Assembly: GCA_947175335.1 (NCBI GenBank) | Contig: CAMWMF010000004.1 | Coordinates: 62,001 to 126,000, forward strand | From: an uncultured Clostridia bacterium | Lineage (GTDB): Bacteria > Bacillota > Clostridia > Christensenellales > Pumilibacteraceae | Length of the DNA stretch: 64,000 nucleotides | Reading direction: 5' to 3' | Shown: one piece after another, positions 1-64,000 of the stretch | Position numbering within the stretch: position 1 is the first letter of the stretch | Layout of the letters: each line of letters begins with the position of its first letter | Position numbers and translations under genes: made by a program | Notes under the pieces: generated by a model | Told to the model about the DNA's origin: nothing | What the model saw: only the letters and a program-made list of their open reading frames with translations | Database searches by the model: none

Positions 1-1356
1 AACCTTATATTCGGTCTTATCTTAGCGTTTTGCGAGGACGTCATTAGCGGCAAAATGGATGAGAAGCAGTTACAGCTTTTCAATGTATACCATAACATTA
101 CCAAGTATTGCTCGGAAGATACTACCGCGCTCAAACAGTATTTGCTTGAAGGGCGCGACGAGTATTCAAAGGTAAGAGGTCTTGTAAACACCGTGCTTAT
201 AACGAGCGACAAAACGCTTACAAGCTATCTGTCCGAAGTCAACGCGTACATACAGCAGCTTGCCGACGACGGAATACTGTCGATGACGAGCGAGAACGAT
301 ATAGACATCGTGAACATGGACGAAAAGCCAAACGCCATATTCGTAATCGTTCCCGACGAGCGTTTTACAAGACACCGCTTTGTAACGCTGTTCATCACGC
401 AAACGTACAAAGAGCTTGTCGAAAAGGCAAATCTAAACTTGCGGCGCAAGGATACGGAAACGGCAATACTCAAACGCAAAGCGTACTTCATCTTGGACGA
501 GTTCGGCAACCTTCCAAAGCTTGAGAACATAGAGGGTATGGTTACGGTAGGTCGTTCGCGCGGCATAAGGTATCTGTTCGTATTGCAAAGCTTTTCACAG
601 CTAAATGCGAAGTACGGAAAGGATATAGCCGACATTGTCAAAACTAACTGTAACGTAAAAATCTTCATAGGCAGCGACGATCCCGATACGCGTAAAGAGT
701 TTTCGGAATTGTGCGGGCAGAAGAAGATAAAAAACTTCTCGGTCAACACAAGCGCCGAAGTCAATGCAAGCAGTAACACGGGCGCGACAAATCAGCCGCT
801 TATAACAATCGGTATGCTTGAAAGACTGAACGGCAACGAGAAGGGCGACGCCATTGTATCGGTCAGGGGTTACGAGCCGATTTGGTCAAGATTTACACCG
901 TCGTATGAACTTGCGGACGTTTACTTCGAAGCAGGGAAAGCGGACATAGGAAAGCGCGAAGCACGGCTGTTTGAGAAACGTGATTACGTTTTCGATATTC
1001 TCAACGGCAACCCGACTCAAGAGGAAGATGCAGCGTTGGACGCATTGGAACGCCGAGAGCAAGAACAAGCCGAACAGGAAAGGACGAAAACGGTCAATGT
1101 TGACGAGTTGGACAAGCAGTGGAACGCCAAAGTAAAAGAAGTCCATGACAAAGTGTTCCGTGCGGCGGAAGCGCTTTTGGAAGAAGACGCGGCGGCGCTT
1201 ATTCGTGCGAAGCTCGAAGACAAGATAACGCTTATTAAAGTGTTTATAAGCAATTACGATATAAGCGTACAGCAAAAGTTAAAAGCGCTCATCAAGTTCT
1301 TGGAAGAAGAGCTGCCTAAACTTTTGGACTTGCAAAACCAAGCAAAAAACAAATAA
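1..1356 (+). CDS. VirD4/TraG-type type IV coupling protein, C-terminal part (5' truncated by window edge)
   Basis: Frame is open from base 1 (NLIFGLILAFCEDVISGKMDEKQ...) before the listed Met. Motifs AYFILDEFGNLPKLENIEGMVTVGRSRGIRYLFVLQSFSQL and TNCNVKIFIGSDDPDT are typical of the TraG/VirD4 C-terminal ATPase half. Confidence 0.88.
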   Translation, partial: NLIFGLILAFCEDVISGKMDEKQLQLFNVYHNITKYCSEDTTALKQYLLEGRDEYSKVRGLVNTVLITSDKTLTSYLSEVNAYIQQLADDGILSMTSENDIDIVNMDEKPNAIFVIVPDERFTRHRFVTLFITQTYKELVEKANLNLRRKDTETAILKRKAYFILDEFGNLPKLENIEGMVTVGRSRGIRYLFVLQSFSQLNAKYGKDIADIVKTNCNVKIFIGSDDPDTRKEFSELCGQKKIKNFSVNTSAEVNASSNTGATNQPLITIGMLERLNGNEKGDAIVSVRGYEPIWSRFTPSYELADVYFEAGKADIGKREARLFEKRDYVFDILNGNPTQEEDAALDALERREQEQAEQERTKTVNVDELDKQWNAKVKEVHDKVFRAAEALLEEDAAALIRAKLEDKITLIKVFISNYDISVQQKLKALIKFLEEELPKLLDLQNQAKNK

Positions 1357-1367
1357 AAGGAGAAGTA

Positions 1368-2840
1368 ATGAAAAGGACAATTAAATCAACCGTTGTAACG
1401 CTCACGGCATGTGCGGCGTTATTTTTTGCCGGAATATTCTGTGCCGGATTCACTACGGCAAGCGCGGAAGGCGCGGCAGATCAATGTATCCATGTATACG
1501 AACAAACGGAAGTCGCGCCGACCTGTACCGAACAAGGCTATACGCTCTACACCTGTATGGAGTGCGGCGAAGAAAGGAAAGACGGCTATACGGAAGCAAA
1601 AGGGCATAACTACATCGAAACTTCGGTCGCTGTAACTTGCACATCGGCGGGTTATACGCTCTATGTTTGCGAGGATTGCGGTCACACGTATACTGAAACG
1701 ACAGCAGCGGCAAGCGGACATATATTCTACGACGTCGTAGTCCCGCCGACTTGTACGCACAAAGGGTATACAACGCATTTCTGTAAAACTTGCGGCTTTG
1801 AGTATACGGACAACTACATAAACGAACTCAAACACAGCTACAAGGAAAACGTTGTTGCGCCTACTTGTGCCGAGCAAGGTTATACGGAACATACTTGTTC
1901 GATTTGCGACGAAGTCTATTTCGACAACTACATTGACGCGCTCGGTCACAATTACGAAACGGAAATAACAAAGCCGACTTGCTTGGACGGCGGCTATACG
2001 ACTTACACTTGCGTGACTTGCGAGGATAGCTACGTTGCGGACTATACCGCGGCGACGGGACACACCTATGCGGAAACCATAGTCGAAGCGACTTGCATAA
2101 CCTACGGCTATTTCGAACACGTTTGTAAAGACTGCGACGACAGATATGTTACCGACTACGCTGCGCCCAAAGGACACAAGTATTTGGAAGTTCTTGTTCC
2201 TGCAACCGAGAACAGTCTTGGCTATACGCGCCATATATGCGTTGACTGCAATTACAGCTATCTTTCGGACTATGTAACGAGCGGCGACGTCGGGTATATT
2301 CCCGAACCCGAAGAGCCTGTCATACCCGAATTTCATAAGCACGTTTATGAAATTCAGACTATGGACGACGCCGAAAATATGAGTCTTATAGTTATGCGCG
2401 TATGCTACTGTGGCAAAGCGAAGCAGGGATATCTTTCGGTCACTTTCACGAACGACGAGGGCGAAATCACCGAGGACAAAATAACGGGCAACAGGATCGA
2501 CTATTCCGAAATGTTCGGACAAGTCATTATCTCTATTGCCGATGAGAATGGTGAACAGCTAAAGGCGGTAGTGGTGACTGCGCAAGAAAAGCAAGTCGAG
2601 CCTACGTTGCCCGACGAGCCTACAAAACCGGACGAGCCTAATGTTCCCGATGAGCCTAATAATCCCGATAATCCGACTGAGCCTACTACGCCCGAAGAGC
2701 CTAACAAGAACGTAGCCGAAACAAAAAGTAGCGGCAGCGGTGCGGCGGTGGCTATATTCGTAGTTCTCATCGTGCTTATACTCGGTGGTGTCGGCGGCTT
2801 TATAGCTTACAAGAAAATCAAAGCAAAGAAACAGAAATAA
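1368..2840 (+). CDS. Membrane-anchored surface protein with about 7 Cys/His (CxxC...GH) repeats, PDEP-rich stalk and C-terminal TM
   Basis: Signal-like N-terminus; repeats of the form PTCTEQGYTLYTCMECGEERKDGYTEAKGH; PDEPTKPDEPNVPDEP stalk; AVAIFVVLIVLILGGVGGFIAY TM then Lys-rich tail. Confidence 0.8.
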   Translation: MKRTIKSTVVTLTACAALFFAGIFCAGFTTASAEGAADQCIHVYEQTEVAPTCTEQGYTLYTCMECGEERKDGYTEAKGHNYIETSVAVTCTSAGYTLYVCEDCGHTYTETTAAASGHIFYDVVVPPTCTHKGYTTHFCKTCGFEYTDNYINELKHSYKENVVAPTCAEQGYTEHTCSICDEVYFDNYIDALGHNYETEITKPTCLDGGYTTYTCVTCEDSYVADYTAATGHTYAETIVEATCITYGYFEHVCKDCDDRYVTDYAAPKGHKYLEVLVPATENSLGYTRHICVDCNYSYLSDYVTSGDVGYIPEPEEPVIPEFHKHVYEIQTMDDAENMSLIVMRVCYCGKAKQGYLSVTFTNDEGEITEDKITGNRIDYSEMFGQVIISIADENGEQLKAVVVTAQEKQVEPTLPDEPTKPDEPNVPDEPNNPDNPTEPTTPEEPNKNVAETKSSGSGAAVAIFVVLIVLILGGVGGFIAYKKIKAKKQK

Positions 2841-2857
2841 TAGGAGGATTTAAATAG

Positions 2858-3157
2858 ATGTTAAACTTTTTATCGGCAGAAACCGACGGCTTGAACGGAA
2901 GCCTTGCGGAAATCGTCAGCAAACTCAAAGGCTTGATGGATAGTTTTTGGGTGTACATCGTTATAGCGCTTGCGGCGGTGGTCGTCGTTTGGGGCGCGTA
3001 CATAGGCATTAAAATAGCAATCGCACACCGCAACGAGGAAAAGATAAACGCCCGTGATATGGTGAAAAACTTAATAATAGGCATAGTCATAATCTTCGTT
3101 GTTGCGATGGGCGCTCCGCTGCTTATCAACGGCTTGTCCGCATGGGTAGGCGCGTAG
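2858..3157 (+). CDS. Small two-TM conjugation protein (VirB2/TrbC pilin-like or Maff2-like)
   Basis: 99 aa, two hydrophobic helices split by IAHRNEEKINARDMVKN; sits between T4SS genes. Confidence 0.6.
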   Translation: MLNFLSAETDGLNGSLAEIVSKLKGLMDSFWVYIVIALAAVVVVWGAYIGIKIAIAHRNEEKINARDMVKNLIIGIVIIFVVAMGAPLLINGLSAWVGA

Positions 3158-3175
3158 AGCTGAATATCCGAACAG

Positions 3176-3197
3176 GGCGGCAAGGTAGCTTGCCGCC
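3176..3197 (+). other. Intergenic stem-loop after pilin-like gene
   Basis: Perfect 9-bp stem GGCGGCAAG-GTAG-CTTGCCGCC without a following U-tract. Confidence 0.6.
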
Positions 3198-3222
3198 TTG
3201 CCTTTCGGGTAAAGGAGAGTAA

Positions 3223-4434
3223 ATGCTTATATTTTTTCAAGAGATATGTTTGCAGTTGTTCTTATGGCTGTTAAAACTAATCGACGGACTGATGGAAATC
3301 TTTTCGGCAATCGCCGGAGTTACGAACGTAAAGGTGAACGGACAGTCGGTAAACATTATCGAATATCTCGCGGGGAATAGCACGGTAGGCACCGTCTTTT
3401 GGTGCATATTCATATTAGCTGTCGGACTGACTTGTATCTTTACGATTGTCGGACTCGTTAAGAATATGATAGCGAACAACCGAAATATATCGAGCATCGT
3501 CGGCAAATTCTTTTTGGCGTTGCTCGGCACAATGGCAATGCTTGCCGTCGTGTTCTTAGGGATAATGATAGCCAACTCGTTGTTACAGTTGCTTGCTCGT
3601 ATCTTTGAGCTTAACACTTCCAAGAAACTGTCGAACGCGCTTTTCAACGCTTGCGTAGGAAATTGGGTCAACGGCTATAACATAAACAAAATCAATGTAA
3701 CGTCGTTGTCCGTGAGCGATATATTCGGCGATTACAATTCGGCGCTATTCGGCATTTGGCCCACGAGTTGGAAATGTAACGGTATGGTCAATCCCAACAC
3801 GTTTATGTACTTGCCTTCGCTTATTGCAGGTATAGCGCTTTTAATTGCGCTTATCATAGCAACGCTCAACCTTGCAAAGCGCGTGTACGAAATAATTTAC
3901 CTATACCTTTGCATGCCCGTATCAATGTCTACTTTGCCGCTCGATGACGGTGCGCGGTTTAAGAATTGGCGAGAGCAGTTCATTACCAAAATCATACTTG
4001 CTTACGGTGCGGTGTTATCGGTAAACGTATTTATACTTTTGCTGCCTATTATCCAATCGATGTCTATACCGAGCGTCGGCAGTTTCGGCAATTCGATATT
4101 CCGTATTTTTATGATAGTCGGCGGCGCTATGGTAATTCCCGCAGGACAGACATTGTTTGCAAGACTGTTCGGTACGGCGGACGATATGCATGCAGGTGGC
4201 AGTTGGCTACGTTCGGCATACTACGGCGGAAGAATGGTCGGCGCTATGACAATAGGCTTGGCTGTAAAAGGCGTTAAAGGTATTGCACACGTTGTCAGTC
4301 ACAGAGTACACCGCAACCGCGGCGGCAGTTCGGACAGCGGCGATTCATCGAGCAGCACGGATAACGGTGGCGATGAGAAATATACGGACGACGGCGGCGC
4401 GGCAACGAGCGCAACGGAAGGAGGAAGTGAATAA
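3223..4434 (+). CDS. VirB6/TrbL-like polytopic conjugal transfer protein
   Basis: 403 aa, multiple TM helices, located directly before VirB4; ends TAATG overlapping the next start. Confidence 0.7.
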   Translation: MLIFFQEICLQLFLWLLKLIDGLMEIFSAIAGVTNVKVNGQSVNIIEYLAGNSTVGTVFWCIFILAVGLTCIFTIVGLVKNMIANNRNISSIVGKFFLALLGTMAMLAVVFLGIMIANSLLQLLARIFELNTSKKLSNALFNACVGNWVNGYNINKINVTSLSVSDIFGDYNSALFGIWPTSWKCNGMVNPNTFMYLPSLIAGIALLIALIIATLNLAKRVYEIIYLYLCMPVSMSTLPLDDGARFKNWREQFITKIILAYGAVLSVNVFILLLPIIQSMSIPSVGSFGNSIFRIFMIVGGAMVIPAGQTLFARLFGTADDMHAGGSWLRSAYYGGRMVGAMTIGLAVKGVKGIAHVVSHRVHRNRGGSSDSGDSSSSTDNGGDEKYTDDGGAATSATEGGSE

Positions 4435-7064
4435 TGCGAATAATCCCCAAAAAAGTAAAAGTTAAGAATACCGTATGGAAATGCTATTCGATGGCGGACG
4501 TTATCGTCGCGCTCATTATGTTCGGCATTATCTTTATATCCGTAACAATGGGGCAATGGGTGATTGCAGTTATACTCGGACTGTTGACAGTCGGTATGTT
4601 CGTGCCTACGCCCGACGGTATCTTTTACACTTGTATCTTTGAGAACATACGGTTTTTGTTCTCAAAAAAGAAATACACAGTCGAAGCGAAGAACGCAAAA
4701 GAAAGCGTGGACGCGCTTGTAGACTTAAAAGAAATCAAGGACAACGGTCTGATCGCTTATAAGGGCGGTATGTTCGGCAGGGTAATTAAGGTCGGTCAAA
4801 AAAATTTCGGTGTCGAAGATGTAGTTCAGCAAAACATTGACATTAACTACTTTGCGAACGCGCTCAAACTGTTAGACCAAAACCAAAGCGCCGACATTGT
4901 AAAAATCGACCGCCCTGTAAACTTGGACGTCTTTTCAAGTGATTTGTTTGCGCGGTTGTCCGCGGTTAAGGATAGCGACGATGAAAGCGGCATCAAAGAG
5001 ATAAAAGAGCGTATGCTGACAGAGCGCATAGACCGCATAGACCGTTTGAACAATATCCGCAAGCAGTATTTGTCGGACTACTACATAATCGTTTACGGTC
5101 GTAACGAGCTTGATTTGGAAAGCATGGCGGTCAACGTGGCAAGCGAAATCGCTAAATGCGGACTCGATACACAGCTTTTGAACATGCGCGATACGGCGGT
5201 ATTCTTGAAGTACAGTTATTCGCGTAACTTCGACGAACGCGCAATCAAGGACTTGAAAGACGATGAGCTGCTCGATTGGGTGAAACCCAAAGAGATAGTT
5301 TTCCGTGCGAACAAGTACAAGATAGACGGAACGGAAGCGGCGGTGTTTGCCGTATCCGACTATCCGTTGCGCGTAAAGAACGCATGGGGAGCGGAGCTGT
5401 TCAACATACCTAATACTAAAGTCGTCATGCACATAAAACCCGTAGATAGGGTTAAGGCTATTCGGCGTATAGACAAGTGTATCGGCGAGATGGAAACGAA
5501 GCAAATTATTTCGGACAAGGCTAGCGAAGCGAACAGCGCGGAAACGCATAGGGCAACAATGGATACGCTTTTGGACGCGTTACAGACCGAAAACGAGAGC
5601 TTGTTCGACGTAACGCTCACGGTCACGGCTTATAACTACACGAACAACGACAGCTACAAGAAAGCGGTGCGGCGTTCATTGCTTACGGGAAGTTTTCGAC
5701 CGTCAACGCTTTACGGTTTGCAAATCGAAGGCTTTAAGTCGGCAGCGGTATCGCCAATATCTACACTTAAAAGCCAAGAGCGCGGTATAAACAGTTCGTC
5801 GCTTGCTGCGGCGTTCCCGTTTGTTCGCACATTTGTTATGGACGACGGCGGCGTACTGCTCGGTGAGAACAACAAAACGGGTTTTCCTTTCATCTTCAAT
5901 ATGTGGAAACGCGGCAATCTTTACCAGAACAGCAATGCGTTTATTATAGGTAAATCGGGTAGCGGTAAATCGTACTTCCTGAAAAACCTTGTCATAAACG
6001 AGTGGACGAACGGAACGCGGGTAATAATGCTCGATCCCGAAGCTGAATACCTTGCGCTTACGCGTAACCTTTACGGCAACGTAATCAATGTCGGTAACGC
6101 GAGAGAGGGTCGGATAAATCCCTTTCATATATATAAGATTCTGACAGAGGACGGAACGCCCGCCGACAGCAAGGTTACGTTTAATACTCACTTAAAAATG
6201 CTTGAATCGTTCTTTAAAATCGTGCTTGCGGACGCGCCGCTCGACGTTATCGAGCTTATAAACAACCTTGTCGTGGAAACTTACGAGCGCAAGGGAATAA
6301 CCGAAAACACGGATTGTTCCGACTTAACGGCGGAAGCCTTCCCGTTGTTTTCTGATTTGCTTAAAACGCTGCAAAGCAAGGATAGAGAGAAAATGGATGC
6401 GCTCACTCAAAGGGATATGCGCACGGCTGAGCTGTATTTGCAAAAGTTTGTAAATGGACGTTACTCGGATATTTGGAACGCGCCTTCGACTTTGCAAGTC
6501 AACGCTAACCTAATAGACTTTGACTTCCAAAGCTTGTTTGCGAACAAGAACAATGTTGTAGCAAACGCGCAAATGCTTTTGGTGTTTAGGTTTATTGAAC
6601 AAGAGGTAATAAATGCGCGTGAGTGTAACAAGAACGGCGCCAACTTGCGAACGCTTATAATCGCGGACGAAGCGCATTTGTATATCGACCCGAAGTTCCC
6701 GATAGCGTTAGACTTTTTCTACTCAATGAGTAAGCGTATTCGTAAGTACAACGGTAGCTTTATTCCAGCTACGCAGAACATAGCCGATTGGAACGCTAAC
6801 GAGGAATTGCGCGGCAAGACGAGCGCGATCATTAAGAACAGTCAGTACACGTTCATATTCAAACTGTCCGCGCCCGATATGAAAGACGTATTGGACGTTT
6901 ATAGGGCGGGCGACAGCTTTAACGACGAGGAACAGCGCATGATAATCTCGGCGGTAACGGGACAAGCGTTCTTTGTCGGCTCGACCGAGCTTCGCGCTTG
7001 CGTTCGCATACAAGCGGGCAAGTGCGCACGAAAATTATTTATAGAAGAAAAAAAGGAGAATTAA
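4434..7064 (+). CDS. VirB4-family conjugation ATPase with N-terminal PrgI/VirB3-like TM segment
   Basis: Walker A GKSGSGKSYFLKN, VIMLDPEAEYLAL, Walker B RTLIIADEAHLYID, TQNIADW; N-terminal hydrophobic hairpin. Confidence 0.9.
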   Translation: MRIIPKKVKVKNTVWKCYSMADVIVALIMFGIIFISVTMGQWVIAVILGLLTVGMFVPTPDGIFYTCIFENIRFLFSKKKYTVEAKNAKESVDALVDLKEIKDNGLIAYKGGMFGRVIKVGQKNFGVEDVVQQNIDINYFANALKLLDQNQSADIVKIDRPVNLDVFSSDLFARLSAVKDSDDESGIKEIKERMLTERIDRIDRLNNIRKQYLSDYYIIVYGRNELDLESMAVNVASEIAKCGLDTQLLNMRDTAVFLKYSYSRNFDERAIKDLKDDELLDWVKPKEIVFRANKYKIDGTEAAVFAVSDYPLRVKNAWGAELFNIPNTKVVMHIKPVDRVKAIRRIDKCIGEMETKQIISDKASEANSAETHRATMDTLLDALQTENESLFDVTLTVTAYNYTNNDSYKKAVRRSLLTGSFRPSTLYGLQIEGFKSAAVSPISTLKSQERGINSSSLAAAFPFVRTFVMDDGGVLLGENNKTGFPFIFNMWKRGNLYQNSNAFIIGKSGSGKSYFLKNLVINEWTNGTRVIMLDPEAEYLALTRNLYGNVINVGNAREGRINPFHIYKILTEDGTPADSKVTFNTHLKMLESFFKIVLADAPLDVIELINNLVVETYERKGITENTDCSDLTAEAFPLFSDLLKTLQSKDREKMDALTQRDMRTAELYLQKFVNGRYSDIWNAPSTLQVNANLIDFDFQSLFANKNNVVANAQMLLVFRFIEQEVINARECNKNGANLRTLIIADEAHLYIDPKFPIALDFFYSMSKRIRKYNGSFIPATQNIADWNANEELRGKTSAIIKNSQYTFIFKLSAPDMKDVLDVYRAGDSFNDEEQRMIISAVTGQAFFVGSTELRACVRIQAGKCARKLFIEEKKEN

Positions 7065-8972
7065 ATGAGAGTTAAAACTAAAAGCTTTTGGACTATTGTG
7101 GCGTTTGCCGTAGTTATGGCATTACTTGCATTGCTTTTCGTGTTCACGGATAAACCGAAACCTGCAAGTGCGAAAACTACACGTTCGGCACAATGTACAG
7201 TTCAAGGACGAGTGGAGTATCCGCTTGGATCATACTCTACTGTTAATGTTAAGAACAATTTTACGATAGAAATGGCGGCTTCCGTTCCTGTTGGAGCAGG
7301 TACTCTTGAACAACATGCAAAATTAGATTGGTCATCGGTAACAATAAAAGTCAATGTAAAAAGTTTGGATGCACATAAATATTTTGCGTTGTACAAAGAC
7401 GGAGAGGAATATTATATGCAGTCTTTGTCGGGTAAAAGTTCTATGATACTGTTTGACGACGAATTGCCGGATGGAGATTATAAGATGGTATATGCATTTG
7501 GCATGACCCAAGGAGGGTATACTTATCCTACTATGTATTACGTATTTCATTTTTCTATGGATACAACAGCTCCTGAATATACAGTTACGACTAATGGAGA
7601 ACCAATATCTTACTATTCGTACACCAATAAACCTATTCTATATTCGGCTTCCGATCCGAACTTTGAAGCTATCTATTATAAAGGTCCAAAATTAACCACG
7701 TATGGTATGACCTTAAATAAGTATTATCTTGTTGAAGCAACACCTAACAATACGGGTTGGTGGGAATTCTATGCTACCGACTCGTATGGGAACAAAACGA
7801 CAACTTATTTTAAAGTGTATTTGGATTGTACACTGCCGACACTTTCGTGCAGTTCGGAAGCCGCTTTCGGTGGGACGACGGGGAATGATTTTACGGTAAC
7901 AGCAACCGATGATTCGGGTCAGGCTAAACTATACGTAAAATATGAGAGTGAGGAATGGTTTTATGCCGATGGTGATTCTTACACTATTCCTATGACCGAG
8001 CGTAACGGTAGATATTATTTCTATGCCGAGGATAGGGTTGGAAACCGCACTCAAACTTCGTGGATCGTTTTGAGTACAGAAGATCCGGCCGGTAGATTGG
8101 TAAAGTCCGATTCCGACAACAGTGTTTCATTCGTATGGAATAACGAATATTGGACAGCGAAGTTGGACGGCGCGAATTATACGGAAGGACGTATCATAAG
8201 CACGGAAGGGCAGCACGTAATAGAGCTTTCAAATAATGCGTCGAAAAAGAAAACGTATACGTTCAGAATCGATCACTGCTACCAAGTAGTAAGTCAGACC
8301 GAGCCGACTTGTTCTGCGGACGGTAAAAGAGTTTCTGAGTGCAGCCAATGCGGGGATGTTTATGAGGAAGTGTTGTATTCGACAGGACATATTTATGGTG
8401 TGAATACCACACCGTCGTCGTGTACTGAAAAAGAGCATTTGATATATACTTGCAGTAGGTGCGGTGATCGGTATGAAGCCGAGGGCAATTATCCGTCAGG
8501 GCATACATACACAAACGAAGTAGTGATTGAGCCGACTTGTACGGAAGACGGCTTGCGTCGTAGCACGTGCGAGAATTGCGGTTATTCTTTCGATACGAAA
8601 ATAGAAGCCAACGGGCATGACTACAATATAACCGACTCGACTTCCAAAGACGGCATAACGACGAGGACTTATACTTGTTCGGAATGCGGTGACAGCTACA
8701 AACAAGAGCTTGGCGATCAGTACGAAGAAGTAAGCAACTACGTTGAGTATTTGTTTAAGCAGTATGAGCCGTACATGTGGTGGGTGCTGCTTGCTTCGGC
8801 AGGGGTGTGGAGTATAGTTATCGGCGTGATGATAGCTATTGCCAATAAGAACGAGGACAAAGAGAAAGCGAGGAAGATGCTTAAAAACTATGTCATCGGC
8901 TTGGTGGTTATAGCTGTTATCCTTGTCGCTTGCCCGTTCCTAATCCGCGGAATTGCGGCGCTTGTAACGTAA
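7065..8972 (+). CDS. Surface protein: Ig-like domains, four Cys/His repeats and C-terminal two-TM module similar to the 99-aa pilin-like protein
   Basis: N-terminal signal/TM; DTTAPEYTVT/DCTLPTLSC Ig-like segments; CSQCGDVY, CSRCGDRY, CENCGYSF, CSECGDSY repeats; C-terminus IAIANKNEDKEKARKMLKNYVIGLVVIAVILVACPFLIRGIAALVT. Confidence 0.75.
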   Translation: MRVKTKSFWTIVAFAVVMALLALLFVFTDKPKPASAKTTRSAQCTVQGRVEYPLGSYSTVNVKNNFTIEMAASVPVGAGTLEQHAKLDWSSVTIKVNVKSLDAHKYFALYKDGEEYYMQSLSGKSSMILFDDELPDGDYKMVYAFGMTQGGYTYPTMYYVFHFSMDTTAPEYTVTTNGEPISYYSYTNKPILYSASDPNFEAIYYKGPKLTTYGMTLNKYYLVEATPNNTGWWEFYATDSYGNKTTTYFKVYLDCTLPTLSCSSEAAFGGTTGNDFTVTATDDSGQAKLYVKYESEEWFYADGDSYTIPMTERNGRYYFYAEDRVGNRTQTSWIVLSTEDPAGRLVKSDSDNSVSFVWNNEYWTAKLDGANYTEGRIISTEGQHVIELSNNASKKKTYTFRIDHCYQVVSQTEPTCSADGKRVSECSQCGDVYEEVLYSTGHIYGVNTTPSSCTEKEHLIYTCSRCGDRYEAEGNYPSGHTYTNEVVIEPTCTEDGLRRSTCENCGYSFDTKIEANGHDYNITDSTSKDGITTRTYTCSECGDSYKQELGDQYEEVSNYVEYLFKQYEPYMWWVLLASAGVWSIVIGVMIAIANKNEDKEKARKMLKNYVIGLVVIAVILVACPFLIRGIAALVT

Positions 8973-8984
8973 GAGGAAATATAT

Positions 8985-9040
8985 CGGTTAGGCTGCGCTC
9001 GGCAACGGGCGTAGCCTAATTCCGATTATTTTTTAAAATT
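8985..9040 (+). terminator. Rho-independent terminator of conjugation operon
   Basis: TTAGGCTGCGCTC...GGGCGTAGCCTAA hairpin followed by a T-rich tract. Confidence 0.7.
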
Positions 9041-9054
9041 TTTTCTTGAAAGGC

Positions 9055-9094
9055 TTGACAAATCCAAAATAATGTAGTATCGTATCAATACGAT
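9055..9094 (+). promoter_or_regulatory. Sigma70-type promoter with palindromic operator
   Basis: TTGACA (9055-9060), 17 nt, TATCGT (9078-9083); perfect ATCGTAT-CA-ATACGAT palindrome at 9079-9094. Confidence 0.7.
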
Positions 9095-9096
9095 TT

Positions 9097-9480
9097 ATGG
9101 AGGTAATCGATATGACAAAGCAAGAGCAAGTGATTTTGAAAGCGGAACAAGGGCAGGGGCTTACGGTAGATGAAATAAAAATCTATCTCGCAACAGTAAA
9201 GCCTTTTCAACACGTATACGGTAAGTATGGCACTCTAAAAATGAAATATCTCGAAGAAAAAGGGATAGATTGGACGATTGCCGATTTGCCAACATATCTT
9301 CACGGCGTAGACGAGCAAGCTAACGAGTTGTATGAAACAATGCGGACAAAGCTTGAAAAAGACGAGCGGTATAAGCGCACGGGTGATTTTATGGAAGATT
9401 ATCGTCGTCAGACCGAAATGAATAGTCTTATAGAGGAAGAAATCTTAAACGAAATCGTTTACACGGGAGTAGCAGCATGA
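9097..9480 (+). CDS. TnpV-like mobile-element protein
   Basis: GKYGTLKMKYLEE...DEQANELYETM...SLIEEEILNEIVY resembles TnpV family layout. Start may be ATG at 9112. Confidence 0.6.
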   Translation: MEVIDMTKQEQVILKAEQGQGLTVDEIKIYLATVKPFQHVYGKYGTLKMKYLEEKGIDWTIADLPTYLHGVDEQANELYETMRTKLEKDERYKRTGDFMEDYRRQTEMNSLIEEEILNEIVYTGVAA

Positions 9481-9686
9481 AAACACCTAAATCTATTATT
9501 GACAAACGCTACGAAGATAAGCATAAGGAGGAGCGTAAAGCCGCTCACGCCGTTTGGGGCACTTCGATGAATCGTGAAGACTTTGAGGAACTGAATAAGT
9601 TCCTCAAAGATAATCACATTCCAAAGGTGCAACTTATTTATACCGGATGGGAAGCGCTCAAAGAGCAATTAAAAATTAATTCTTAG
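9477..9686 (+). CDS. Small mobile-element protein of unknown function
   Basis: 69 aa; ATGA overlap with preceding gene; lies between TnpV-like gene and integrase. Confidence 0.6.
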   Translation: MKTPKSIIDKRYEDKHKEERKAAHAVWGTSMNREDFEELNKFLKDNHIPKVQLIYTGWEALKEQLKINS

Positions 9687-9773
9687 TACAAGGAGGAACA
9701 TGCTATGAAGAGAGGACATTGTATTCAAAGCAATAAGGACACGGGATAGACCGAATATGTCCGAATAAGGTAA

Positions 9774-10991
9774 ATGAAACAAAATAGCTCACCACAGATT
9801 GATAGCTCAATAGCACTTTTACTCGAATCAATGAAAAAACAGAATGAGTTGTACGAGAAAGTGCTGACGGGATTGGTTCCAACAACAAAAATAGAGAGTA
9901 AGGTTGAAAGTCGCCGGAATGTGCTGAAATTCACAAAAAAGGAGATTCCTGACTTGAAAAAATTTTACGATAACATCTTTGCTGCGAATAATCTCATTGT
10001 ACATTATAGATTAAGACAAGACGGAGTATTCGAGGCAAGATTCCATAGGCAGGGTATAGATATTGAGGTATCATCCAAAGATTTACCCACATTAAGACAA
10101 AAATTTCTCGACAAACTTCATAATATAACAGCCGAGAAAATAGCAGGCAAAATTAAAACGTTTGCTGAATACGCAGACGAGTGGTTAAAAGTAAAAAAAG
10201 TAACCACAAAACCATTGACTTATAACGAGTATGAGCGAATGTTAAATCGAGATATACTTCCCATATTCGGAAATAAGCCGGCAAACGAAATTTGTAGAAG
10301 CGAGTTGCAAAACTTTTTGCTTTCAATCGTCGAGAATGGTACATTACGTACTGCTCATAAACTATTTTTAGTGCTTAGGTGCATATTCGATGTAGTAGCG
10401 GACGATTATAACATCACATCACCGATGAAGAAAGTGGTAGTACCTAATTACCAAAGCAAGAAAGGCTCGGCGTTCTCGTACGCAGAAGAAAAGCAACTTG
10501 TAAACTACTGTCTGACTAATCTGAACAAAGAATCATCTCATGCGCTTATGGTGCTTATTTACACTGGTTTAAGGCGTAGCGAGCTTGCAAGTCTAAAAAT
10601 AATAGACGGCAAATGGCTTGAATGCGACACGAGCAAAGAGCGTATGGGGCAAAATGTTGTTAGGCGCAAAATCCCATTTACACCTATGATGAAACGTGTA
10701 TTACCATATATCGACTTTGAAATGGCAAAACACGCTAACGTTAATACGTTACATGGGACGCTAAAACGATTGTTCCCTGAACACCACTTACATGAATTGC
10801 GTTACACATTTATTACGCGCTGTAAAGAGTGTGGCGTACATGGTGAAGTAGTTATGCTGTGGGATGGACACGAGGAAGATAAAACCGTTCATTCTTCGCG
10901 GATCGATAGGGGATACACAGATTTTTCAGACGAATTTATGTTGAAAGAAGCAGAGAAAGTAGATTACCTAAAATGGGACTTTCCGAGCTGA
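9774..10991 (+). CDS. Tyrosine recombinase/integrase
   Basis: TGLRRSEL (Arg I), HELRYTF (HxxR), LWDGH and RGYTDF (candidate Tyr); next to a tRNA cluster. Confidence 0.88.
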   Translation: MKQNSSPQIDSSIALLLESMKKQNELYEKVLTGLVPTTKIESKVESRRNVLKFTKKEIPDLKKFYDNIFAANNLIVHYRLRQDGVFEARFHRQGIDIEVSSKDLPTLRQKFLDKLHNITAEKIAGKIKTFAEYADEWLKVKKVTTKPLTYNEYERMLNRDILPIFGNKPANEICRSELQNFLLSIVENGTLRTAHKLFLVLRCIFDVVADDYNITSPMKKVVVPNYQSKKGSAFSYAEEKQLVNYCLTNLNKESSHALMVLIYTGLRRSELASLKIIDGKWLECDTSKERMGQNVVRRKIPFTPMMKRVLPYIDFEMAKHANVNTLHGTLKRLFPEHHLHELRYTFITRCKECGVHGEVVMLWDGHEEDKTVHSSRIDRGYTDFSDEFMLKEAEKVDYLKWDFPS

Positions 10992-11010
10992 TTTTAAAAA
11001 AAATGGAACA

Positions 11011-11045
11011 CACTCCCAAATGCGCTCCCAAATTCACTCCCAAAT
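11011..11045. repeat. Three short direct repeats (CRCTCCCAAAT) between integrase and tRNA-Gln
   Basis: CACTCCCAAAT 11011-11021, CGCTCCCAAAT 11023-11033, CACTCCCAAAT 11035-11045; 12-nt period. Confidence 0.8.
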
Positions 11046-11129
11046 CCGTCATAAGATTCCCGATTTGATGAAAAAGAAAAACACTACATATTGCGATTGA
11101 AGTAAAAACTACACAACATATAGTGCTTC

Positions 11130-11205
11130 TGGCAGGGGTAGAAAGATTCGAACTTTCGGAATGACGGAGTCAGAGTCCGTTGCCTTACCGCTTGGCGATA
11201 CCCCT
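11130..11205 (-). tRNA. tRNA-Gln(CTG)
   Basis: Reverse complement AGGGGTATCGCCAAGCGGTAAGGC-ACGGA-CTCTGAC-TCCGT...CTACCCCTGCCA; encoded CCA. Confidence 0.92.
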
Positions 11206-11252
11206 AAATATGAGCTTTGCCGTAAAAAGTACGGCAAAGCTGTTTGTGGGTG

Positions 11253-11327
11253 TGGCAGGGGTAGCAAGATTCGAACTTGCGAATGCGAAAGTCAAAGTCT
11301 CGTGCCTTACCGCTTGGCGATACCCCT
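11253..11327 (-). tRNA. tRNA-Gln(TTG)
   Basis: Reverse complement cloverleaf, anticodon loop CTTTGAC, encoded CCA. Confidence 0.93.
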
Positions 11328-11330
11328 GTA

Positions 11331-11407
11331 TGGGGTGAGTAAAGGGATTCGAACCCTTGGCCTCCAGGGCCACAACCTGGCGCTCTAACCAGCTGAGCTA
11401 TACCCAC
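11331..11407 (-). tRNA. tRNA-His(GTG)
   Basis: Reverse complement GTGGGTATAGCTCAGCTGGTTAGAGC, loop TTGTGGC, encoded CCA. Confidence 0.93.
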
Positions 11408-11412
11408 CATAA

Positions 11413-11489
11413 TGGCACGCCCGGGGGGATTCGAACCCTCGACAAACGCCTTAGAAGGGCGCTACTCTATCCAGCTGAGCTACGGGCGC
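11413..11489 (-). tRNA. tRNA-Arg(TCT)
   Basis: Reverse complement GCGCCCGTAGCTCAGCTGGATAGAG, loop CTTCTAA, encoded CCA. Confidence 0.93.
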
Positions 11490-11495
11490 ACTTCA

Positions 11496-11569
11496 TGGAG
11501 CAGGTGATGGGAATCGAACCCACGTGGTCGGCTTGGAAGGCCGAAACTCTACCATTGAGCTACACCTGC
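11496..11569 (-). tRNA. tRNA-Gly(TCC)
   Basis: Reverse complement GCAGGTGTAGCTCAATGGTAGAG, loop CTTCCAA, encoded CCA. Confidence 0.93.
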
Positions 11570-11679
11570 GCGTGCTTATCAAGAATAGCATATTTGCAAA
11601 GATTTGTCAACAATTTTAATCGGGTTATTTTAAATCGTGTAAATTTATATGCGGCAAACAGTAAATTGGGCATTGAAAT

Positions 11680-12324
11680 TTAACGCAATACAAACGGAAG
11701 CTCTAATAACTCCGTAAGGTTATTAACTTCATAAGTGGGTTTGTAGAACATTGACGGCGCGATTTGGTCCTTTGCAAAACCTTGTTTTATACGTACCGTT
11801 TGAAAGCCGAGCTTGTTCGCTGGCAATATGTCGTTGTCAAGCCTGTCGCCGACCATAACTGCACTATGAGCAGGGCAGCCGCTTTTTTCGAGCGCTATGG
11901 TAAACAGTCGTTCATCGGGCTTTGAAATACCGTAATCGGCGGACGACACAACTGTCGAAAAATACTTGTTTATATTCCAACTGCGTAAACGTTCTAAAAG
12001 GTCACCGCTTTGGTTGGCGATAATTCCAAGTTTAAACTTTTGGCCCAGATGTTCCAAGACAAGGCTAGTATCGTCGTAGAGCGTTTCCAATTCGCTTTTG
12101 TATTTTGCTGACTGAGTAAATCCGTATTTTGCTATTACGGACTTCCATTGCGATTTAAATTGGAGCGACGCAGTTTTTACGTCGTGCATAAGCATATCGG
12201 CGGTTATACCCAAATCCAAAGCTTGCTGGGTTTCCGCTTGTTCTTTGCAGCGTTCAATCCAAACGTTGTCCTCATTGACTAACGTGTAGCCTATATCGAA
12301 AAATATATATTTAACAGTTTCCAT
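11680..12324 (-). CDS. HAD-superfamily hydrolase
   Basis: FFDIGYTLV, GIIANQSG, KPDERLFTIAL, MVGDRLDNDI motifs. Confidence 0.88.
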   Translation of the reverse strand: METVKYIFFDIGYTLVNEDNVWIERCKEQAETQQALDLGITADMLMHDVKTASLQFKSQWKSVIAKYGFTQSAKYKSELETLYDDTSLVLEHLGQKFKLGIIANQSGDLLERLRSWNINKYFSTVVSSADYGISKPDERLFTIALEKSGCPAHSAVMVGDRLDNDILPANKLGFQTVRIKQGFAKDQIAPSMFYKPTYEVNNLTELLELPFVLR

Positions 12325-12769
12325 TTACAATCATACCTATAATTTTTCTATCGATTTGCCATAAATCGGGCGGGAGATTATTGACGTCAAAAAATTGTAA
12401 TTTTAAGACCTCGCTATCTTGTTTGTGCAATTTTCCTGTGTAATCTTTGCATACGTAATGCACGTCCACAGAGAATATTTCGTCGCCGTTGGGGAATACG
12501 TGGTGCCCATCTTCGCCGCCAGTAACGTCGAATAAAGACAAATTTTCCACTTCCAAGCCGGTTTCTTCCAATGCTTCGCGCTTTGCCGCTTCAAGCGGAA
12601 TCTCGCCGATTTCAACAATCCCGCCGGGGACGCACCAAGTGTTGTCATCTTTACGTTTTGTAAGCAATACTTTACCGTCTTTGTCAAAAATATAAACACA
12701 CACGCCGACGGTTTGCAACGGGCGATGACCGATGCCGTCTATTTTGCGTAAATCCATTATATAGCTCAT
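12311..12769 (-). CDS. NUDIX hydrolase
   Basis: Nudix box GGIVEIGEIPLEAAKREALEETGLE. Confidence 0.93.
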   Translation of the reverse strand: MSYIMDLRKIDGIGHRPLQTVGVCVYIFDKDGKVLLTKRKDDNTWCVPGGIVEIGEIPLEAAKREALEETGLEVENLSLFDVTGGEDGHHVFPNGDEIFSVDVHYVCKDYTGKLHKQDSEVLKLQFFDVNNLPPDLWQIDRKIIGMIVNGNC

Positions 12770-12986
12770 ATTGTTTCAACCTCGATGAAGATATTGTAAC
12801 AAATGCTATAAATATTTGCAAGTACATATTTATTATTGCAAAAAATCGCCGTAAAAGGCGAGCGGTTATTGTATTGTGGCATATCGCAAAATATTATATT
12901 TTTTTAACGCGTAAGAAAATAATGACTGCAAATTGCTTGACAATAATAATTTACGTGTGATAGAATAATAAGGCTGTGTGACCCAT

Positions 12987-13062
12987 GGTCCATTAGCTCA
13001 GTTGGTAGAGCACTTGACTTTTAATCAAGTTGTCCCGCGTTCGAGTCGCGGATGGATCACCA
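12987..13062 (+). tRNA. tRNA-Lys(TTT)
   Basis: GGTCCATTAGCTCAGTTGGTAGAGC, loop CTTTTAA, encoded CCA. Confidence 0.95.
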
Positions 13063-13069
13063 AAAATAT

Positions 13070-13154
13070 GGACGGGTTCCCGAGTGGCCAAAGGGAACAG
13101 ACTGTAAATCTGTCAGCTTCGCTTTCGGTGGTTCGAATCCACCCCCGTCCACCA
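13070..13154 (+). tRNA. tRNA-Tyr(GTA)
   Basis: GGACGGGTTCCCGAGTGGCC, anticodon stem-loop CAGACTGTAAATCTG, long variable arm, encoded CCA. Confidence 0.95.
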
Positions 13155-13190
13155 AAAACACCCCTACACTACTGTGTAGGGGTGTTTTTA
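13155..13190 (+). terminator. Terminator after tRNA-Lys/Tyr
   Basis: ACACCCCTACAC-TACT-GTGTAGGGGTGT followed by TTTT. Confidence 0.9.
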
Positions 13191-13456
13191 TGTGTCCGTG
13201 GGTGGTCGAACCATGCAATGTTTTGGGTAACTCAAATTAATGGCAACGCTGAAAAACATTGCTTGGTTCGCTAGGCGCTTGCGCCGACCGAGTAAAATAA
13301 TGTGATTAAAAATGTTTACGATAAATACTATAATATATTAAAATACGTATCGCAAAGCCCGCCCGCGCAGTCCGCGGGCAATCCACCCCAATACTGCGCA
13401 CTTGATATATATCAAGACTCGCAAAAGTGTTATTATAATATTTTTACACTATACGC

Positions 13457-13485
13457 TTGAAAAAGCCATTACTGTGTTGTATAAT
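13457..13485 (+). promoter_or_regulatory. Promoter immediately upstream of a start codon
   Basis: TTGAAA (13457), 17 nt, TATAAT (13480-13485); ATG at 13492. Confidence 0.65.
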
Positions 13486-13491
13486 TGAAAT

Positions 13492-14004
13492 ATGGAATAT
13501 GAGAAAAAGCAAAAAATCCAATTAATTATATTGTCAGTTATTACATACTTATTGTGCATAACGCTTTTATTTATTGGTATTCTTAATCATATAACTAACA
13601 AAGGACGCGCTGATGCTATTAAGGGTGGAATTATAGTCGAAGCGGAATGGGCGAGCATAATTACGAACGGCAATGGTCGTGCGCCGTCAACATATGATTT
13701 AGGCTATGAATATGTAGATGAAAACGGAATTATATATAGAGAAAAATGTCCTTTTACTTTGCAGAGCTATGAAGAAGCCAAATCATATATGGGAAAGAAA
13801 GTAGAGATTTATATTGACGGCAAAGGACATAGCATACCAGTATATGAAGCAAAAAACTTTAATATAAATGATGCATGGATAACCATGGGTATTGCAATCG
13901 GTATAGCTGTGTGTTACACGGCTGGTCTTATTATATGGGGCGTAATAAACCATCGACGAAAAAAGCAAGAGAGTATTGAATGCGCGTCTAGCGGTACGGT
14001 GTAA
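13492..14004 (+). CDS. DUF3592-like membrane protein
   Basis: N- and C-terminal TM helices around a soluble domain with YIDGKGHSIPVYE. Confidence 0.5.
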   Translation: MEYEKKQKIQLIILSVITYLLCITLLFIGILNHITNKGRADAIKGGIIVEAEWASIITNGNGRAPSTYDLGYEYVDENGIIYREKCPFTLQSYEEAKSYMGKKVEIYIDGKGHSIPVYEAKNFNINDAWITMGIAIGIAVCYTAGLIIWGVINHRRKKQESIECASSGTV

Positions 14005-14085
14005 ATAGATTTCTAAAAACTTGTTTTAGCTTCGACTGTTCCACCACCATACGTTGCATTTGATAAATACAAGCGCTTAGCGTTA

Positions 14086-14115
14086 TTGACAAACGTATAA
14101 CGAAAAGCGTATAAT
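14086..14115 (+). promoter_or_regulatory. Promoter for flavin reductase-like gene
   Basis: TTGACA, 18 nt, TATAAT. Confidence 0.65.
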
Positions 14116-14147
14116 TTTTAAAGAGCATTAAAATCTCGGAGGACAAT

Positions 14148-15059
14148 ATGAGTTCGTTTAATGATCTTAGGATAGTGGATAACTTTTACCAAACCTCGGC
14201 GTTTTTCCCTATGCCGACGATTTTGGTGGGCACGGTTTCCGAAAACGGTAAGACCAATTTAGGCTCGTATTCGCTGTGCTTTCCGTACTATATTGCGGGC
14301 AAGGATTATTACGCAATGATATTGGAGTGCCGCAACAGCTCCAATACGGCTCAAAACATTTTGCGTGGCAGTCGCGTTTCGCTCAACTTTATTACCGACG
14401 AGCGCAAGTATTTCCGCGAGGCGGTGCGGCTCGGCTTCCCTGGAGATACGACCGACGAGAAAATGAAGGACTGCATTTTTACGCTCGAACAAGGTCAAGC
14501 CGAAGGTGAACGCCCGCTTGTCGTAAAGGAAGCGTATCAAGTATTCGAGTGCACTTGGGACGACAGCCTTGAAGACGCCCACCTTGACAAGGCGGGGATG
14601 CTGGACGGATACGAACCGCCGTACCGAAACTTTAACGGAATTACAAGCAAGTTCGGCGCGCACTTTATACTCAAAATAGACAAGATACTTATGAAAGATA
14701 AGTATTACGACGCGATAGTAAACGGCGTTACCGCCAAGGGCTTTCCCAAGGTGCCCGTCGATTACGGTTACCGTGACAGTACCAACTTTTGGTGCTCGGC
14801 GTTCAAGAAGCCTTTCCCCGAAAAAATCCAAGCAAAGGACGGCGATTTGAATTCGGTCAAGTACGCCGCAAAACGCATTGACCCCGACGTGACTTTTACC
14901 GACGAAGCATGCGCCAAGCTCGTAAAAATCCCGCGCATTTTCTTGAAAGCCGCGCTCTCGCAAATGGTAAGCATAGCCAAGCAAGAGGGCATAACGGTTA
15001 TAGACGAAGCCGCGCTTGAAATAATCAACGACAAGCGCCGCAGTGAGAAAAAGCGGTAG
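14148..15059 (+). CDS. Flavin reductase-like split-barrel protein with C-terminal PCP_red-like segment
   Basis: N-terminal MPTILVGTVSENGKTNLGSYSLCFPYYIAGKDYYAMI...NTAQNILRGSRVSLNF; C-terminal FTDEACAKLVKIPRIFLKAALSQMVSIAKQEGITVIDEAALEIIND. Confidence 0.75.
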   Translation: MSSFNDLRIVDNFYQTSAFFPMPTILVGTVSENGKTNLGSYSLCFPYYIAGKDYYAMILECRNSSNTAQNILRGSRVSLNFITDERKYFREAVRLGFPGDTTDEKMKDCIFTLEQGQAEGERPLVVKEAYQVFECTWDDSLEDAHLDKAGMLDGYEPPYRNFNGITSKFGAHFILKIDKILMKDKYYDAIVNGVTAKGFPKVPVDYGYRDSTNFWCSAFKKPFPEKIQAKDGDLNSVKYAAKRIDPDVTFTDEACAKLVKIPRIFLKAALSQMVSIAKQEGITVIDEAALEIINDKRRSEKKR

Positions 15060-15117
15060 CTGTTTTTGTCGCGAAAAATTTTCCCAATTCGTTGTTTGAG
15101 AAGGGAGCTTAATATAC

Positions 15118-15618
15118 ATGACCGATAATATCGATACGGTTGACAAGTTAACATCTAAACTCGAACGCGCGATGGGCGGATTGAATATCACGCTCGGCGT
15201 GGTGCTGGGAATTGACGGCATTATTCTTGCCGTTATGGCTTTTTGTTGCTTGCTTATGTCGTTTTCGCTGTTCTTTATGGCGGCTATTCCCGCATTTTTG
15301 GTGATAGGGTTTTTGTGCTTGATGGCGTTCGGCGGTGCAATCGCAAACATTGCAACCGGCATAGGGACTTTGTTTGCATCTAAAAAGCAAACAAAGGTAT
15401 TAATATTTGTTCCGATTGTGACGATAGCCGTAGATATAGCAGTAATACCAGCGAACGTGATTGCGCTTATATGCGGCGCGTATCTGCTCTATACCGAAGT
15501 CAACTGGCTTTCCGTTTTGATTTTTATAGTCGCGGCGTGCGCGATAATGCTTGCGGTAGTAAGCCTTGTGCTTAGCATAATACGAATAGTCAAACGGAAA
15601 AAGTCCGTTAATCAATAA
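15118..15618 (+). CDS. Small multi-TM membrane protein
   Basis: 166 aa, about 4 hydrophobic helices. Confidence 0.6.
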   Translation: MTDNIDTVDKLTSKLERAMGGLNITLGVVLGIDGIILAVMAFCCLLMSFSLFFMAAIPAFLVIGFLCLMAFGGAIANIATGIGTLFASKKQTKVLIFVPIVTIAVDIAVIPANVIALICGAYLLYTEVNWLSVLIFIVAACAIMLAVVSLVLSIIRIVKRKKSVNQ

Positions 15619-15647
15619 GCAATAATAATTCAACAGAGGAGTAACGT

Positions 15648-16064
15648 ATGACAAAACAAGATATACTTGACTTTATTAAAGAACAAAAGACGGCGTTTAT
15701 AGGCTCGGTGGACGAGAATGGATATCCCGTAATTCGCGCTATGCTTGCACCGCGCGTGATTGACGGCAACGATATTTATTTTTCCACCAACACTTCGTCC
15801 AAAAAGGTGGCGCAGTATCTTGCAAACAACAAGGCTTGCGTGTACTTTTACAAGCGTGGACGGTTTAAGTATCAAGGCGCGACTTTAATAGGCGATATGG
15901 CGGTATGTCAAGATCAACCGACAAAGGATATGATTTGGCGTTTCGGCGATAAACTGTTCTATAAAAAGGGCGTGACCGACCCAGATTACAGCGTACTGAA
16001 ATTCACTTGTAAGTCCGCCGAATACTACTGCGATTTTAAAATAGAAACGGTCTTATTCGATTAG
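15648..16064 (+). CDS. Pyridoxamine 5'-phosphate oxidase family protein
   Basis: FIGSVDENGYPVIRAM...IYFSTNTSSKKVAQYLANNKACVYFY. Confidence 0.85.
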   Translation: MTKQDILDFIKEQKTAFIGSVDENGYPVIRAMLAPRVIDGNDIYFSTNTSSKKVAQYLANNKACVYFYKRGRFKYQGATLIGDMAVCQDQPTKDMIWRFGDKLFYKKGVTDPDYSVLKFTCKSAEYYCDFKIETVLFD

Positions 16065-16087
16065 TTTGCAAGTTTAAAAAAATATAA

Positions 16088-16125
16088 ACAAAAAGCCGCA
16101 CGGTGTATGCCGTGCGGTTGTTTTT
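16088..16125. terminator. Bidirectional terminator hairpin
   Basis: AAAAAGCCGCACGGTGTATGCCGTGCGGTTGTTTTTT between convergent genes. Confidence 0.85.
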
Positions 16126-17072
16126 TAATATCCTTTTTTGAGGTCGACAACGTTTCGGGGCGTATTGCCGGATAGGTAACTTAAAACGTTGTTTAGCGTA
16201 TCGTCTACGTACTTACTGTGCCCGTCGTCCACCTGCATAGCCTTGTGTGATGAAAGCACAATGTTGTCAAGCTTGTCTAACGGCTCGTCAAACGGTTTAA
16301 GTATAGGACTGTCGGGAGTAGGTTTTTGTCGCCAAGTATCTATTGTCGCGCCGGCAAGCTCACCGTTTTTAAGCGACAAATACAGCGCATGTTCGTCTAT
16401 GCAGTTGCTTCTGCCCACGTTGACGATATACTTGCCTTTGAGCAGTTTAAAGATTTTCGCGTCAAACATATTGTCGGTGTCGGGCGTTTGGGGTAGGGCA
16501 ATCATAATCAAGTCGGTCTTTTGGCACAGTACTTGGAGCGTCGGTACAAGCGAAATATCGCCGTAATCTTTGCCGCGGTCTACGGTGTAGGTGGGTATGC
16601 CGTTGCCGCACAGAACCTTGTTGATTGCCTTGCCAATACTGCCGTAGCCGACGATGCCGACCTTCATATCGAAAAGATTTTTCCAATACGGATTGGATAT
16701 ATCCCAATCGCCATTGCGCATTTTTCTATCGAACTCAGTTATGCGCGTTGTAATAGAAAGAGCAAGCGCAAACGCGTACCGCGCAATGTATTCGGAATTT
16801 ATATGCGAATTGCACAGCATTACGCCTTTGTCGCTAAGCGCGTCAAGCGGAAAACCGTCCACGCCCGTTTTGTATGCGAACACCGCTTTTAGCTTGTCGG
16901 CCGTTTTCAGCTTGTTTTCGGGCATATTTTTGCCGATAAAAATATCTATGCCGTCGAGCGAGTAGTTTTCCAAATCGGCTATCGTAACGTCCGCAACGCG
17001 CGTTAGCTCGGCGTACATACGGTCGAAGTCCTTGTCGGGCTTGGCTATGCTAAGCAAAATTTTCTTTTTCAT
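16125..17072 (-). CDS. D-isomer-specific 2-hydroxyacid dehydrogenase
   Basis: VGIVGYGSIGKAINKVL, IVNVGRSNCIDEHAL, GATIDTWRQKPTP. Confidence 0.85.
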   Translation of the reverse strand: MKKKILLSIAKPDKDFDRMYAELTRVADVTIADLENYSLDGIDIFIGKNMPENKLKTADKLKAVFAYKTGVDGFPLDALSDKGVMLCNSHINSEYIARYAFALALSITTRITEFDRKMRNGDWDISNPYWKNLFDMKVGIVGYGSIGKAINKVLCGNGIPTYTVDRGKDYGDISLVPTLQVLCQKTDLIMIALPQTPDTDNMFDAKIFKLLKGKYIVNVGRSNCIDEHALYLSLKNGELAGATIDTWRQKPTPDSPILKPFDEPLDKLDNIVLSSHKAMQVDDGHSKYVDDTLNNVLSYLSGNTPRNVVDLKKGY

Positions 17073-18040
17073 TTAAGCAAATCTCCAAAGGTCGCTTTGT
17101 AGGCGAGTACCTCGTTTTCGGTTCCCGTAAACGTATCGCCGGCTATTTTGTGCTTCAACGCAAAAGCCGCGATAGCAAACGTCGTTGCGGACTTTAAATC
17201 CTTGCCGCTTAATAGTCCGTGCAACATAGCGCCGTCAAACGCGTCGCCGCCGCCTATTTTTTCGGTAACGGCAAATTCCACGACGGGTGATGAGTAGCGT
17301 TCTACGGACTGTCCGTCGTTGTGGTAAACGGTAACCTTTACGCTGTGCTTATCCGACGATAATATTTTGCGGTCGCGCAGTACCAAATATTCGCTGTTGT
17401 ATTTACTGTAATATTCAGCTTCGGTCGTTCCCAAAAACACGGAAAGATCGAGCGTGCTTGCCAAAACGATATCCGCCTTGCTGGCTGCTTGTCTAAGGTA
17501 CTGTGCGGCGGTTGCCGTATCCCAAAGCTTTGCGCGGTAATTAAAGTCGAAGCTGACTTTTACGCCGCGGCGCTTTGCTTCGTCGATAAGCCTAAAAGCG
17601 AGCTGTCTACTGCTTTCGGACAGTGCGAACGATATGCCGCTTATATGGAAAAGCGTTACGCCGTCGAATATGCGGTCGTAATCGTAATCGTCTTGCGTAA
17701 GGCGAGTGAACTCGGAAAACTTGCGCATATATATCACGTTAGAGCCGCGGCTGCCGTTGCCGTTTTCCACAAAGTAAATGCCCATAACGTCGCCGCGCCG
17801 CACGATATTCGTAGTGTCTATGTCGAAGCTTTTTATGTGGTTTACCGCGGCATTGCCGAGTTCGGTGTCGGGCAGGGCGGTAAGATATTGGGTATCGTAC
17901 CCGAACTGCGAAAGGCATGCCAGCACGTTACATTCCGTTCCGCCGTAGCACGCGTCAAACGCGGTTGCCGATGCAATGCCGACATTGCCTGCGGACAGGC
18001 GCAACATGATTTCTCCGAAAGCCGAAATTTTTCCGTTCAT
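17069..18040 (-). CDS. PfkB-family sugar kinase (2-keto-3-deoxygluconate kinase-like)
   Basis: GEIMLRLSAG, GGTECNVLACLSQFGYDTQYLTALPDTELGNAA, GGGDAFDGAMLHGLL. Confidence 0.87.
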   Translation of the reverse strand: MNGKISAFGEIMLRLSAGNVGIASATAFDACYGGTECNVLACLSQFGYDTQYLTALPDTELGNAAVNHIKSFDIDTTNIVRRGDVMGIYFVENGNGSRGSNVIYMRKFSEFTRLTQDDYDYDRIFDGVTLFHISGISFALSESSRQLAFRLIDEAKRRGVKVSFDFNYRAKLWDTATAAQYLRQAASKADIVLASTLDLSVFLGTTEAEYYSKYNSEYLVLRDRKILSSDKHSVKVTVYHNDGQSVERYSSPVVEFAVTEKIGGGDAFDGAMLHGLLSGKDLKSATTFAIAAFALKHKIAGDTFTGTENEVLAYKATFGDLLK

Positions 18041-18049
18041 ACCGTCACC

Positions 18050-19588
18050 TCACATTGAAAGCTCTTTTTGTATTCTTTCGTTACAAATATTGGCGTAATA
18101 CATGCAAGCAAGCAGTGCCTCGCCACATTCTCGCTTTAAACTGCCGTTGAACGCCCGAAGACAGCGGAACCCAAATCCGTCCGTCGCTTGCGTAAGCCGC
18201 CCGACACGCGGGTAGTATTCGCGTTTTACGCGCTTTATTTTGCGCGCCTTGACTTTGAGCGAGTAGCCGTAATCGATAAATACGTCTTTCATATCGATTA
18301 GGTAGAAATCGCTGTCCAACTTGTCGGTTGTAAGCGACGGAAGCGCCTTGTCGGGCTTTTGTCCGGACAGCGCTGTCACGGCAAACTTTTTCGATTTGCT
18401 TTGCAGTATTTCCGTCAGCTCGTCGGCGGTGTATTTTGCGATAACGTAAAAGTACATATTGGGCTTGCCGCCTTCCAACAGGTCGCGCGCAATTCCCAAA
18501 AGATTGGTGGAAAGATCGAAGCCGATAAGGTCGGACTCGTCAAGCCCGAAATTCTTTTTTACGGTGGTCAAAATGATTTTACGGAAGGTGTCGTTGGCGT
18601 GTTTTGGAGTGTTGCCGATTTTGCCGTCATCTTCGAGTATGACGTCCGATTTTTTCATAGCGAGCGAAATTGGCTGGGCGAACTTGTTTTTCCATGTGGT
18701 TTTGCTGTGTCCGCGCTTTTCCAAAAGAAGGTAGCCGTCCTTGGAAAAAATAAGGCCGTTAATGCCTATTTGGTTGGCAAGTTGAGACTTGGACAGGGGA
18801 CTTACTTTTGCGCCGTATTCGAACATCCCGCGTATAGAAACGGTATCGTCAAGCTTGTAATCCATACAGCGGTTGGTGACAAGCATATCGTAATACTGCG
18901 TGCGGCGGGTGTTGAGCACAAGCCTGCCGTCCGAAAACTCTATGTCGTCCAAGCGGATCGTGTCGTTGTTGCGCGAGGTTGAATTTTTGTGCGCGCCCAT
19001 AAGCGCAAGCTTATTTTCGGTGACGAACCGAGGAAGCTCGAACATATCGGTGCTGTCGTTAAAGGTTACTTGTGTATCGCCCAAAATATTGGCAAAAATG
19101 CTAACGCTCGGCAGTTGAAGCTTGCCGTTCATATACGAGTTTATATCGGCTTGACGCGCTTTGTAGCCGTCGGAGTATTTGTCGGCAATCGGATTTTTAG
19201 GCGGCTTGCGGCTGCTTGCAACATTGTATAGTGACATGACAACGCCGTCCTTGTCGCAAAAATCCTTGGTTTTGTCCATTGCGTATTTGGCGTGCTTGTT
19301 GTAGCGGCAAATGATTTTGTGATGGTCGTCGTCGATTTTGTACGATTCTTCGAGTAGCTTCATGCACTTGACGACGATGCTTGCCACAATCAACGACACG
19401 GCGGCAATCAGGAATATGGAAATAACGTCCACGCTGGTGACAATTTCCATAATCTTTTCGCCGATTTTTTCGGGCGGTGAGAACGCTCCGCCCAAGGCGA
19501 GTATGCCAACGATACAGCCGATAAGGAATATCAACCGCACCCAAAAGTTGCCGATTAGCTTTTGCATGAATTTTAAAAATCGTTTCAT
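18050..19588 (-). CDS. Membrane-anchored protein with a NUDIX-like fold segment
   Basis: Two N-terminal TM helices; INGLIFSKDGYLLLEKRGHSKTTWKNKFAQPISLAMKK. Confidence 0.5.
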   Translation of the reverse strand: MKRFLKFMQKLIGNFWVRLIFLIGCIVGILALGGAFSPPEKIGEKIMEIVTSVDVISIFLIAAVSLIVASIVVKCMKLLEESYKIDDDHHKIICRYNKHAKYAMDKTKDFCDKDGVVMSLYNVASSRKPPKNPIADKYSDGYKARQADINSYMNGKLQLPSVSIFANILGDTQVTFNDSTDMFELPRFVTENKLALMGAHKNSTSRNNDTIRLDDIEFSDGRLVLNTRRTQYYDMLVTNRCMDYKLDDTVSIRGMFEYGAKVSPLSKSQLANQIGINGLIFSKDGYLLLEKRGHSKTTWKNKFAQPISLAMKKSDVILEDDGKIGNTPKHANDTFRKIILTTVKKNFGLDESDLIGFDLSTNLLGIARDLLEGGKPNMYFYVIAKYTADELTEILQSKSKKFAVTALSGQKPDKALPSLTTDKLDSDFYLIDMKDVFIDYGYSLKVKARKIKRVKREYYPRVGRLTQATDGFGFRCLRAFNGSLKRECGEALLACMYYANICNERIQKELSM

Positions 19589-19612
19589 ATCTAAAAGTGC
19601 CTCTATATTCCG

Positions 19613-20356
19613 TTATAGTCTATCGTCGTCGTCCAATATTACCGCACCGTCTACGTTGCGTATTATAGATACTTCGCCTGCGTCCACCGCGACGGTGGCG
19701 TTGCCTATGCGCACGATAAGCGAGCCGTCGTCGGCTATTTGTTCGGCATAGCCGCGCACCGTCAAGCCGTTGTGCGTAAATTCCACCGTTCTGCCTACGT
19801 TTATGCACAGGTTGCCGTAACGGATATTATCGAAAGTGGCAATCGTCGCGCGCTTTATCATTCTAAGTAGACCCGTTACAAATGCCGAGGCGCGGGCGAC
19901 AGGCGCTTCCAAAGATATTGCAATATCGCCGAGCCCCGCTTTTTCAAGCTCTTTGGGATTGGTGGCGAAGTTTATGCCTATGCCCACGAGATACTCGGCT
20001 TTGCGCACCGCTTTGCACAAAATGCCCGCGACCTTCTTGTCGTAGAGCATTACGTCGTTGACCCATTTTATTTTGGTTTGCACGCCCAATATTGCCTCAA
20101 TGGCGTCGTGTACTGCAAGCCCCACGGCGGGGGTAAGCGTGTGCGGGTTTATGTACACGCCCTGCACGCGCATAACTATGTAAAGTCCGCCGTCGGGGCA
20201 AAAAAATGTATGATCGCCTCTGCCGACGCCCTTGGTTTGGCGTTGCGCGATTATAGCGTCGTACTTGCCGATCTCGTCGAAGGTGGATTCGCAAGTATCG
20301 ACAAACTTGACGTTAAGCCCCGTATGCAAACGAATGAATTTTTCGTTGAGTATCAT
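19613..20356 (-). CDS. birA: Biotin--[acetyl-CoA-carboxylase] ligase
   Basis: STFDEIGKYDAIIAQRQTKGVGRGDHTFFCPDGGLYIVM, KWVNDVMLYDKKVAGIL. Confidence 0.9.
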   Translation of the reverse strand: MILNEKFIRLHTGLNVKFVDTCESTFDEIGKYDAIIAQRQTKGVGRGDHTFFCPDGGLYIVMRVQGVYINPHTLTPAVGLAVHDAIEAILGVQTKIKWVNDVMLYDKKVAGILCKAVRKAEYLVGIGINFATNPKELEKAGLGDIAISLEAPVARASAFVTGLLRMIKRATIATFDNIRYGNLCINVGRTVEFTHNGLTVRGYAEQIADDGSLIVRIGNATVAVDAGEVSIIRNVDGAVILDDDDRL

Positions 20357-20493
20357 AATTGTATTGTAATATATAAATAATAAAAAATCAAGTTTTTTGG
20401 TAATACAAATATTAAAAGTCGCGCGTAAAGGGTTGATATTTATTCAAAAATAGTTTACAATATGGTGTAACAAATACGATAGGAGAATTGTAT

Positions 20494-21708
20494 ATGAAGC
20501 AAAACGTTTTCGACACGCTTGAAGCCCGCGGTTTTATTAAGCAAACTGTGTACAAGGACGACTTGTACAAACTTTTGGGGTCGCAGTCGGTCACGTTTTA
20601 TTGCGGGTTCGATCCGACGGCGGACAGCCTGCACATAGGTCACTTTATCCCGCTTATGGCTGCGTCCATTATGCAAAAGGCGGGACACAAGCCTATACTG
20701 CTTGTGGGCGGCGGTACGGCAATGATAGGCGATCCGTCTGGGCGCAACGATATGCGGCAAATGATGACGCGCGAAACGGTGGAAGGGTACGTGGAAAAAA
20801 TCAAACCCCAACTCGCGCGGTTTTTGAGCTTTGAAGGCGAAAACGCGGCGGTCATAGTCAACAACGCCGATTGGCTGTGCAAGCTTAACTATATAGACTT
20901 TTTGCGCGATTACGGCGCGTATCTTTCGGTAAACAAAATGCTGACCGCAGACTGTTTTAAAACGCGGCTGGAAAAGGGTTTGAGCTTTTTGGAATTCAAC
21001 TATATGCCTATGCAAGCGTACGACTTTTTGCGCCTTTTCACCGATTACGGTTGCATGCTGGAAATCGGCGGCAACGACCAGTGGAGCAATATTTTGGCGG
21101 GCGCCGACTTTATTCGCCGCGTAGCGCACAAGGACGCATATGCCCTTACTTGCTCTTTGCTCGAAACCAAGGACGGCAAAAAGATGGGCAAGACCCAAAA
21201 GGGCGCGCTGTGGCTGGATGCGAACAAAACCACGCCGTATGAGATGTACCAGTACTTCCGCAACGTCGACGACGAGGAAGTGGAAAACTGCCTGCGGCTT
21301 TTGACTTATGTTGATTTGAACGAAATAAAGGAAATGTGTGCGCACCGCGACGAGCGCATAAATAACGCCAAAAAGCGGCTTGCTTACGAGGTGACAAAGA
21401 TTATTCACGGCGAAGCGGCGGCTGTCGACGCGCAAGCTAAGGCGCAGGCGGCGTTCGAGGGCGGCAATGCCGAAATGCCTACCGTGACGATAAGCGCAAA
21501 CGGCGAAAGCGGTCTATTGGACGTTATGGTGGCGTGCAAGGTGTGCGCGTCCAAGGGCGAGGCGCGTAGGCTTATAGAAGGCGGTGGCGTTAAGATAGAC
21601 GACAAAAAGGTTGACAACGTTACCGGCAAGGTGGGCGATTACACAGGCAATACCGAGTTCGTTTTGTGCAAGGGCAAAAAGGTTCGCCTTAAAGTAATAA
21701 TGCAATGA
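20494..21708 (+). CDS. tyrS: Tyrosyl-tRNA synthetase
   Basis: FYCGFDPTADSLHIGHFIPL, GGNDQWSNI, KMGKTQKG (KMSKS-like), C-terminal S4 domain. Listed ORF starts at TTG 20488; ATG 20494 fits better. Confidence 0.97.
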   Translation: MKQNVFDTLEARGFIKQTVYKDDLYKLLGSQSVTFYCGFDPTADSLHIGHFIPLMAASIMQKAGHKPILLVGGGTAMIGDPSGRNDMRQMMTRETVEGYVEKIKPQLARFLSFEGENAAVIVNNADWLCKLNYIDFLRDYGAYLSVNKMLTADCFKTRLEKGLSFLEFNYMPMQAYDFLRLFTDYGCMLEIGGNDQWSNILAGADFIRRVAHKDAYALTCSLLETKDGKKMGKTQKGALWLDANKTTPYEMYQYFRNVDDEEVENCLRLLTYVDLNEIKEMCAHRDERINNAKKRLAYEVTKIIHGEAAAVDAQAKAQAAFEGGNAEMPTVTISANGESGLLDVMVACKVCASKGEARRLIEGGGVKIDDKKVDNVTGKVGDYTGNTEFVLCKGKKVRLKVIMQ

Positions 21709-22313
21709 TAGTTTGCGTCAACGAGGGCGAAAAAGAGCTTGTCATCAAGAAGTCGCGGTTTATAGCTATATCGCGGCATATAGAAACGCGCGACGACGTT
21801 AAGCCGATTATCGATGCGCTAAAAGCCGAGCACCCCGATGCGCGCCATGTGTGTTACGGATATATAGCCGACGAAAAGGGCGACGACTTCGGTTACGACG
21901 ACAACGGCGAGCCGACGGGCACTGCGGGCAAGCCCATATATTCGGCGCTTGCTTCGAGCGATGCGCGTAAGACATGCATAGCGGTAGTGCGCTACTTCGG
22001 CGGCATCAAGCTGGGCGCGGGCGGACTTACTCGCGCGTACAGGCAGAGCGCCGCTGACCTTATAGCCCAAGTGGGCGTAAGCAAGGCGGAAAAGCGCACG
22101 GCGATAGAAATATGCTGCAACAACGAGGTGTATAAGCGCGTAAACGCCGTTGTGCGCGGTGTTAACGGCACAATCGAACAAATACGCTACGAAGCCAACG
22201 TGTCGTTTACGGCGGTAATACCGACCGAAAATGCGAACGAACTTATAAAGACTTTGGACGGACTTAAAGCGGAGTATAGGATAGTCGGCGAGCGGTACGC
22301 AGCTGTACAATAA
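21705..22313 (+). CDS. YigZ/IMPACT family protein
   Basis: KSRFIAISRHIETRDD, DDNGEPTGTAGKPIYSAL, VRYFGGIKLGAGGLTRAYR. Confidence 0.93.
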   Translation: MIVCVNEGEKELVIKKSRFIAISRHIETRDDVKPIIDALKAEHPDARHVCYGYIADEKGDDFGYDDNGEPTGTAGKPIYSALASSDARKTCIAVVRYFGGIKLGAGGLTRAYRQSAADLIAQVGVSKAEKRTAIEICCNNEVYKRVNAVVRGVNGTIEQIRYEANVSFTAVIPTENANELIKTLDGLKAEYRIVGERYAAVQ

Positions 22314-22347
22314 CAGCGAGTAGGCTGCCGATATATACGGGGAAATT

Positions 22348-23301
22348 ATGCAAGCTGAACAAATTATCAAACAAATAAAAAGCGTGTGCGGACTGGAAGT
22401 AAGCGAGGTTAAAACGCCGAATGATATTCCTGACGGCGGGATTTTGCGCGACGAAAAAAATGGCGTTATTGTTTTTTCGGTTACAAAGGACGGCAGGACG
22501 TATTCGTTTAGTATGCGCGGCAACAGCGAAAGCGATATGGTCACCGCAGCGCTTGCGCGCGAGTATGTAATAGGACTGCTTGCCAAAGCTCCGTCCGATC
22601 CGTTTGCCGAATTTTTGCGCGGCGCGAGTAGTGTTCCGCAAGGCGTACATGTGGGCAAGTCCGACTATTTTGTGTTTGCCGTGTACAGCGAGGCTGGCAA
22701 CCACAACGTTACCGAATACCTTGCCACAATGGCGGACGGGCATGATTTTGTGACCGATATGTCGGAAGGCATTACCGCGTTTTGCAAGGTGTCGGACAAC
22801 GATACGGACTATCGCTCTGCGGGCGAGTTTGCCGCAGTATTAAAGGAAAATCTTTCCGAGGAGCTTAAAGAACACGTAAAAATCGGCGTGGGTGGCGTTG
22901 CGCACGGTGTGTCCGAATTGCCCAAATATTACGCATACGCAAAATCCGCGCTTATAGGCGGCGCGGAGTTCGATCCGTTAAGCGATATATATTCCTACAA
23001 GGAATACGCGCTTATAAAGTCACTGGCATTGCTTACGTCGGCGGATAAGGAGCGGTACGTAAAGACTGTGCTCGATAGGTCATACCGCGAGGTGCTGTCC
23101 GATTCCGAATTGATGACGGCGGCGGACGCATTTATCAAGCACTCGCTCAACATATCGGAAGCGAGCAGGCATATGTACGTTCACCGCAATACGCTCATTT
23201 ATCGGCTGGACAAGATAGAGCGGCTCACCGGACTTAACATACGCAACTTTAACGACGCAATGACTTTCCGTATTGCGTGCTTAGTTTACAAAATGTTATA
23301 G
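22348..23301 (+). CDS. CdaR/PucR-type helix-turn-helix regulator
   Basis: C-terminal AFIKHSLNISEASRHMYVHRNTLIYRLDKIERLTGLNIRNFNDAMTFRIACLV. Confidence 0.87.
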   Translation: MQAEQIIKQIKSVCGLEVSEVKTPNDIPDGGILRDEKNGVIVFSVTKDGRTYSFSMRGNSESDMVTAALAREYVIGLLAKAPSDPFAEFLRGASSVPQGVHVGKSDYFVFAVYSEAGNHNVTEYLATMADGHDFVTDMSEGITAFCKVSDNDTDYRSAGEFAAVLKENLSEELKEHVKIGVGGVAHGVSELPKYYAYAKSALIGGAEFDPLSDIYSYKEYALIKSLALLTSADKERYVKTVLDRSYREVLSDSELMTAADAFIKHSLNISEASRHMYVHRNTLIYRLDKIERLTGLNIRNFNDAMTFRIACLVYKML

Positions 23302-23307
23302 ACAATG

Positions 23308-23547
23308 CTACGACCGCGCTTTCGTGCCGAAATATTTTATAATAAGCCCGAGCGTTTGAGCGGGGATTAGCTTTTTAAGCGTCGCGAACGAATCTATGCG
23401 CGGCGCTTTTTGATTGTTTTCGTACATTTGCGACAATAACGAGGTCAGTGCCGACGGGTCTGGATTTTCGGTCAGTTTGAGCAAGGCTTGTTCTTTTTCG
23501 CCAAGCTTGCCTTTAAGCAGCAGCGGAAGTATTTGTTTAATGTCCAT
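23308..23547 (-). CDS. Small hypothetical protein
   Basis: MDIKQILPLLLKGKLGEKEQALLKL with AGGAG upstream; listed ORF start at 23637 is probably too long. Confidence 0.6.
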   Translation of the reverse strand: MDIKQILPLLLKGKLGEKEQALLKLTENPDPSALTSLLSQMYENNQKAPRIDSFATLKKLIPAQTLGLIIKYFGTKARS

Positions 23548-23610
23548 AAATAACTCCTTATGTAACTTTATTTGACTGTTATTCATAAAATATTGCGTGG
23601 AGGATTTTTT

Positions 23611-23880
23611 ATGCGCAGTATACGGGATTTCGGACATGACGGTAATAAAAATGATAACTCGACGCTAAAAGAAGACGTGCAGGCGGTCGCCGCAAAATAC
23701 GCGGGCAGGAGCGAGGAGGAGCTGCTTCGCGCACTCAAACAGAATGTAGCTGCGGCAAAGCGTAACGGCACGTTTTCTACCGAACAGTTGGACGGCTTTG
23801 TGTCGTTTGTGTCGTCCGGCTTGGACGAGCAATCGCGGCAGCGGCTTCTATCGCTTGTGGAAATGATAAAAGCGGAGTAG
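23611..23880 (+). CDS. Small hypothetical protein
   Basis: MRSIRDFGHDGNK with GGAGG upstream; divergent from the preceding gene. Confidence 0.6.
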   Translation: MRSIRDFGHDGNKNDNSTLKEDVQAVAAKYAGRSEEELLRALKQNVAAAKRNGTFSTEQLDGFVSFVSSGLDEQSRQRLLSLVEMIKAE

Positions 23881-23895
23881 GTTTTTGCACTAACT

Positions 23896-25029
23896 CTACT
23901 TACTTATTTCTCTAATCGCTTTTACAAAGAACTCAACTTCGCTTGCGGTGTTGTGGTAGGACAGCGACGCGCGCACCGCGCCGCAGTCTAGCGTGCCTAA
24001 ATACGTATGGCACAGCGGTGCGCAGTGCAATCCGCAGCGCACGGCAATATCGTACTGTTCGTTCAAAATGTTGCCGACGGCGGCGGCGTTTGTTTTTGCG
24101 AGGTTAAAGCATACGATGTTAGGTAAAGTGTTATACTTGCCGTAAATCTTGACGCCGCTAATTTTGCTCAGCTCGGTGCGCAGCAAGTCGCCGATATTCG
24201 CAAGGTTGCGCGTTACGCTAAGCGGCTGTCTTTGGTAGTGCGTTATTGCCGCAATCAATGCGAATATAGAATTGACGGGCAGCGTACCGCTTTCAAACCC
24301 TTCGGGGAAGTCGGTCGGTTGTACAAGCGTATGCGACGCCGTGCCCGTGCCGCCCAACCGCAGCGGCAACAGCGGAGGATTGCCGCGTACACACAAGCAC
24401 CCCAAGCCTTGCGGACCGTGCAGCCCTTTGTGCGGAGAAAAGCATAGATAATTACACCCGATTTCGCGCATGTTCACGTCCAAATATCCGACTGACTGTG
24501 CACCGTCTATAAGGTAGGGTATTCCGTGGCGTTTTGCGATATTGCCTATTTGCGCGACGGGCGCGACAACGCCTGTAACGTTTGAAGCGTGATTGACCGC
24601 GATAAGGTAGGTGTTGGGACGAATGGCGCGTTCCACCTCGGCGGGGTCGATAACGCCGTGCGCGTTTGGTTTGACTGCGGTATATGAGACGTTCATACGC
24701 TTGCTCAGCTCATGAATGGGGCGGAGCGTGCTGTTGTGCTCGTATATTGTCGTCACTATATGTCCGCCTTTTTTGGCTGTGCCGAATATAACGGTATTAA
24801 GCGCGTCCGTGCAGTTGAATGTGAACGCCGTATCGTCGCAAGCGGTAAGCTTTTGCACCGCTTTTCGCGCCTCGTAAACTATTTGGGCGGCTTTAATGGC
24901 AGCGGAATGACTGCCGCGTCCTGCGTTCGCACTGAGGCTTTTTAGCGCGTACGCGTCGGCTTTTATTACGCATTCGGGTTTGATCATAGTGGTTGCGGCG
25001 TTGTCGAAATAAATCATGACAGAAGGCAC
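23896..25029 (-). CDS. Aminotransferase class V / cysteine desulfurase family protein
   Basis: YFDNAATTMIKPE, HASNVTGVVAPV, LIDGAQSVGYLDV, CFSPHKGLHGPQGLG. Confidence 0.92.
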   Translation of the reverse strand: MPSVMIYFDNAATTMIKPECVIKADAYALKSLSANAGRGSHSAAIKAAQIVYEARKAVQKLTACDDTAFTFNCTDALNTVIFGTAKKGGHIVTTIYEHNSTLRPIHELSKRMNVSYTAVKPNAHGVIDPAEVERAIRPNTYLIAVNHASNVTGVVAPVAQIGNIAKRHGIPYLIDGAQSVGYLDVNMREIGCNYLCFSPHKGLHGPQGLGCLCVRGNPPLLPLRLGGTGTASHTLVQPTDFPEGFESGTLPVNSIFALIAAITHYQRQPLSVTRNLANIGDLLRTELSKISGVKIYGKYNTLPNIVCFNLAKTNAAAVGNILNEQYDIAVRCGLHCAPLCHTYLGTLDCGAVRASLSYHNTASEVEFFVKAIREISK

Positions 25030-25125
25030 TCCAAATTCATATAACGGAATAAGACCGTAAAAAGACTGTTATTAGTTAATGGCGAATTTTGACGGTTTAG
25101 AACTATTAAGAGGAAATTATAGCGT

Positions 25126-25380
25126 ATGAATTACATTTTTTCGTTTTCTTCACGTAACAGTGCAATAAGGTTTTGCGACGCGGTAGCTGCGGTAGGTGGG
25201 CGCGCCAAGTTGGTCAACGCGCCGATAGAAAGCGGGTCGGGCTGCGGACTCGCCGTCAAGTGCAACGATTACAAGCTGTGTCAAAACGTACTCAACTGCG
25301 GGCACTTCGGGTACTTGCGGGAGATATACGAGTACGACGGTCAAACATATAAATCTTTATACAGACAATCGAATTATTAA
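25126..25380 (+). CDS. DUF3343 putative Se/S carrier-like protein
   Basis: 84 aa MNYIFSFSSRNSAIRFCDAV...SGCGLAVKCNDY; divergent from desulfurase gene. Confidence 0.7.
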   Translation: MNYIFSFSSRNSAIRFCDAVAAVGGRAKLVNAPIESGSGCGLAVKCNDYKLCQNVLNCGHFGYLREIYEYDGQTYKSLYRQSNY

Positions 25381-25386
25381 AATACC

Positions 25387-25415
25387 TTTACATTTATTTT
25401 TTATTGTGGTACAAT
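25387..25415 (+). promoter_or_regulatory. Promoter upstream of nth
   Basis: TTTACA, 17 nt, TACAAT. Confidence 0.6.
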
Positions 25416-25486
25416 GTATACGAGCAAGTATGCCTTGCTTACATTTTTCGTGCCCGATAGTAGGCGAAGCGGCAAAAACACATACT

Positions 25487-26116
25487 ATGAACGAACAATT
25501 ACTCGAAAAACTGAAACAAACTTATCCCGACGCATGTTGCGAGCTGGAATACGGCAATGATTTTGAATTGCTTATTTCGGTTATACTAAGCGCACAGTGT
25601 ACGGACAAGCGTGTCAACATAGTTACGCGCAAGCTTTTCGGTGTGGCTAACACGCCGCAAGCTTTTTGCGATATGCCGCTCGAAACGTTGGAAGAGTATA
25701 TCAAAAGCTGCGGACTGTACAAAAACAAGGCGGCGAACATAAAAAAGTGCTGCGAGGAGTTAGTGAACAAATTCGGCGGCAAAGTGCCGAGTACAATGAA
25801 CGAGCTGTTGTCGCTGGCGGGCGTGGGCAGAAAAACGGCCAACGTAATGCTGAGCGTCGCGTTCGGTCAGCCGGCGATAGCGGTGGACACACACGTATTC
25901 CGCGTAGCGAATAGGCTTGGCCTTACTCGCGGCAAAACGCCCGACGAGGTGGAAAAAGACTTGTGTGCGGCGTTCAAGCCCGAAGATTACCGCGACGTGC
26001 ATTTTTTGCTTATCAGGCACGGCAGGGACTGCTGTCATGCCCGCACACCCGATTGCGAGGGCTGCACTGTAAAAGAGCATTGTCCGCACGGAATATCGTA
26101 TGCACAGATAATTTAA
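25487..26116 (+). CDS. nth: Endonuclease III
   Basis: LSAQCTDKRVN, LAGVGRKTANVML, VDTHVFRVANRLGL, C-terminal Fe-S cysteines CHARTPDCEGCTVKEHCP. Start chosen downstream of the predicted promoter. Confidence 0.95.
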   Translation: MNEQLLEKLKQTYPDACCELEYGNDFELLISVILSAQCTDKRVNIVTRKLFGVANTPQAFCDMPLETLEEYIKSCGLYKNKAANIKKCCEELVNKFGGKVPSTMNELLSLAGVGRKTANVMLSVAFGQPAIAVDTHVFRVANRLGLTRGKTPDEVEKDLCAAFKPEDYRDVHFLLIRHGRDCCHARTPDCEGCTVKEHCPHGISYAQII

Positions 26117-26126
26117 GTGGGTCAAT

Positions 26127-27377
26127 ATGTTTATAGACAGAGCAAAAATTTATATAAAGGCTGGCGACGGCGGCGACGGCTGTACGTCGTTCTATACCGA
26201 AAAGTACGTGCCCAACGGCGGCCCCGACGGCGGCGACGGCGGCGACGGCGGCAGCGTGGTGTTCAAGGTAAATCCCAACGCGGCGTCGCTTTCCGAATTC
26301 CGCTTCGGCAAGCATTACCGTGCCGAAAACGGCAGCAACGGTTCGGGCAAAAATCGTCATGGCAAAAACGGCGCCGATTTGGTTTTGTACGTGCCGCGCG
26401 GCACTGTGTTGCGCGACGAGCAGTCGGGCGCTATTATTGCGGACATGTTCTATCCCGACGACAGCGTTACGGTGCTTAAAGGCGGAATAGGCGGCAAGGG
26501 CAATGCCCGATTCAAGTCGTCGCGCAGGCAAGCGCCCGGGTTCAGCCAAAAGGGCGAGCCGACCAAGGAACGCTCAATTGTTTTGGAGTTAAAAACCATT
26601 GCCGACGTCGGACTTGCGGGACTTCCAAATGCGGGTAAGTCGACGTTGCTGTCTGTGCTTACGGGTGCAAATCCCAAGATAGCGAACTATCCGTTCACAA
26701 CGCTCACGCCCAACCTCGGCGTGTGCTACGTGGACGAGAATTCTTTTACGGTAGCGGACATCCCCGGACTTATAGAGGGCGCGGCGGACGGCGCGGGGCT
26801 CGGCCACAGGTTTTTGCGGCACATAGACCGCACGCGCATAATCGTACACGTTGTCGACATATCAACCGACGGCGACGCGGTCAAGGATTACGAAATAGTC
26901 AACAACGAGCTGTTTAGGTATAATAAAGAGTTGATGGACGTGCCGCAGCTGATTGCGCTCAACAAAATCGATTGTGCGGATAAGGATAAAATCAAGGATT
27001 TCCGCGCACGCGTAAAGGGCGAGATTTACGAGATAAGCGGCGTTACGCACAGCGGACTGGACGCGCTGTCACGCGCGATATCGCGGCGGCTTGCGACACT
27101 TCCGCCTCCGTCGCCGATAGAGTTCGAGCCGTTCGCGTACGAGGAAGTCGATCCCAATTCCTACGCCATATCACGCGCGGACGACGGCGCGTACGTGCTT
27201 AGCGGCGCGATGATAGAAAAGCTTGCCCGCACGGTAGTGCTGGACGACCGCGACAGCTTTATGTACTTTCAGCGTAGGTTGGATGTTGGCGGCGTAACCA
27301 AGGCGCTCAAAAAAGCGGGAATAAAATCGGGCGATTTAGTCAGAATACTCGATACGGAGTTTACTTATGAAGAATAA
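26127..27377 (+). CDS. obgE: Obg-family GTPase with C-terminal OCT domain
   Basis: Glycine-rich N-domain, GLAGLPNAGKSTLLSVLTGANPKIANYPFTT, DIPGLIEGA, NKIDC. Confidence 0.97.
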   Translation: MFIDRAKIYIKAGDGGDGCTSFYTEKYVPNGGPDGGDGGDGGSVVFKVNPNAASLSEFRFGKHYRAENGSNGSGKNRHGKNGADLVLYVPRGTVLRDEQSGAIIADMFYPDDSVTVLKGGIGGKGNARFKSSRRQAPGFSQKGEPTKERSIVLELKTIADVGLAGLPNAGKSTLLSVLTGANPKIANYPFTTLTPNLGVCYVDENSFTVADIPGLIEGAADGAGLGHRFLRHIDRTRIIVHVVDISTDGDAVKDYEIVNNELFRYNKELMDVPQLIALNKIDCADKDKIKDFRARVKGEIYEISGVTHSGLDALSRAISRRLATLPPPSPIEFEPFAYEEVDPNSYAISRADDGAYVLSGAMIEKLARTVVLDDRDSFMYFQRRLDVGGVTKALKKAGIKSGDLVRILDTEFTYEE

Positions 27378-28950
27378 CATTACAAAAATAGCAATATTCG
27401 GCGGCAGCTTCAATCCGCCGCACTACGGACATGTGGATATCGTAAAAAACTTGGAAAAGAATTTCGACCGCGTTATAGTAATGCCGTCGTATATTTCGCC
27501 GTTCAAGCAGGACAGCCAAGGCGACACGGCACGTTACACGTTGTGCAAAAAGGTTTTTGCCTCGCAAAAGACGGAGGTCAGCCGTTACGAAATAGCCAAA
27601 AAGGGCGTCAGTTACAGCGTTGACACCGCGGCGTATCTTGCAAAACGCATAGAAGGGCAGTTGTACTGGGTAATAGGCAGCGAGGAGATAAACCGCCTTG
27701 ACTGTTGGCGCGATATAGACAAGCTTAAAACGCTTGTAACGTTCTACGTGGTAAAGCGCCCCAACTACAAGATTGACGAGAACGCGCTTAAAGCGCTTAA
27801 AAAGCGCAAGATAAAAATCAAGCTTGCGCCGTTCTCCGGGTTGGATATATCTTCTACCGAAACCAAAATCGATATCGCGTTTGGCCGGCCCAATAAGTAC
27901 TTGCCGTCCGTCGTATACGACGCTGTTGTTAAAAAGGGCATGTTCAATCCGTACGGAAAGTATGTGCAGGCGCTGTATCGTTACGGTCTTACATCCAAGC
28001 GTATACGGCACACGCATGGCACGGCTGTGCGCGGCATGGAGCTTGCCAAAATGTACGGCGCGTCTGTCAACGACGCCGTAATAGCGTGTATCCTTCACGA
28101 CATAGCAAAAACCGAGAATCCCAATAAATACGCGGATAAAATAGATATTTCCGAATATCCGCAGGATACCGTGCACGCACCGATAGGCGCGTATATAGCG
28201 CAGCAAGAGTTCGGCGTTTCGGACGAAATCGCGCAAGCCATACGCCTTCACTCCATGGCGGATGCCGACATGACGGTGCTTGACGAAATCGTCTATCTTG
28301 CGGACAAGACCGAGCGCGGACGGGCGTACAAAACTCTCGACTACGTGCGGTACTTGTGCGAGGTCGACCGCGAGCTTGCCATGCAGTACGCGCTAAACGA
28401 AATAAATTCGCTAGAATGGGCGGAGCATAACGAATTTTCGCTGCGTGCTATAAACTACTATGAACACATTTGCCACGGCAAGGAATATCCAGCCGCGCCC
28501 GAATATGCGCCCGCCGTCGAAATTCCGTTGCCCGAAGCTAACGTCGAGCACGAGCAGCCGCAGCAAAAACCCGAAAATCGTAAAAAAGAATTTGTGCCGT
28601 CGGGCGACGAAATTAAAGATATAGCGACGGTTGCGGCGGGCGAGCTCAGCTTGCACAAGGCGCGCAACGTGGATATAGTAAGCCTTAACGGCAAGACGAT
28701 AGTAGCCGATTATTTTGTAATCGCTTCCGCGTCGTCCAGTACGGCTGTCAAGGCGCTTATGGGCTATGTAGAGGACAAGCTTACCAAACAGTTCGGAATA
28801 AACCCCACTAAGCGCGACATAAATACAGAATGGATAGCGCTCGATTACGGCGGCGTGATTATCCACATATTCACCGACAAAATGCGCGAGTTCTACAATA
28901 TAGAACGACTTTGGTCGGACGGAAATAATATAGAGCGGTACGAGGATTAA
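27367..28950 (+). CDS. Fusion of nicotinate-nucleotide adenylyltransferase (NadD), YqeK-type HD domain and ribosomal silencing factor RsfS
   Basis: GGSFNPPHYGHVD (NadD); RHTHGTA...CILHDIAK...IRLHSMADADM (HD/YqeK); ADYFVIASASSSTAVKAL...WIALDYGGVIIHIFTDKMREFYNIERLWSDG (RsfS). Confidence 0.93.
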   Translation: MKNNITKIAIFGGSFNPPHYGHVDIVKNLEKNFDRVIVMPSYISPFKQDSQGDTARYTLCKKVFASQKTEVSRYEIAKKGVSYSVDTAAYLAKRIEGQLYWVIGSEEINRLDCWRDIDKLKTLVTFYVVKRPNYKIDENALKALKKRKIKIKLAPFSGLDISSTETKIDIAFGRPNKYLPSVVYDAVVKKGMFNPYGKYVQALYRYGLTSKRIRHTHGTAVRGMELAKMYGASVNDAVIACILHDIAKTENPNKYADKIDISEYPQDTVHAPIGAYIAQQEFGVSDEIAQAIRLHSMADADMTVLDEIVYLADKTERGRAYKTLDYVRYLCEVDRELAMQYALNEINSLEWAEHNEFSLRAINYYEHICHGKEYPAAPEYAPAVEIPLPEANVEHEQPQQKPENRKKEFVPSGDEIKDIATVAAGELSLHKARNVDIVSLNGKTIVADYFVIASASSSTAVKALMGYVEDKLTKQFGINPTKRDINTEWIALDYGGVIIHIFTDKMREFYNIERLWSDGNNIERYED

Positions 28951-28952
28951 CA

Positions 28953-29834
28953 GTGCAATTCGAAGCCGATTTAATCAAATTATTGCAGCGGGCGTCCAAC
29001 GGCTTTACCGACGCGGTGTTTTTGGGCATTTCTCAGCTGGGCACGGAGCTTGCGTTTTTGGCAATTGCCGTCGTGCTGTACTGGGTTTTGGACAAGCGGT
29101 ATGCGTACAGGTTTTTCAATGTTTATATTTTGGGCGTTGCAATCACAAACTTTTTAAAGCTCGGCTTCAAACGCACGCGCCCGTTCAACGCATACGACGT
29201 GCGCAGTATAGGCGATCCCGAGCCAACGTATTCATTCCCGTCGGGACATACGGAAAGCATAGCGTCCATTTCCACACTTCTCACAATCAAGTACGGACAA
29301 AAAAGCAAAGCCGTGCCCATTGTATGCATAGCCGCAACACTGCTTGTCATGCTGTCGCGTATGTACTTGGGACAGCACTATTTGTCGGACGTTTTTTGCG
29401 GTCTTACCGTGGGCGTGTTTTGCGCCATAGCGTTTAACGCGCTGTTATCGCTGTTCGGCGATAAAGAAGAACTGTTTATAATCCCGAACATAATAGTGTC
29501 GGTAATAATCATTTCCGTGCTGGCGGGCGTAGGTATGCTTAACAGTCCGAGCGGCGCGGATATACTCAAAGGCCTTGGCGCGTTTGTGGCGTTCGATATA
29601 GGCTACTTCGTGGAAAAGCGTTACGTCAAGTACGACGTGGCAAGCAACAGACTTTGGTGGACTGTAGCATTGCGGCTTGTCGTCGGGCTGGGCGTGGCGG
29701 TAGGCATACAACAGGGCTTCAAGCTGTTTTTGCCGCAAAGCATTCCCATGCTGTACTGCTTTTTGCGGTATTTCCTCATGGCGGCATGGGCGGCGCTGGC
29801 AGCTCCCGCACTGTTCAAAAAGCTTAAAATATAG
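28953..29834 (+). CDS. PAP2-family phosphatase
   Basis: KLGFKRTRPF, FPSGHTES, SRMYLGQHYLSDV; multiple TMs. Confidence 0.92.
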   Translation: MQFEADLIKLLQRASNGFTDAVFLGISQLGTELAFLAIAVVLYWVLDKRYAYRFFNVYILGVAITNFLKLGFKRTRPFNAYDVRSIGDPEPTYSFPSGHTESIASISTLLTIKYGQKSKAVPIVCIAATLLVMLSRMYLGQHYLSDVFCGLTVGVFCAIAFNALLSLFGDKEELFIIPNIIVSVIIISVLAGVGMLNSPSGADILKGLGAFVAFDIGYFVEKRYVKYDVASNRLWWTVALRLVVGLGVAVGIQQGFKLFLPQSIPMLYCFLRYFLMAAWAALAAPALFKKLKI

Positions 29835-30269
29835 GTGCGTATGCAAACGACAACTTACATAATAAAATCGCCTAAAAAGATGGAAAGCTTCGGCAAGCAC
29901 CTTGCGCGCGAATTGTCGGGCGGGGATATAATTTTGCTGACGGGCGAGCTTGGCGCGGGCAAAACCGTGTTGTGCAAGGGAATAGCCAAAGGCCTGAGCG
30001 TTAAGGCGCAGGTTGTTTCTCCGACGTTTACCATAATGAACGAATACTTCGGCGGGGTTTATAAGTTTTGCCACTTTGACGCATATAGACTGGAAAGCGC
30101 GGACGAGGCGGCGGAGGCCGGACTTACCGACTTTTTCGGCGCGGACGACACCGTTTGCGCAGTGGAGTGGTGGCAAAACATAAAAGATATGTTTGACGGC
30201 TGCCGCACAATCAAGATTACGATAAACAAGATAGACGACAAAAAGAGAGAGGTGACGGTGGAAAAATGA
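29835..30269 (+). CDS. tsaE: tRNA t6A biosynthesis ATPase TsaE
   Basis: LLTGELGAGKTVLCKGIAKGL, SPTFTIMNEY, HFDAYRL. Confidence 0.95.
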   Translation: MRMQTTTYIIKSPKKMESFGKHLARELSGGDIILLTGELGAGKTVLCKGIAKGLSVKAQVVSPTFTIMNEYFGGVYKFCHFDAYRLESADEAAEAGLTDFFGADDTVCAVEWWQNIKDMFDGCRTIKITINKIDDKKREVTVEK

Positions 30270-30886
30270 AAAGCTATTTGATGATAGATACCGCCGAGGG
30301 TACGCGCGCACTGCTGTTTAGCGGCGGCGAATACTATTACGACGAGAATTTGAAAAACGCCGGCTCGGAAACACTCATGCCTATGATAGACGGACTGCTG
30401 AAAAAAGCGGGCGCTACTCTTAACGATATCGATATATTCGGCGCGTGCGTAGGCCCGGGCTCGTTTACGGGGCTGCGTATAGGGCTGACTACTATAAAAA
30501 CGTTTTGCTATTCGCTCGGCAAGCCGTGCTTTGGCGTAAACAATTTGCGACTCAATTCATATAACAATAACAGCGACAAGGTTATTTCGGTAGCCGACGC
30601 GGGCAACAAGGTGTGCTACGTCGCTAGGTTTGACGGCGACAATACGCTTGATCCCGCGACATGCATGACGCTGGACGACGCATTAAAGTTTGTCAATGCG
30701 CACAAGGATTACGCCGTATCCACCGACAACAAGCTGGCAGGCATATTTACCGGAACGGTAGGCATTGGCATGCGCGAAATGAAGATTGCCGCGGAAAAGC
30801 ATATGGCAGAAGTGCTAGACCAAAAGGAGCTGTTGCCGCTGTATATACGCAAGGCACAGCCCGAACGCGGTGAGGGCGATTTGTGA
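30266..30886 (+). CDS. tsaB: tRNA t6A biosynthesis protein TsaB
   Basis: MIDTAEGTRALLF, GPGSFTGLRIGLTTIKTF. Confidence 0.95.
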   Translation: MKSYLMIDTAEGTRALLFSGGEYYYDENLKNAGSETLMPMIDGLLKKAGATLNDIDIFGACVGPGSFTGLRIGLTTIKTFCYSLGKPCFGVNNLRLNSYNNNSDKVISVADAGNKVCYVARFDGDNTLDPATCMTLDDALKFVNAHKDYAVSTDNKLAGIFTGTVGIGMREMKIAAEKHMAEVLDQKELLPLYIRKAQPERGEGDL

Positions 30887-31323
30887 TTAGCGGCACTGTA
30901 ACGGTGCGCAAGGCCGAACGCCGTGACGCGCACAATATCGCGGCGGCAGAGCAGGCGTACATAGACTGTCCGTGGACGGAAAACCAAATAGCCGAAGAAA
31001 TATCAAGCGGTGCCATATTTTTGGTCGCGGAAGCAAACGGCGAGTTTTGCGGATACGTGTCCGGCGAGGTTACTGCCGACGAGTGCGAAATATCCAATAT
31101 CGCCGTAACGGAACAGTATAGGCGAATGGGCGTAGGCAAAACGCTTCTTACGTCGCTGTTGAACGAGCTTACGGTTCGCGGCGTACACAGCGTATTCTTG
31201 CTTGTACGCGACGGAAACGTGCCCGCTACGGCACTTTACCAAAGTCTTGGGTTTACACGCGTAGGGCAGAGAAAAAACTACTACAAAGGAAAAGACGCGC
31301 TGATTATGCGACTAAATTTGTAG
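30883..31323 (+). CDS. rimI: Ribosomal protein S18 alanine N-acetyltransferase-like GNAT
   Basis: EISNIAVTEQYRRMGVGKTLLTSL, ATALYQSLGFTRVGQRKNYY; tsaE-tsaB-rimI context. Confidence 0.92.
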   Translation: MISGTVTVRKAERRDAHNIAAAEQAYIDCPWTENQIAEEISSGAIFLVAEANGEFCGYVSGEVTADECEISNIAVTEQYRRMGVGKTLLTSLLNELTVRGVHSVFLLVRDGNVPATALYQSLGFTRVGQRKNYYKGKDALIMRLNL

Positions 31324-31331
31324 GAAGTGTA

Positions 31332-32048
31332 TTGTTTATGGAAACGACTGTGGACGGAGTGCGGTGCGAGTACGAAATGTGCCGCGCACATGACGATACA
31401 AATACAGTCGTTTTGTTTTTGCACGGCTGGGGCGGAGACTTGCGCTCGTTTGCGGGTGCGTACAAAGCGGCCTCCGACTGGGGTGTAAATTGCGTAAACT
31501 TTGCGTTCCCCAAAAAGGTGCCGAGCAGCTGGGGCGTATACGAATACGCCGCGTGCGTGCGCGACTTTATGTTGGAGCAGGGCATAGAAAAACCGATAAT
31601 AGTCGGGCACAGCTTCGGCGGGCGGGTTGCTATCATACTCGCTGCGCAGGGCTTGGCGCAAAAAATAATGCTTGTGGATAGCGCGGGGCTTAAACCGAAG
31701 TTCAGTCTTAAAAAGAAAATACGTATTGCGCGTTATCATCATAGGGTTAAGCGTGGCAAATCCCTTGACGGATTCGGTTCAACCGATTATAATAAAGTAG
31801 ATACGGATATGCGCGGCGTGTTTGTGCGCATAGTCAACACTCATTTGGATAGGCTGCTACCGTATATCAAGTGCCAAACGCTTATATTTTGGGGCAAGCG
31901 CGACCGCGACACTCCGCCGTATATGGCCAAGCGTTTGCTACGCGGTATAGAAAACAGCTTGCTCATAATGACGGACGGCGGACACTATTCGTATATAGAC
32001 TGTAAGTACAAGTTCACATTACAGCTAAAAAACTTCGTAACGGAATAA
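31332..32048 (+). CDS. Alpha/beta hydrolase
   Basis: VLFLHGWGGDLRSF, IIVGHSFGGRVAIILA, C-terminal GGHYSY. Confidence 0.9.
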   Translation: MFMETTVDGVRCEYEMCRAHDDTNTVVLFLHGWGGDLRSFAGAYKAASDWGVNCVNFAFPKKVPSSWGVYEYAACVRDFMLEQGIEKPIIVGHSFGGRVAIILAAQGLAQKIMLVDSAGLKPKFSLKKKIRIARYHHRVKRGKSLDGFGSTDYNKVDTDMRGVFVRIVNTHLDRLLPYIKCQTLIFWGKRDRDTPPYMAKRLLRGIENSLLIMTDGGHYSYIDCKYKFTLQLKNFVTE

Positions 32049-32052
32049 GCAT

Positions 32053-33621
32053 ATGGAATTTTATATCTCTGTCGCTGCTCTCGGAGTTGCGGCAATACTG
32101 TCGGCGATAATAAGCATACCGATGCTGAAAATCATACAGCTGTCGGGCTACAAGGCACACGGCGTTTTCGGCTGGTGGAAAAGCACAAATTACGACGTGC
32201 TTATCCGATATTCCGCGCTCATGCTGTTTTCGTTCATTACAGAGATAATTTATATCACTTGTTTTTCGGCATTCGAATGGGCGCGGTACTGCGCAGTGGC
32301 GTTCTATTGCATCTTCGCAATAGTTTTTGTAGTAGCAGTACGGCGCAACGGCGCAAACAAAATCAAGTTCACAGGTCGTATGATACGGCTGTTTATCGTA
32401 AACCTTATATTACTGCTTGCGGTGGGTGGTGCGATTGCGCTTGCAACGTACTATTCGGTGTATTGCCAAACGCTTACCGCGGCAATGGGTATAGCCGTTC
32501 CGTTTGTGGCGTTGCTTGCCAACTTAATTACTTATCCGTTTGAAAAGCTAAACAATCATAAATACGTTAAACGCGCCAAAAACAAGCTGAAAGAACAGTC
32601 GCCCATAGTTATAGGCATAACCGGCAGCTACGGCAAGACAACGGCAAAGAATTTGCTTAAAGCTATGCTGGAAGCAAAGTACACCGTGCTTGCCACTCCG
32701 GGCAGCTACAACACGCCTATGGGCGTATGCAAGACTGTAAACAACAGCCTTAACGGCGAGCAAGTATTTATTGCCGAGCTGGGCGCACGCTATAAGGGCG
32801 ACATCAAGGAACTGTGCGACATAGTAAATCCCGCCTACGGAATTATAACCGCGGTGGGCGATATGCACGCCGAAACAATGGGAACAAGAGCGGACATAGC
32901 CAACGTAAAGTACGAGCTTGCGGCGACGCTTCCCGATAACGGTGTGCTTGCACTAAACGGATATAACGAGGATTGCAAAGCGCTTGCAGAGCGTAAGCCC
33001 GCTTGCAAAACGGTTGTATCGGGCGACGGCGTAGCGTACGAAAATCTTGTTATAGACGGGCGTGGCACAAGCTTTTGCTTGGTAGCGGGCGATAAGCGGA
33101 AAGATATTACCGCAAAGCTTTTGGGCGCGCACATAGCCGAAACGGTGTGCGTGTGCGCGGCAATCGCTTTGGAATTGGGTGTGTCGCTTGACGATATCGC
33201 CGCGGCAGTGGAAAAGGCACAGCCCGTCGAACACAGATTGCAGCTGCTGGAAAGCGGCAGTGCCGTGACGGTTATAGACGATGCGTTCAACGCCAACCCG
33301 ATTGGCGCAAAAAACGCGCTGGACGTGTTAAAATGCTTTGAAGGCACTAAGGTGATTATAACCCCGGGGTTTGTCGAGTTAGGCGCACTGGAAAAGCCTA
33401 GCAACGTCGAACTGGGCAAACAAATATCCGCAGTGTGCGACTACGCTTTTCTTGTCGGCTCTCGTGCCGAGGACATAAAAAGCGGCGCGGTAAAGAACGG
33501 AATGGATGATAGTAAAATCACGATATTCGCATCGCGCAATGCTGCGGTGGAAGCATTAAAGGAAATCGACGGCAACAAGGTCGTGCTGTTCGAAAACGAT
33601 TTGCCCGACAACATAGTGTAG
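32053..33621 (+). CDS. MurF-like Mur ligase with N-terminal polytopic membrane domain
   Basis: About 5 TM helices in first ~165 aa; GITGSYGKTTAKNLL, VFIAELGARYKGDI, EHRLQLL, VIDDAFNANPIG. Confidence 0.85.
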   Translation: MEFYISVAALGVAAILSAIISIPMLKIIQLSGYKAHGVFGWWKSTNYDVLIRYSALMLFSFITEIIYITCFSAFEWARYCAVAFYCIFAIVFVVAVRRNGANKIKFTGRMIRLFIVNLILLLAVGGAIALATYYSVYCQTLTAAMGIAVPFVALLANLITYPFEKLNNHKYVKRAKNKLKEQSPIVIGITGSYGKTTAKNLLKAMLEAKYTVLATPGSYNTPMGVCKTVNNSLNGEQVFIAELGARYKGDIKELCDIVNPAYGIITAVGDMHAETMGTRADIANVKYELAATLPDNGVLALNGYNEDCKALAERKPACKTVVSGDGVAYENLVIDGRGTSFCLVAGDKRKDITAKLLGAHIAETVCVCAAIALELGVSLDDIAAAVEKAQPVEHRLQLLESGSAVTVIDDAFNANPIGAKNALDVLKCFEGTKVIITPGFVELGALEKPSNVELGKQISAVCDYAFLVGSRAEDIKSGAVKNGMDDSKITIFASRNAAVEALKEIDGNKVVLFENDLPDNIV

Positions 33622-34356
33622 GTGAACAAACAGATGAAAAGAACGGTACTCATAACCGGCGGCGCACGCGGCATAGGCAGGCAAATGGCGATTGACTTCG
33701 GCAATGCCGGATATAACGTGATTATCAATTACAATAAGTCGGAAAAGCAGGCTATGGAGCTTGTAAACGAGCTTAACGCCAAGGAAATAGCGTGCCAAGC
33801 CATACAAGCCGATATATCGGATGCAAAGCAGGTACAAGCTATGCACGATAAGATTGCGTTTGGACACGTGGATACGCTTATCAACAACGCAGGTATAGCG
33901 CATATAGGCTTGTTGCAAACGGATAGCGAAGAGGACTTCGACAGGGTAATAGGCGTGGACTTAAAGGGCGTATGGCTGGCTACGCGTGCGTTTTTGCCAG
34001 ATATGGTACAAAACGGGTTCGGCAGGATAATAAACATCAGCTCGTTTTGGTCGGAGCGTGGATCGAGTACGGAAACTGCGTACTCTGCAGCCAAGGCCGG
34101 TGTAAACGGACTTACCAAAGCGCTTTCCCGCGAGGTAGGACTTGCAAACGTGACTGTAAACGCTATTATAGCGGGTTTGATTGCAACGGAGATGAACGAC
34201 AACGTGCCGCCAGACGCGCTTATAAAAATAGTCGATAATACGCCCGTACAGCGCATAGGCAGACCGGAGGACATAAGCCACGCCGCGCTTTTCCTTGCAG
34301 AAGAAAAATCGTCCTTTATCAACGGCGCACTGCTTCACGTTGACGGCGGATATTAA
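33622..34356 (+). CDS. SDR-family oxidoreductase (FabG-like)
   Basis: LITGGARGIGRQMA, INNAGIA, YSAAKAGVNGLTKAL, C-terminal HVDGGY. Confidence 0.92.
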   Translation: MNKQMKRTVLITGGARGIGRQMAIDFGNAGYNVIINYNKSEKQAMELVNELNAKEIACQAIQADISDAKQVQAMHDKIAFGHVDTLINNAGIAHIGLLQTDSEEDFDRVIGVDLKGVWLATRAFLPDMVQNGFGRIINISSFWSERGSSTETAYSAAKAGVNGLTKALSREVGLANVTVNAIIAGLIATEMNDNVPPDALIKIVDNTPVQRIGRPEDISHAALFLAEEKSSFINGALLHVDGGY

Positions 34357-34360
34357 TTTT

Positions 34361-34515
34361 AATTAAGAATTAAGAATGCAGAATTAAGAATTATAATAAG
34401 GTTGAGATACTTCGCTGCGCTCAGTATGACAAAAAGAGATTGATTAAATGTGCCAATACTTTTGTTACTCTGAGCAAGCGCATAGTGCGCGGTGAAGAGT
34501 TTCAACCTTTTTAAC
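34361..34515. repeat. MITE-like imperfect palindromic element, copy 1
   Basis: AATTAAGAATTAAGAATGCAGAATTAAGAATT followed by GGTTGAGATACTTCGCTGCGCTCAGTATGAC...ACTCTGAGC...GTGAAGAGTTTCAACC. Confidence 0.75.
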
Positions 34516-34604
34516 TGCTTGTATTTTTGTGTTCAATATGATATAATGGCTGTACGCTACGAAGCAATCGCGTGCGATTATAAACGATAATTTATAAAAT
34601 AGAG

Positions 34605-35162
34605 GTGTTTGTTATGCGCGGAGCATTACTGTCCGTATTGCCTATACTTATAGCTATGATAGTTGTAAATTTAGTTATGTCTTACATTGCTCCGCGTTTA
34701 AAGAAACGCGAAGAAAAAGACAATAAAAACGCGGCGGCACAAAGAGAAGTGCGTACAGACAAAGCACTCTCTTTGTTTTATAAAATCGCAGTAGTTTTTA
34801 TCACATTGGTATGTTTGGCGTTTTTTATTTTTTTTATGATACCGCAAGCGCGCGAGGCATTGGAAGATGATGGTATAACATTACTTATAATTTTCGGTAT
34901 ATGTCTTGTTGCAATTTATATTTCTACATGGGTAATGTTAAGACAGGTAAAATACAATGATCAATACTGCGAATACATAAACGCATTAGGACTTAGAAAA
35001 AGGTTCGCGTATGAGGATATAATCAAAGTTAAATATTCATTAGGCATTGTTCGCGTGAGTACAGCCAAAAAGAGTTTTATAATATTCAAGACTTTTGCAG
35101 GCTGTGGCGAGTTTGTCGCATTTATAAAAGAAAAGAATCCCAACGTAACTATTATAATATAA
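34605..35162 (+). CDS. Membrane protein with C-terminal PH-like domain
   Basis: 185 aa, three TM helices, soluble tail. Start more likely ATG 34614. Confidence 0.5.
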   Translation: MFVMRGALLSVLPILIAMIVVNLVMSYIAPRLKKREEKDNKNAAAQREVRTDKALSLFYKIAVVFITLVCLAFFIFFMIPQAREALEDDGITLLIIFGICLVAIYISTWVMLRQVKYNDQYCEYINALGLRKRFAYEDIIKVKYSLGIVRVSTAKKSFIIFKTFAGCGEFVAFIKEKNPNVTIII

Positions 35163-35265
35163 AATGTAGTAATCAAAAGACACAGCAATTATCAAGAACA
35201 ATTAGTACACCGGTTCGTTGTATAAATTACAAATTTTCTTTTTAATACGTTCAATTGTACGCATT

Positions 35266-35306
35266 AAAAAAGCTCTCGAATAAAACGTTCGAGAGCTTTT
35301 TTGTTT
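35266..35306. terminator. Bidirectional terminator hairpin
   Basis: AAAAAAGCTCTCGAATAAAACGTTCGAGAGCTTTTTT between convergent genes. Confidence 0.88.
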
Positions 35307-35316
35307 TGGTTATTGA

Positions 35317-38300
35317 TTAGTCATCCAAATCTTCTGCGGGCTTTTGAGCAGGCTTTTCGGGTTCTTGCTCGGCAGGTTGTTCGACGGGTTGCTCTGTTGC
35401 TTCGTCGTCCGTATGGGCTTCCGTTTCGGACTCGTCGCCGTTTTCGGGTTGCGGTACGGGAATTTCCTCGTACAGGTCCTCGTTATTGGCCTTTTTTGCT
35501 TTGACTGTATTTTTATTTTCAGTTTGCGCTCTGAGACGTTCGATATCGTCCATAACGTCGTTGCGGTCGTACTCGGTGGAGTAGGTGACCTTGCGCTTCT
35601 TTTTGAAGTGATCGCGAACACGTACAACCACAATCAGTATGACAACCGCGATCAACGCAATGCTAAATATTATTGTCGGGATAATCCACCACTGAATTTC
35701 GCTCGACGGCGCTTCTGTATTGGAGTTGTCGGTATCGGGATTAGTCTCGGAAAGCTCGACGGCTATTACCTGTGCGTCATTGGATTTTTGAGCGGTTTCG
35801 TAATCGAGGTTGTCGATTTCGGTCATTTCGATTGCGCCGACAATCAAACGGCCTTGGATATATCCTTCTTTTTGATCGCCGCCGAATGTGATGTCTAAGC
35901 CTATGCTTCCGCCGTTGTCGCCGGTAGAGATATAGAAGGAATAGGTCTTAAAGGTTTCGTAATCGCGGCTGTCTTCGTTATTCACGTCCGCAATGGTGGT
36001 GGTGTCCTTAATGTTGGTAAACGCTGCGGACGAACCTGTAAGCGTTATGCCTGCGCCGATAGAGGTTGTATCATTGCGCACTTCGTCGGTAACGCGTACT
36101 TTAATCTTAACGTCAATGCGATAATACTTGTTGGCGACAAGCGCAAGTGAATTGTCGTAGGTGTATTTGGTGCGGTTTTTGTCGGTGTTGTAAATATACA
36201 ACATATTGCCGGTCAAGCCGTCGGCCTTGAAGCCGGGATAAATTTCCAAGCCCTTTCTGTCGTCGACGTTAAACATACCGTACTCGACGCTGCTGTTGGC
36301 AGAGGACATTTTCCATTGATAGGGAACGCCGAAGCCATCGTCATTCGCATAGGAGTAGACGTCGTAGTAGTCGAGCGAAGGTGTTGCAAAGGAGTATATG
36401 CCGTAGTTAAGGCTGCCGTGTGTGGCGACAGTGTTTTTATATTCTTGGAGCTTGGCGTTAAACTCGTCGGCCACATTACCGTCGCCCTCGGCTTTCCATT
36501 CGTTAAGCGCGGCTTGCTTTACGTAAACGTAGCCGGACGAAAGCTTTTGCTTGTTGTCAGTTCTGTCGTTCAAGCCCAACCAAATTTCGAGATAAACGGT
36601 TTGGTCGGAAAGGGGAGCGGCAAGGTAGAAGGTGTACGTCCTAAACTGCCGTTTGGTATCGGTAATGTTTTCGATAGTGGAAACAACGTTTCCGTCGGTT
36701 GTTTTAAGGACGAGCGACGCGCCGTATCCATCTACCTGACCTACCATCATATCAACGGTAAGCTTGTTAGCTGTATCGGTAGAAAGTGTTATGGAAGGCG
36801 ATTGATAGCAAAACGCCGTTTTTGTGGGGGAAGAAAGCAACAATACGTTTTGATCGTCTGCATCCGGCCTTACCACGTAGGGGATGGCGCCGCTTGCCGC
36901 AATGGCGTTGAAAGTGTCGTAGTCGGTTGGTATAATGCCGTGTACAACGTCGTCGGTATTAACCGCGGAAGGGTTAAAGCCGGTTGTGTTGACGGCGTCG
37001 GTGGTAAGGTAATTCCAATCTGCAACGGGCATAGGGAACTTGATTTCGTCCATATCGCCGACGTTGACAAAGTTGCCGTTTACGATATTTGTGGAATTTT
37101 CGGTATCGTCTATGGTGAACACGTTGCCGCCGTCCGCTTCGGACATAGCGGTATAATCGGAATATTTAAGCTCGGTAAGCGTTACGTTATCGAACATTGC
37201 AATACCGGACGACTGCGCGTCGGGTGCACCCAACCAAAGCTCGAAGCTTACGTTGTAGTCATACAGCATAGAACCGTGGATATAGATTATTTGTTCCTTC
37301 CAGCCGTAGTGTGCCTTGTCGGAGCTGTCGCCGGTAAGGTTGGTGTATTCTTTGAGTAACGTCTCTTTTTCGGCGGTGGTGTTGTTTGTAGTGAGCTTGC
37401 CTTTAATGCGTACTGAAATACCGTTGCCGTCCTCGATGTTATCATCCTTTACCCAAACGGAGAAGCGGTAATACTTAAACCGTTCTATCTTGACAAAGGG
37501 GGAAGCGACGCCTGCCGCCGCCTTGGTAAACTCGTCGCCGTTGTACGTGCTGATGACCATGATATTGGCCTCGCGCGCGCCGGCAAAGAAAGGGGATTCC
37601 TTTTTTAAGAATTCCTTGCCTTCCGCTTTGCCGTAAGGCGCCCACGGATTTTGAGAAAAGCCGTAAACGTTGTTGGCGGAGTCAAGGTCTTTGATTATCA
37701 TTTCGGAATTGTAAACATCCTTGTGAGCGGTGCCGGCAAAGGTTGCGTTTTCGTCGTACGCGTCGTAGGGGACGTTTTTGGTATTCCATTCGGTAATGTT
37801 TTGGGAGAAGGTGCCTATTTCCTTGCCGTCCGTCGTGGTGAACGACTTGGTTTCGTTAAGGTCTATAGCCATCGAGGTGCCTTTGCCGTAAACATTGTCT
37901 TTGCCTGCAAGCTTTTCAAAGCTGAGCGTTTCCGCGGCAAAGTCGAACGCCGAAATGCGCTCGGCCTTGACGTCATCGAAAAATACGTAGCCATGCGCAG
38001 GACGCACTGACGTATCGGGGTCTTCATCGTCGCCTGTTACTGCGTCGCCCAAGCCCAAGCTGAGGCGTACCGTCTTGGACAGGGAAGCGGACGTGCGCAC
38101 GTAAAGAGAGTATTTGACCCAACCGTAATTGTTGGTCGCGTCAAGCTCGAGCTTGTTGTCGTCGTTGTAATTGTCTTTTACCGTGTCGATATTGTTAAAC
38201 GCAAAGTACTGGCCGAGACCGGTAAGCTTGACCGTTGCGCCCGTTTGCGCGGCAAAGCTACCCGTTTTTACCCACACCGAAAAGCGGTAGAAGGAGTTGG

Positions 38301-38778
38301 TGGCCAAAGTCATTTCTTCCGACTTGTATGCGTACGCAACGCTTCCGCCTTGCGCAGTGTTTATCATAAGCGTCTTTTTGTCGCCGCCGAATTCGGTACC
38401 CTCGCCGAATATGGATTTGGGGATATCGGTTTCTTTGGCGTACTCGGGGTACTGGTCAAGTTTATATTCCTTATTGCCGCCCGACGAGTATACGGACGGT
38501 GTAAGATCTACAACGCCGCTTACGGGCTTGTACTTGCCGCCGTCCACGTTTTCGCCCGACCACGAGCTGGGGTTGGCGGGGTAGCTACCCGACGACGAAC
38601 TGAACTGCGTATTGCTTAACGAGAGCGCGGTCGTCTCGAACTCTTTTGTGTCCTCCACTTCGTCGGCGTGCGCGGGGCGAATCGCCATAAATGTCGCGCC
38701 GAACAAAAGCGAAACCGCAATCAGGATTGACAGCAGTAAGGTTATCGATTTGTTTTTCAGTCTCTTGATAGTGTGCAT
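35317..38778 (-). CDS. Large cell-surface protein with tandem carbohydrate-binding-like beta modules and C-terminal TM
   Basis: Signal peptide ...LLFGATFMAIRPAHADE; repeated YRFSVWVK...GYVFFDDV modules; C-terminal WWIIPTIIFSIALIAVVILIVVVRVRDHFKKKRK and acidic tail. Confidence 0.8.
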   Translation of the reverse strand: MHTIKRLKNKSITLLLSILIAVSLLFGATFMAIRPAHADEVEDTKEFETTALSLSNTQFSSSSGSYPANPSSWSGENVDGGKYKPVSGVVDLTPSVYSSGGNKEYKLDQYPEYAKETDIPKSIFGEGTEFGGDKKTLMINTAQGGSVAYAYKSEEMTLATNSFYRFSVWVKTGSFAAQTGATVKLTGLGQYFAFNNIDTVKDNYNDDNKLELDATNNYGWVKYSLYVRTSASLSKTVRLSLGLGDAVTGDDEDPDTSVRPAHGYVFFDDVKAERISAFDFAAETLSFEKLAGKDNVYGKGTSMAIDLNETKSFTTTDGKEIGTFSQNITEWNTKNVPYDAYDENATFAGTAHKDVYNSEMIIKDLDSANNVYGFSQNPWAPYGKAEGKEFLKKESPFFAGAREANIMVISTYNGDEFTKAAAGVASPFVKIERFKYYRFSVWVKDDNIEDGNGISVRIKGKLTTNNTTAEKETLLKEYTNLTGDSSDKAHYGWKEQIIYIHGSMLYDYNVSFELWLGAPDAQSSGIAMFDNVTLTELKYSDYTAMSEADGGNVFTIDDTENSTNIVNGNFVNVGDMDEIKFPMPVADWNYLTTDAVNTTGFNPSAVNTDDVVHGIIPTDYDTFNAIAASGAIPYVVRPDADDQNVLLLSSPTKTAFCYQSPSITLSTDTANKLTVDMMVGQVDGYGASLVLKTTDGNVVSTIENITDTKRQFRTYTFYLAAPLSDQTVYLEIWLGLNDRTDNKQKLSSGYVYVKQAALNEWKAEGDGNVADEFNAKLQEYKNTVATHGSLNYGIYSFATPSLDYYDVYSYANDDGFGVPYQWKMSSANSSVEYGMFNVDDRKGLEIYPGFKADGLTGNMLYIYNTDKNRTKYTYDNSLALVANKYYRIDVKIKVRVTDEVRNDTTSIGAGITLTGSSAAFTNIKDTTTIADVNNEDSRDYETFKTYSFYISTGDNGGSIGLDITFGGDQKEGYIQGRLIVGAIEMTEIDNLDYETAQKSNDAQVIAVELSETNPDTDNSNTEAPSSEIQWWIIPTIIFSIALIAVVILIVVVRVRDHFKKKRKVTYSTEYDRNDVMDDIERLRAQTENKNTVKAKKANNEDLYEEIPVPQPENGDESETEAHTDDEATEQPVEQPAEQEPEKPAQKPAEDLDD

Positions 38779-38954
38779 AAAACACCTTTATAATGGTTGA
38801 TTTTTCTTGTACAATGTATATTATATAATATGTTAGAGTAAATTGCAAATGATTTTGGGCATAAATCACCGCTAACGTAAAATATTTTGTCGCGCGTGTC
38901 GTTGGCGCGGCGGTATATGCAATATTTTTTGCAAAAGTAAGAAAAACTATTTAT

Positions 38955-39317
38955 ATGAACGGAAAGACAAAAACAATGCTCGTTTGCGGCGGCAGCGTCG
39001 CCGTCGGGCTGGTATCCGGATTTTTCGGCGGCGGGGGCGGAATGCTCGCCGTACCGCTGCTCGCACTGAGCGGACTGGATCAAAAACGCTCCCATGCCAC
39101 AGCACTGCTCGTAATTTTGCCGATATGCATAATAAGCGCTTCGATATACATTGCCGCAGGGTTCTTTGACGGACAAATCGTACTGTGCGCGTGCATCGGC
39201 GTAGTGCTGGGCGGAATAGTGGGCGCGGCGTTGCTCAACAAACTCAACCCCACGCTTATCGGCATAATGTTTGCGCTGATGATGATAGGCATTGGAATTA
39301 AGCTGGTGATAGTATGA
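38955..39317 (+). CDS. TSUP (TauE/SafE) half-size permease, first half
   Basis: VGLVSGFFGGGGGMLAVPLLALSGLDQKRSHATALLVILP. Confidence 0.85.
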   Translation: MNGKTKTMLVCGGSVAVGLVSGFFGGGGGMLAVPLLALSGLDQKRSHATALLVILPICIISASIYIAAGFFDGQIVLCACIGVVLGGIVGAALLNKLNPTLIGIMFALMMIGIGIKLVIV

Positions 39318-39754
39318 CGGCACAACAGATTATAATAATCGTATCGTTTTTCGGCGGGATAATAGGCGGTATGGGTATGGGCGGAGGAACGCTGTTAATA
39401 CCGCTTTTGACGCTTGCGGCGGGATTAAGCCAACACCTTGCGCAAGCCGTCAACTTGATAGCGTTTATCCCTATGTCCGTCGTCGCGCTTGTTATACACA
39501 AAAAGAACGGATACGTAACCTTCGGCAAGACGGTGCATATTGTTGTGCTTGCGGCTATCGGGGCGGTGGGCGGAAGCTTTTTGGCAAAGTATTCGGGCGG
39601 TTATATTTTGCGCGCATGCTACGGTGCCTTTTTGATAGCTCTCGGCGTATTCCAATTAGGTAAAACAATTAAGACTGCCGTAGAAAACAAAAAAAGTCAA
39701 AATTCCCAATCAAAAAGAGGGCGGCTTATACCACCCTCAATTCCGAATTCCTAA
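39314..39754 (+). CDS. TSUP (TauE/SafE) half-size permease, second half
   Basis: GGIIGGMGMGGGTLLIPLLTLAAGLSQHLAQAVNLIAFIP; ATGA overlap with preceding gene. Confidence 0.85.
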   Translation: MTAQQIIIIVSFFGGIIGGMGMGGGTLLIPLLTLAAGLSQHLAQAVNLIAFIPMSVVALVIHKKNGYVTFGKTVHIVVLAAIGAVGGSFLAKYSGGYILRACYGAFLIALGVFQLGKTIKTAVENKKSQNSQSKRGRLIPPSIPNS

Positions 39755-39770
39755 TTCATAATTCCGAATT
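39739..39770. repeat. AATTCCGAATT palindromic repeat copy
   Basis: AATTCCGAATTCCTAATTCATAATTCCGAATT. Confidence 0.8.
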
Positions 39771-39773
39771 AAA

Positions 39774-41162
<1,389 letters not shown>

Positions 41163-41290
41163 TTAATTATATAAAGGCAAACTGTGCTTTGTCAAGTATT
41201 TTAATCGAATATTTTTATCTTATAGCCACAAGTAGGGCGTTTTGTCAATATAAAATATATCCATTCTACGTTTCGGTTAGTCGTTTCATA

Positions 41291-41337
41291 TTTACAAATC
41301 AGTCGATTTATTGTATACTGAAACCACAATAAATCGA
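41291..41337 (+). promoter_or_regulatory. Promoter with -10 flanked by a perfect 12-bp inverted repeat
   Basis: TTTACA (41291), 17 nt, TATACT (41314-41319); TCGATTTATTGT (41303-41314) / ACAATAAATCGA (41326-41337). Confidence 0.75.
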
Positions 41338-41349
41338 TAGGGAGTACGT

Positions 41350-44300
41350 ATGCGGGATTACGGTGGGGCTTTGCGAAAGCTCCGAAAACACTATGATTAT
41401 ACGCAACGGCAAATTGCAGACAAACTAAACGTTTCGTATCAAGCCGTCAGTAAATGGGAAAACGGTACTAACCAAATAGATATTGACACTATGCGAAGGT
41501 TGTGTAGCGTTTTCGACTTAACTTCGGACGACTTTATGCGCATTGCCGACGGTGTAGAGGTAAGCATGGTGCTCAAAACCGCAGTGCGGCAACAATCGGA
41601 ACCGACGCCTAATACCGAGCGCGAATCGGTGATTTTGCCGGAGTCTAAGCCTATGTCGGAGTCTGTGCCTGAACCGAAACCGACGCATGAGCCTACGCAT
41701 GTTGCGCATGCGGACGACAAATGTATAGAAGTCGCGGCGCCGCCTACAAAAAAGAATATGGAAACGATACCCGCAATACTTGCATTGTGCTTGTTTGCGG
41801 TAATAGTTATATTCACTATCGTGACGTGCGTTACGTTTATTCCGCGCCGAAAAAGCGTGTTGCCAAAGACGGTAAGCGTAAAGCTTATGGACGGCGATAA
41901 AGTGTTTTGGCAAAAAGAACTGCCGTTCGGCGCCACGATTACGGTGCCGAGCACAGATAAGGACGGATATAAGTTTGACGGCTGGTATGCCGACGTTGAA
42001 TTGAGTACGGCCAAACCTTTGCCGACTACCGCCTATGCGGATATTACGCTGTACGGCAAATGGAGAATTAGCAATTCGTATACGATACGATTTATAGATT
42101 ATTATGGGCGGAGCACAATGCCCGATTTGACGGTTAAAATAGGTGAATCGGTCAAACTGCCTAAATCTACGTACAAGAATTCGGACGGCAAGCAGATGCT
42201 GTATTGGCGCACGAGCACCGGAGCTACGTACGAGGACGGCGACGTAGTTAAAGACCTTGCAAAGCGCGACGGCGACGTAGTTAAGCTTACGGCAAGCTGG
42301 GACGCTATTTGCGTGTTACTTACTTACGACGGCAACGGCGGCGTCAGTTATTATCATGACGACGATAGCATTGAGTTCTATTCCGACAGTCAAATCAAGA
42401 TTGATAGCACCGGCTGGCACAAAATGGGTTATACGCTTGCCGGGTGGACGATTGACGGCAAGCTTTATAAGAATGGCGATTGGTATACTTCCGGCACGCA
42501 CTGCGTTGCAAATAAAACCGCGGTTGCCGTTTGGGCGCCTAATACGTACAATATTTCTTACAAGTGTTATTTTTATGATATCAATGGAAATATGGCGTGG
42601 CACAGCGAATGTAAGCACAAGCTAAAAACCGAGGAATTTGTGTATGACGAATCGGGCTATGTCGTTTACAATCCGTATGCAACCGAACATCTCGGCTACG
42701 AGTTGGGCGATATTTCCGGAATGAAAGTCGGCGAAGAGTATGAATTGGATATGCCGATGACGATTGATTTTAGGGTGAATTGGTATCCGAAATCATACGA
42801 TAACGTTACCATTGAGATAGAAAACGACGAAGGAATGCAAACGTACAAAAACGTTTATTCTTGGGTTTATGCTACGGACATAGAAGAAGAAGTACGCAAT
42901 CTTATCGGGAACGAAATACAAAAGAAATCGGGACATACCGTAGACGAATGCACCGTGTACTTAAACGGTGAGGAATACGACGGTGATTATAAATATATTA
43001 CGACCGATGAGGACGACGAAATACGAATATGCTTTACGCAAACAATGAATTCGTATGACCTTACGTTAAGCGGGTATTACGATAACAGCGGCATAGGCGC
43101 AAAAATCATAGATGAAGCAACATTGCAGTATGACGAGGAGTACACGTTGCCGACACCTCCGGCGCGCGTCGGATATAAGTTTGACGGCTGGAAAATAGGC
43201 GACGAGCTGTATGAAGCAGGCACTGTTGTAAGTAAGCTTGCGGAATACGGCAGTATAAACGTAACGATACAGTGGACGGCTATACAATACGGCATAACGT
43301 TTGACGTGGACGGCGACGCCGAGCTTGTTACTCCGCAAATCGTAAAATACGACGAAAAGTTTAAAATGCCAAAGTGTCCTATAAGCAAAAGCGACTACGT
43401 TTTTATGGGCTGGGAATGTAACGACAAGGCGTATCCGGCCGATTTGCAAGTAAGCAATATCACCGTTGTAGACAACGCTTTGCTTACGTTTACGGCTAAG
43501 TGGTGTGAGCCATATAAAGGGCGCGGCACGGAAGAATCGCCATATAGAGTTGATTCGTACGAGCAATTGTTCAACTTATATTTATTTGCTATGCAAGGCA
43601 CGAATAACAAAGCATATTACCGACTAACTGCCGACGTAGATTGCGAAAACAAATCTTTGTATCCGATAGACGGTTTTAGCGGCGTGTTCGACGGAGATTT
43701 CCATACGGTTTCCAATGCAAAGCTAAATGCCGGGTATTTTGATTCGACTGCCAATATGGTGGGATTGTTCGGCTCAATGTACGGCACGGTAAAGAATATC
43801 GGTATAGATAATTACAGCATAAACGCAACGAATTGCAAATACGTAGGCGCATTGGCGGCAATGGTTAGCGGCAAAGGCGTTGTATCGCAAGTGTGGACGA
43901 GCGGCAACATCGTGGTTAAATCGAACGGATATTGTTACTTTGGCGGACTTATAGGAGAGTTTTCCGGCGGGACGGCTACAAACTGCTATTCCGACGGAAC
44001 TATGGCTGTTACAGCCGTTACCGACGAGTTTTGCAAGTTTTGTGTAGGTGGGTTAGTCGGTAGCCTCGGGTTTACGTCGTCGTTTACAAAATCTATGGCA
44101 ACTGTCGAACACTGCTATGCTAACGTAAAAATAGATATAAACGCCGACGGAGCGGACGTTGCCGGATTGGTAGGCGCAGTGGACTACGGCACTGTAAACA
44201 GCTCGTTTGTAATGGGCAGTATAACCGCTGTGGGTGAATCGTTCTATGCGGAATGGGGACAAATGTTGTATCCAAGAAGTAGTGTGTTTACCGACGGATT

Positions 44301-44502
44301 TGTGTACGCGTGCGACGGTTATACCGTAGTTGCCAATAATCAAACCGTCGCCCCTTCGTCAAGCGTAAAACGCACGGCGCTCAGTAATTTGTGCTCGGCG
44401 CAATGGATAGAAAGCAACTTGGAGTTTGATACCGATTCGGTTTGGAAGGTTATAGACGAGTTGCCTAAGCTTGCTGGATTTCAAAAAGGAGATAATGTGT
44501 AA
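41350..44502 (+). CDS. XRE-type HTH protein with TM segment, InlB-type repeats and GLUG-like repeats
   Basis: LRKLRKHYDYTQRQIADKLNVSYQAVSKWENGTNQIDIDTMRRL (HTH); IPAILALCLFAVIVIFTIVTCVTFI (TM); YKFDGWYADVE...LYGKW repeats; VGLFGSMYGTVKNIGIDN / VGGLVGSLG GLUG-like. Confidence 0.85.
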   Translation: MRDYGGALRKLRKHYDYTQRQIADKLNVSYQAVSKWENGTNQIDIDTMRRLCSVFDLTSDDFMRIADGVEVSMVLKTAVRQQSEPTPNTERESVILPESKPMSESVPEPKPTHEPTHVAHADDKCIEVAAPPTKKNMETIPAILALCLFAVIVIFTIVTCVTFIPRRKSVLPKTVSVKLMDGDKVFWQKELPFGATITVPSTDKDGYKFDGWYADVELSTAKPLPTTAYADITLYGKWRISNSYTIRFIDYYGRSTMPDLTVKIGESVKLPKSTYKNSDGKQMLYWRTSTGATYEDGDVVKDLAKRDGDVVKLTASWDAICVLLTYDGNGGVSYYHDDDSIEFYSDSQIKIDSTGWHKMGYTLAGWTIDGKLYKNGDWYTSGTHCVANKTAVAVWAPNTYNISYKCYFYDINGNMAWHSECKHKLKTEEFVYDESGYVVYNPYATEHLGYELGDISGMKVGEEYELDMPMTIDFRVNWYPKSYDNVTIEIENDEGMQTYKNVYSWVYATDIEEEVRNLIGNEIQKKSGHTVDECTVYLNGEEYDGDYKYITTDEDDEIRICFTQTMNSYDLTLSGYYDNSGIGAKIIDEATLQYDEEYTLPTPPARVGYKFDGWKIGDELYEAGTVVSKLAEYGSINVTIQWTAIQYGITFDVDGDAELVTPQIVKYDEKFKMPKCPISKSDYVFMGWECNDKAYPADLQVSNITVVDNALLTFTAKWCEPYKGRGTEESPYRVDSYEQLFNLYLFAMQGTNNKAYYRLTADVDCENKSLYPIDGFSGVFDGDFHTVSNAKLNAGYFDSTANMVGLFGSMYGTVKNIGIDNYSINATNCKYVGALAAMVSGKGVVSQVWTSGNIVVKSNGYCYFGGLIGEFSGGTATNCYSDGTMAVTAVTDEFCKFCVGGLVGSLGFTSSFTKSMATVEHCYANVKIDINADGADVAGLVGAVDYGTVNSSFVMGSITAVGESFYAEWGQMLYPRSSVFTDGFVYACDGYTVVANNQTVAPSSSVKRTALSNLCSAQWIESNLEFDTDSVWKVIDELPKLAGFQKGDNV

Positions 44503-44966
44503 TGACCGAAACGATTAATAGTGAGTCGACTAAAAATATAGATCTCGTTTATACAGAAAGTTTTTGGACCGGTAGGCGACAACTGCGTTACGGCGAAATT
44601 GAGCTTACCCGCAAAAGTAACAAAAAGTTTGTAGGCGAAACTGACGGTGGGGAAGTAGAGTTTAGCGTGCATGGCAATAGGTTTAAAGGCATTTACGTCG
44701 AATCCGCGACGTTGCAAGGCCCTGTTTGCGTCGTGCGAAAGTTGACTGTGCTCGAATACATTTTGGCTGTATTGGTGCTGGTGCCCGCGCTTATTTTCGG
44801 CGCGGTCGGCGGGGCCGTGGGTGGTGTAATAGCTTGCGTCAACCTTTACGTAATGCCGAAAATCGAAACGCTGTGGCTTAAAATTACCGTAGCGTTGGAG
44901 TTTACGGCAGTGTCGGGATTTACCGCGTTTTGGATTGCGTATGCCTTTGGAACGTTATTTTGGTAG
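44502..44966 (+). CDS. Small membrane protein coupled to the HTH-TM protein
   Basis: 154 aa; TAATG overlap with preceding stop; VLEYILAVLVLVPALIFGAVGGAVGGVIACV TM. Confidence 0.65.
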   Translation: MTETINSESTKNIDLVYTESFWTGRRQLRYGEIELTRKSNKKFVGETDGGEVEFSVHGNRFKGIYVESATLQGPVCVVRKLTVLEYILAVLVLVPALIFGAVGGAVGGVIACVNLYVMPKIETLWLKITVALEFTAVSGFTAFWIAYAFGTLFW

Positions 44967-45096
44967 TTAAAATCAAACGACTAAATTGTGTGTGCCAATA
45001 AGTATGCGCAGTGTATGCTTTGTGTTTTTATCGTATTTGGACGTATGATTTAATGTTAAAATCGTATGATTGTGACTATTATATTGCAAATAAGGA

Positions 45097-45125
45097 TTGA
45101 CCTTGCAAAAAAAATATGATATAAT
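45097..45125 (+). promoter_or_regulatory. Promoter upstream of DegV-family gene
   Basis: TTGACC, 17 nt, TATAAT. Confidence 0.7.
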
Positions 45126-45213
45126 GTAATCGCATTGAATATGGATTTAGTGAAAGTATAATAATTATACGGCAGGTCCAAAAAACGAGCAAATACTGCA
45201 TGGCGGTGAAAAA

Positions 45214-46053
45214 ATGGTAAAATTTATTGTCGATTCTACTTTCGGATTGACGCGGGAGTACGTCGAGCAATACGATATAAAAGTAGTCAGCCTTACGTTG
45301 ACGCTTGGCAGCAAGGAGTATGACGAGGGCTTCCGCGAAATGTGGCCCGATTTTTACAAAAAGCTTGCCAAAAGCAAGACGGGCGGCAAAACATCCCAAC
45401 CGTCGCCCGAAAAGTTTAAAAAGGCGATTGATGAAATTTACGCGCAGGACGAGGGCAGCGAGATTTTGATTTTTACCATTGCGGATAGGCTTAGCGGCAC
45501 CATCGGCTCTGCAAACATAGCGGTTTCCGACTACGAGGGTAAAAAAATAGCGGCTGTCAATTCCGGTGAGGCGGGGCCTTCGGCACTTATGTTTATGCGC
45601 GAGATAGTAAAGGCGCAACAGGCGGGCGCAACGTTCGAGCAGCTTTTGGAATTAGCAGCCGACCTGCAACAGCGCATAGCAATGCAGTTTATACCCGCGT
45701 CGCTTACCGAGCTTGCTCGAGGCGGCAGGGTTAACAAATTGCTGTCCCGCGTCGGTAACATTCTGAAAATCAAACCGGTATTTGAGTTTGCAAAAAACGA
45801 TCTTTCCATTTATGCAAAAACACTCGGGTTCAACCGTGCGGCGGAAGCGGCAATCGCGCGCTTGCCGCAAAAGTTTGACAGCATAATGCTTTACTATATC
45901 GGCGACGACAAGTTTATCGAGCCGCTCAAAGCGCGCTTGGAAAGCAAGCTTGGTATTAAGGACGTAGAGGTAGAGCCTATGTGCCTTGTCGGCGGCGTGC
46001 ATATCGGTATAGGCACGGTCGGCATTGTAACGCTCGCAAGCAAAGAACAGTAA
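45214..46053 (+). CDS. DegV family protein
   Basis: FIVDSTFGLTREYVEQYDIKVVSLTLTLGSKEY, TSQPSPEKF, SRVGNILKIKPVFEF, HIGIGTVGI. Confidence 0.93.
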   Translation: MVKFIVDSTFGLTREYVEQYDIKVVSLTLTLGSKEYDEGFREMWPDFYKKLAKSKTGGKTSQPSPEKFKKAIDEIYAQDEGSEILIFTIADRLSGTIGSANIAVSDYEGKKIAAVNSGEAGPSALMFMREIVKAQQAGATFEQLLELAADLQQRIAMQFIPASLTELARGGRVNKLLSRVGNILKIKPVFEFAKNDLSIYAKTLGFNRAAEAAIARLPQKFDSIMLYYIGDDKFIEPLKARLESKLGIKDVEVEPMCLVGGVHIGIGTVGIVTLASKEQ

Positions 46054-46247
46054 TTCGGCACAGTAAATATAGCAAAATATAAACTCTCGGCATTACCGTA
46101 GTTCCCGTAGGGAATTTTACCACAGAGAATAAGTATAGCGCACTATACCTTGCAAGCAAGGCGAGTGCGCTTTTGCTTTACATTTTAATCTGATTATTGT
46201 ATAGTAATAGAGTGATAAACAGTAGTTTAACGAGGTGTTTGATATCA

Positions 46248-46730
46248 ATGCAGAATAATGAAATTGAAATACGCAGAGCAAAACTGTCTGATATTGAAAG
46301 AATTGACTGCTTGCTTTTTCAGGTACACAAAGTACACAGCGATGCGCGTCCCGACTTATTTGTTTCGGGGGCAAAAAAATATACTGACGAACAGTTAAGG
46401 CAAATTCTTAAAGACGAAACTAAACCCATATTCGTTGCAACCGAAAACTGCAAGGTGTTAGGTTATGCGTTTTGCGTGTTAATTAACAACGGCGACGAGC
46501 CGTCGCATACCGATAATACAACGCTTTATATTGACGATTTGTGCGTGGACGAAACTTGTCGCGGTAAAGGTATAGGCAAGCTGTTGTATAATTTCGTGGT
46601 TGAGTATGCCAAAAAATGCGGTTGCTATAATGTAACGCTTAATGTATGGGCGGATAATAAAAACGCAGTTGCTTTCTATGAAAAGATAGGGTTGCATATA
46701 CAAAAAATAGGTATGGAAAAGATATTGTAA
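46248..46730 (+). CDS. GNAT-family N-acetyltransferase
   Basis: IDDLCVDETCRGKGIGKLLYNFV, LNVWADNKNAVAFYEKIGL. Confidence 0.92.
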   Translation: MQNNEIEIRRAKLSDIERIDCLLFQVHKVHSDARPDLFVSGAKKYTDEQLRQILKDETKPIFVATENCKVLGYAFCVLINNGDEPSHTDNTTLYIDDLCVDETCRGKGIGKLLYNFVVEYAKKCGCYNVTLNVWADNKNAVAFYEKIGLHIQKIGMEKIL

Positions 46731-46780
46731 GATAAATTTCAATTTATCTTACTTAATATGCAATTATCCGTAGATAGTAA

Positions 46781-46813
46781 AAGCCCTCGAATATGTTCGT
46801 TCGAGGGCTTTGT
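46781..46813. terminator. Bidirectional terminator hairpin
   Basis: AAAAGCCCTCGAATATGTTCGTTCGAGGGCTTT between convergent genes. Confidence 0.85.
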
Positions 46814-46827
46814 AGTTTACTATTTAT

Positions 46828-47445
46828 TTACGGTTTGAAGCGGACGTCGACTACGGATATTTTTCCGCCACAGTCGGGGCAGGGTGCGCGGGCGGTGAGT
46901 CCGTCGAACATATAGCCCATATTCGCGTCGTTTACCAATGCAAGCTCGCTGTTGCAGTTGGGGCATTTGGGGGTGTAAAGGAAGGTGCGTTCTTTTTTGT
47001 CTTCCACCGAGCGTACCTTTAAGAACATGCCCTGCGTGAGTTTTTTGCACTTTCTGCAATAGAATATGCAGTTGAACGCCATAAAGCCCTCGGACATTTG
47101 CGCGGCTGCCCACAGTCCCATGCTCTTGTTAAGCCTGTCTATTTGGTCTTGCGTGTACTTGCCGTAAATGGTGCGGATATCTTCCGCGTCGAACAGGTTT
47201 ATGGACTGGGCACACACGTCGTAGTTTATCATAGACATTGCGTCGGCGTTGTTCATCATGAACGCCGTGCGCTGCGCCTCGTTTTTGTTCATAAGCATGC
47301 GGTTGACTGCTTCGAGCAGCTTATCCGCGTCGCGCTCGGGCATCTTTGCCATTGCGTCTTGCAGCATCGGCATGTCCTGCGCGCCTATCGTAAAGGTGTG
47401 GGTCTTTTCGCATTTGGCGCATTTAAAAGAAACGGTTTTAGTCAT
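46828..47445 (-). CDS. CpXC-like zinc-ribbon protein
   Basis: FKCAKCEKTHTF, YCRKCKKLTQG, PKCPNCNSEL, PCPDCGGKI. Start set at MTKTVSF. Confidence 0.6.
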   Translation of the reverse strand: MTKTVSFKCAKCEKTHTFTIGAQDMPMLQDAMAKMPERDADKLLEAVNRMLMNKNEAQRTAFMMNNADAMSMINYDVCAQSINLFDAEDIRTIYGKYTQDQIDRLNKSMGLWAAAQMSEGFMAFNCIFYCRKCKKLTQGMFLKVRSVEDKKERTFLYTPKCPNCNSELALVNDANMGYMFDGLTARAPCPDCGGKISVVDVRFKP

Positions 47446-47579
47446 TCTATTCCTCGTGCTATTGATTACTATATACATTATATCATGTCAAAAGTCATAA
47501 TTCAAGTATTTTTTCGACTTAATACTCAATTTCTTGTCGGGCAATTTGCCGAACACAAAAGGAGCACACTCATACTAAA

Positions 47580-48026
47580 ATGTTTGACTTCTTTTTCGAC
47601 AAAATGTATAATGATTATGTGGAAAACACGACTGTGCAAAGGCTGACGCCCGTCGGGCTGGCGTTTATAGGCGACGCGGTTCACACGCTGTACGTCAGGG
47701 AATACGTTACGGCGGCGAGCGACGGCGTTGTGGGAACGCTACACACCGCAGCGTCGCGACTGGTCAATGCCAAGTGCCAAGCCGCAGTGCTGGACGAGCT
47801 TATCAAGGCTAACGCGCTCACAGCAGGCGAGGCGGACATAGCGCGGCGAGCCAAAAACGCGCACCTGCATTCCAGAGCCAAAACGGCTTCGCCCGACGAT
47901 TACCACAAAGCTACGGCGTTAGAGGCGGTTATCGGGTACGTACACATGTCGGGTGATACCGAGCGCGAGCGCGAACTGCTTCGGCAATGCGTCGATATAG
48001 GTTTAAGAGTAACGGTAAAGCCGTGA
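47580..48026 (+). CDS. mrnC: Mini-ribonuclease 3
   Basis: LAFIGDAVHTLYVREYV, RRAKNAHLHSRAKTASPDDYHKATALEAVIGYVHMSGD. Confidence 0.93.
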   Translation: MFDFFFDKMYNDYVENTTVQRLTPVGLAFIGDAVHTLYVREYVTAASDGVVGTLHTAASRLVNAKCQAAVLDELIKANALTAGEADIARRAKNAHLHSRAKTASPDDYHKATALEAVIGYVHMSGDTERERELLRQCVDIGLRVTVKP

Positions 48027-48076
48027 AATAATAGACTTTTGTTGCTAAATAAGCAATACACTAATAAGGAACGATC

Positions 48077-48817
48077 ATGCAAGTCAAACCCAAGGTCAAA
48101 TTGATACGCTACACATCCGATCCCGAAGCGACGGTCGCGCTTGCCGCAAGGCTTTGCTATTCCGACAAAGAGCTGGACGATTTGACGGAAAACATCATGG
48201 CCAAGGACAACAGCAAGTTCATAGCCCGTCTTATGGACATGGGACACTTGTCGCCGGTAGAGCATGCGTCGTTCACGTTTTCGATAGAGGGCGTGTCGCG
48301 CGCGTTTTTGGCGCAAATCACGCGGCACAGGATAGCGTCGTTTTCGGTGCGTTCACAGCGTTACGTGTCGGAAAGCGCGTTTAACTATATTATCCCGCCC
48401 GCAATAGAAGCCATGGGCGCGGCGGCGGTCGCACGATACGAGGGGCAAATGGCTACCATGATGAACTGGTACCGCGACTGGCAAAGCGCGCTCGGTCACG
48501 GCGAATCGTCCAATGAGGACGCGCGGTTCGTTCTCCCCAACGCTTGCGAAACAAAAATGATAGTTACGATGAACGCGCGCGAGCTTATGCACTTTTTCGA
48601 ACTGCGCTGCTGCAACCGTGCGCAGTGGGAAATTCGCGCCGTGGCATGGATGATGCTGGAGGAGGCTATCAAGGTTGCGCCCAATCTGTTCAGTCATTGT
48701 GGCCCGGGTTGCGTTAACGGCGGCTGTCCCGAAGGCGCCAAGTCGTGCGGCAGGGCGGCGGAAGTGAAAAAGCAGCACAGCGAAATGCTGAAAAGCATAA
48801 ACACTGACAACAAATAA
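48077..48817 (+). CDS. thyX: Flavin-dependent thymidylate synthase
   Basis: HLSPVEHASFTFSIEGVSRAFLAQITRHRIASFSVRSQRYV; MNARELMHFFELRCCNRAQWEIR. Confidence 0.97.
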   Translation: MQVKPKVKLIRYTSDPEATVALAARLCYSDKELDDLTENIMAKDNSKFIARLMDMGHLSPVEHASFTFSIEGVSRAFLAQITRHRIASFSVRSQRYVSESAFNYIIPPAIEAMGAAAVARYEGQMATMMNWYRDWQSALGHGESSNEDARFVLPNACETKMIVTMNARELMHFFELRCCNRAQWEIRAVAWMMLEEAIKVAPNLFSHCGPGCVNGGCPEGAKSCGRAAEVKKQHSEMLKSINTDNK

Positions 48818-48830
48818 ACGGCGGTAGCAT

Positions 48831-49559
48831 ATTAAAATCTTCGGCAAAAACGCCGTTATCGAACGGCTTAAAAGCGGCGGCGGATTCATCCGCATAGAGC
48901 TTAGGGAAAGCGCGGACGAGCGCACCACCGAAATAGTTACGCTCGCCAAACGCGCGGGCGTGCCATATCGGTTTTGCGACAAAAAGTGCTTGGACAGGGC
49001 GGCGGAGGGCGCCGTTCATCAAGGCTGTATCGGCTACGCGTCCGACTTTCAATATTGCGATATCGACGACATTTTTGCGCTAGCCGAAAGCCGAAACGAG
49101 CAGCCGTTTATCGTAATTCCCGACGGCATAGAGGATCCGCACAACCTCGGCAGCATACTTCGGTCGTGCGAGTGCGGCGGCGTTCACGGCGTAATAATCG
49201 GCAAGAACAGACAGGTAGCCGTAACCGACACCGTAATCAAGGTGGCGGAGGGCGCGGCGGAATACGTTAAAGTCGCGCGAGTGGTAAACGTAAACGACGC
49301 CATACGCGAGATTAAAGAGCGCGGCGTGTGGGTGTACGCACTCGACATGGGCGGCGAGGACATTTACAAAGCTAATCTATCGGGCGCGGTCGCGTTGGTT
49401 GTCGGCGCGGAAGGCAAGGGAGTATCAAAGCTCACAAAGCAGCTTTGCGACGGTGTGCTGTCGCTCCCGTTGCGCGGCAAAATAAATTCGCTCAACGCTT
49501 CGGTGGCGGCGGCGCTCGGAATATATGCGCGCATAGCGCACGACGATATAAATTCGTAA
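48831..49559 (+). CDS. rlmB: 23S rRNA (guanosine-2'-O-)-methyltransferase RlmB-like, apparent ATT start
   Basis: In-frame upstream sequence reads (I)KIFGKNAVIERLKSGG..., matching RlmB N-termini; in-frame TAG at 48825. IPDGIEDPHNLGSILRSCECGGVHGVII SpoU motif. Confidence 0.88.
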   Translation: MKIFGKNAVIERLKSGGGFIRIELRESADERTTEIVTLAKRAGVPYRFCDKKCLDRAAEGAVHQGCIGYASDFQYCDIDDIFALAESRNEQPFIVIPDGIEDPHNLGSILRSCECGGVHGVIIGKNRQVAVTDTVIKVAEGAAEYVKVARVVNVNDAIREIKERGVWVYALDMGGEDIYKANLSGAVALVVGAEGKGVSKLTKQLCDGVLSLPLRGKINSLNASVAAALGIYARIAHDDINS

Positions 49560-49574
49560 ACGAATTTGTTAAAT

Positions 49575-49635
49575 AACCGCTATCGCGGTTGTGATATGCG
49601 CCTTGGCGCGTGATATGTTCGGCGGTACGCCGAAC
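49575..49635. repeat. Three-hairpin array with GTGATAT spacers
   Basis: AACCGC-TATC-GCGGTT / GTGATAT / GCGCC-TT-GGCGC / GTGATAT / GTTCGGCG-GTA-CGCCGAAC. Confidence 0.85.
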
Positions 49636-49678
49636 ATTAAGAACAAATAACAATTCATTTTATCAAAAAGGAGATATT

Positions 49679-50431
49679 ATGAGAAAGCCCATCATTGCGG
49701 GAAACTGGAAAATGAACAAGACGGCGGCGGAGTGCCGCGAGCTTATAACCGCGCTTGCGCCCAAAGTAACTGACGCCAAGTGCGACGTGGTGGTGTGCGT
49801 GCCGTTTACCGATATCGCGCTTGCCGCCGAGCTTACCAAAGGCACCAATATCAAAGTCGGCGCGCAAAACATTGCGTGGGCGGACAACGGCGCGTTTACC
49901 GGCGAGATTTCCGCGGCGATGTTAAAGGAAGCGGGCGCGACCTACGTTATTATCGGTCACAGCGAACGCCGCCAATACTTCGGCGAAACGGACAAGACGG
50001 TCAACGCTCGGCTTGTTCAGGCGCTCAAAAACGGCTTTAACCCTATCGTGTGTGTGGGCGAAATGCTTGCAGAGCGCGAGGGTGGCAAGACCGAAACGGT
50101 GTGCCGCACGCAGGTTGTCGGCGCGTTCGAGGGAATAACCGCCGAGGACGCCGCTAAAGTCGTTATAGCGTACGAACCCGTTTGGGCTATCGGCACCGGC
50201 AAGACGGCTACCGACGAGCAGGCCAACGAAACGATAGGCTATATCCGCTCGGTCGTTAAAGAGCTGTACGGCGCGAAAATTGCCGACGGTATGCGTATTC
50301 AGTACGGCGGCAGCATGAACGCCAAAAACGTCGACGGACTTATGGCGCAAGACCAAATCGACGGCGGACTTATAGGCGGCGCCAGCTTAAAACCGGATGA
50401 TTTCGCATATATCGTCAATGCTGCAAAATAA
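49679..50431 (+). CDS. tpiA: Triosephosphate isomerase
   Basis: IIAGNWKMNKTAAE, IIGHSERRQYFGE, YEPVWAIGTGKTA. AGGAG before ATG 49679. Confidence 0.98.
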   Translation: MRKPIIAGNWKMNKTAAECRELITALAPKVTDAKCDVVVCVPFTDIALAAELTKGTNIKVGAQNIAWADNGAFTGEISAAMLKEAGATYVIIGHSERRQYFGETDKTVNARLVQALKNGFNPIVCVGEMLAEREGGKTETVCRTQVVGAFEGITAEDAAKVVIAYEPVWAIGTGKTATDEQANETIGYIRSVVKELYGAKIADGMRIQYGGSMNAKNVDGLMAQDQIDGGLIGGASLKPDDFAYIVNAAK

Positions 50432-50474
50432 TATATAATATATCAATTTTGTAATTTACCAAGAGGTTAAAATA

Positions 50475-51992
50475 ATGAACGCACTTATTATTCTCGACGG
50501 ATTCGGCTACAACCCCGACGACTACGGCAACGCGGTAAAAAAGGCTAAAAAGCCGTTTATCGATATGCTCATGAATAAGTACCCGCTTACGTACATCAAC
50601 GCGTCGGGTTACGCCGTTGGCTTGCCGGAAGGGCAGATGGGCAACAGCGAGGTAGGTCACCTCAACCTCGGCGCAGGTCGGGTTGTGTACCAGGATATCA
50701 CCACAATCGACGACGCCATCAAAAACGGCTCGTTCGGCAAGAACTCTGCGTTCAATGCGGTTATCGACGCGGTCAACGCCAAGGACGGCGCGGCGCTGCA
50801 CTTGGTCGGACTTTTGAGCAACGGCGGCGTTCACAGCATGAACACCCACCTCTATGCACTGCTCGAGCTGTGCAAGGCGCGCGGCGTGAAAAAGGTGTAC
50901 GTGCATTGCATTACCGACGGCCGCGACGTTCCGCCCGATTCGGGCAGAGCGTTCATACGCGAGCTTGAAGAAAAATTGAAAGAAGTCGGCGTGGGCGCGA
51001 TAGCGACCGTTGTCGGCAGATATTATTATATGGATAGGGACAACCGCTGGGAGCGCGTGGCGCGCGGCTACAACGCGGTGTTCGCCGCGTCGGGCAAGCA
51101 CTTTTCCACAGCCGATTCGGCAATAGCATCCAGCTATGCCGCAGGCACTATGGACGAGTTTGTCGAGCCCGTCGTTATAGGCGACTACAAGGGCTTGAAC
51201 GCGGGCGACGGCATGATATTCTACAACTTCCGCGCCGACCGCGCACGTCAAATTTCCCGCGCCATAACCGAGCCCGAGTTCGATTGCTTCGAACGCATGG
51301 GCGGCTATAAGCCTATCACATACGTCGGCATGACACAGTACGACGTTACGCTCAAAAATATACTTACGGCGTTCCCGCCGCGCCACTTAAAGAACACGCT
51401 CGGCGAATACCTTGCGGCTAAGGGCTACACGCAGGCGCGCGTTGCCGAAACCGAAAAGTACGCGCACGTTACCTTCTTCTTTAACGGCGGCGTGGAAAAA
51501 CCCAACGACAACGAAACGCGCGTGCTTGTTGCAAGTCCCAAGGTCGCTACTTACGACCTTCAACCGGAGATGAGCGCATACGAGGTTGCCGACAAAGCGG
51601 TGGAGCAGGTGGAAAGCGGCAAGGACGTGCTTATACTCAACTTTGCCAACTGCGACATGGTAGGACATACCGGCGTTATGAACGCAGCCGTTAAAGCTGT
51701 GGAAGCCGTTGACGAGTGCTTGAAAAAAGTAGTGGAAGCGATTTGGAAGAGCGGCGGCACGGCAATAGTCACCGCCGACCACGGCAACGCCGAAGTTATG
51801 AAGTTCGAGGGCGGCTCGCCTTGCACCTCGCACACCACCAACGTCGTTCCGCTCGTCGTTGCAGGCGACAAGTATTTGGGCGCCAAGCTCAAAGAGGGCA
51901 AAGCGCTTTGCGACGTAGCGCCCACACTGCTCGACATTATGGGCGTGGAAAAGCCCGAGGAAATGACGGGCGAGAGCATAATACAAAAATAA
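50475..51992 (+). CDS. gpmI: 2,3-bisphosphoglycerate-independent phosphoglycerate mutase
   Basis: LIILDGFGYNP, MGNSEVGHLNLGAGRVVYQD, FFNGGVEKP, TADHGNAEVM. Confidence 0.98.
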   Translation: MNALIILDGFGYNPDDYGNAVKKAKKPFIDMLMNKYPLTYINASGYAVGLPEGQMGNSEVGHLNLGAGRVVYQDITTIDDAIKNGSFGKNSAFNAVIDAVNAKDGAALHLVGLLSNGGVHSMNTHLYALLELCKARGVKKVYVHCITDGRDVPPDSGRAFIRELEEKLKEVGVGAIATVVGRYYYMDRDNRWERVARGYNAVFAASGKHFSTADSAIASSYAAGTMDEFVEPVVIGDYKGLNAGDGMIFYNFRADRARQISRAITEPEFDCFERMGGYKPITYVGMTQYDVTLKNILTAFPPRHLKNTLGEYLAAKGYTQARVAETEKYAHVTFFFNGGVEKPNDNETRVLVASPKVATYDLQPEMSAYEVADKAVEQVESGKDVLILNFANCDMVGHTGVMNAAVKAVEAVDECLKKVVEAIWKSGGTAIVTADHGNAEVMKFEGGSPCTSHTTNVVPLVVAGDKYLGAKLKEGKALCDVAPTLLDIMGVEKPEEMTGESIIQK

Positions 51993-52022
51993 TTCGGAAT
52001 TCGGAATTATGAATTCGGAATT
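51991..52022. repeat. AATTCGGAATT palindromic repeat copy
   Basis: AATTCGGAATTCGGAATTATGAATTCGGAATT. Confidence 0.8.
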
Positions 52023-52147
52023 GAGGACGGCGATAAGCCGTCCTCTTTTAATTTGTAATAATTACATAAAACTTGTAAAAACTGTCGGCAAACGGCATTG
52101 AACGGCGTAAATACACATGTTACATTATTAGTAAGAGGATTATAGCA

Positions 52148-53527
52148 ATGCTGATTATTTTTATAGTTACAACTGTGATATTGGCGGGTTTGTATTTACT
52201 TATTAATATTTGCAATAAAAAAATGAAAAGACCCGATTTCGATTTTTCGACGGGTGCGACAAAGCCCTTGTTGATTTTCGGACACGTAGGGTTTTGCATT
52301 TCTTTTTTGTTTGTCGCGTCGGAAATAATCGGTTATTATACTTGGAACGACCGAACCTCGCTTTGGGCGATATACGGCATATTTTTGTCCTTTGCTGTTA
52401 TTTGTCTTCTTATGCTTTGCGATTTGTATTTTGATTACGAGGCAATCAAGGGCGACGAGGTATACGTTCGCAGGTTTTTCAAAATCAAAATAATAAACGT
52501 AAACGACATTCGGCGTATTCACAACGGACAACTGTATATCGGGTTTTACGATGAATACAATAAACGTCTGTTTCTTGCCGATGCGATGACGAACGGTATC
52601 ACAGTATTAATCGGGCTTATCAATGAAAGAAAATCGAACGCGGAAAACGAAACCCAAAAAGAAACCCGCGTTCAAGAAAATGCCGTTTTGGAAAAGCTTG
52701 GGCGTGAATACCGAGCAAGCTACCCAGTAAGACGAAAAAAATTTTTAAGAAACTTTTCGGTGTTTAGCATACTGTTTTTGCCGGCTCTCTTGTTGCTGAT
52801 GTATTTTATCGGTTCTTATACTGCTCAAATTATATTCATAGGTGTACTGTACGCCTTTGCTTTGGTGATTAGTTTATTGATGTGTCTTAACAATATGAAA
52901 ACCGAGTTAAGCAAAGATGACGCTTGGCTTGGCGATAAATACAAGTACACAAACAAAAAGGTAAAAGGCGCGAGTAAACACAAATTCAAAATGATATGTA
53001 TATTTTGCGCTTGCTTTATGTTTTTAGGCGCTACGTTAATGTTTGCTTTTTTGGGTGTGTTTAGCGAAGAACCCAACTACGACGAGTATACTCCCGTGAC
53101 GGGACGTATCGAATATTGCCGCGAACAAACTGGCAAGTACAGATATATAGCAATAGGATTTTACGATATGCCGACGGAGTACCGATTGGATTCCATATAT
53201 TTAGACGAGTTCGATTATTCGTTTTTCAAAGAAGTCAAAATAGGCGATAAGGTTACGATTTACGTAGACAACGATAAAGACCGCGAGTTTTCGCTGCGCG
53301 GCGTAAGCAAAAATCAGTGGAATTCTTTCTATTATTTGTCGACGTACAGAAAGGAATATTTTACGTATGAGGATTACGTTAAAAGCCGCGAACATAACAA
53401 TATGGTAGAATACATTATTGCGGGCGTCGGCATAACAATGTTTGTCGCAGCTGCGGCTACTATACCGATTTCTTACTTTGTTTGCAACCGGCGCGCGGCG
53501 GGCGAGGAAATAGAAATATATAAGTAA
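52148..53527 (+). CDS. Multi-TM membrane protein of unknown function
   Basis: 459 aa, several TM helices and two soluble loops, one DUF3592-like (VTGRIEYCREQTGKYRYIAIGF). Confidence 0.55.
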   Translation: MLIIFIVTTVILAGLYLLINICNKKMKRPDFDFSTGATKPLLIFGHVGFCISFLFVASEIIGYYTWNDRTSLWAIYGIFLSFAVICLLMLCDLYFDYEAIKGDEVYVRRFFKIKIINVNDIRRIHNGQLYIGFYDEYNKRLFLADAMTNGITVLIGLINERKSNAENETQKETRVQENAVLEKLGREYRASYPVRRKKFLRNFSVFSILFLPALLLLMYFIGSYTAQIIFIGVLYAFALVISLLMCLNNMKTELSKDDAWLGDKYKYTNKKVKGASKHKFKMICIFCACFMFLGATLMFAFLGVFSEEPNYDEYTPVTGRIEYCREQTGKYRYIAIGFYDMPTEYRLDSIYLDEFDYSFFKEVKIGDKVTIYVDNDKDREFSLRGVSKNQWNSFYYLSTYRKEYFTYEDYVKSREHNNMVEYIIAGVGITMFVAAAATIPISYFVCNRRAAGEEIEIYK

Positions 53528-53557
53528 TTCGGAATTCGGAATTATGAATTAGGAATT
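53526..53557. repeat. AATTCGGAATT palindromic repeat copy
   Basis: AATTCGGAATTCGGAATTATGAATTAGGAATT. Confidence 0.8.
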
Positions 53558-53646
53558 AAAAAGGATGAGATTCCTCACGCAAATAGTGGGGAATCTTTTT
53601 CTTGTAAAAATTACAAGTATTTTGCAAAAAATGTATGCAAATCGTA

Positions 53647-53675
53647 TTGTCAAGTTTTAATGTATGTGGTACTAT
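53647..53675 (+). promoter_or_regulatory. Promoter of SPFH gene
   Basis: TTGTCA, 17 nt, TACTAT. Confidence 0.65.
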
Positions 53676-53740
53676 ATATTTGTAAATCGCGGGGCGCCCC
53701 GCACAAATAAGAATACATACAAAAAGGAGATTATGTAATT

Positions 53741-54916
53741 ATGGCAATCGGTGTAGTATTGGGACTACTTTTCGCGGCGCTTATGGTAGCGGGTGCAGTC
53801 GCATTTGTTCTCGCCACAAAAAAGACGAGCAAAACGGTGCGCGCAGGCAATCGCGTCGTTCCGCGCGAAGGCGAAGTAAAGCCGCTGTGGAAAATTTTGC
53901 GCTGGGTCGGTTTGGGCTGCGGCGTGTTGTTTGCGCTGTTGGTGTTCTTTATCCCCGGCAGCTTCCACACCGTCAATGCGGGCGAAATCGCAGTGGTAAA
54001 ACATTTGGGTGAAATTAGGGAAGTCCGCACCGCCGGCACGTACTTCGATTTTTGGATCACAGAAAAATACGATTATTACGACGCCAAGGTGCAAACGCTG
54101 GATATCCGCGACAACGCGTACTCCAAGGACGCGCAAACGATGGATATTTGCATGACCGTGCAGTATCAGATAGATACGAGCAAGGTTAAAGAAATAGCCA
54201 CGACCTACGGCTCGCTGGAAGCTTTGTCCGCAAAAATCCGTAGCGTGTCCATAGAGCGTGCCAAGTCCGTTCTGTCCAGCGACTCGGCTATGACTATTAT
54301 CGAAACGCGCGCTAGCATATCGCCCAAAGTCGAGGAAGCTATACAGGGCGCTATTTCGGAAAGCTACTATGTAACAATCAATACCGCCGTTCTTACCAAC
54401 ATCGACTTTTCGGACGCGTTCGAGCAGACTGTCGAGCAAAAGATGATAGCAGAGCAGGAACAGAAAAAGGCGGAATACGAGGCTGAAAAGGCCAAGATAG
54501 AAGCTGCCGCAGCCGCGAGTGTTGCGGAAACAAAAGCGAAAGCCGAGCTTGCGGTTGCCAAGCTTGCCGCCGAGGCGCGCATTGCCGCCGCGGAAGGCGA
54601 CGCCAAAGCGCAGATTGCTATCGCCAAGGCCGAAGCGCGTGCCACCAAGCTGAAATCGCTCGAGGTTGCGCGTATGCTCGGGTTCGAGGTTAAGGAAGTA
54701 ACTGCGGCAACGACGGACGAGGCCGGCAACGTTGTTACCGAGGCGGAGTACGAAATTAATTTCGAGGGCAAGAGTGCCGCGGAAATCGCCGTAATATCCG
54801 AGTACCTCAAATATATCGAGTATCTGTCCAAGTGGAACGGCGAGCTGCCCGACGTAATGACGGGTGATTCGGCTACGATTTTGATACCCGCGCCGAACAC
54901 AACCGTTAAACCGTAA
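53741..54916 (+). CDS. SPFH/band 7-family protein
   Basis: HTVNAGEIAVVKHLGEIREVRTAGTYFDFW; Ala/Glu-rich coiled coil EQKKAEYEAEKAKIEAAAAASVAETKAKAEL. Confidence 0.88.
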   Translation: MAIGVVLGLLFAALMVAGAVAFVLATKKTSKTVRAGNRVVPREGEVKPLWKILRWVGLGCGVLFALLVFFIPGSFHTVNAGEIAVVKHLGEIREVRTAGTYFDFWITEKYDYYDAKVQTLDIRDNAYSKDAQTMDICMTVQYQIDTSKVKEIATTYGSLEALSAKIRSVSIERAKSVLSSDSAMTIIETRASISPKVEEAIQGAISESYYVTINTAVLTNIDFSDAFEQTVEQKMIAEQEQKKAEYEAEKAKIEAAAAASVAETKAKAELAVAKLAAEARIAAAEGDAKAQIAIAKAEARATKLKSLEVARMLGFEVKEVTAATTDEAGNVVTEAEYEINFEGKSAAEIAVISEYLKYIEYLSKWNGELPDVMTGDSATILIPAPNTTVKP

Positions 54917-54944
54917 ATCGAATAATCATAAATAACAATGCACG

Positions 54945-54985
54945 ACAAGCCGTGGAAATATCCATGGCTTGTTGTTGCTTTTTGT
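54945..54985 (+). terminator. Terminator of SPFH gene
   Basis: ACAAGCCGTGGAAATATCCATGGCTTGT followed by a T-rich tract. Confidence 0.75.
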
Positions 54986-55046
54986 ATCGATACGGCATAA
55001 ACAATTATTATCGCGTTAATATTTATAATAGGTAAAGGAGCTGACT

Positions 55047-56021
55047 ATGTGTACTGCGTTAAAGTATAATTCCAATAATTTCTTTTTCGGGCGTACGCTC
55101 GACAACGACTGCGCGTATAAAGAGGAGATAGTAATTACGCCGCGGCGGCGCAAGCTTTACTTCCGCGAGATGGGCACTATTCCCGCGCACCATGCCATTA
55201 TCGGCGTGGCGTACGTGGTGGACGGAACCCCGCTGTATTACGACGCCTGCAACGACAGGGGGCTTGCCATGGCGGGACTTAACTACGTGGGCAACGCGAC
55301 GTTTTGCAAGCCCGAGTGCGGCAAGGATAACGTCGCCACGTTCGAGTTTATTCCGTGGATACTGTGTCAATGCGCTACCGTCGAGCAAGCCAAGCAGCTG
55401 CTTAGCCGCATAAACCTGACCGACACGCCGTTCAGTGACACCTTGCCGGCCGCCGAGCTGCACTGGATGATTGCCGATAAAACCGCGGCAATCGTCGTCG
55501 AATGCGACAAGGACGGCATGCACGTGTACGACAACAATGTTGGCGTGCTTACCAACAATCCGCCGTTCCCCACGCAAATGTTTTGCCTTAACAATTACAT
55601 GAGCCTTACGCCCAAGCCGCCCACCGTCGGGTTTTCCGACAAGCTGGAATTTAACAAATACAGCCGCGGTATGGGCGCGCTGGGATTGCCGGGTGATTTG
55701 TCGTCGCAGTCGCGGTTTGTGCGCGCGGCGTTTACCGCGCTCAATTCGCCGGCGTGCGAGGACTGCGAGCATAGCGTCAGTCAGTATTTTCACATAATGG
55801 GTACGGTCGATCAAACGCGCGGCTGCTGCATACTGGACAACGGCCATTACGAAACGACTATATATACGACGTGCTATAACGTTGATAAGGGCGTGCTGTA
55901 CTATACAAGCTACGACAACCGCCAAATAACCGCCGTGGATATGAACAAGGTCAACCTTGACGGCACAGCATTAGTGCGCTATCCCATGATTAAGGGCGAG
56001 CATATTTTAATGCAGAATTAA
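55047..56021 (+). CDS. Choloylglycine hydrolase / penicillin V acylase family (bile-salt-hydrolase-like)
   Basis: Ntn-hydrolase Cys2 (MCTALKY), GRTLDND, GLNYVGNATF, VLTNNPPFPTQ, SQSRFVRA. Confidence 0.92.
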   Translation: MCTALKYNSNNFFFGRTLDNDCAYKEEIVITPRRRKLYFREMGTIPAHHAIIGVAYVVDGTPLYYDACNDRGLAMAGLNYVGNATFCKPECGKDNVATFEFIPWILCQCATVEQAKQLLSRINLTDTPFSDTLPAAELHWMIADKTAAIVVECDKDGMHVYDNNVGVLTNNPPFPTQMFCLNNYMSLTPKPPTVGFSDKLEFNKYSRGMGALGLPGDLSSQSRFVRAAFTALNSPACEDCEHSVSQYFHIMGTVDQTRGCCILDNGHYETTIYTTCYNVDKGVLYYTSYDNRQITAVDMNKVNLDGTALVRYPMIKGEHILMQN

Positions 56022-56047
56022 CCTACTTCTTTTGAAAAAGAAGTAGG
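56022..56047. terminator. Hairpin after bile-salt-hydrolase-like gene
   Basis: CCTACTTCTTTTGAAAAAGAAGTAGG. Confidence 0.5.
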
Positions 56048-56177
56048 CAAGAAAACTTTACGCGTATTGTTTGGTTGTTTATTTTGCTAATATGTTCTTT
56101 GATAGGTCATAATTTATTATTGCGTTTTACGTTGCTTGGAAAAGAAGTAGGCAAGAAAACTTTACACGTATTGTTTA
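56035..56177. repeat. Direct repeat pair AAAAGAAGTAGGCAAGAAAACTTTAC(G/A)CGTATTGTTT
   Basis: Near-identical copies at about 56036-56072 and 56140-56177. Confidence 0.8.
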
Positions 56178-56262
56178 GTATTGATTATAGTGTGTCATCC
56201 TCTTTGATAATCCCGGATTAAAATGTTGACAAATTTCGCGCCTTATTGTACAATTAAGTCGT

Positions 56263-56904
56263 ATGAAGAACTACTATCAGATTTTGGGCGTAAAGCCGAC
56301 TGCGACTGAAGCGGAGATAAAAAGCAGCTACCGCGTGCTCGCCAAAAAATACCATCCCGACGTCAACCCCGACGACGCGTCGGCGGCAAGCAAGTTTGCG
56401 GACATAAACGAAGCGAACGCGGTGTTGTCCGACCCGCAGTCTCGCGCGGAATACGACGCCAAGCTGAGAGAGGCGAGTGCTCCTCATCCCAGCCAGGAAG
56501 AGATTATTGCACGCCAGCGCGCTCAGGCCCAGGAAGCGGCGCGGCAGGCGGCATTCCGCAACATGAACATGAATATGAACATGGGTGGCCGACATGATTC
56601 GATGACCGCGGCGCGTATGCGTGCGCAAGTGCAAGCGAACATGGCGCAAGCGCAGATACAAGCCCTGGTCAACCAGGCGTACCAGCAAGGCGTAGCCGAA
56701 GCGCGTGCGCAAATGGACGCGGAAATCAAAAAGCTTAAAGCGGCGCTTGCAACGGCAGTTGCCGAAAACAAAAAAATCAAGCCGCTCCAAGACAGCGAAG
56801 CAGAGCTTAAACGCAAGCTGCGCGACGCCGAGGACGACAGGCGCGATTTGGAGCAGGAGCTGTTCACCGCGACCGCGAAAACACGCTTGCCAACACCCGC
56901 ATAA
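56263..56904 (+). CDS. J-domain (DnaJ-like) protein, N-terminal part of an apparently frameshifted gene
   Basis: [37 protein letters not shown]-domain with HPD; coiled coil disrupted at about 56870. Confidence 0.85.
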
Positions 56905-57950
56905 AGGAATTGGAAGAAGCGCTGTCCGAGCAGGGCGGCAACGCGGCAAAGCGTGCCAGAAACGAAAACTCCGAGCTCAAAGCCGAGCTTGACAAAGCCA
57001 AAAAGACGATAAAAGAACTGGAACGCGAAAAGTCCGCTATCCAATCGGAAAAGGAAAAGATAGAAAAAGAAAAGTCCGATTTGTCCGACAACGTGAGCAA
57101 GCTCGAACGCGACAACAAGCAATATGACTTGAAGAATTCCGCGCAGATACGACTTCAACAGGATAAACGCAGACAGCTTCAAGACGAGATAGACGCGCTC
57201 AACAAAAAGATAGAAGAACTCACCGCCGAGGTGGAAACGTTGCGCGCCGAAAACGAGCAGTGGCAACAGTACGCCAAGAGCGAGGAATTTTTGTCCGATA
57301 CCGAAAAGCGCATAGAGGCATGGACCAAAAAGACCAATGCCGACAAGCGCCTTGCCAAGCCCACGCTTTACGGCGATTTGGGCGTGCTCATTTGGGCGAC
57401 GGACGAGGAAATCGAGGAAACGTACAACAAACTGCACAAGCGCTATGCCGGCAAGTCGGGTGACGCGATAGTAGCCAAGCTGCAAAAGGTTCAGGCGGCG
57501 TACGACGTGCTGGGCGACGCACAAAAGCGCAAGGAATACAACGCGAGCATAAACATAACCGAGGAACGTATCGAAGCGGAGCGCAAGCTCATTGCCGAAA
57601 ACGAAAAAATCATGGACGAATACCGCAGCCAGCTTGCCAACAAAGAATTCTGGATGAAGTTTGACGAGCTTACCGCCGCGGCAATGGAAGGCGACGCCGA
57701 ATCGCAGTACACGCTGGGTACGCTATACTACTCCGGCGAGGATATCGACATCGACTACGATCAAGCGTATTTCTGGTTCAAGGAGGCGGCAAAGCAAAAG
57801 CATGCCGACGCCATGTACTATTTGGGCCTGTGCTACCTAAACGGTCACGGCACGGAAAAGAACGAAACAAACGGTCAAGGCTTTATCCGCCAAGCCGCCA
57901 AGCTCGGCTCCAAGCCCGCGCAAAAAGAAATGAAAAAGCAAGGTCAATAA
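56871..57950 (+). CDS. Coiled coil, degenerate J-like domain and Sel1 repeats; continuation of preceding ORF in another frame
   Basis: [21 protein letters not shown]... reads in frame upstream of listed start 56910; [61 protein letters not shown]; Sel1 [34 protein letters not shown]. Confidence 0.75.
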
Positions 57951-58078
57951 AATTAAGAATTAAGAATGCAGAATTAAGAATTATAAAATAAGGATGAGAT
58001 TCCTCGCGTTGCTCGGAATGACAAGTAAAATTCTTTTGTCATCCTGAGCGTAGCGAAGGATCTCATCCTTTTTATTCT
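57951..58078. repeat. MITE-like palindromic element, copy 2
   Basis: AATTAAGAATTAAGAATGCAGAATTAAGAATT + GGATGAGATTCCTCGCGTTGCTCGGAATGAC...GTCATCCTGAGCGTAGCGAAGGATCTCATCC. Confidence 0.85.
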
Positions 58079-58089
58079 TAATAATTTAT

Positions 58090-58758
58090 TTATCTCGGGA
58101 AGTAAATAAGTAGCGAGCCGTGCTTTACGCTTATTTTTGCGGGCTTGTCGGTTGTGGCGTTGGATACGCCGAGCGGAAAGTCAGGAGTGAGCTCCACGTC
58201 GTTTAGGATATAGCTCAGGTTTTTGTAGGTCACGCCGCTTGCCGTGCCGCCGTACGCGAATACGGAAACAGTGCCGTGCGCCGTCTTCGGCAATGTTATA
58301 TCGCCGTCGGTTATCACCGTCGCTATTGCCGATTGGTCCACCAAAAAGCCGCGCGCGTCGTATGCGTTTAGATACGCAAGCGTAGAAATGTTGGCATAGG
58401 TATGGTCGGGGCGACCGCCCGTGCCGCCGTACAGCACAAACGTTTTGTACCCGCGGCGTAGTCCCAGTTTGACTGCGGCGAGCATGTCCGTGTCGTCCTT
58501 GTCGCGGTTGAGCTTAATCACATGCGCGGCGGCTTCCGGCACGCTGCCCGAATCGAAGTCGCCGATTACGACGTTAGGTTCCAGTCCCGCTGCGATTGCC
58601 GCGGCATATCCGCCGTCGGCGGCTATGATAAGGTCGTCCTTTGAAAAATGCTTGCGCGGCGAATACGTTTCGCCCGCACCGAAAATTACGCACAGTTTTT
58701 CCATACGTTGATTATACCATAAAGAAAACAATATTGCAATTATCGATTGTAAATCCAC
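58090..58758 (-). CDS. thiN: Thiamine pyrophosphokinase
   Basis: DLIIAADGGYAAAIAAGLEPNVVIGDFDS, RDKDDTDMLAAVKLGL, GGTGGRPDHTYANI. Likely start is MEKLCVIFGAGE (58704). Confidence 0.93.
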   Translation of the reverse strand: MDLQSIIAILFSLWYNQRMEKLCVIFGAGETYSPRKHFSKDDLIIAADGGYAAAIAAGLEPNVVIGDFDSGSVPEAAAHVIKLNRDKDDTDMLAAVKLGLRRGYKTFVLYGGTGGRPDHTYANISTLAYLNAYDARGFLVDQSAIATVITDGDITLPKTAHGTVSVFAYGGTASGVTYKNLSYILNDVELTPDFPLGVSNATTDKPAKISVKHGSLLIYFPR

Positions 58759-58762
58759 TCAT

Positions 58763-58830
58763 CTAATTATATAAGGGCGCGAAGCGCAGTCAATCAATTC
58801 CGAATTCATAATTCCGAATCCCGAATTATT
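58763..58830. repeat. Direct repeat flanking DJ-1 gene, copy 1
   Basis: TAAGGGCGCGAAGCGCAGTC...CAATTCCGAATTCATAATTCCGAAT. Confidence 0.8.
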
Positions 58831-58895
58831 TATAGCTGTTTACATTTTCGGAAAAATGCGGTATAATAACACATATCAATAATCGAGAGGTTACT

Positions 58896-59444
58896 ATGTC
58901 AAAGGTTTACGCTATGATAGCCGACGGCACAGAGGAGGTGGAGTGCCTTGCCGTTGTGGACCTATTGCGCCGCGCGGGGATAGACACTGCGCTCGTATCG
59001 GTGGACGGCAAGCAAATCGTCGGCTCGCACAAAATAAAAATCCAAGCGGACTTGACCGTGAGCGAAACGGACTTGTCGGGCGCGGACTTGATTTTCCTTC
59101 CGGGCGGCATGCCGGGGTCGGAGCATCTTGCAAGCTGTAAGCCGCTTATGTCTGCGATAGATAAGCAAATCAAGTCGGGCAAACGCATTGCGGCGATTTG
59201 CGCGGCGCCTGCGGTCGTGCTGGGCGCCAACGGATATTTGCGCGGAAAAAAGGCGACGTGCTTTCCCGGCTTCGAGGGCGGCTGCATAGGCGCGAGCATG
59301 GATATGACCGCACGAGTTGTAACGGACGGAAACATAACTACTTCGCGCGGGCTGGGCTGCGCCGTCGATTTGGGTTTGGAGCTTATACGCTTGCTAAAAG
59401 GCGATGACGTTGCGCAAAAGGTAAAAGCGGCGATACAATATTAA
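58896..59444 (+). CDS. DJ-1/PfpI family protein
   Basis: IADGTEEVECLAVVDLLRRAGI, DLIFLPGGMPGSEHL, IAAICAAPAVVLG. Confidence 0.93.
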   Translation: MSKVYAMIADGTEEVECLAVVDLLRRAGIDTALVSVDGKQIVGSHKIKIQADLTVSETDLSGADLIFLPGGMPGSEHLASCKPLMSAIDKQIKSGKRIAAICAAPAVVLGANGYLRGKKATCFPGFEGGCIGASMDMTARVVTDGNITTSRGLGCAVDLGLELIRLLKGDDVAQKVKAAIQY

Positions 59445-59497
59445 TTTGGAATTATGAATTAGGAATTATTATTTTGTGCCTTACGGCACTTTTAATA

Positions 59498-59560
59498 AAT
59501 CTAATAAGGGCGCGAAGCGCAGTCCGCCAATTCCGAATTCAGCATTCCGAATTCCGAATT
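59498..59560. repeat. Direct repeat flanking DJ-1 gene, copy 2
   Basis: TAAGGGCGCGAAGCGCAGTCCGCCAATTCCGAATTCAGCATTCCGAATTCCGAATT. Confidence 0.8.
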
Positions 59561-59637
59561 GTACTTGCATTTTACATATCATTGTGGTAAAATATTTATA
59601 AGGTCATTGCATACTAATGTAATACCGAGAGGTTAAT

Positions 59638-60693
59638 ATGGCAAAAAACAACAATCAAAGCGGGCTTTCGCCCACCGAATTTTTGGCGAAGAAGTACTTC
59701 GACCAAGCAGAGAAGCATTTTACCGGCGACGGCATGCCGGTGGACTTTAAAAAAGCCGTAGACGGCTACGAGCAGAGTGCAAGGCTGGGATACGCGCCCG
59801 CCATATTCTCGCTGGGCGTATGTTATATACGCGGCTTAGGCGTTGAGCACGACGAGAAAAAGGCGTACGAGCTTATCAGCCAAGCGGCGGAAATGGGAAA
59901 CCTTGACGCGCAGTTCACTATGGGGCACTTCTACTTCGAGGGTCAGGTTGTCGAGCGCGACTACAATAAGGCTGTGGAAATATTCCAAGCCTCCGCGGAT
60001 AAAAATCACCCGGGCGGACTCAACGACCTCGGTTTTTGCTATCAGCACGGACTGGGTGTGGAAGTCGATTTGGAAAAGGCGTTCGATTGCTTTATGCGTT
60101 CGGCGGAGAACGATTTTGCCGCGGCGCAAAACAATGTGGGAGACTGCTACAACTTTGGGCGCGGCGTCAAGGCGGACGGTGAAAAGGCGTATTTGTACTA
60201 TTACCGCGCCGCGCAAAACGGATATCCGATTGCGCAAAACAACGTCGGTATGTGCTATCTTAACGGCAGGGGTGTAAAAATGGACTATGCCCAGGCTGTG
60301 CATTGGTTCGAGCAGGCGGGTAAGTTGGGCAATCCCGTAGCCGTCGCCAACCTCGGCTTTTGCTACGAAACAGGCAGGGGGTTGGAGAAGAACGAGGAAA
60401 AGGCGGTTCAGCTGTACACTATAGCCGCCGATGCGGACAGCGCGCCTGCGCAGTACAACCTTGCCAAATGCTTGCGCGACGGCGTGGGAATAAAAGCGGA
60501 CGAACGGCGTGCCTTCTCACTGTTTAAGCGTGCCGCCGAACAAAGCTTTCCCGTCGCATACGCCGACCTTGCCGATTGCTACGCGCGTGGCATAGGCACA
60601 AAGGTGGACGAGGCGCTTGCCGAAAAGTATAAAAAACTCGCCGAGGAGGCGGGCTTTCCCAATTCCACAGCTAAGGCTGCGGACGACAAGTAG
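59638..60693 (+). CDS. Sel1-repeat (TPR-like) protein
   Basis: Tandem repeats of the form APAIFSLGVCYIRGLGVEHDEKKAYELISQAAEMG. Confidence 0.93.
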   Translation: MAKNNNQSGLSPTEFLAKKYFDQAEKHFTGDGMPVDFKKAVDGYEQSARLGYAPAIFSLGVCYIRGLGVEHDEKKAYELISQAAEMGNLDAQFTMGHFYFEGQVVERDYNKAVEIFQASADKNHPGGLNDLGFCYQHGLGVEVDLEKAFDCFMRSAENDFAAAQNNVGDCYNFGRGVKADGEKAYLYYYRAAQNGYPIAQNNVGMCYLNGRGVKMDYAQAVHWFEQAGKLGNPVAVANLGFCYETGRGLEKNEEKAVQLYTIAADADSAPAQYNLAKCLRDGVGIKADERRAFSLFKRAAEQSFPVAYADLADCYARGIGTKVDEALAEKYKKLAEEAGFPNSTAKAADDK

Positions 60694-60724
60694 ACAAGCA
60701 GATATATATGTTGTAACTATCCTG

Positions 60725-60766
60725 TACAAAAACCGCGGCGGACTTGGTCCGTCGTGTTTTTTTGCG
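60725..60766 (+). terminator. Terminator after Sel1-repeat gene
   Basis: CGGCGGAC-TTG-GTCCGTCG followed by TGTTTTTTT. Confidence 0.7.
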
Positions 60767-60876
60767 GTAAAAACGGTCGATAATACGCTATATCGCGCGC
60801 ATTGCTTGACTAAATTGCGCTCATGTGGTAATATATAAATAGTGTGACCTAAAATTGTCACAAAAAGTGAGATTGT

Positions 60877-62202
60877 ATGACAAAAAAGGCAAAAAAACAA
60901 ATAATAAACATAGCGTTCCTTATCGTGTTGATAAGCGTTACGTTTATCGTGATTTTTGTCAGTCAGGATATTAACATACATGATATCGGTCAATTCCTTT
61001 ATAACTGCAATCCGTGGTTTATCGTCGGCGCGTTCGGCGGGCTTTTGGGCTACATTATTTTCGAGGCGATAAGTCTGCACATAATAGCGCACGCGCTCGG
61101 CCGCAAAAGCAAGTTCACGTCGTCGGTAGCGTATTCCACCGCCGACCTGTACTACTCGGCAATCACGCCGTCGGCAAGCGGCGGACAACCCGCTTCCGCG
61201 TTCTATATGATGCGCGACGGCATGAGCGGCGGCACGGCGGGCTTTACCGTACTGTTCAACATAATAGCGTACACCGTGGCGACAATACTCGTCGGATTAT
61301 TCGGCGTTGTGGCATGCCCCGGCATGTTCGGTCAGATAGGGCACTGGCTGGCAAAAACGCTTGTTATAGTCGGATTTGTTATTCAGCTTGCACTGCTTGC
61401 ACTGCTTTTGCTTTGCTTGTTTCGCGCGAGGGTGATACTTGCAATAGGCAACTGGGGCATAACGCTGCTCTCCAAAATGCATATTGTAAAAAAGACGGAC
61501 AAGTGGCGCGGCAAGCTGGAAGGCGTTGTAACCAAATACCGTTCCTGCCGCACCGTAATAAAAAAGCACCCCATGCTGTTTGTAAACTCGCTGCTGCTTA
61601 ACATCGCGCAGCGCGTGTCGCAAACGCTAATCCCGTGTTTTGTAATTATGGCTTCGCCGTTATTCGGCAAGGTTGACGTCAGCTTTTTGGAGCTGTTCTG
61701 CATGCAGGCGTACGTCATGATAGGGTACAACTCCATACCGCTTCCCGGCGGCACGGGCGTGTACGAATATCTGTATCCCAACGTATTCGGCATAGGCTTC
61801 CCCGGCATGATGACGGAAGTGCTTGCGGCAATGATGGTGTCGCGCGCAATTTCGTTCTATATAAGCATGATTGTTACCGGGCTGTACACGCTGGTATACC
61901 ACGCGGTAGGCATTAAAAAGATAAAGGCCGAGGTTGGCACTCCGCCTCCCGATATACCCGAGGACGTGGACGTGTACACCGCGCTGAAAAGCGATTCTGT
62001 TATAAAATCGATTGCCGACGAGGAACAGTCTGTGCCGTCGGCGCCCAGAAAGCACAAAAAGTCCGCCAATGCGGAAAACGTGGCCGAGCAGTCGGTAGAA
62101 CAATCGGCACAAGCTCAATCGGACAATCCCGCCGAACAATCGGCACAAATTCAATATGACGAACAGTCAAAGGATGAACCCCAAGATGACGGAAACAACT
62201 GA
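60877..62202 (+). CDS. Lysylphosphatidylglycerol synthase TM region / UPF0104-like flippase-type membrane protein
   Basis: Multiple TMs; SATPSASGGQPASAF-like ITPSASGGQPASAFYMM; PLPGGTGVYEY. Confidence 0.87.
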   Translation: MTKKAKKQIINIAFLIVLISVTFIVIFVSQDINIHDIGQFLYNCNPWFIVGAFGGLLGYIIFEAISLHIIAHALGRKSKFTSSVAYSTADLYYSAITPSASGGQPASAFYMMRDGMSGGTAGFTVLFNIIAYTVATILVGLFGVVACPGMFGQIGHWLAKTLVIVGFVIQLALLALLLLCLFRARVILAIGNWGITLLSKMHIVKKTDKWRGKLEGVVTKYRSCRTVIKKHPMLFVNSLLLNIAQRVSQTLIPCFVIMASPLFGKVDVSFLELFCMQAYVMIGYNSIPLPGGTGVYEYLYPNVFGIGFPGMMTEVLAAMMVSRAISFYISMIVTGLYTLVYHAVGIKKIKAEVGTPPPDIPEDVDVYTALKSDSVIKSIADEEQSVPSAPRKHKKSANAENVAEQSVEQSAQAQSDNPAEQSAQIQYDEQSKDEPQDDGNN

Positions 62203-63025
62203 AAGACCGGACGATACGGTCGAGCAAAACAGCGCCCCCGCCACCACGCAAACGGAAGGACAAAAACCTCACCGCGACCCTGTGCTTAAACACTTTGTGG
62301 GGTATTGGCACTACGGCGTCATACTTACATATCTTTCACTCGCGTTATCCATTTGCGGCATATGCTTTGCTGCGGCGTACGGCGGCCCGCGCAGGGACGA
62401 TATTGCGGCGTTTTTCCTTTTGCTTGCAGGGCTTTGCGACGCCTTTGACGGTATGGTCGCCAAAACGCGCAAGCACCGTTCGGACAACGACAAGCTGTTC
62501 GGCATGAACATAGACTCGCTCAGCGACATGGTGTCGTTTGGCGTTGCGCCGATAATGGTAGGCGTGGCTATGGGCATGACGCGTTGGTATTACTGCATTG
62601 TTTACGTTATTTTTGCGCTTTGCGGACTTGTACGGCTTGCGTACTACGACGTCAGCGAAGTCAACAGACTTAAAGATCCCACTTCGACAAGGCGGGACAG
62701 CTACGAGGGCTTGCCTATAACCAACGTGTCGTTGGCGTTGCCCGTGTTCTATCTTTTTGCAACGTTATTCGATAAGCATCCCGAATGGATAGGACTTAAC
62801 AGCAATACAATAATAATATACCAAAGCATCATCATGATGACGTGCTATTTGCTTTGCGCGTTCCTGTTTGTGTTCAAGTTCAAAATGTTCAAGGCGCGCG
62901 TTAAAGGTCTTATAATAACGGTAGTCACCATAACGGTTATTGTAATAGGCCTTGCGCTTATTCGCTACTACGTGTTTGACGTTGTATTGTTTGCGCCGCT
63001 TACAAGAACGCCTATGGGTATATAA
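62156..63025 (+). CDS. pssA: CDP-diacylglycerol--serine O-phosphatidyltransferase
   Basis: CDP-alcohol phosphotransferase motif LCDAFDGMVAKTRKHRSDNDKLFGMNIDSLSDMVSFGVAP. Exact start uncertain. Confidence 0.93.
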   Translation: MTNSQRMNPKMTETTERPDDTVEQNSAPATTQTEGQKPHRDPVLKHFVGYWHYGVILTYLSLALSICGICFAAAYGGPRRDDIAAFFLLLAGLCDAFDGMVAKTRKHRSDNDKLFGMNIDSLSDMVSFGVAPIMVGVAMGMTRWYYCIVYVIFALCGLVRLAYYDVSEVNRLKDPTSTRRDSYEGLPITNVSLALPVFYLFATLFDKHPEWIGLNSNTIIIYQSIIMMTCYLLCAFLFVFKFKMFKARVKGLIITVVTITVIVIGLALIRYYVFDVVLFAPLTRTPMGI

Positions 63026-63030
63026 CCGGA

Positions 63031-63879
63031 ATGAGAGAAATAGTAGAAAAGCCGCAGGTTCCCAAATCGCTGAGATTTTTATATTACACAAGGTTCGGCG
63101 GGTTGTGTCTGCGCCTTATTAATCGGCGGTGGCTGAGCAAGCTGGTCGGTCATCACCTCGACGGCAAGCTATCCCGCCGCAAAATAAAAAAGTATATCAA
63201 AAAGAACGGCATTGACATGTCGGAATTTATAGAGGAAGATTACAAAAGCTTTAACGCTTTTTTCACTCGGCACATCAAGCCCGAGCTTCGTCCGTTCGAT
63301 ACGGAGCCCGACGCACTGTGCAGTCCGTGCGACGGCAAGGTGTCGGCGTACAGAATAGACGACGAGTTAAAGTTTAACGTAAAGGGTTACGACTACACGG
63401 TGGAAACGCTGTTAAAGAATGCCGAGCTTGCCGAGCATTACCGCGGCGGACTGTGCATTGTTTTTAGATTGTGCGTAACCGATTACCATAGATACCACTT
63501 TTTCGACGGCGGTACGGCAAGCGGTAATACCTTTATCAAAGGTCGGCTGCACACCGTCCAGCCCGTCGCGCTGGAAAACCGCAGGGTGTTCACCGAAAAC
63601 TGTCGGGAATACACCGTGTTGGACACCGATAACTTCGGCAAGGCGGTGATGGTGGAAGTGGGCGCAATGATGGTGGGGCGCATAGTCAACGCCGTCAAGG
63701 ACGGCCGCTTCGAGCGCGGTCAGGAAAAGGGCAAGTTCGAGTTTGGCGGCTCCACCGTAATACTGTTGCTGGAAAAGGACAGGGCGGAGCTTGACGACGA
63801 GTTTTTTATCAACACTGCAGCCGATAAGGAAACGGTTGTCAAGTGCGGTGAGAAAATAGGACGGAAAATTCGGAATTAG
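63031..63879 (+). CDS. psd: Phosphatidylserine decarboxylase
   Basis: FFTRHIKPELRPFD, LCSPCDGKVSAY, CVTDYHRYHF, GQEKGKFEFGGSTVILL self-processing site region. Confidence 0.95.
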   Translation: MREIVEKPQVPKSLRFLYYTRFGGLCLRLINRRWLSKLVGHHLDGKLSRRKIKKYIKKNGIDMSEFIEEDYKSFNAFFTRHIKPELRPFDTEPDALCSPCDGKVSAYRIDDELKFNVKGYDYTVETLLKNAELAEHYRGGLCIVFRLCVTDYHRYHFFDGGTASGNTFIKGRLHTVQPVALENRRVFTENCREYTVLDTDNFGKAVMVEVGAMMVGRIVNAVKDGRFERGQEKGKFEFGGSTVILLLEKDRAELDDEFFINTAADKETVVKCGEKIGRKIRN

Positions 63880-63968
63880 AAATTTGTCAATCTTTACTTA
63901 TCTTAAAATGCTTGATTAATTTTTGATAGTTTGTTATAACTCATGTAGAGTTCATACAGAGGTCGAAT

Positions 63969-64000
63969 ATGAGCACCGAAACCCAACAAAACGAAATAAC
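63969..64000 (+). CDS. Start of a truncated ORF at window edge (MSTETQQNEI...)
   Basis: ATG at 63969, open to window end. Confidence 0.4.
   Translation, partial: MSTETQQNEI

Follow-up and report, generated by a model that had tools for sequence, protein, structure and literature searches.

A T4SS pilin-like module present both free and fused to a large predicted ectodomain in a conjugation operon of Clostridia

In diderm T4SSs, the pilin VirB2 and the protein VirB5 are separate: pilin subunits dock at VirB3/VirB6 in a process powered by VirB4, and VirB5, which is assembled on VirB6, faces outwards at the tip of the pilus and is thought to contact recipients (PMC12624023). As for the Gram-positive conjugative T4SSs, reviews describe them as devoid of VirB2 pilins and of pili, Patescibacteria excepted (PMC12857230, PMC12102498), and the recent ones hold that conjugation in these bacteria relies on wall-anchored adhesins. 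A role in mating contact has been shown or supported for PrgB of pCF10 and for the lipoprotein CDS14 of the Mycoplasma agalactiae ICEA (PMC12857230, PMC6030558), both of them surface proteins of Gram-positive-type conjugative elements. Small two-TM proteins encoded near virB4 form the Pfam family T4SS_pilin (PF18895), which is the VirB2 profile used for Patescibacteria (PMC12102498), with several pilins per locus in some relatives; in the mycoplasma ICE, the protein Mbov_0395 / MMCAP2_0565 (NF045849) is likewise a free two-TM protein beside a VirB6 of the Mbov_0396 type and a VirB4 of the Mbov_0397 type.

The locus described here shares this arrangement and differs from the T4SS_pilin loci of Patescibacteria in that it belongs to a conjugative element of Clostridia with a relaxase, and in that one of the two pilin-like copies bears a large ectodomain. 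It lies in the window, i.e., the whole stretch of 64,000 nucleotides that was analysed (Table 1). The gene order is MobL relaxase (E 5.9e-9), VirD4, 490-aa Cys/His protein, free pilin, VirB6, VirB4 and fused protein, which places both forms within one conjugation operon, as the earlier note had claimed; relaxase, coupling protein, VirB4 and integrase occur together, and the element is by this gene content an ICE. The VirD4-type protein matches T4SS-DNA_transf (E 2e-30), TraG-D_C (E 2.5e-30) and the NCBIfam CD1115-type family (E 2.7e-47). The 490-aa protein has a signal peptide, Cys/His (CxxC...GH) repeats, a Pro-rich linker, a single C-terminal TM and a basic tail, and an AGGAGG-type site is found upstream of the free pilin gene. 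The start codon of the fused gene abuts the stop codon of VirB4 at the next base, and the terminator-like stem that follows it lies in a region where such sites are, overall, no more numerous than in shuffles. The left ICE end and an att repeat were searched for in the 62 kb to the left and not found. The ICE also encodes, at G000:C4:43309-55509 (L006:309-12509), one 4066-aa protein that combines methylase, SNF2 helicase, MutS_I and DUF3849 domains; an ArdC-type protein and two DNA methyltransferases come next.

Table 1. Features of the conjugation operon and of the right end of the element, in window positions
Feature	Position	Strand	Basis
VirD4-type coupling protein, C-terminal part (gene start upstream, about G000:C4:61143)	1..1356	+	Pfam, NCBIfam
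490-aa surface protein	1368..2840	+	sequence, alignment
Free T4SS pilin-like protein, 99 aa, two TM helices, basic cytoplasmic loop (predicted)	2858..3157	+	PF18895, Mbov_0395, hairpin model
VirB6-like polytopic protein, MMCAP2_0566 / Mbov_0396 family	3223..4434	+	NF045848, E 1.2e-55, 189 bits (cut-off 90)
VirB4 ATPase, Mbov_0397 (mycoplasma ICE) family	4434..7064	+	NF045975, E 4.7e-172
Fused protein, 635 aa, ectodomain and C-terminal pilin module	7065..8972	+	kept in relatives
Signal peptide of fused protein, residues 1-36 (...ASA)	7065..7172	+	sequence; helix 6-26 in model
Ig-like beta domains of fused protein, about residues 165-405	7557..8279	+	model, Foldseek
Four Cys/His (CxxC...GH) repeats of fused protein, residues 402-548, last incomplete	8268..8708	+	sequence comparison
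Pilin module of fused protein, residues 549-635, two TM helices	8709..8969	+	BLASTP, PF18895, model
Terminator-like stem, 16 pairs	8986..9021	+	directly after fused gene, last of operon
Tyrosine integrase, right ICE end	9774..10991	+	Pfam; beside 3' end of tRNA-Gln gene
tRNA-Gln gene, at right ICE end	11130-11205	minus	

Regarding the kinship of the two proteins, BLASTP aligns residues 12-97 of the 99-aa protein with residues 549-634 of the 635-aa protein without gaps, with 33 of 86 positions identical (38%) and an E of 9e-18; both ORFs are at their expected positions, and this alignment, first claimed in the earlier note, is confirmed. The family profiles of the free and fused modules also match each other (hhalign probability 98.5%, E 2.6e-15). 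A chance likeness of two hydrophobic hairpins was ruled out with 5000 shuffles of the short protein, made separately within its tail, TM1, loop and TM2 so that the composition of each segment was kept: the local score of the 99-aa against the 635-aa protein was 153, while the shuffles had a mean of 42.4, a standard deviation of 8.7 and a maximum of 86 (z 12.6), and hydrophobicity alone is therefore no explanation for the match. Judged from their sequences, the 99-aa protein and the C-terminal 86 residues of the 635-aa one are paralogues.

As for the identity of the module, all 15 modules tested, free and fused, match PF18895 at E ≤ 0.01. The matches of the two window proteins are weak: the fused module scanned alone reaches 27.2 bits, above the curated cut-off of 26.6, and the free 99-aa protein 22.6 bits (E 1.1e-4), below it; the free pilins of sister operons score 37-46 bits, and each of the three kinds of fused module described below exceeds the cut-off (27.2, 28.4 and 27.3 bits). 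The mycoplasma Mbov_0395 family is matched by the free copy with an E of 1.7e-5 and by the fused one with 4.1e-4, at scores (24.4 and 20.0 bits) that fall under the family cut-off of 40. The free form is of an already known kind, its mycoplasma relative being named pilin-like by NCBI. Maff2, which the earlier note had suggested as a related family, has to be dropped, as neither protein matches it in Pfam or NCBIfam.

AlphaFold2, with models built from 4-6 sequences, predicts a two-helix hairpin for the free protein (pLDDT 72.7 overall) and for the fused module, where the helices span residues 559-595 and 599-634. Foldseek comparison of the free hairpin with solved structures gave no match at E ≤ 0.001, and a profile search of the PDB sequences gave chance matches only. 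The loop is the segment with the highest basic charge in 44 of 47 modules, and by the positive-inside rule both ends of the module are predicted to be outside, as they are in VirB2; the predicted module thus resembles diderm VirB2 in having two helices, a basic inner loop and outer ends. With this orientation, the ectodomain of the fused protein would also be outside, where the N-termini of VirB2 lie, and its signal peptide agrees with an outside N-terminus. Free and fused copies have the loop motif NE.K..A..M..N in common.

Another identity is conceivable for a small two-TM protein of this kind: it could be VirB3-like, or another small part of the inner membrane, and the fusion would then tether a surface protein to that part. 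VirB3 is likewise small with two TMs, and the Pfam and NCBIfam matches of the operon include no separate VirB3 gene. The modules, instead, match T4SS_pilin and then, as the second Pfam family in some relatives, TrbC/VirB2 (E 1.8e-5 in L100), never VirB3/PrgI; their ends are predicted outside, whereas both ends of VirB3 are inside (PMC12857230); and VirB4 has its own N-terminal two-TM hairpin, which may stand in for VirB3, although a VirB3/PrgI identity of this hairpin was looked for and not confirmed. A non-pilin nature of the module is, on balance, very improbable.

NCBIfam VirB6 profiles match both the free and the fused modules weakly; a third copy of the module within the VirB6 of the window was sought by profile-profile comparison of the family, and none was found. 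In two other loci, L059 (G534) and L060 (G634), the VirB6-like proteins, about 870-1010 aa long, begin with a signal peptide and an ectodomain and continue with a pilin-like hairpin, and G534 has three such genes in a row, which suggests that the pilin hairpin has been built into VirB6 as well.

The N-terminal part of the fused protein was claimed to be an Ig-like plus Cys/His-repeat ectodomain, and this description holds. Its model is mostly beta, with a pLDDT of about 80-93 across residues 170-400; Foldseek matches it to Ig-bead proteins, with bacterial surface proteins ranked first; its orthologues give weak Pfam matches to Ig_7 / DUF7743; and its Cys/His repeats are homologous to those of the 490-aa neighbour. 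These repeats are, judged by their distribution, generic surface repeats of this order and no pointer to conjugation: the 635-aa query finds matches in 123 of 297 genomes of the order, mostly via Cys/His repeats in large ORFs, and a conjugation-specific Cys/His domain was ruled out, since the repeats recur across the order in many large surface proteins of unrelated kinds. The CxxC...GH repeats, of ∼38 residues, are covered by no Pfam family and are also found in huge surface proteins of up to about 4200 aa (e.g., in G294, G238 and G249).

Close relatives of the module were found in 10 of the 297 genomes of the order. All seven complete operons among them (G000, G191, G230, G177, G252, G296, G241) hold both forms, with two free pilin copies in G252; in G215, G158 and G242 the operon is broken by a contig end, and these were left outside this count. 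The IMG/VR contig L057 also carries both forms, while in a second one (L058) the operon is cut. The co-occurrence of free and fused forms in related ICEs, on which the earlier note had made its claim depend, is thus borne out: no complete operon of the family lacks either form. Phylogenetically, the family's free copies and its fused copies are sister clades with a joint support of 96/83, the support for the fused clade itself being modest (90/63); the simplest reading of this topology is a single duplication before the spread of the family. The proposal of a duplicated T4SS pilin-type module, with one copy fused to an ectodomain, in the operon of a Gram-positive T4SS is supported by these data.

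Two relatives have exactly one in-frame stop in the fused gene, with the frame otherwise open: in G177 (L035:5047-7170) at residue 627 of 708, where ectodomain and module meet, and in G296 (L038:6604-8853) at residue 585 of 750. The stops may reflect a pseudogene or inactive gene, an assembly error, or release of the ectodomain, and their occurrence in two relatives means that the fused gene may be dispensable. All the sequences compared are MAGs or contigs. The plasmid collection contained no relative, and in a phylum-wide sample the pilin type occurred in 2 of 348 other genomes at E 1e-5; given this rarity, its generality is limited to Clostridia. Weak module matches in L101-L105 were rejected as unrelated proteins by their make-up; L105, with a very long branch in the tree, was disregarded.

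The sister operons of the order fill the slot between VirD4 and the pilin, which is constant in position in many of its T4SSs, with an Ig-like surface protein with one C-terminal TM (L118-L129), usually of about 1000-2500 aa, and several of these proteins match the profile of the fused protein with E from 9e-83 to 3e-21; they are likely wall-spanning or contact proteins. In the window family, the same slot holds the Cys/His-only 490-aa protein, and the Ig-like domains are on the fused pilin instead.

Pilin modules with an ectodomain also occur outside the window family, in two further T4SS lineages of Clostridia whose ectodomains are unrelated. In G434 (L100), a 363-aa protein has a signal peptide, ∼280 aa of ectodomain and a pilin module; its gene immediately precedes those of two free pilins, with a VirB4 gene lying downstream. 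In G548 (L062), a 348-aa protein has an unrelated N-terminal part and a terminal pilin module, with a free pilin in the same locus; the ORF as called lacks a signal peptide, and it may belong to a gene that is longer or broken. The modules of G548 and G434 cluster with the free pilins of their own lineages and not with the fused clade of the window (support 98/88 and 100/98), from which it follows that the fusion of pilin and ectodomain would have arisen at least three times, with less certainty for G548. Two or three tandem VirB2-like pilins with signal peptides precede VirB4 in the Clostridia loci L067 (G456) and L100 (G434), an arrangement that the pilin arrays of Patescibacteria resemble.

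A comparable Ig-like protein is held by one ordinary TM in the sister operons; anchoring can thus suffice by itself, and the fused module could be just an old pilin hairpin that holds a surface adhesin in the membrane and makes no contact with a pilus or channel. The evolutionary rates speak against this. Between orthologues, the dN of the module is 2.2-13.5 times lower than that of the ectodomain of the same fused protein (dN/dS was set aside because dS was mostly saturated), and in 15 of 15 genome pairs conservation is higher in the module than in the single-TM anchor of the 490-aa protein of the same genomes (e.g., 0.75 vs 0.51 and 0.63 vs 0.25). Having a low dN and being better kept than a plain TM anchor, the module appears to be more than a hydrophobic anchor; these rates argue for specific contacts of the module and for a free-running ectodomain, and the fused copy has kept the pilin loop motif. 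A role as plain anchor is, for these reasons, unlikely.

Regarding the function of the pair, the reading that we propose, and that we consider about evenly balanced between being right and being wrong, is that the fused copy serves as a specialised pilin subunit by which an outward-facing protein is docked to the apparatus of DNA transfer, in a VirB5-like role. The 99-aa protein would be the main pilin-type subunit of a Gram-positive conjugative T4SS, and the 635-aa protein its paralogue with an acquired, secreted N-terminal ectodomain. Both modules would be seated in the membrane like VirB2, with the ends outside and the basic loop inside, and the outward N-terminus would make room for a large N-terminal ectodomain at the surface or tip of a pilus. 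The loop motif is common to both forms, which suggests that they dock at the same place; this would be the VirB6/VirB4 site that handles pilin subunits, and the Ig-like and Cys/His ectodomain would thereby come to lie on the outside of the apparatus, either at the base of a pilus-like assembly or at its tip, where it could cross the cell wall and/or touch the recipient. Only a minor role would fit the fused form, because a helical filament could be blocked if each of its subunits bore a large ectodomain. Against the docking reading stands the fact that no pilus is known in any such system.

The likeness to VirB5 would be one of role: no VirB5-family match of the fused protein was obtained by sequence or domain, and VirB5 is helical, while the ectodomain here is Ig-like beta plus Cys/His repeats. 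PrgB and CDS14, in turn, are anchored by an LPxTG motif or by lipid, and the fused protein by a pilin module.

The fused protein could also be a structural part that spans the wall, i.e., a stalk or channel lining that connects the membrane with the wall and has no part in recipient binding, like VirB5 on VirB6 or in the role of VirB8/VirB10. The fused gene belongs to the core operon and adjoins VirB4, Pfam and NCBIfam recognised no VirB8- or VirB10-like protein in that operon, and reviews expect a component with such a role, large outward soluble domains having been noted in Gram-positive systems (PMC12857230). The ectodomain, however, varies between close relatives in a way that a structural core does not: the protein ranges from 635 to 865 aa, the make-up of its repeats differs, and one relative (L037) has Cys/His repeats in place of the Ig-like domains. 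A purely structural function seems, with this variation, rather improbable.

A broader proposal goes beyond the docking of one protein, namely that in such Gram-positive conjugative T4SSs a VirB2-type pilin is assembled into a genuine pilus or a pilus-like channel, into which dedicated pilin-ectodomain chimeras, arisen at least three times, are incorporated as exchangeable adhesins of the tip or base that help to determine the partners contacted; we regard it as possible, though doubtful.

In conclusion, this family of elements from gut Clostridia encodes a predicted VirB2-type pilin and a second pilin with an outward-facing domain, the latter beside the motor gene. No description of pilin fusions in T4SSs was found in the literature outside subscription journals, and, within that literature, neither the fused form nor its conservation or repeated origin appears to have been described. 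From the conserved and repeatedly arisen pairing it would seem that surface proteins docked on a pilus are part of some Gram-positive DNA-transfer machines, contrary to what the reviews hold. Other elements can be screened for the same pattern of a slow pilin module, a fast ectodomain and repeated fusion. Docking of the fused protein into the apparatus, if it occurs, would join adhesin and channel in one molecule and give a direct handle on how Gram-positive systems cross the wall and find their partners.
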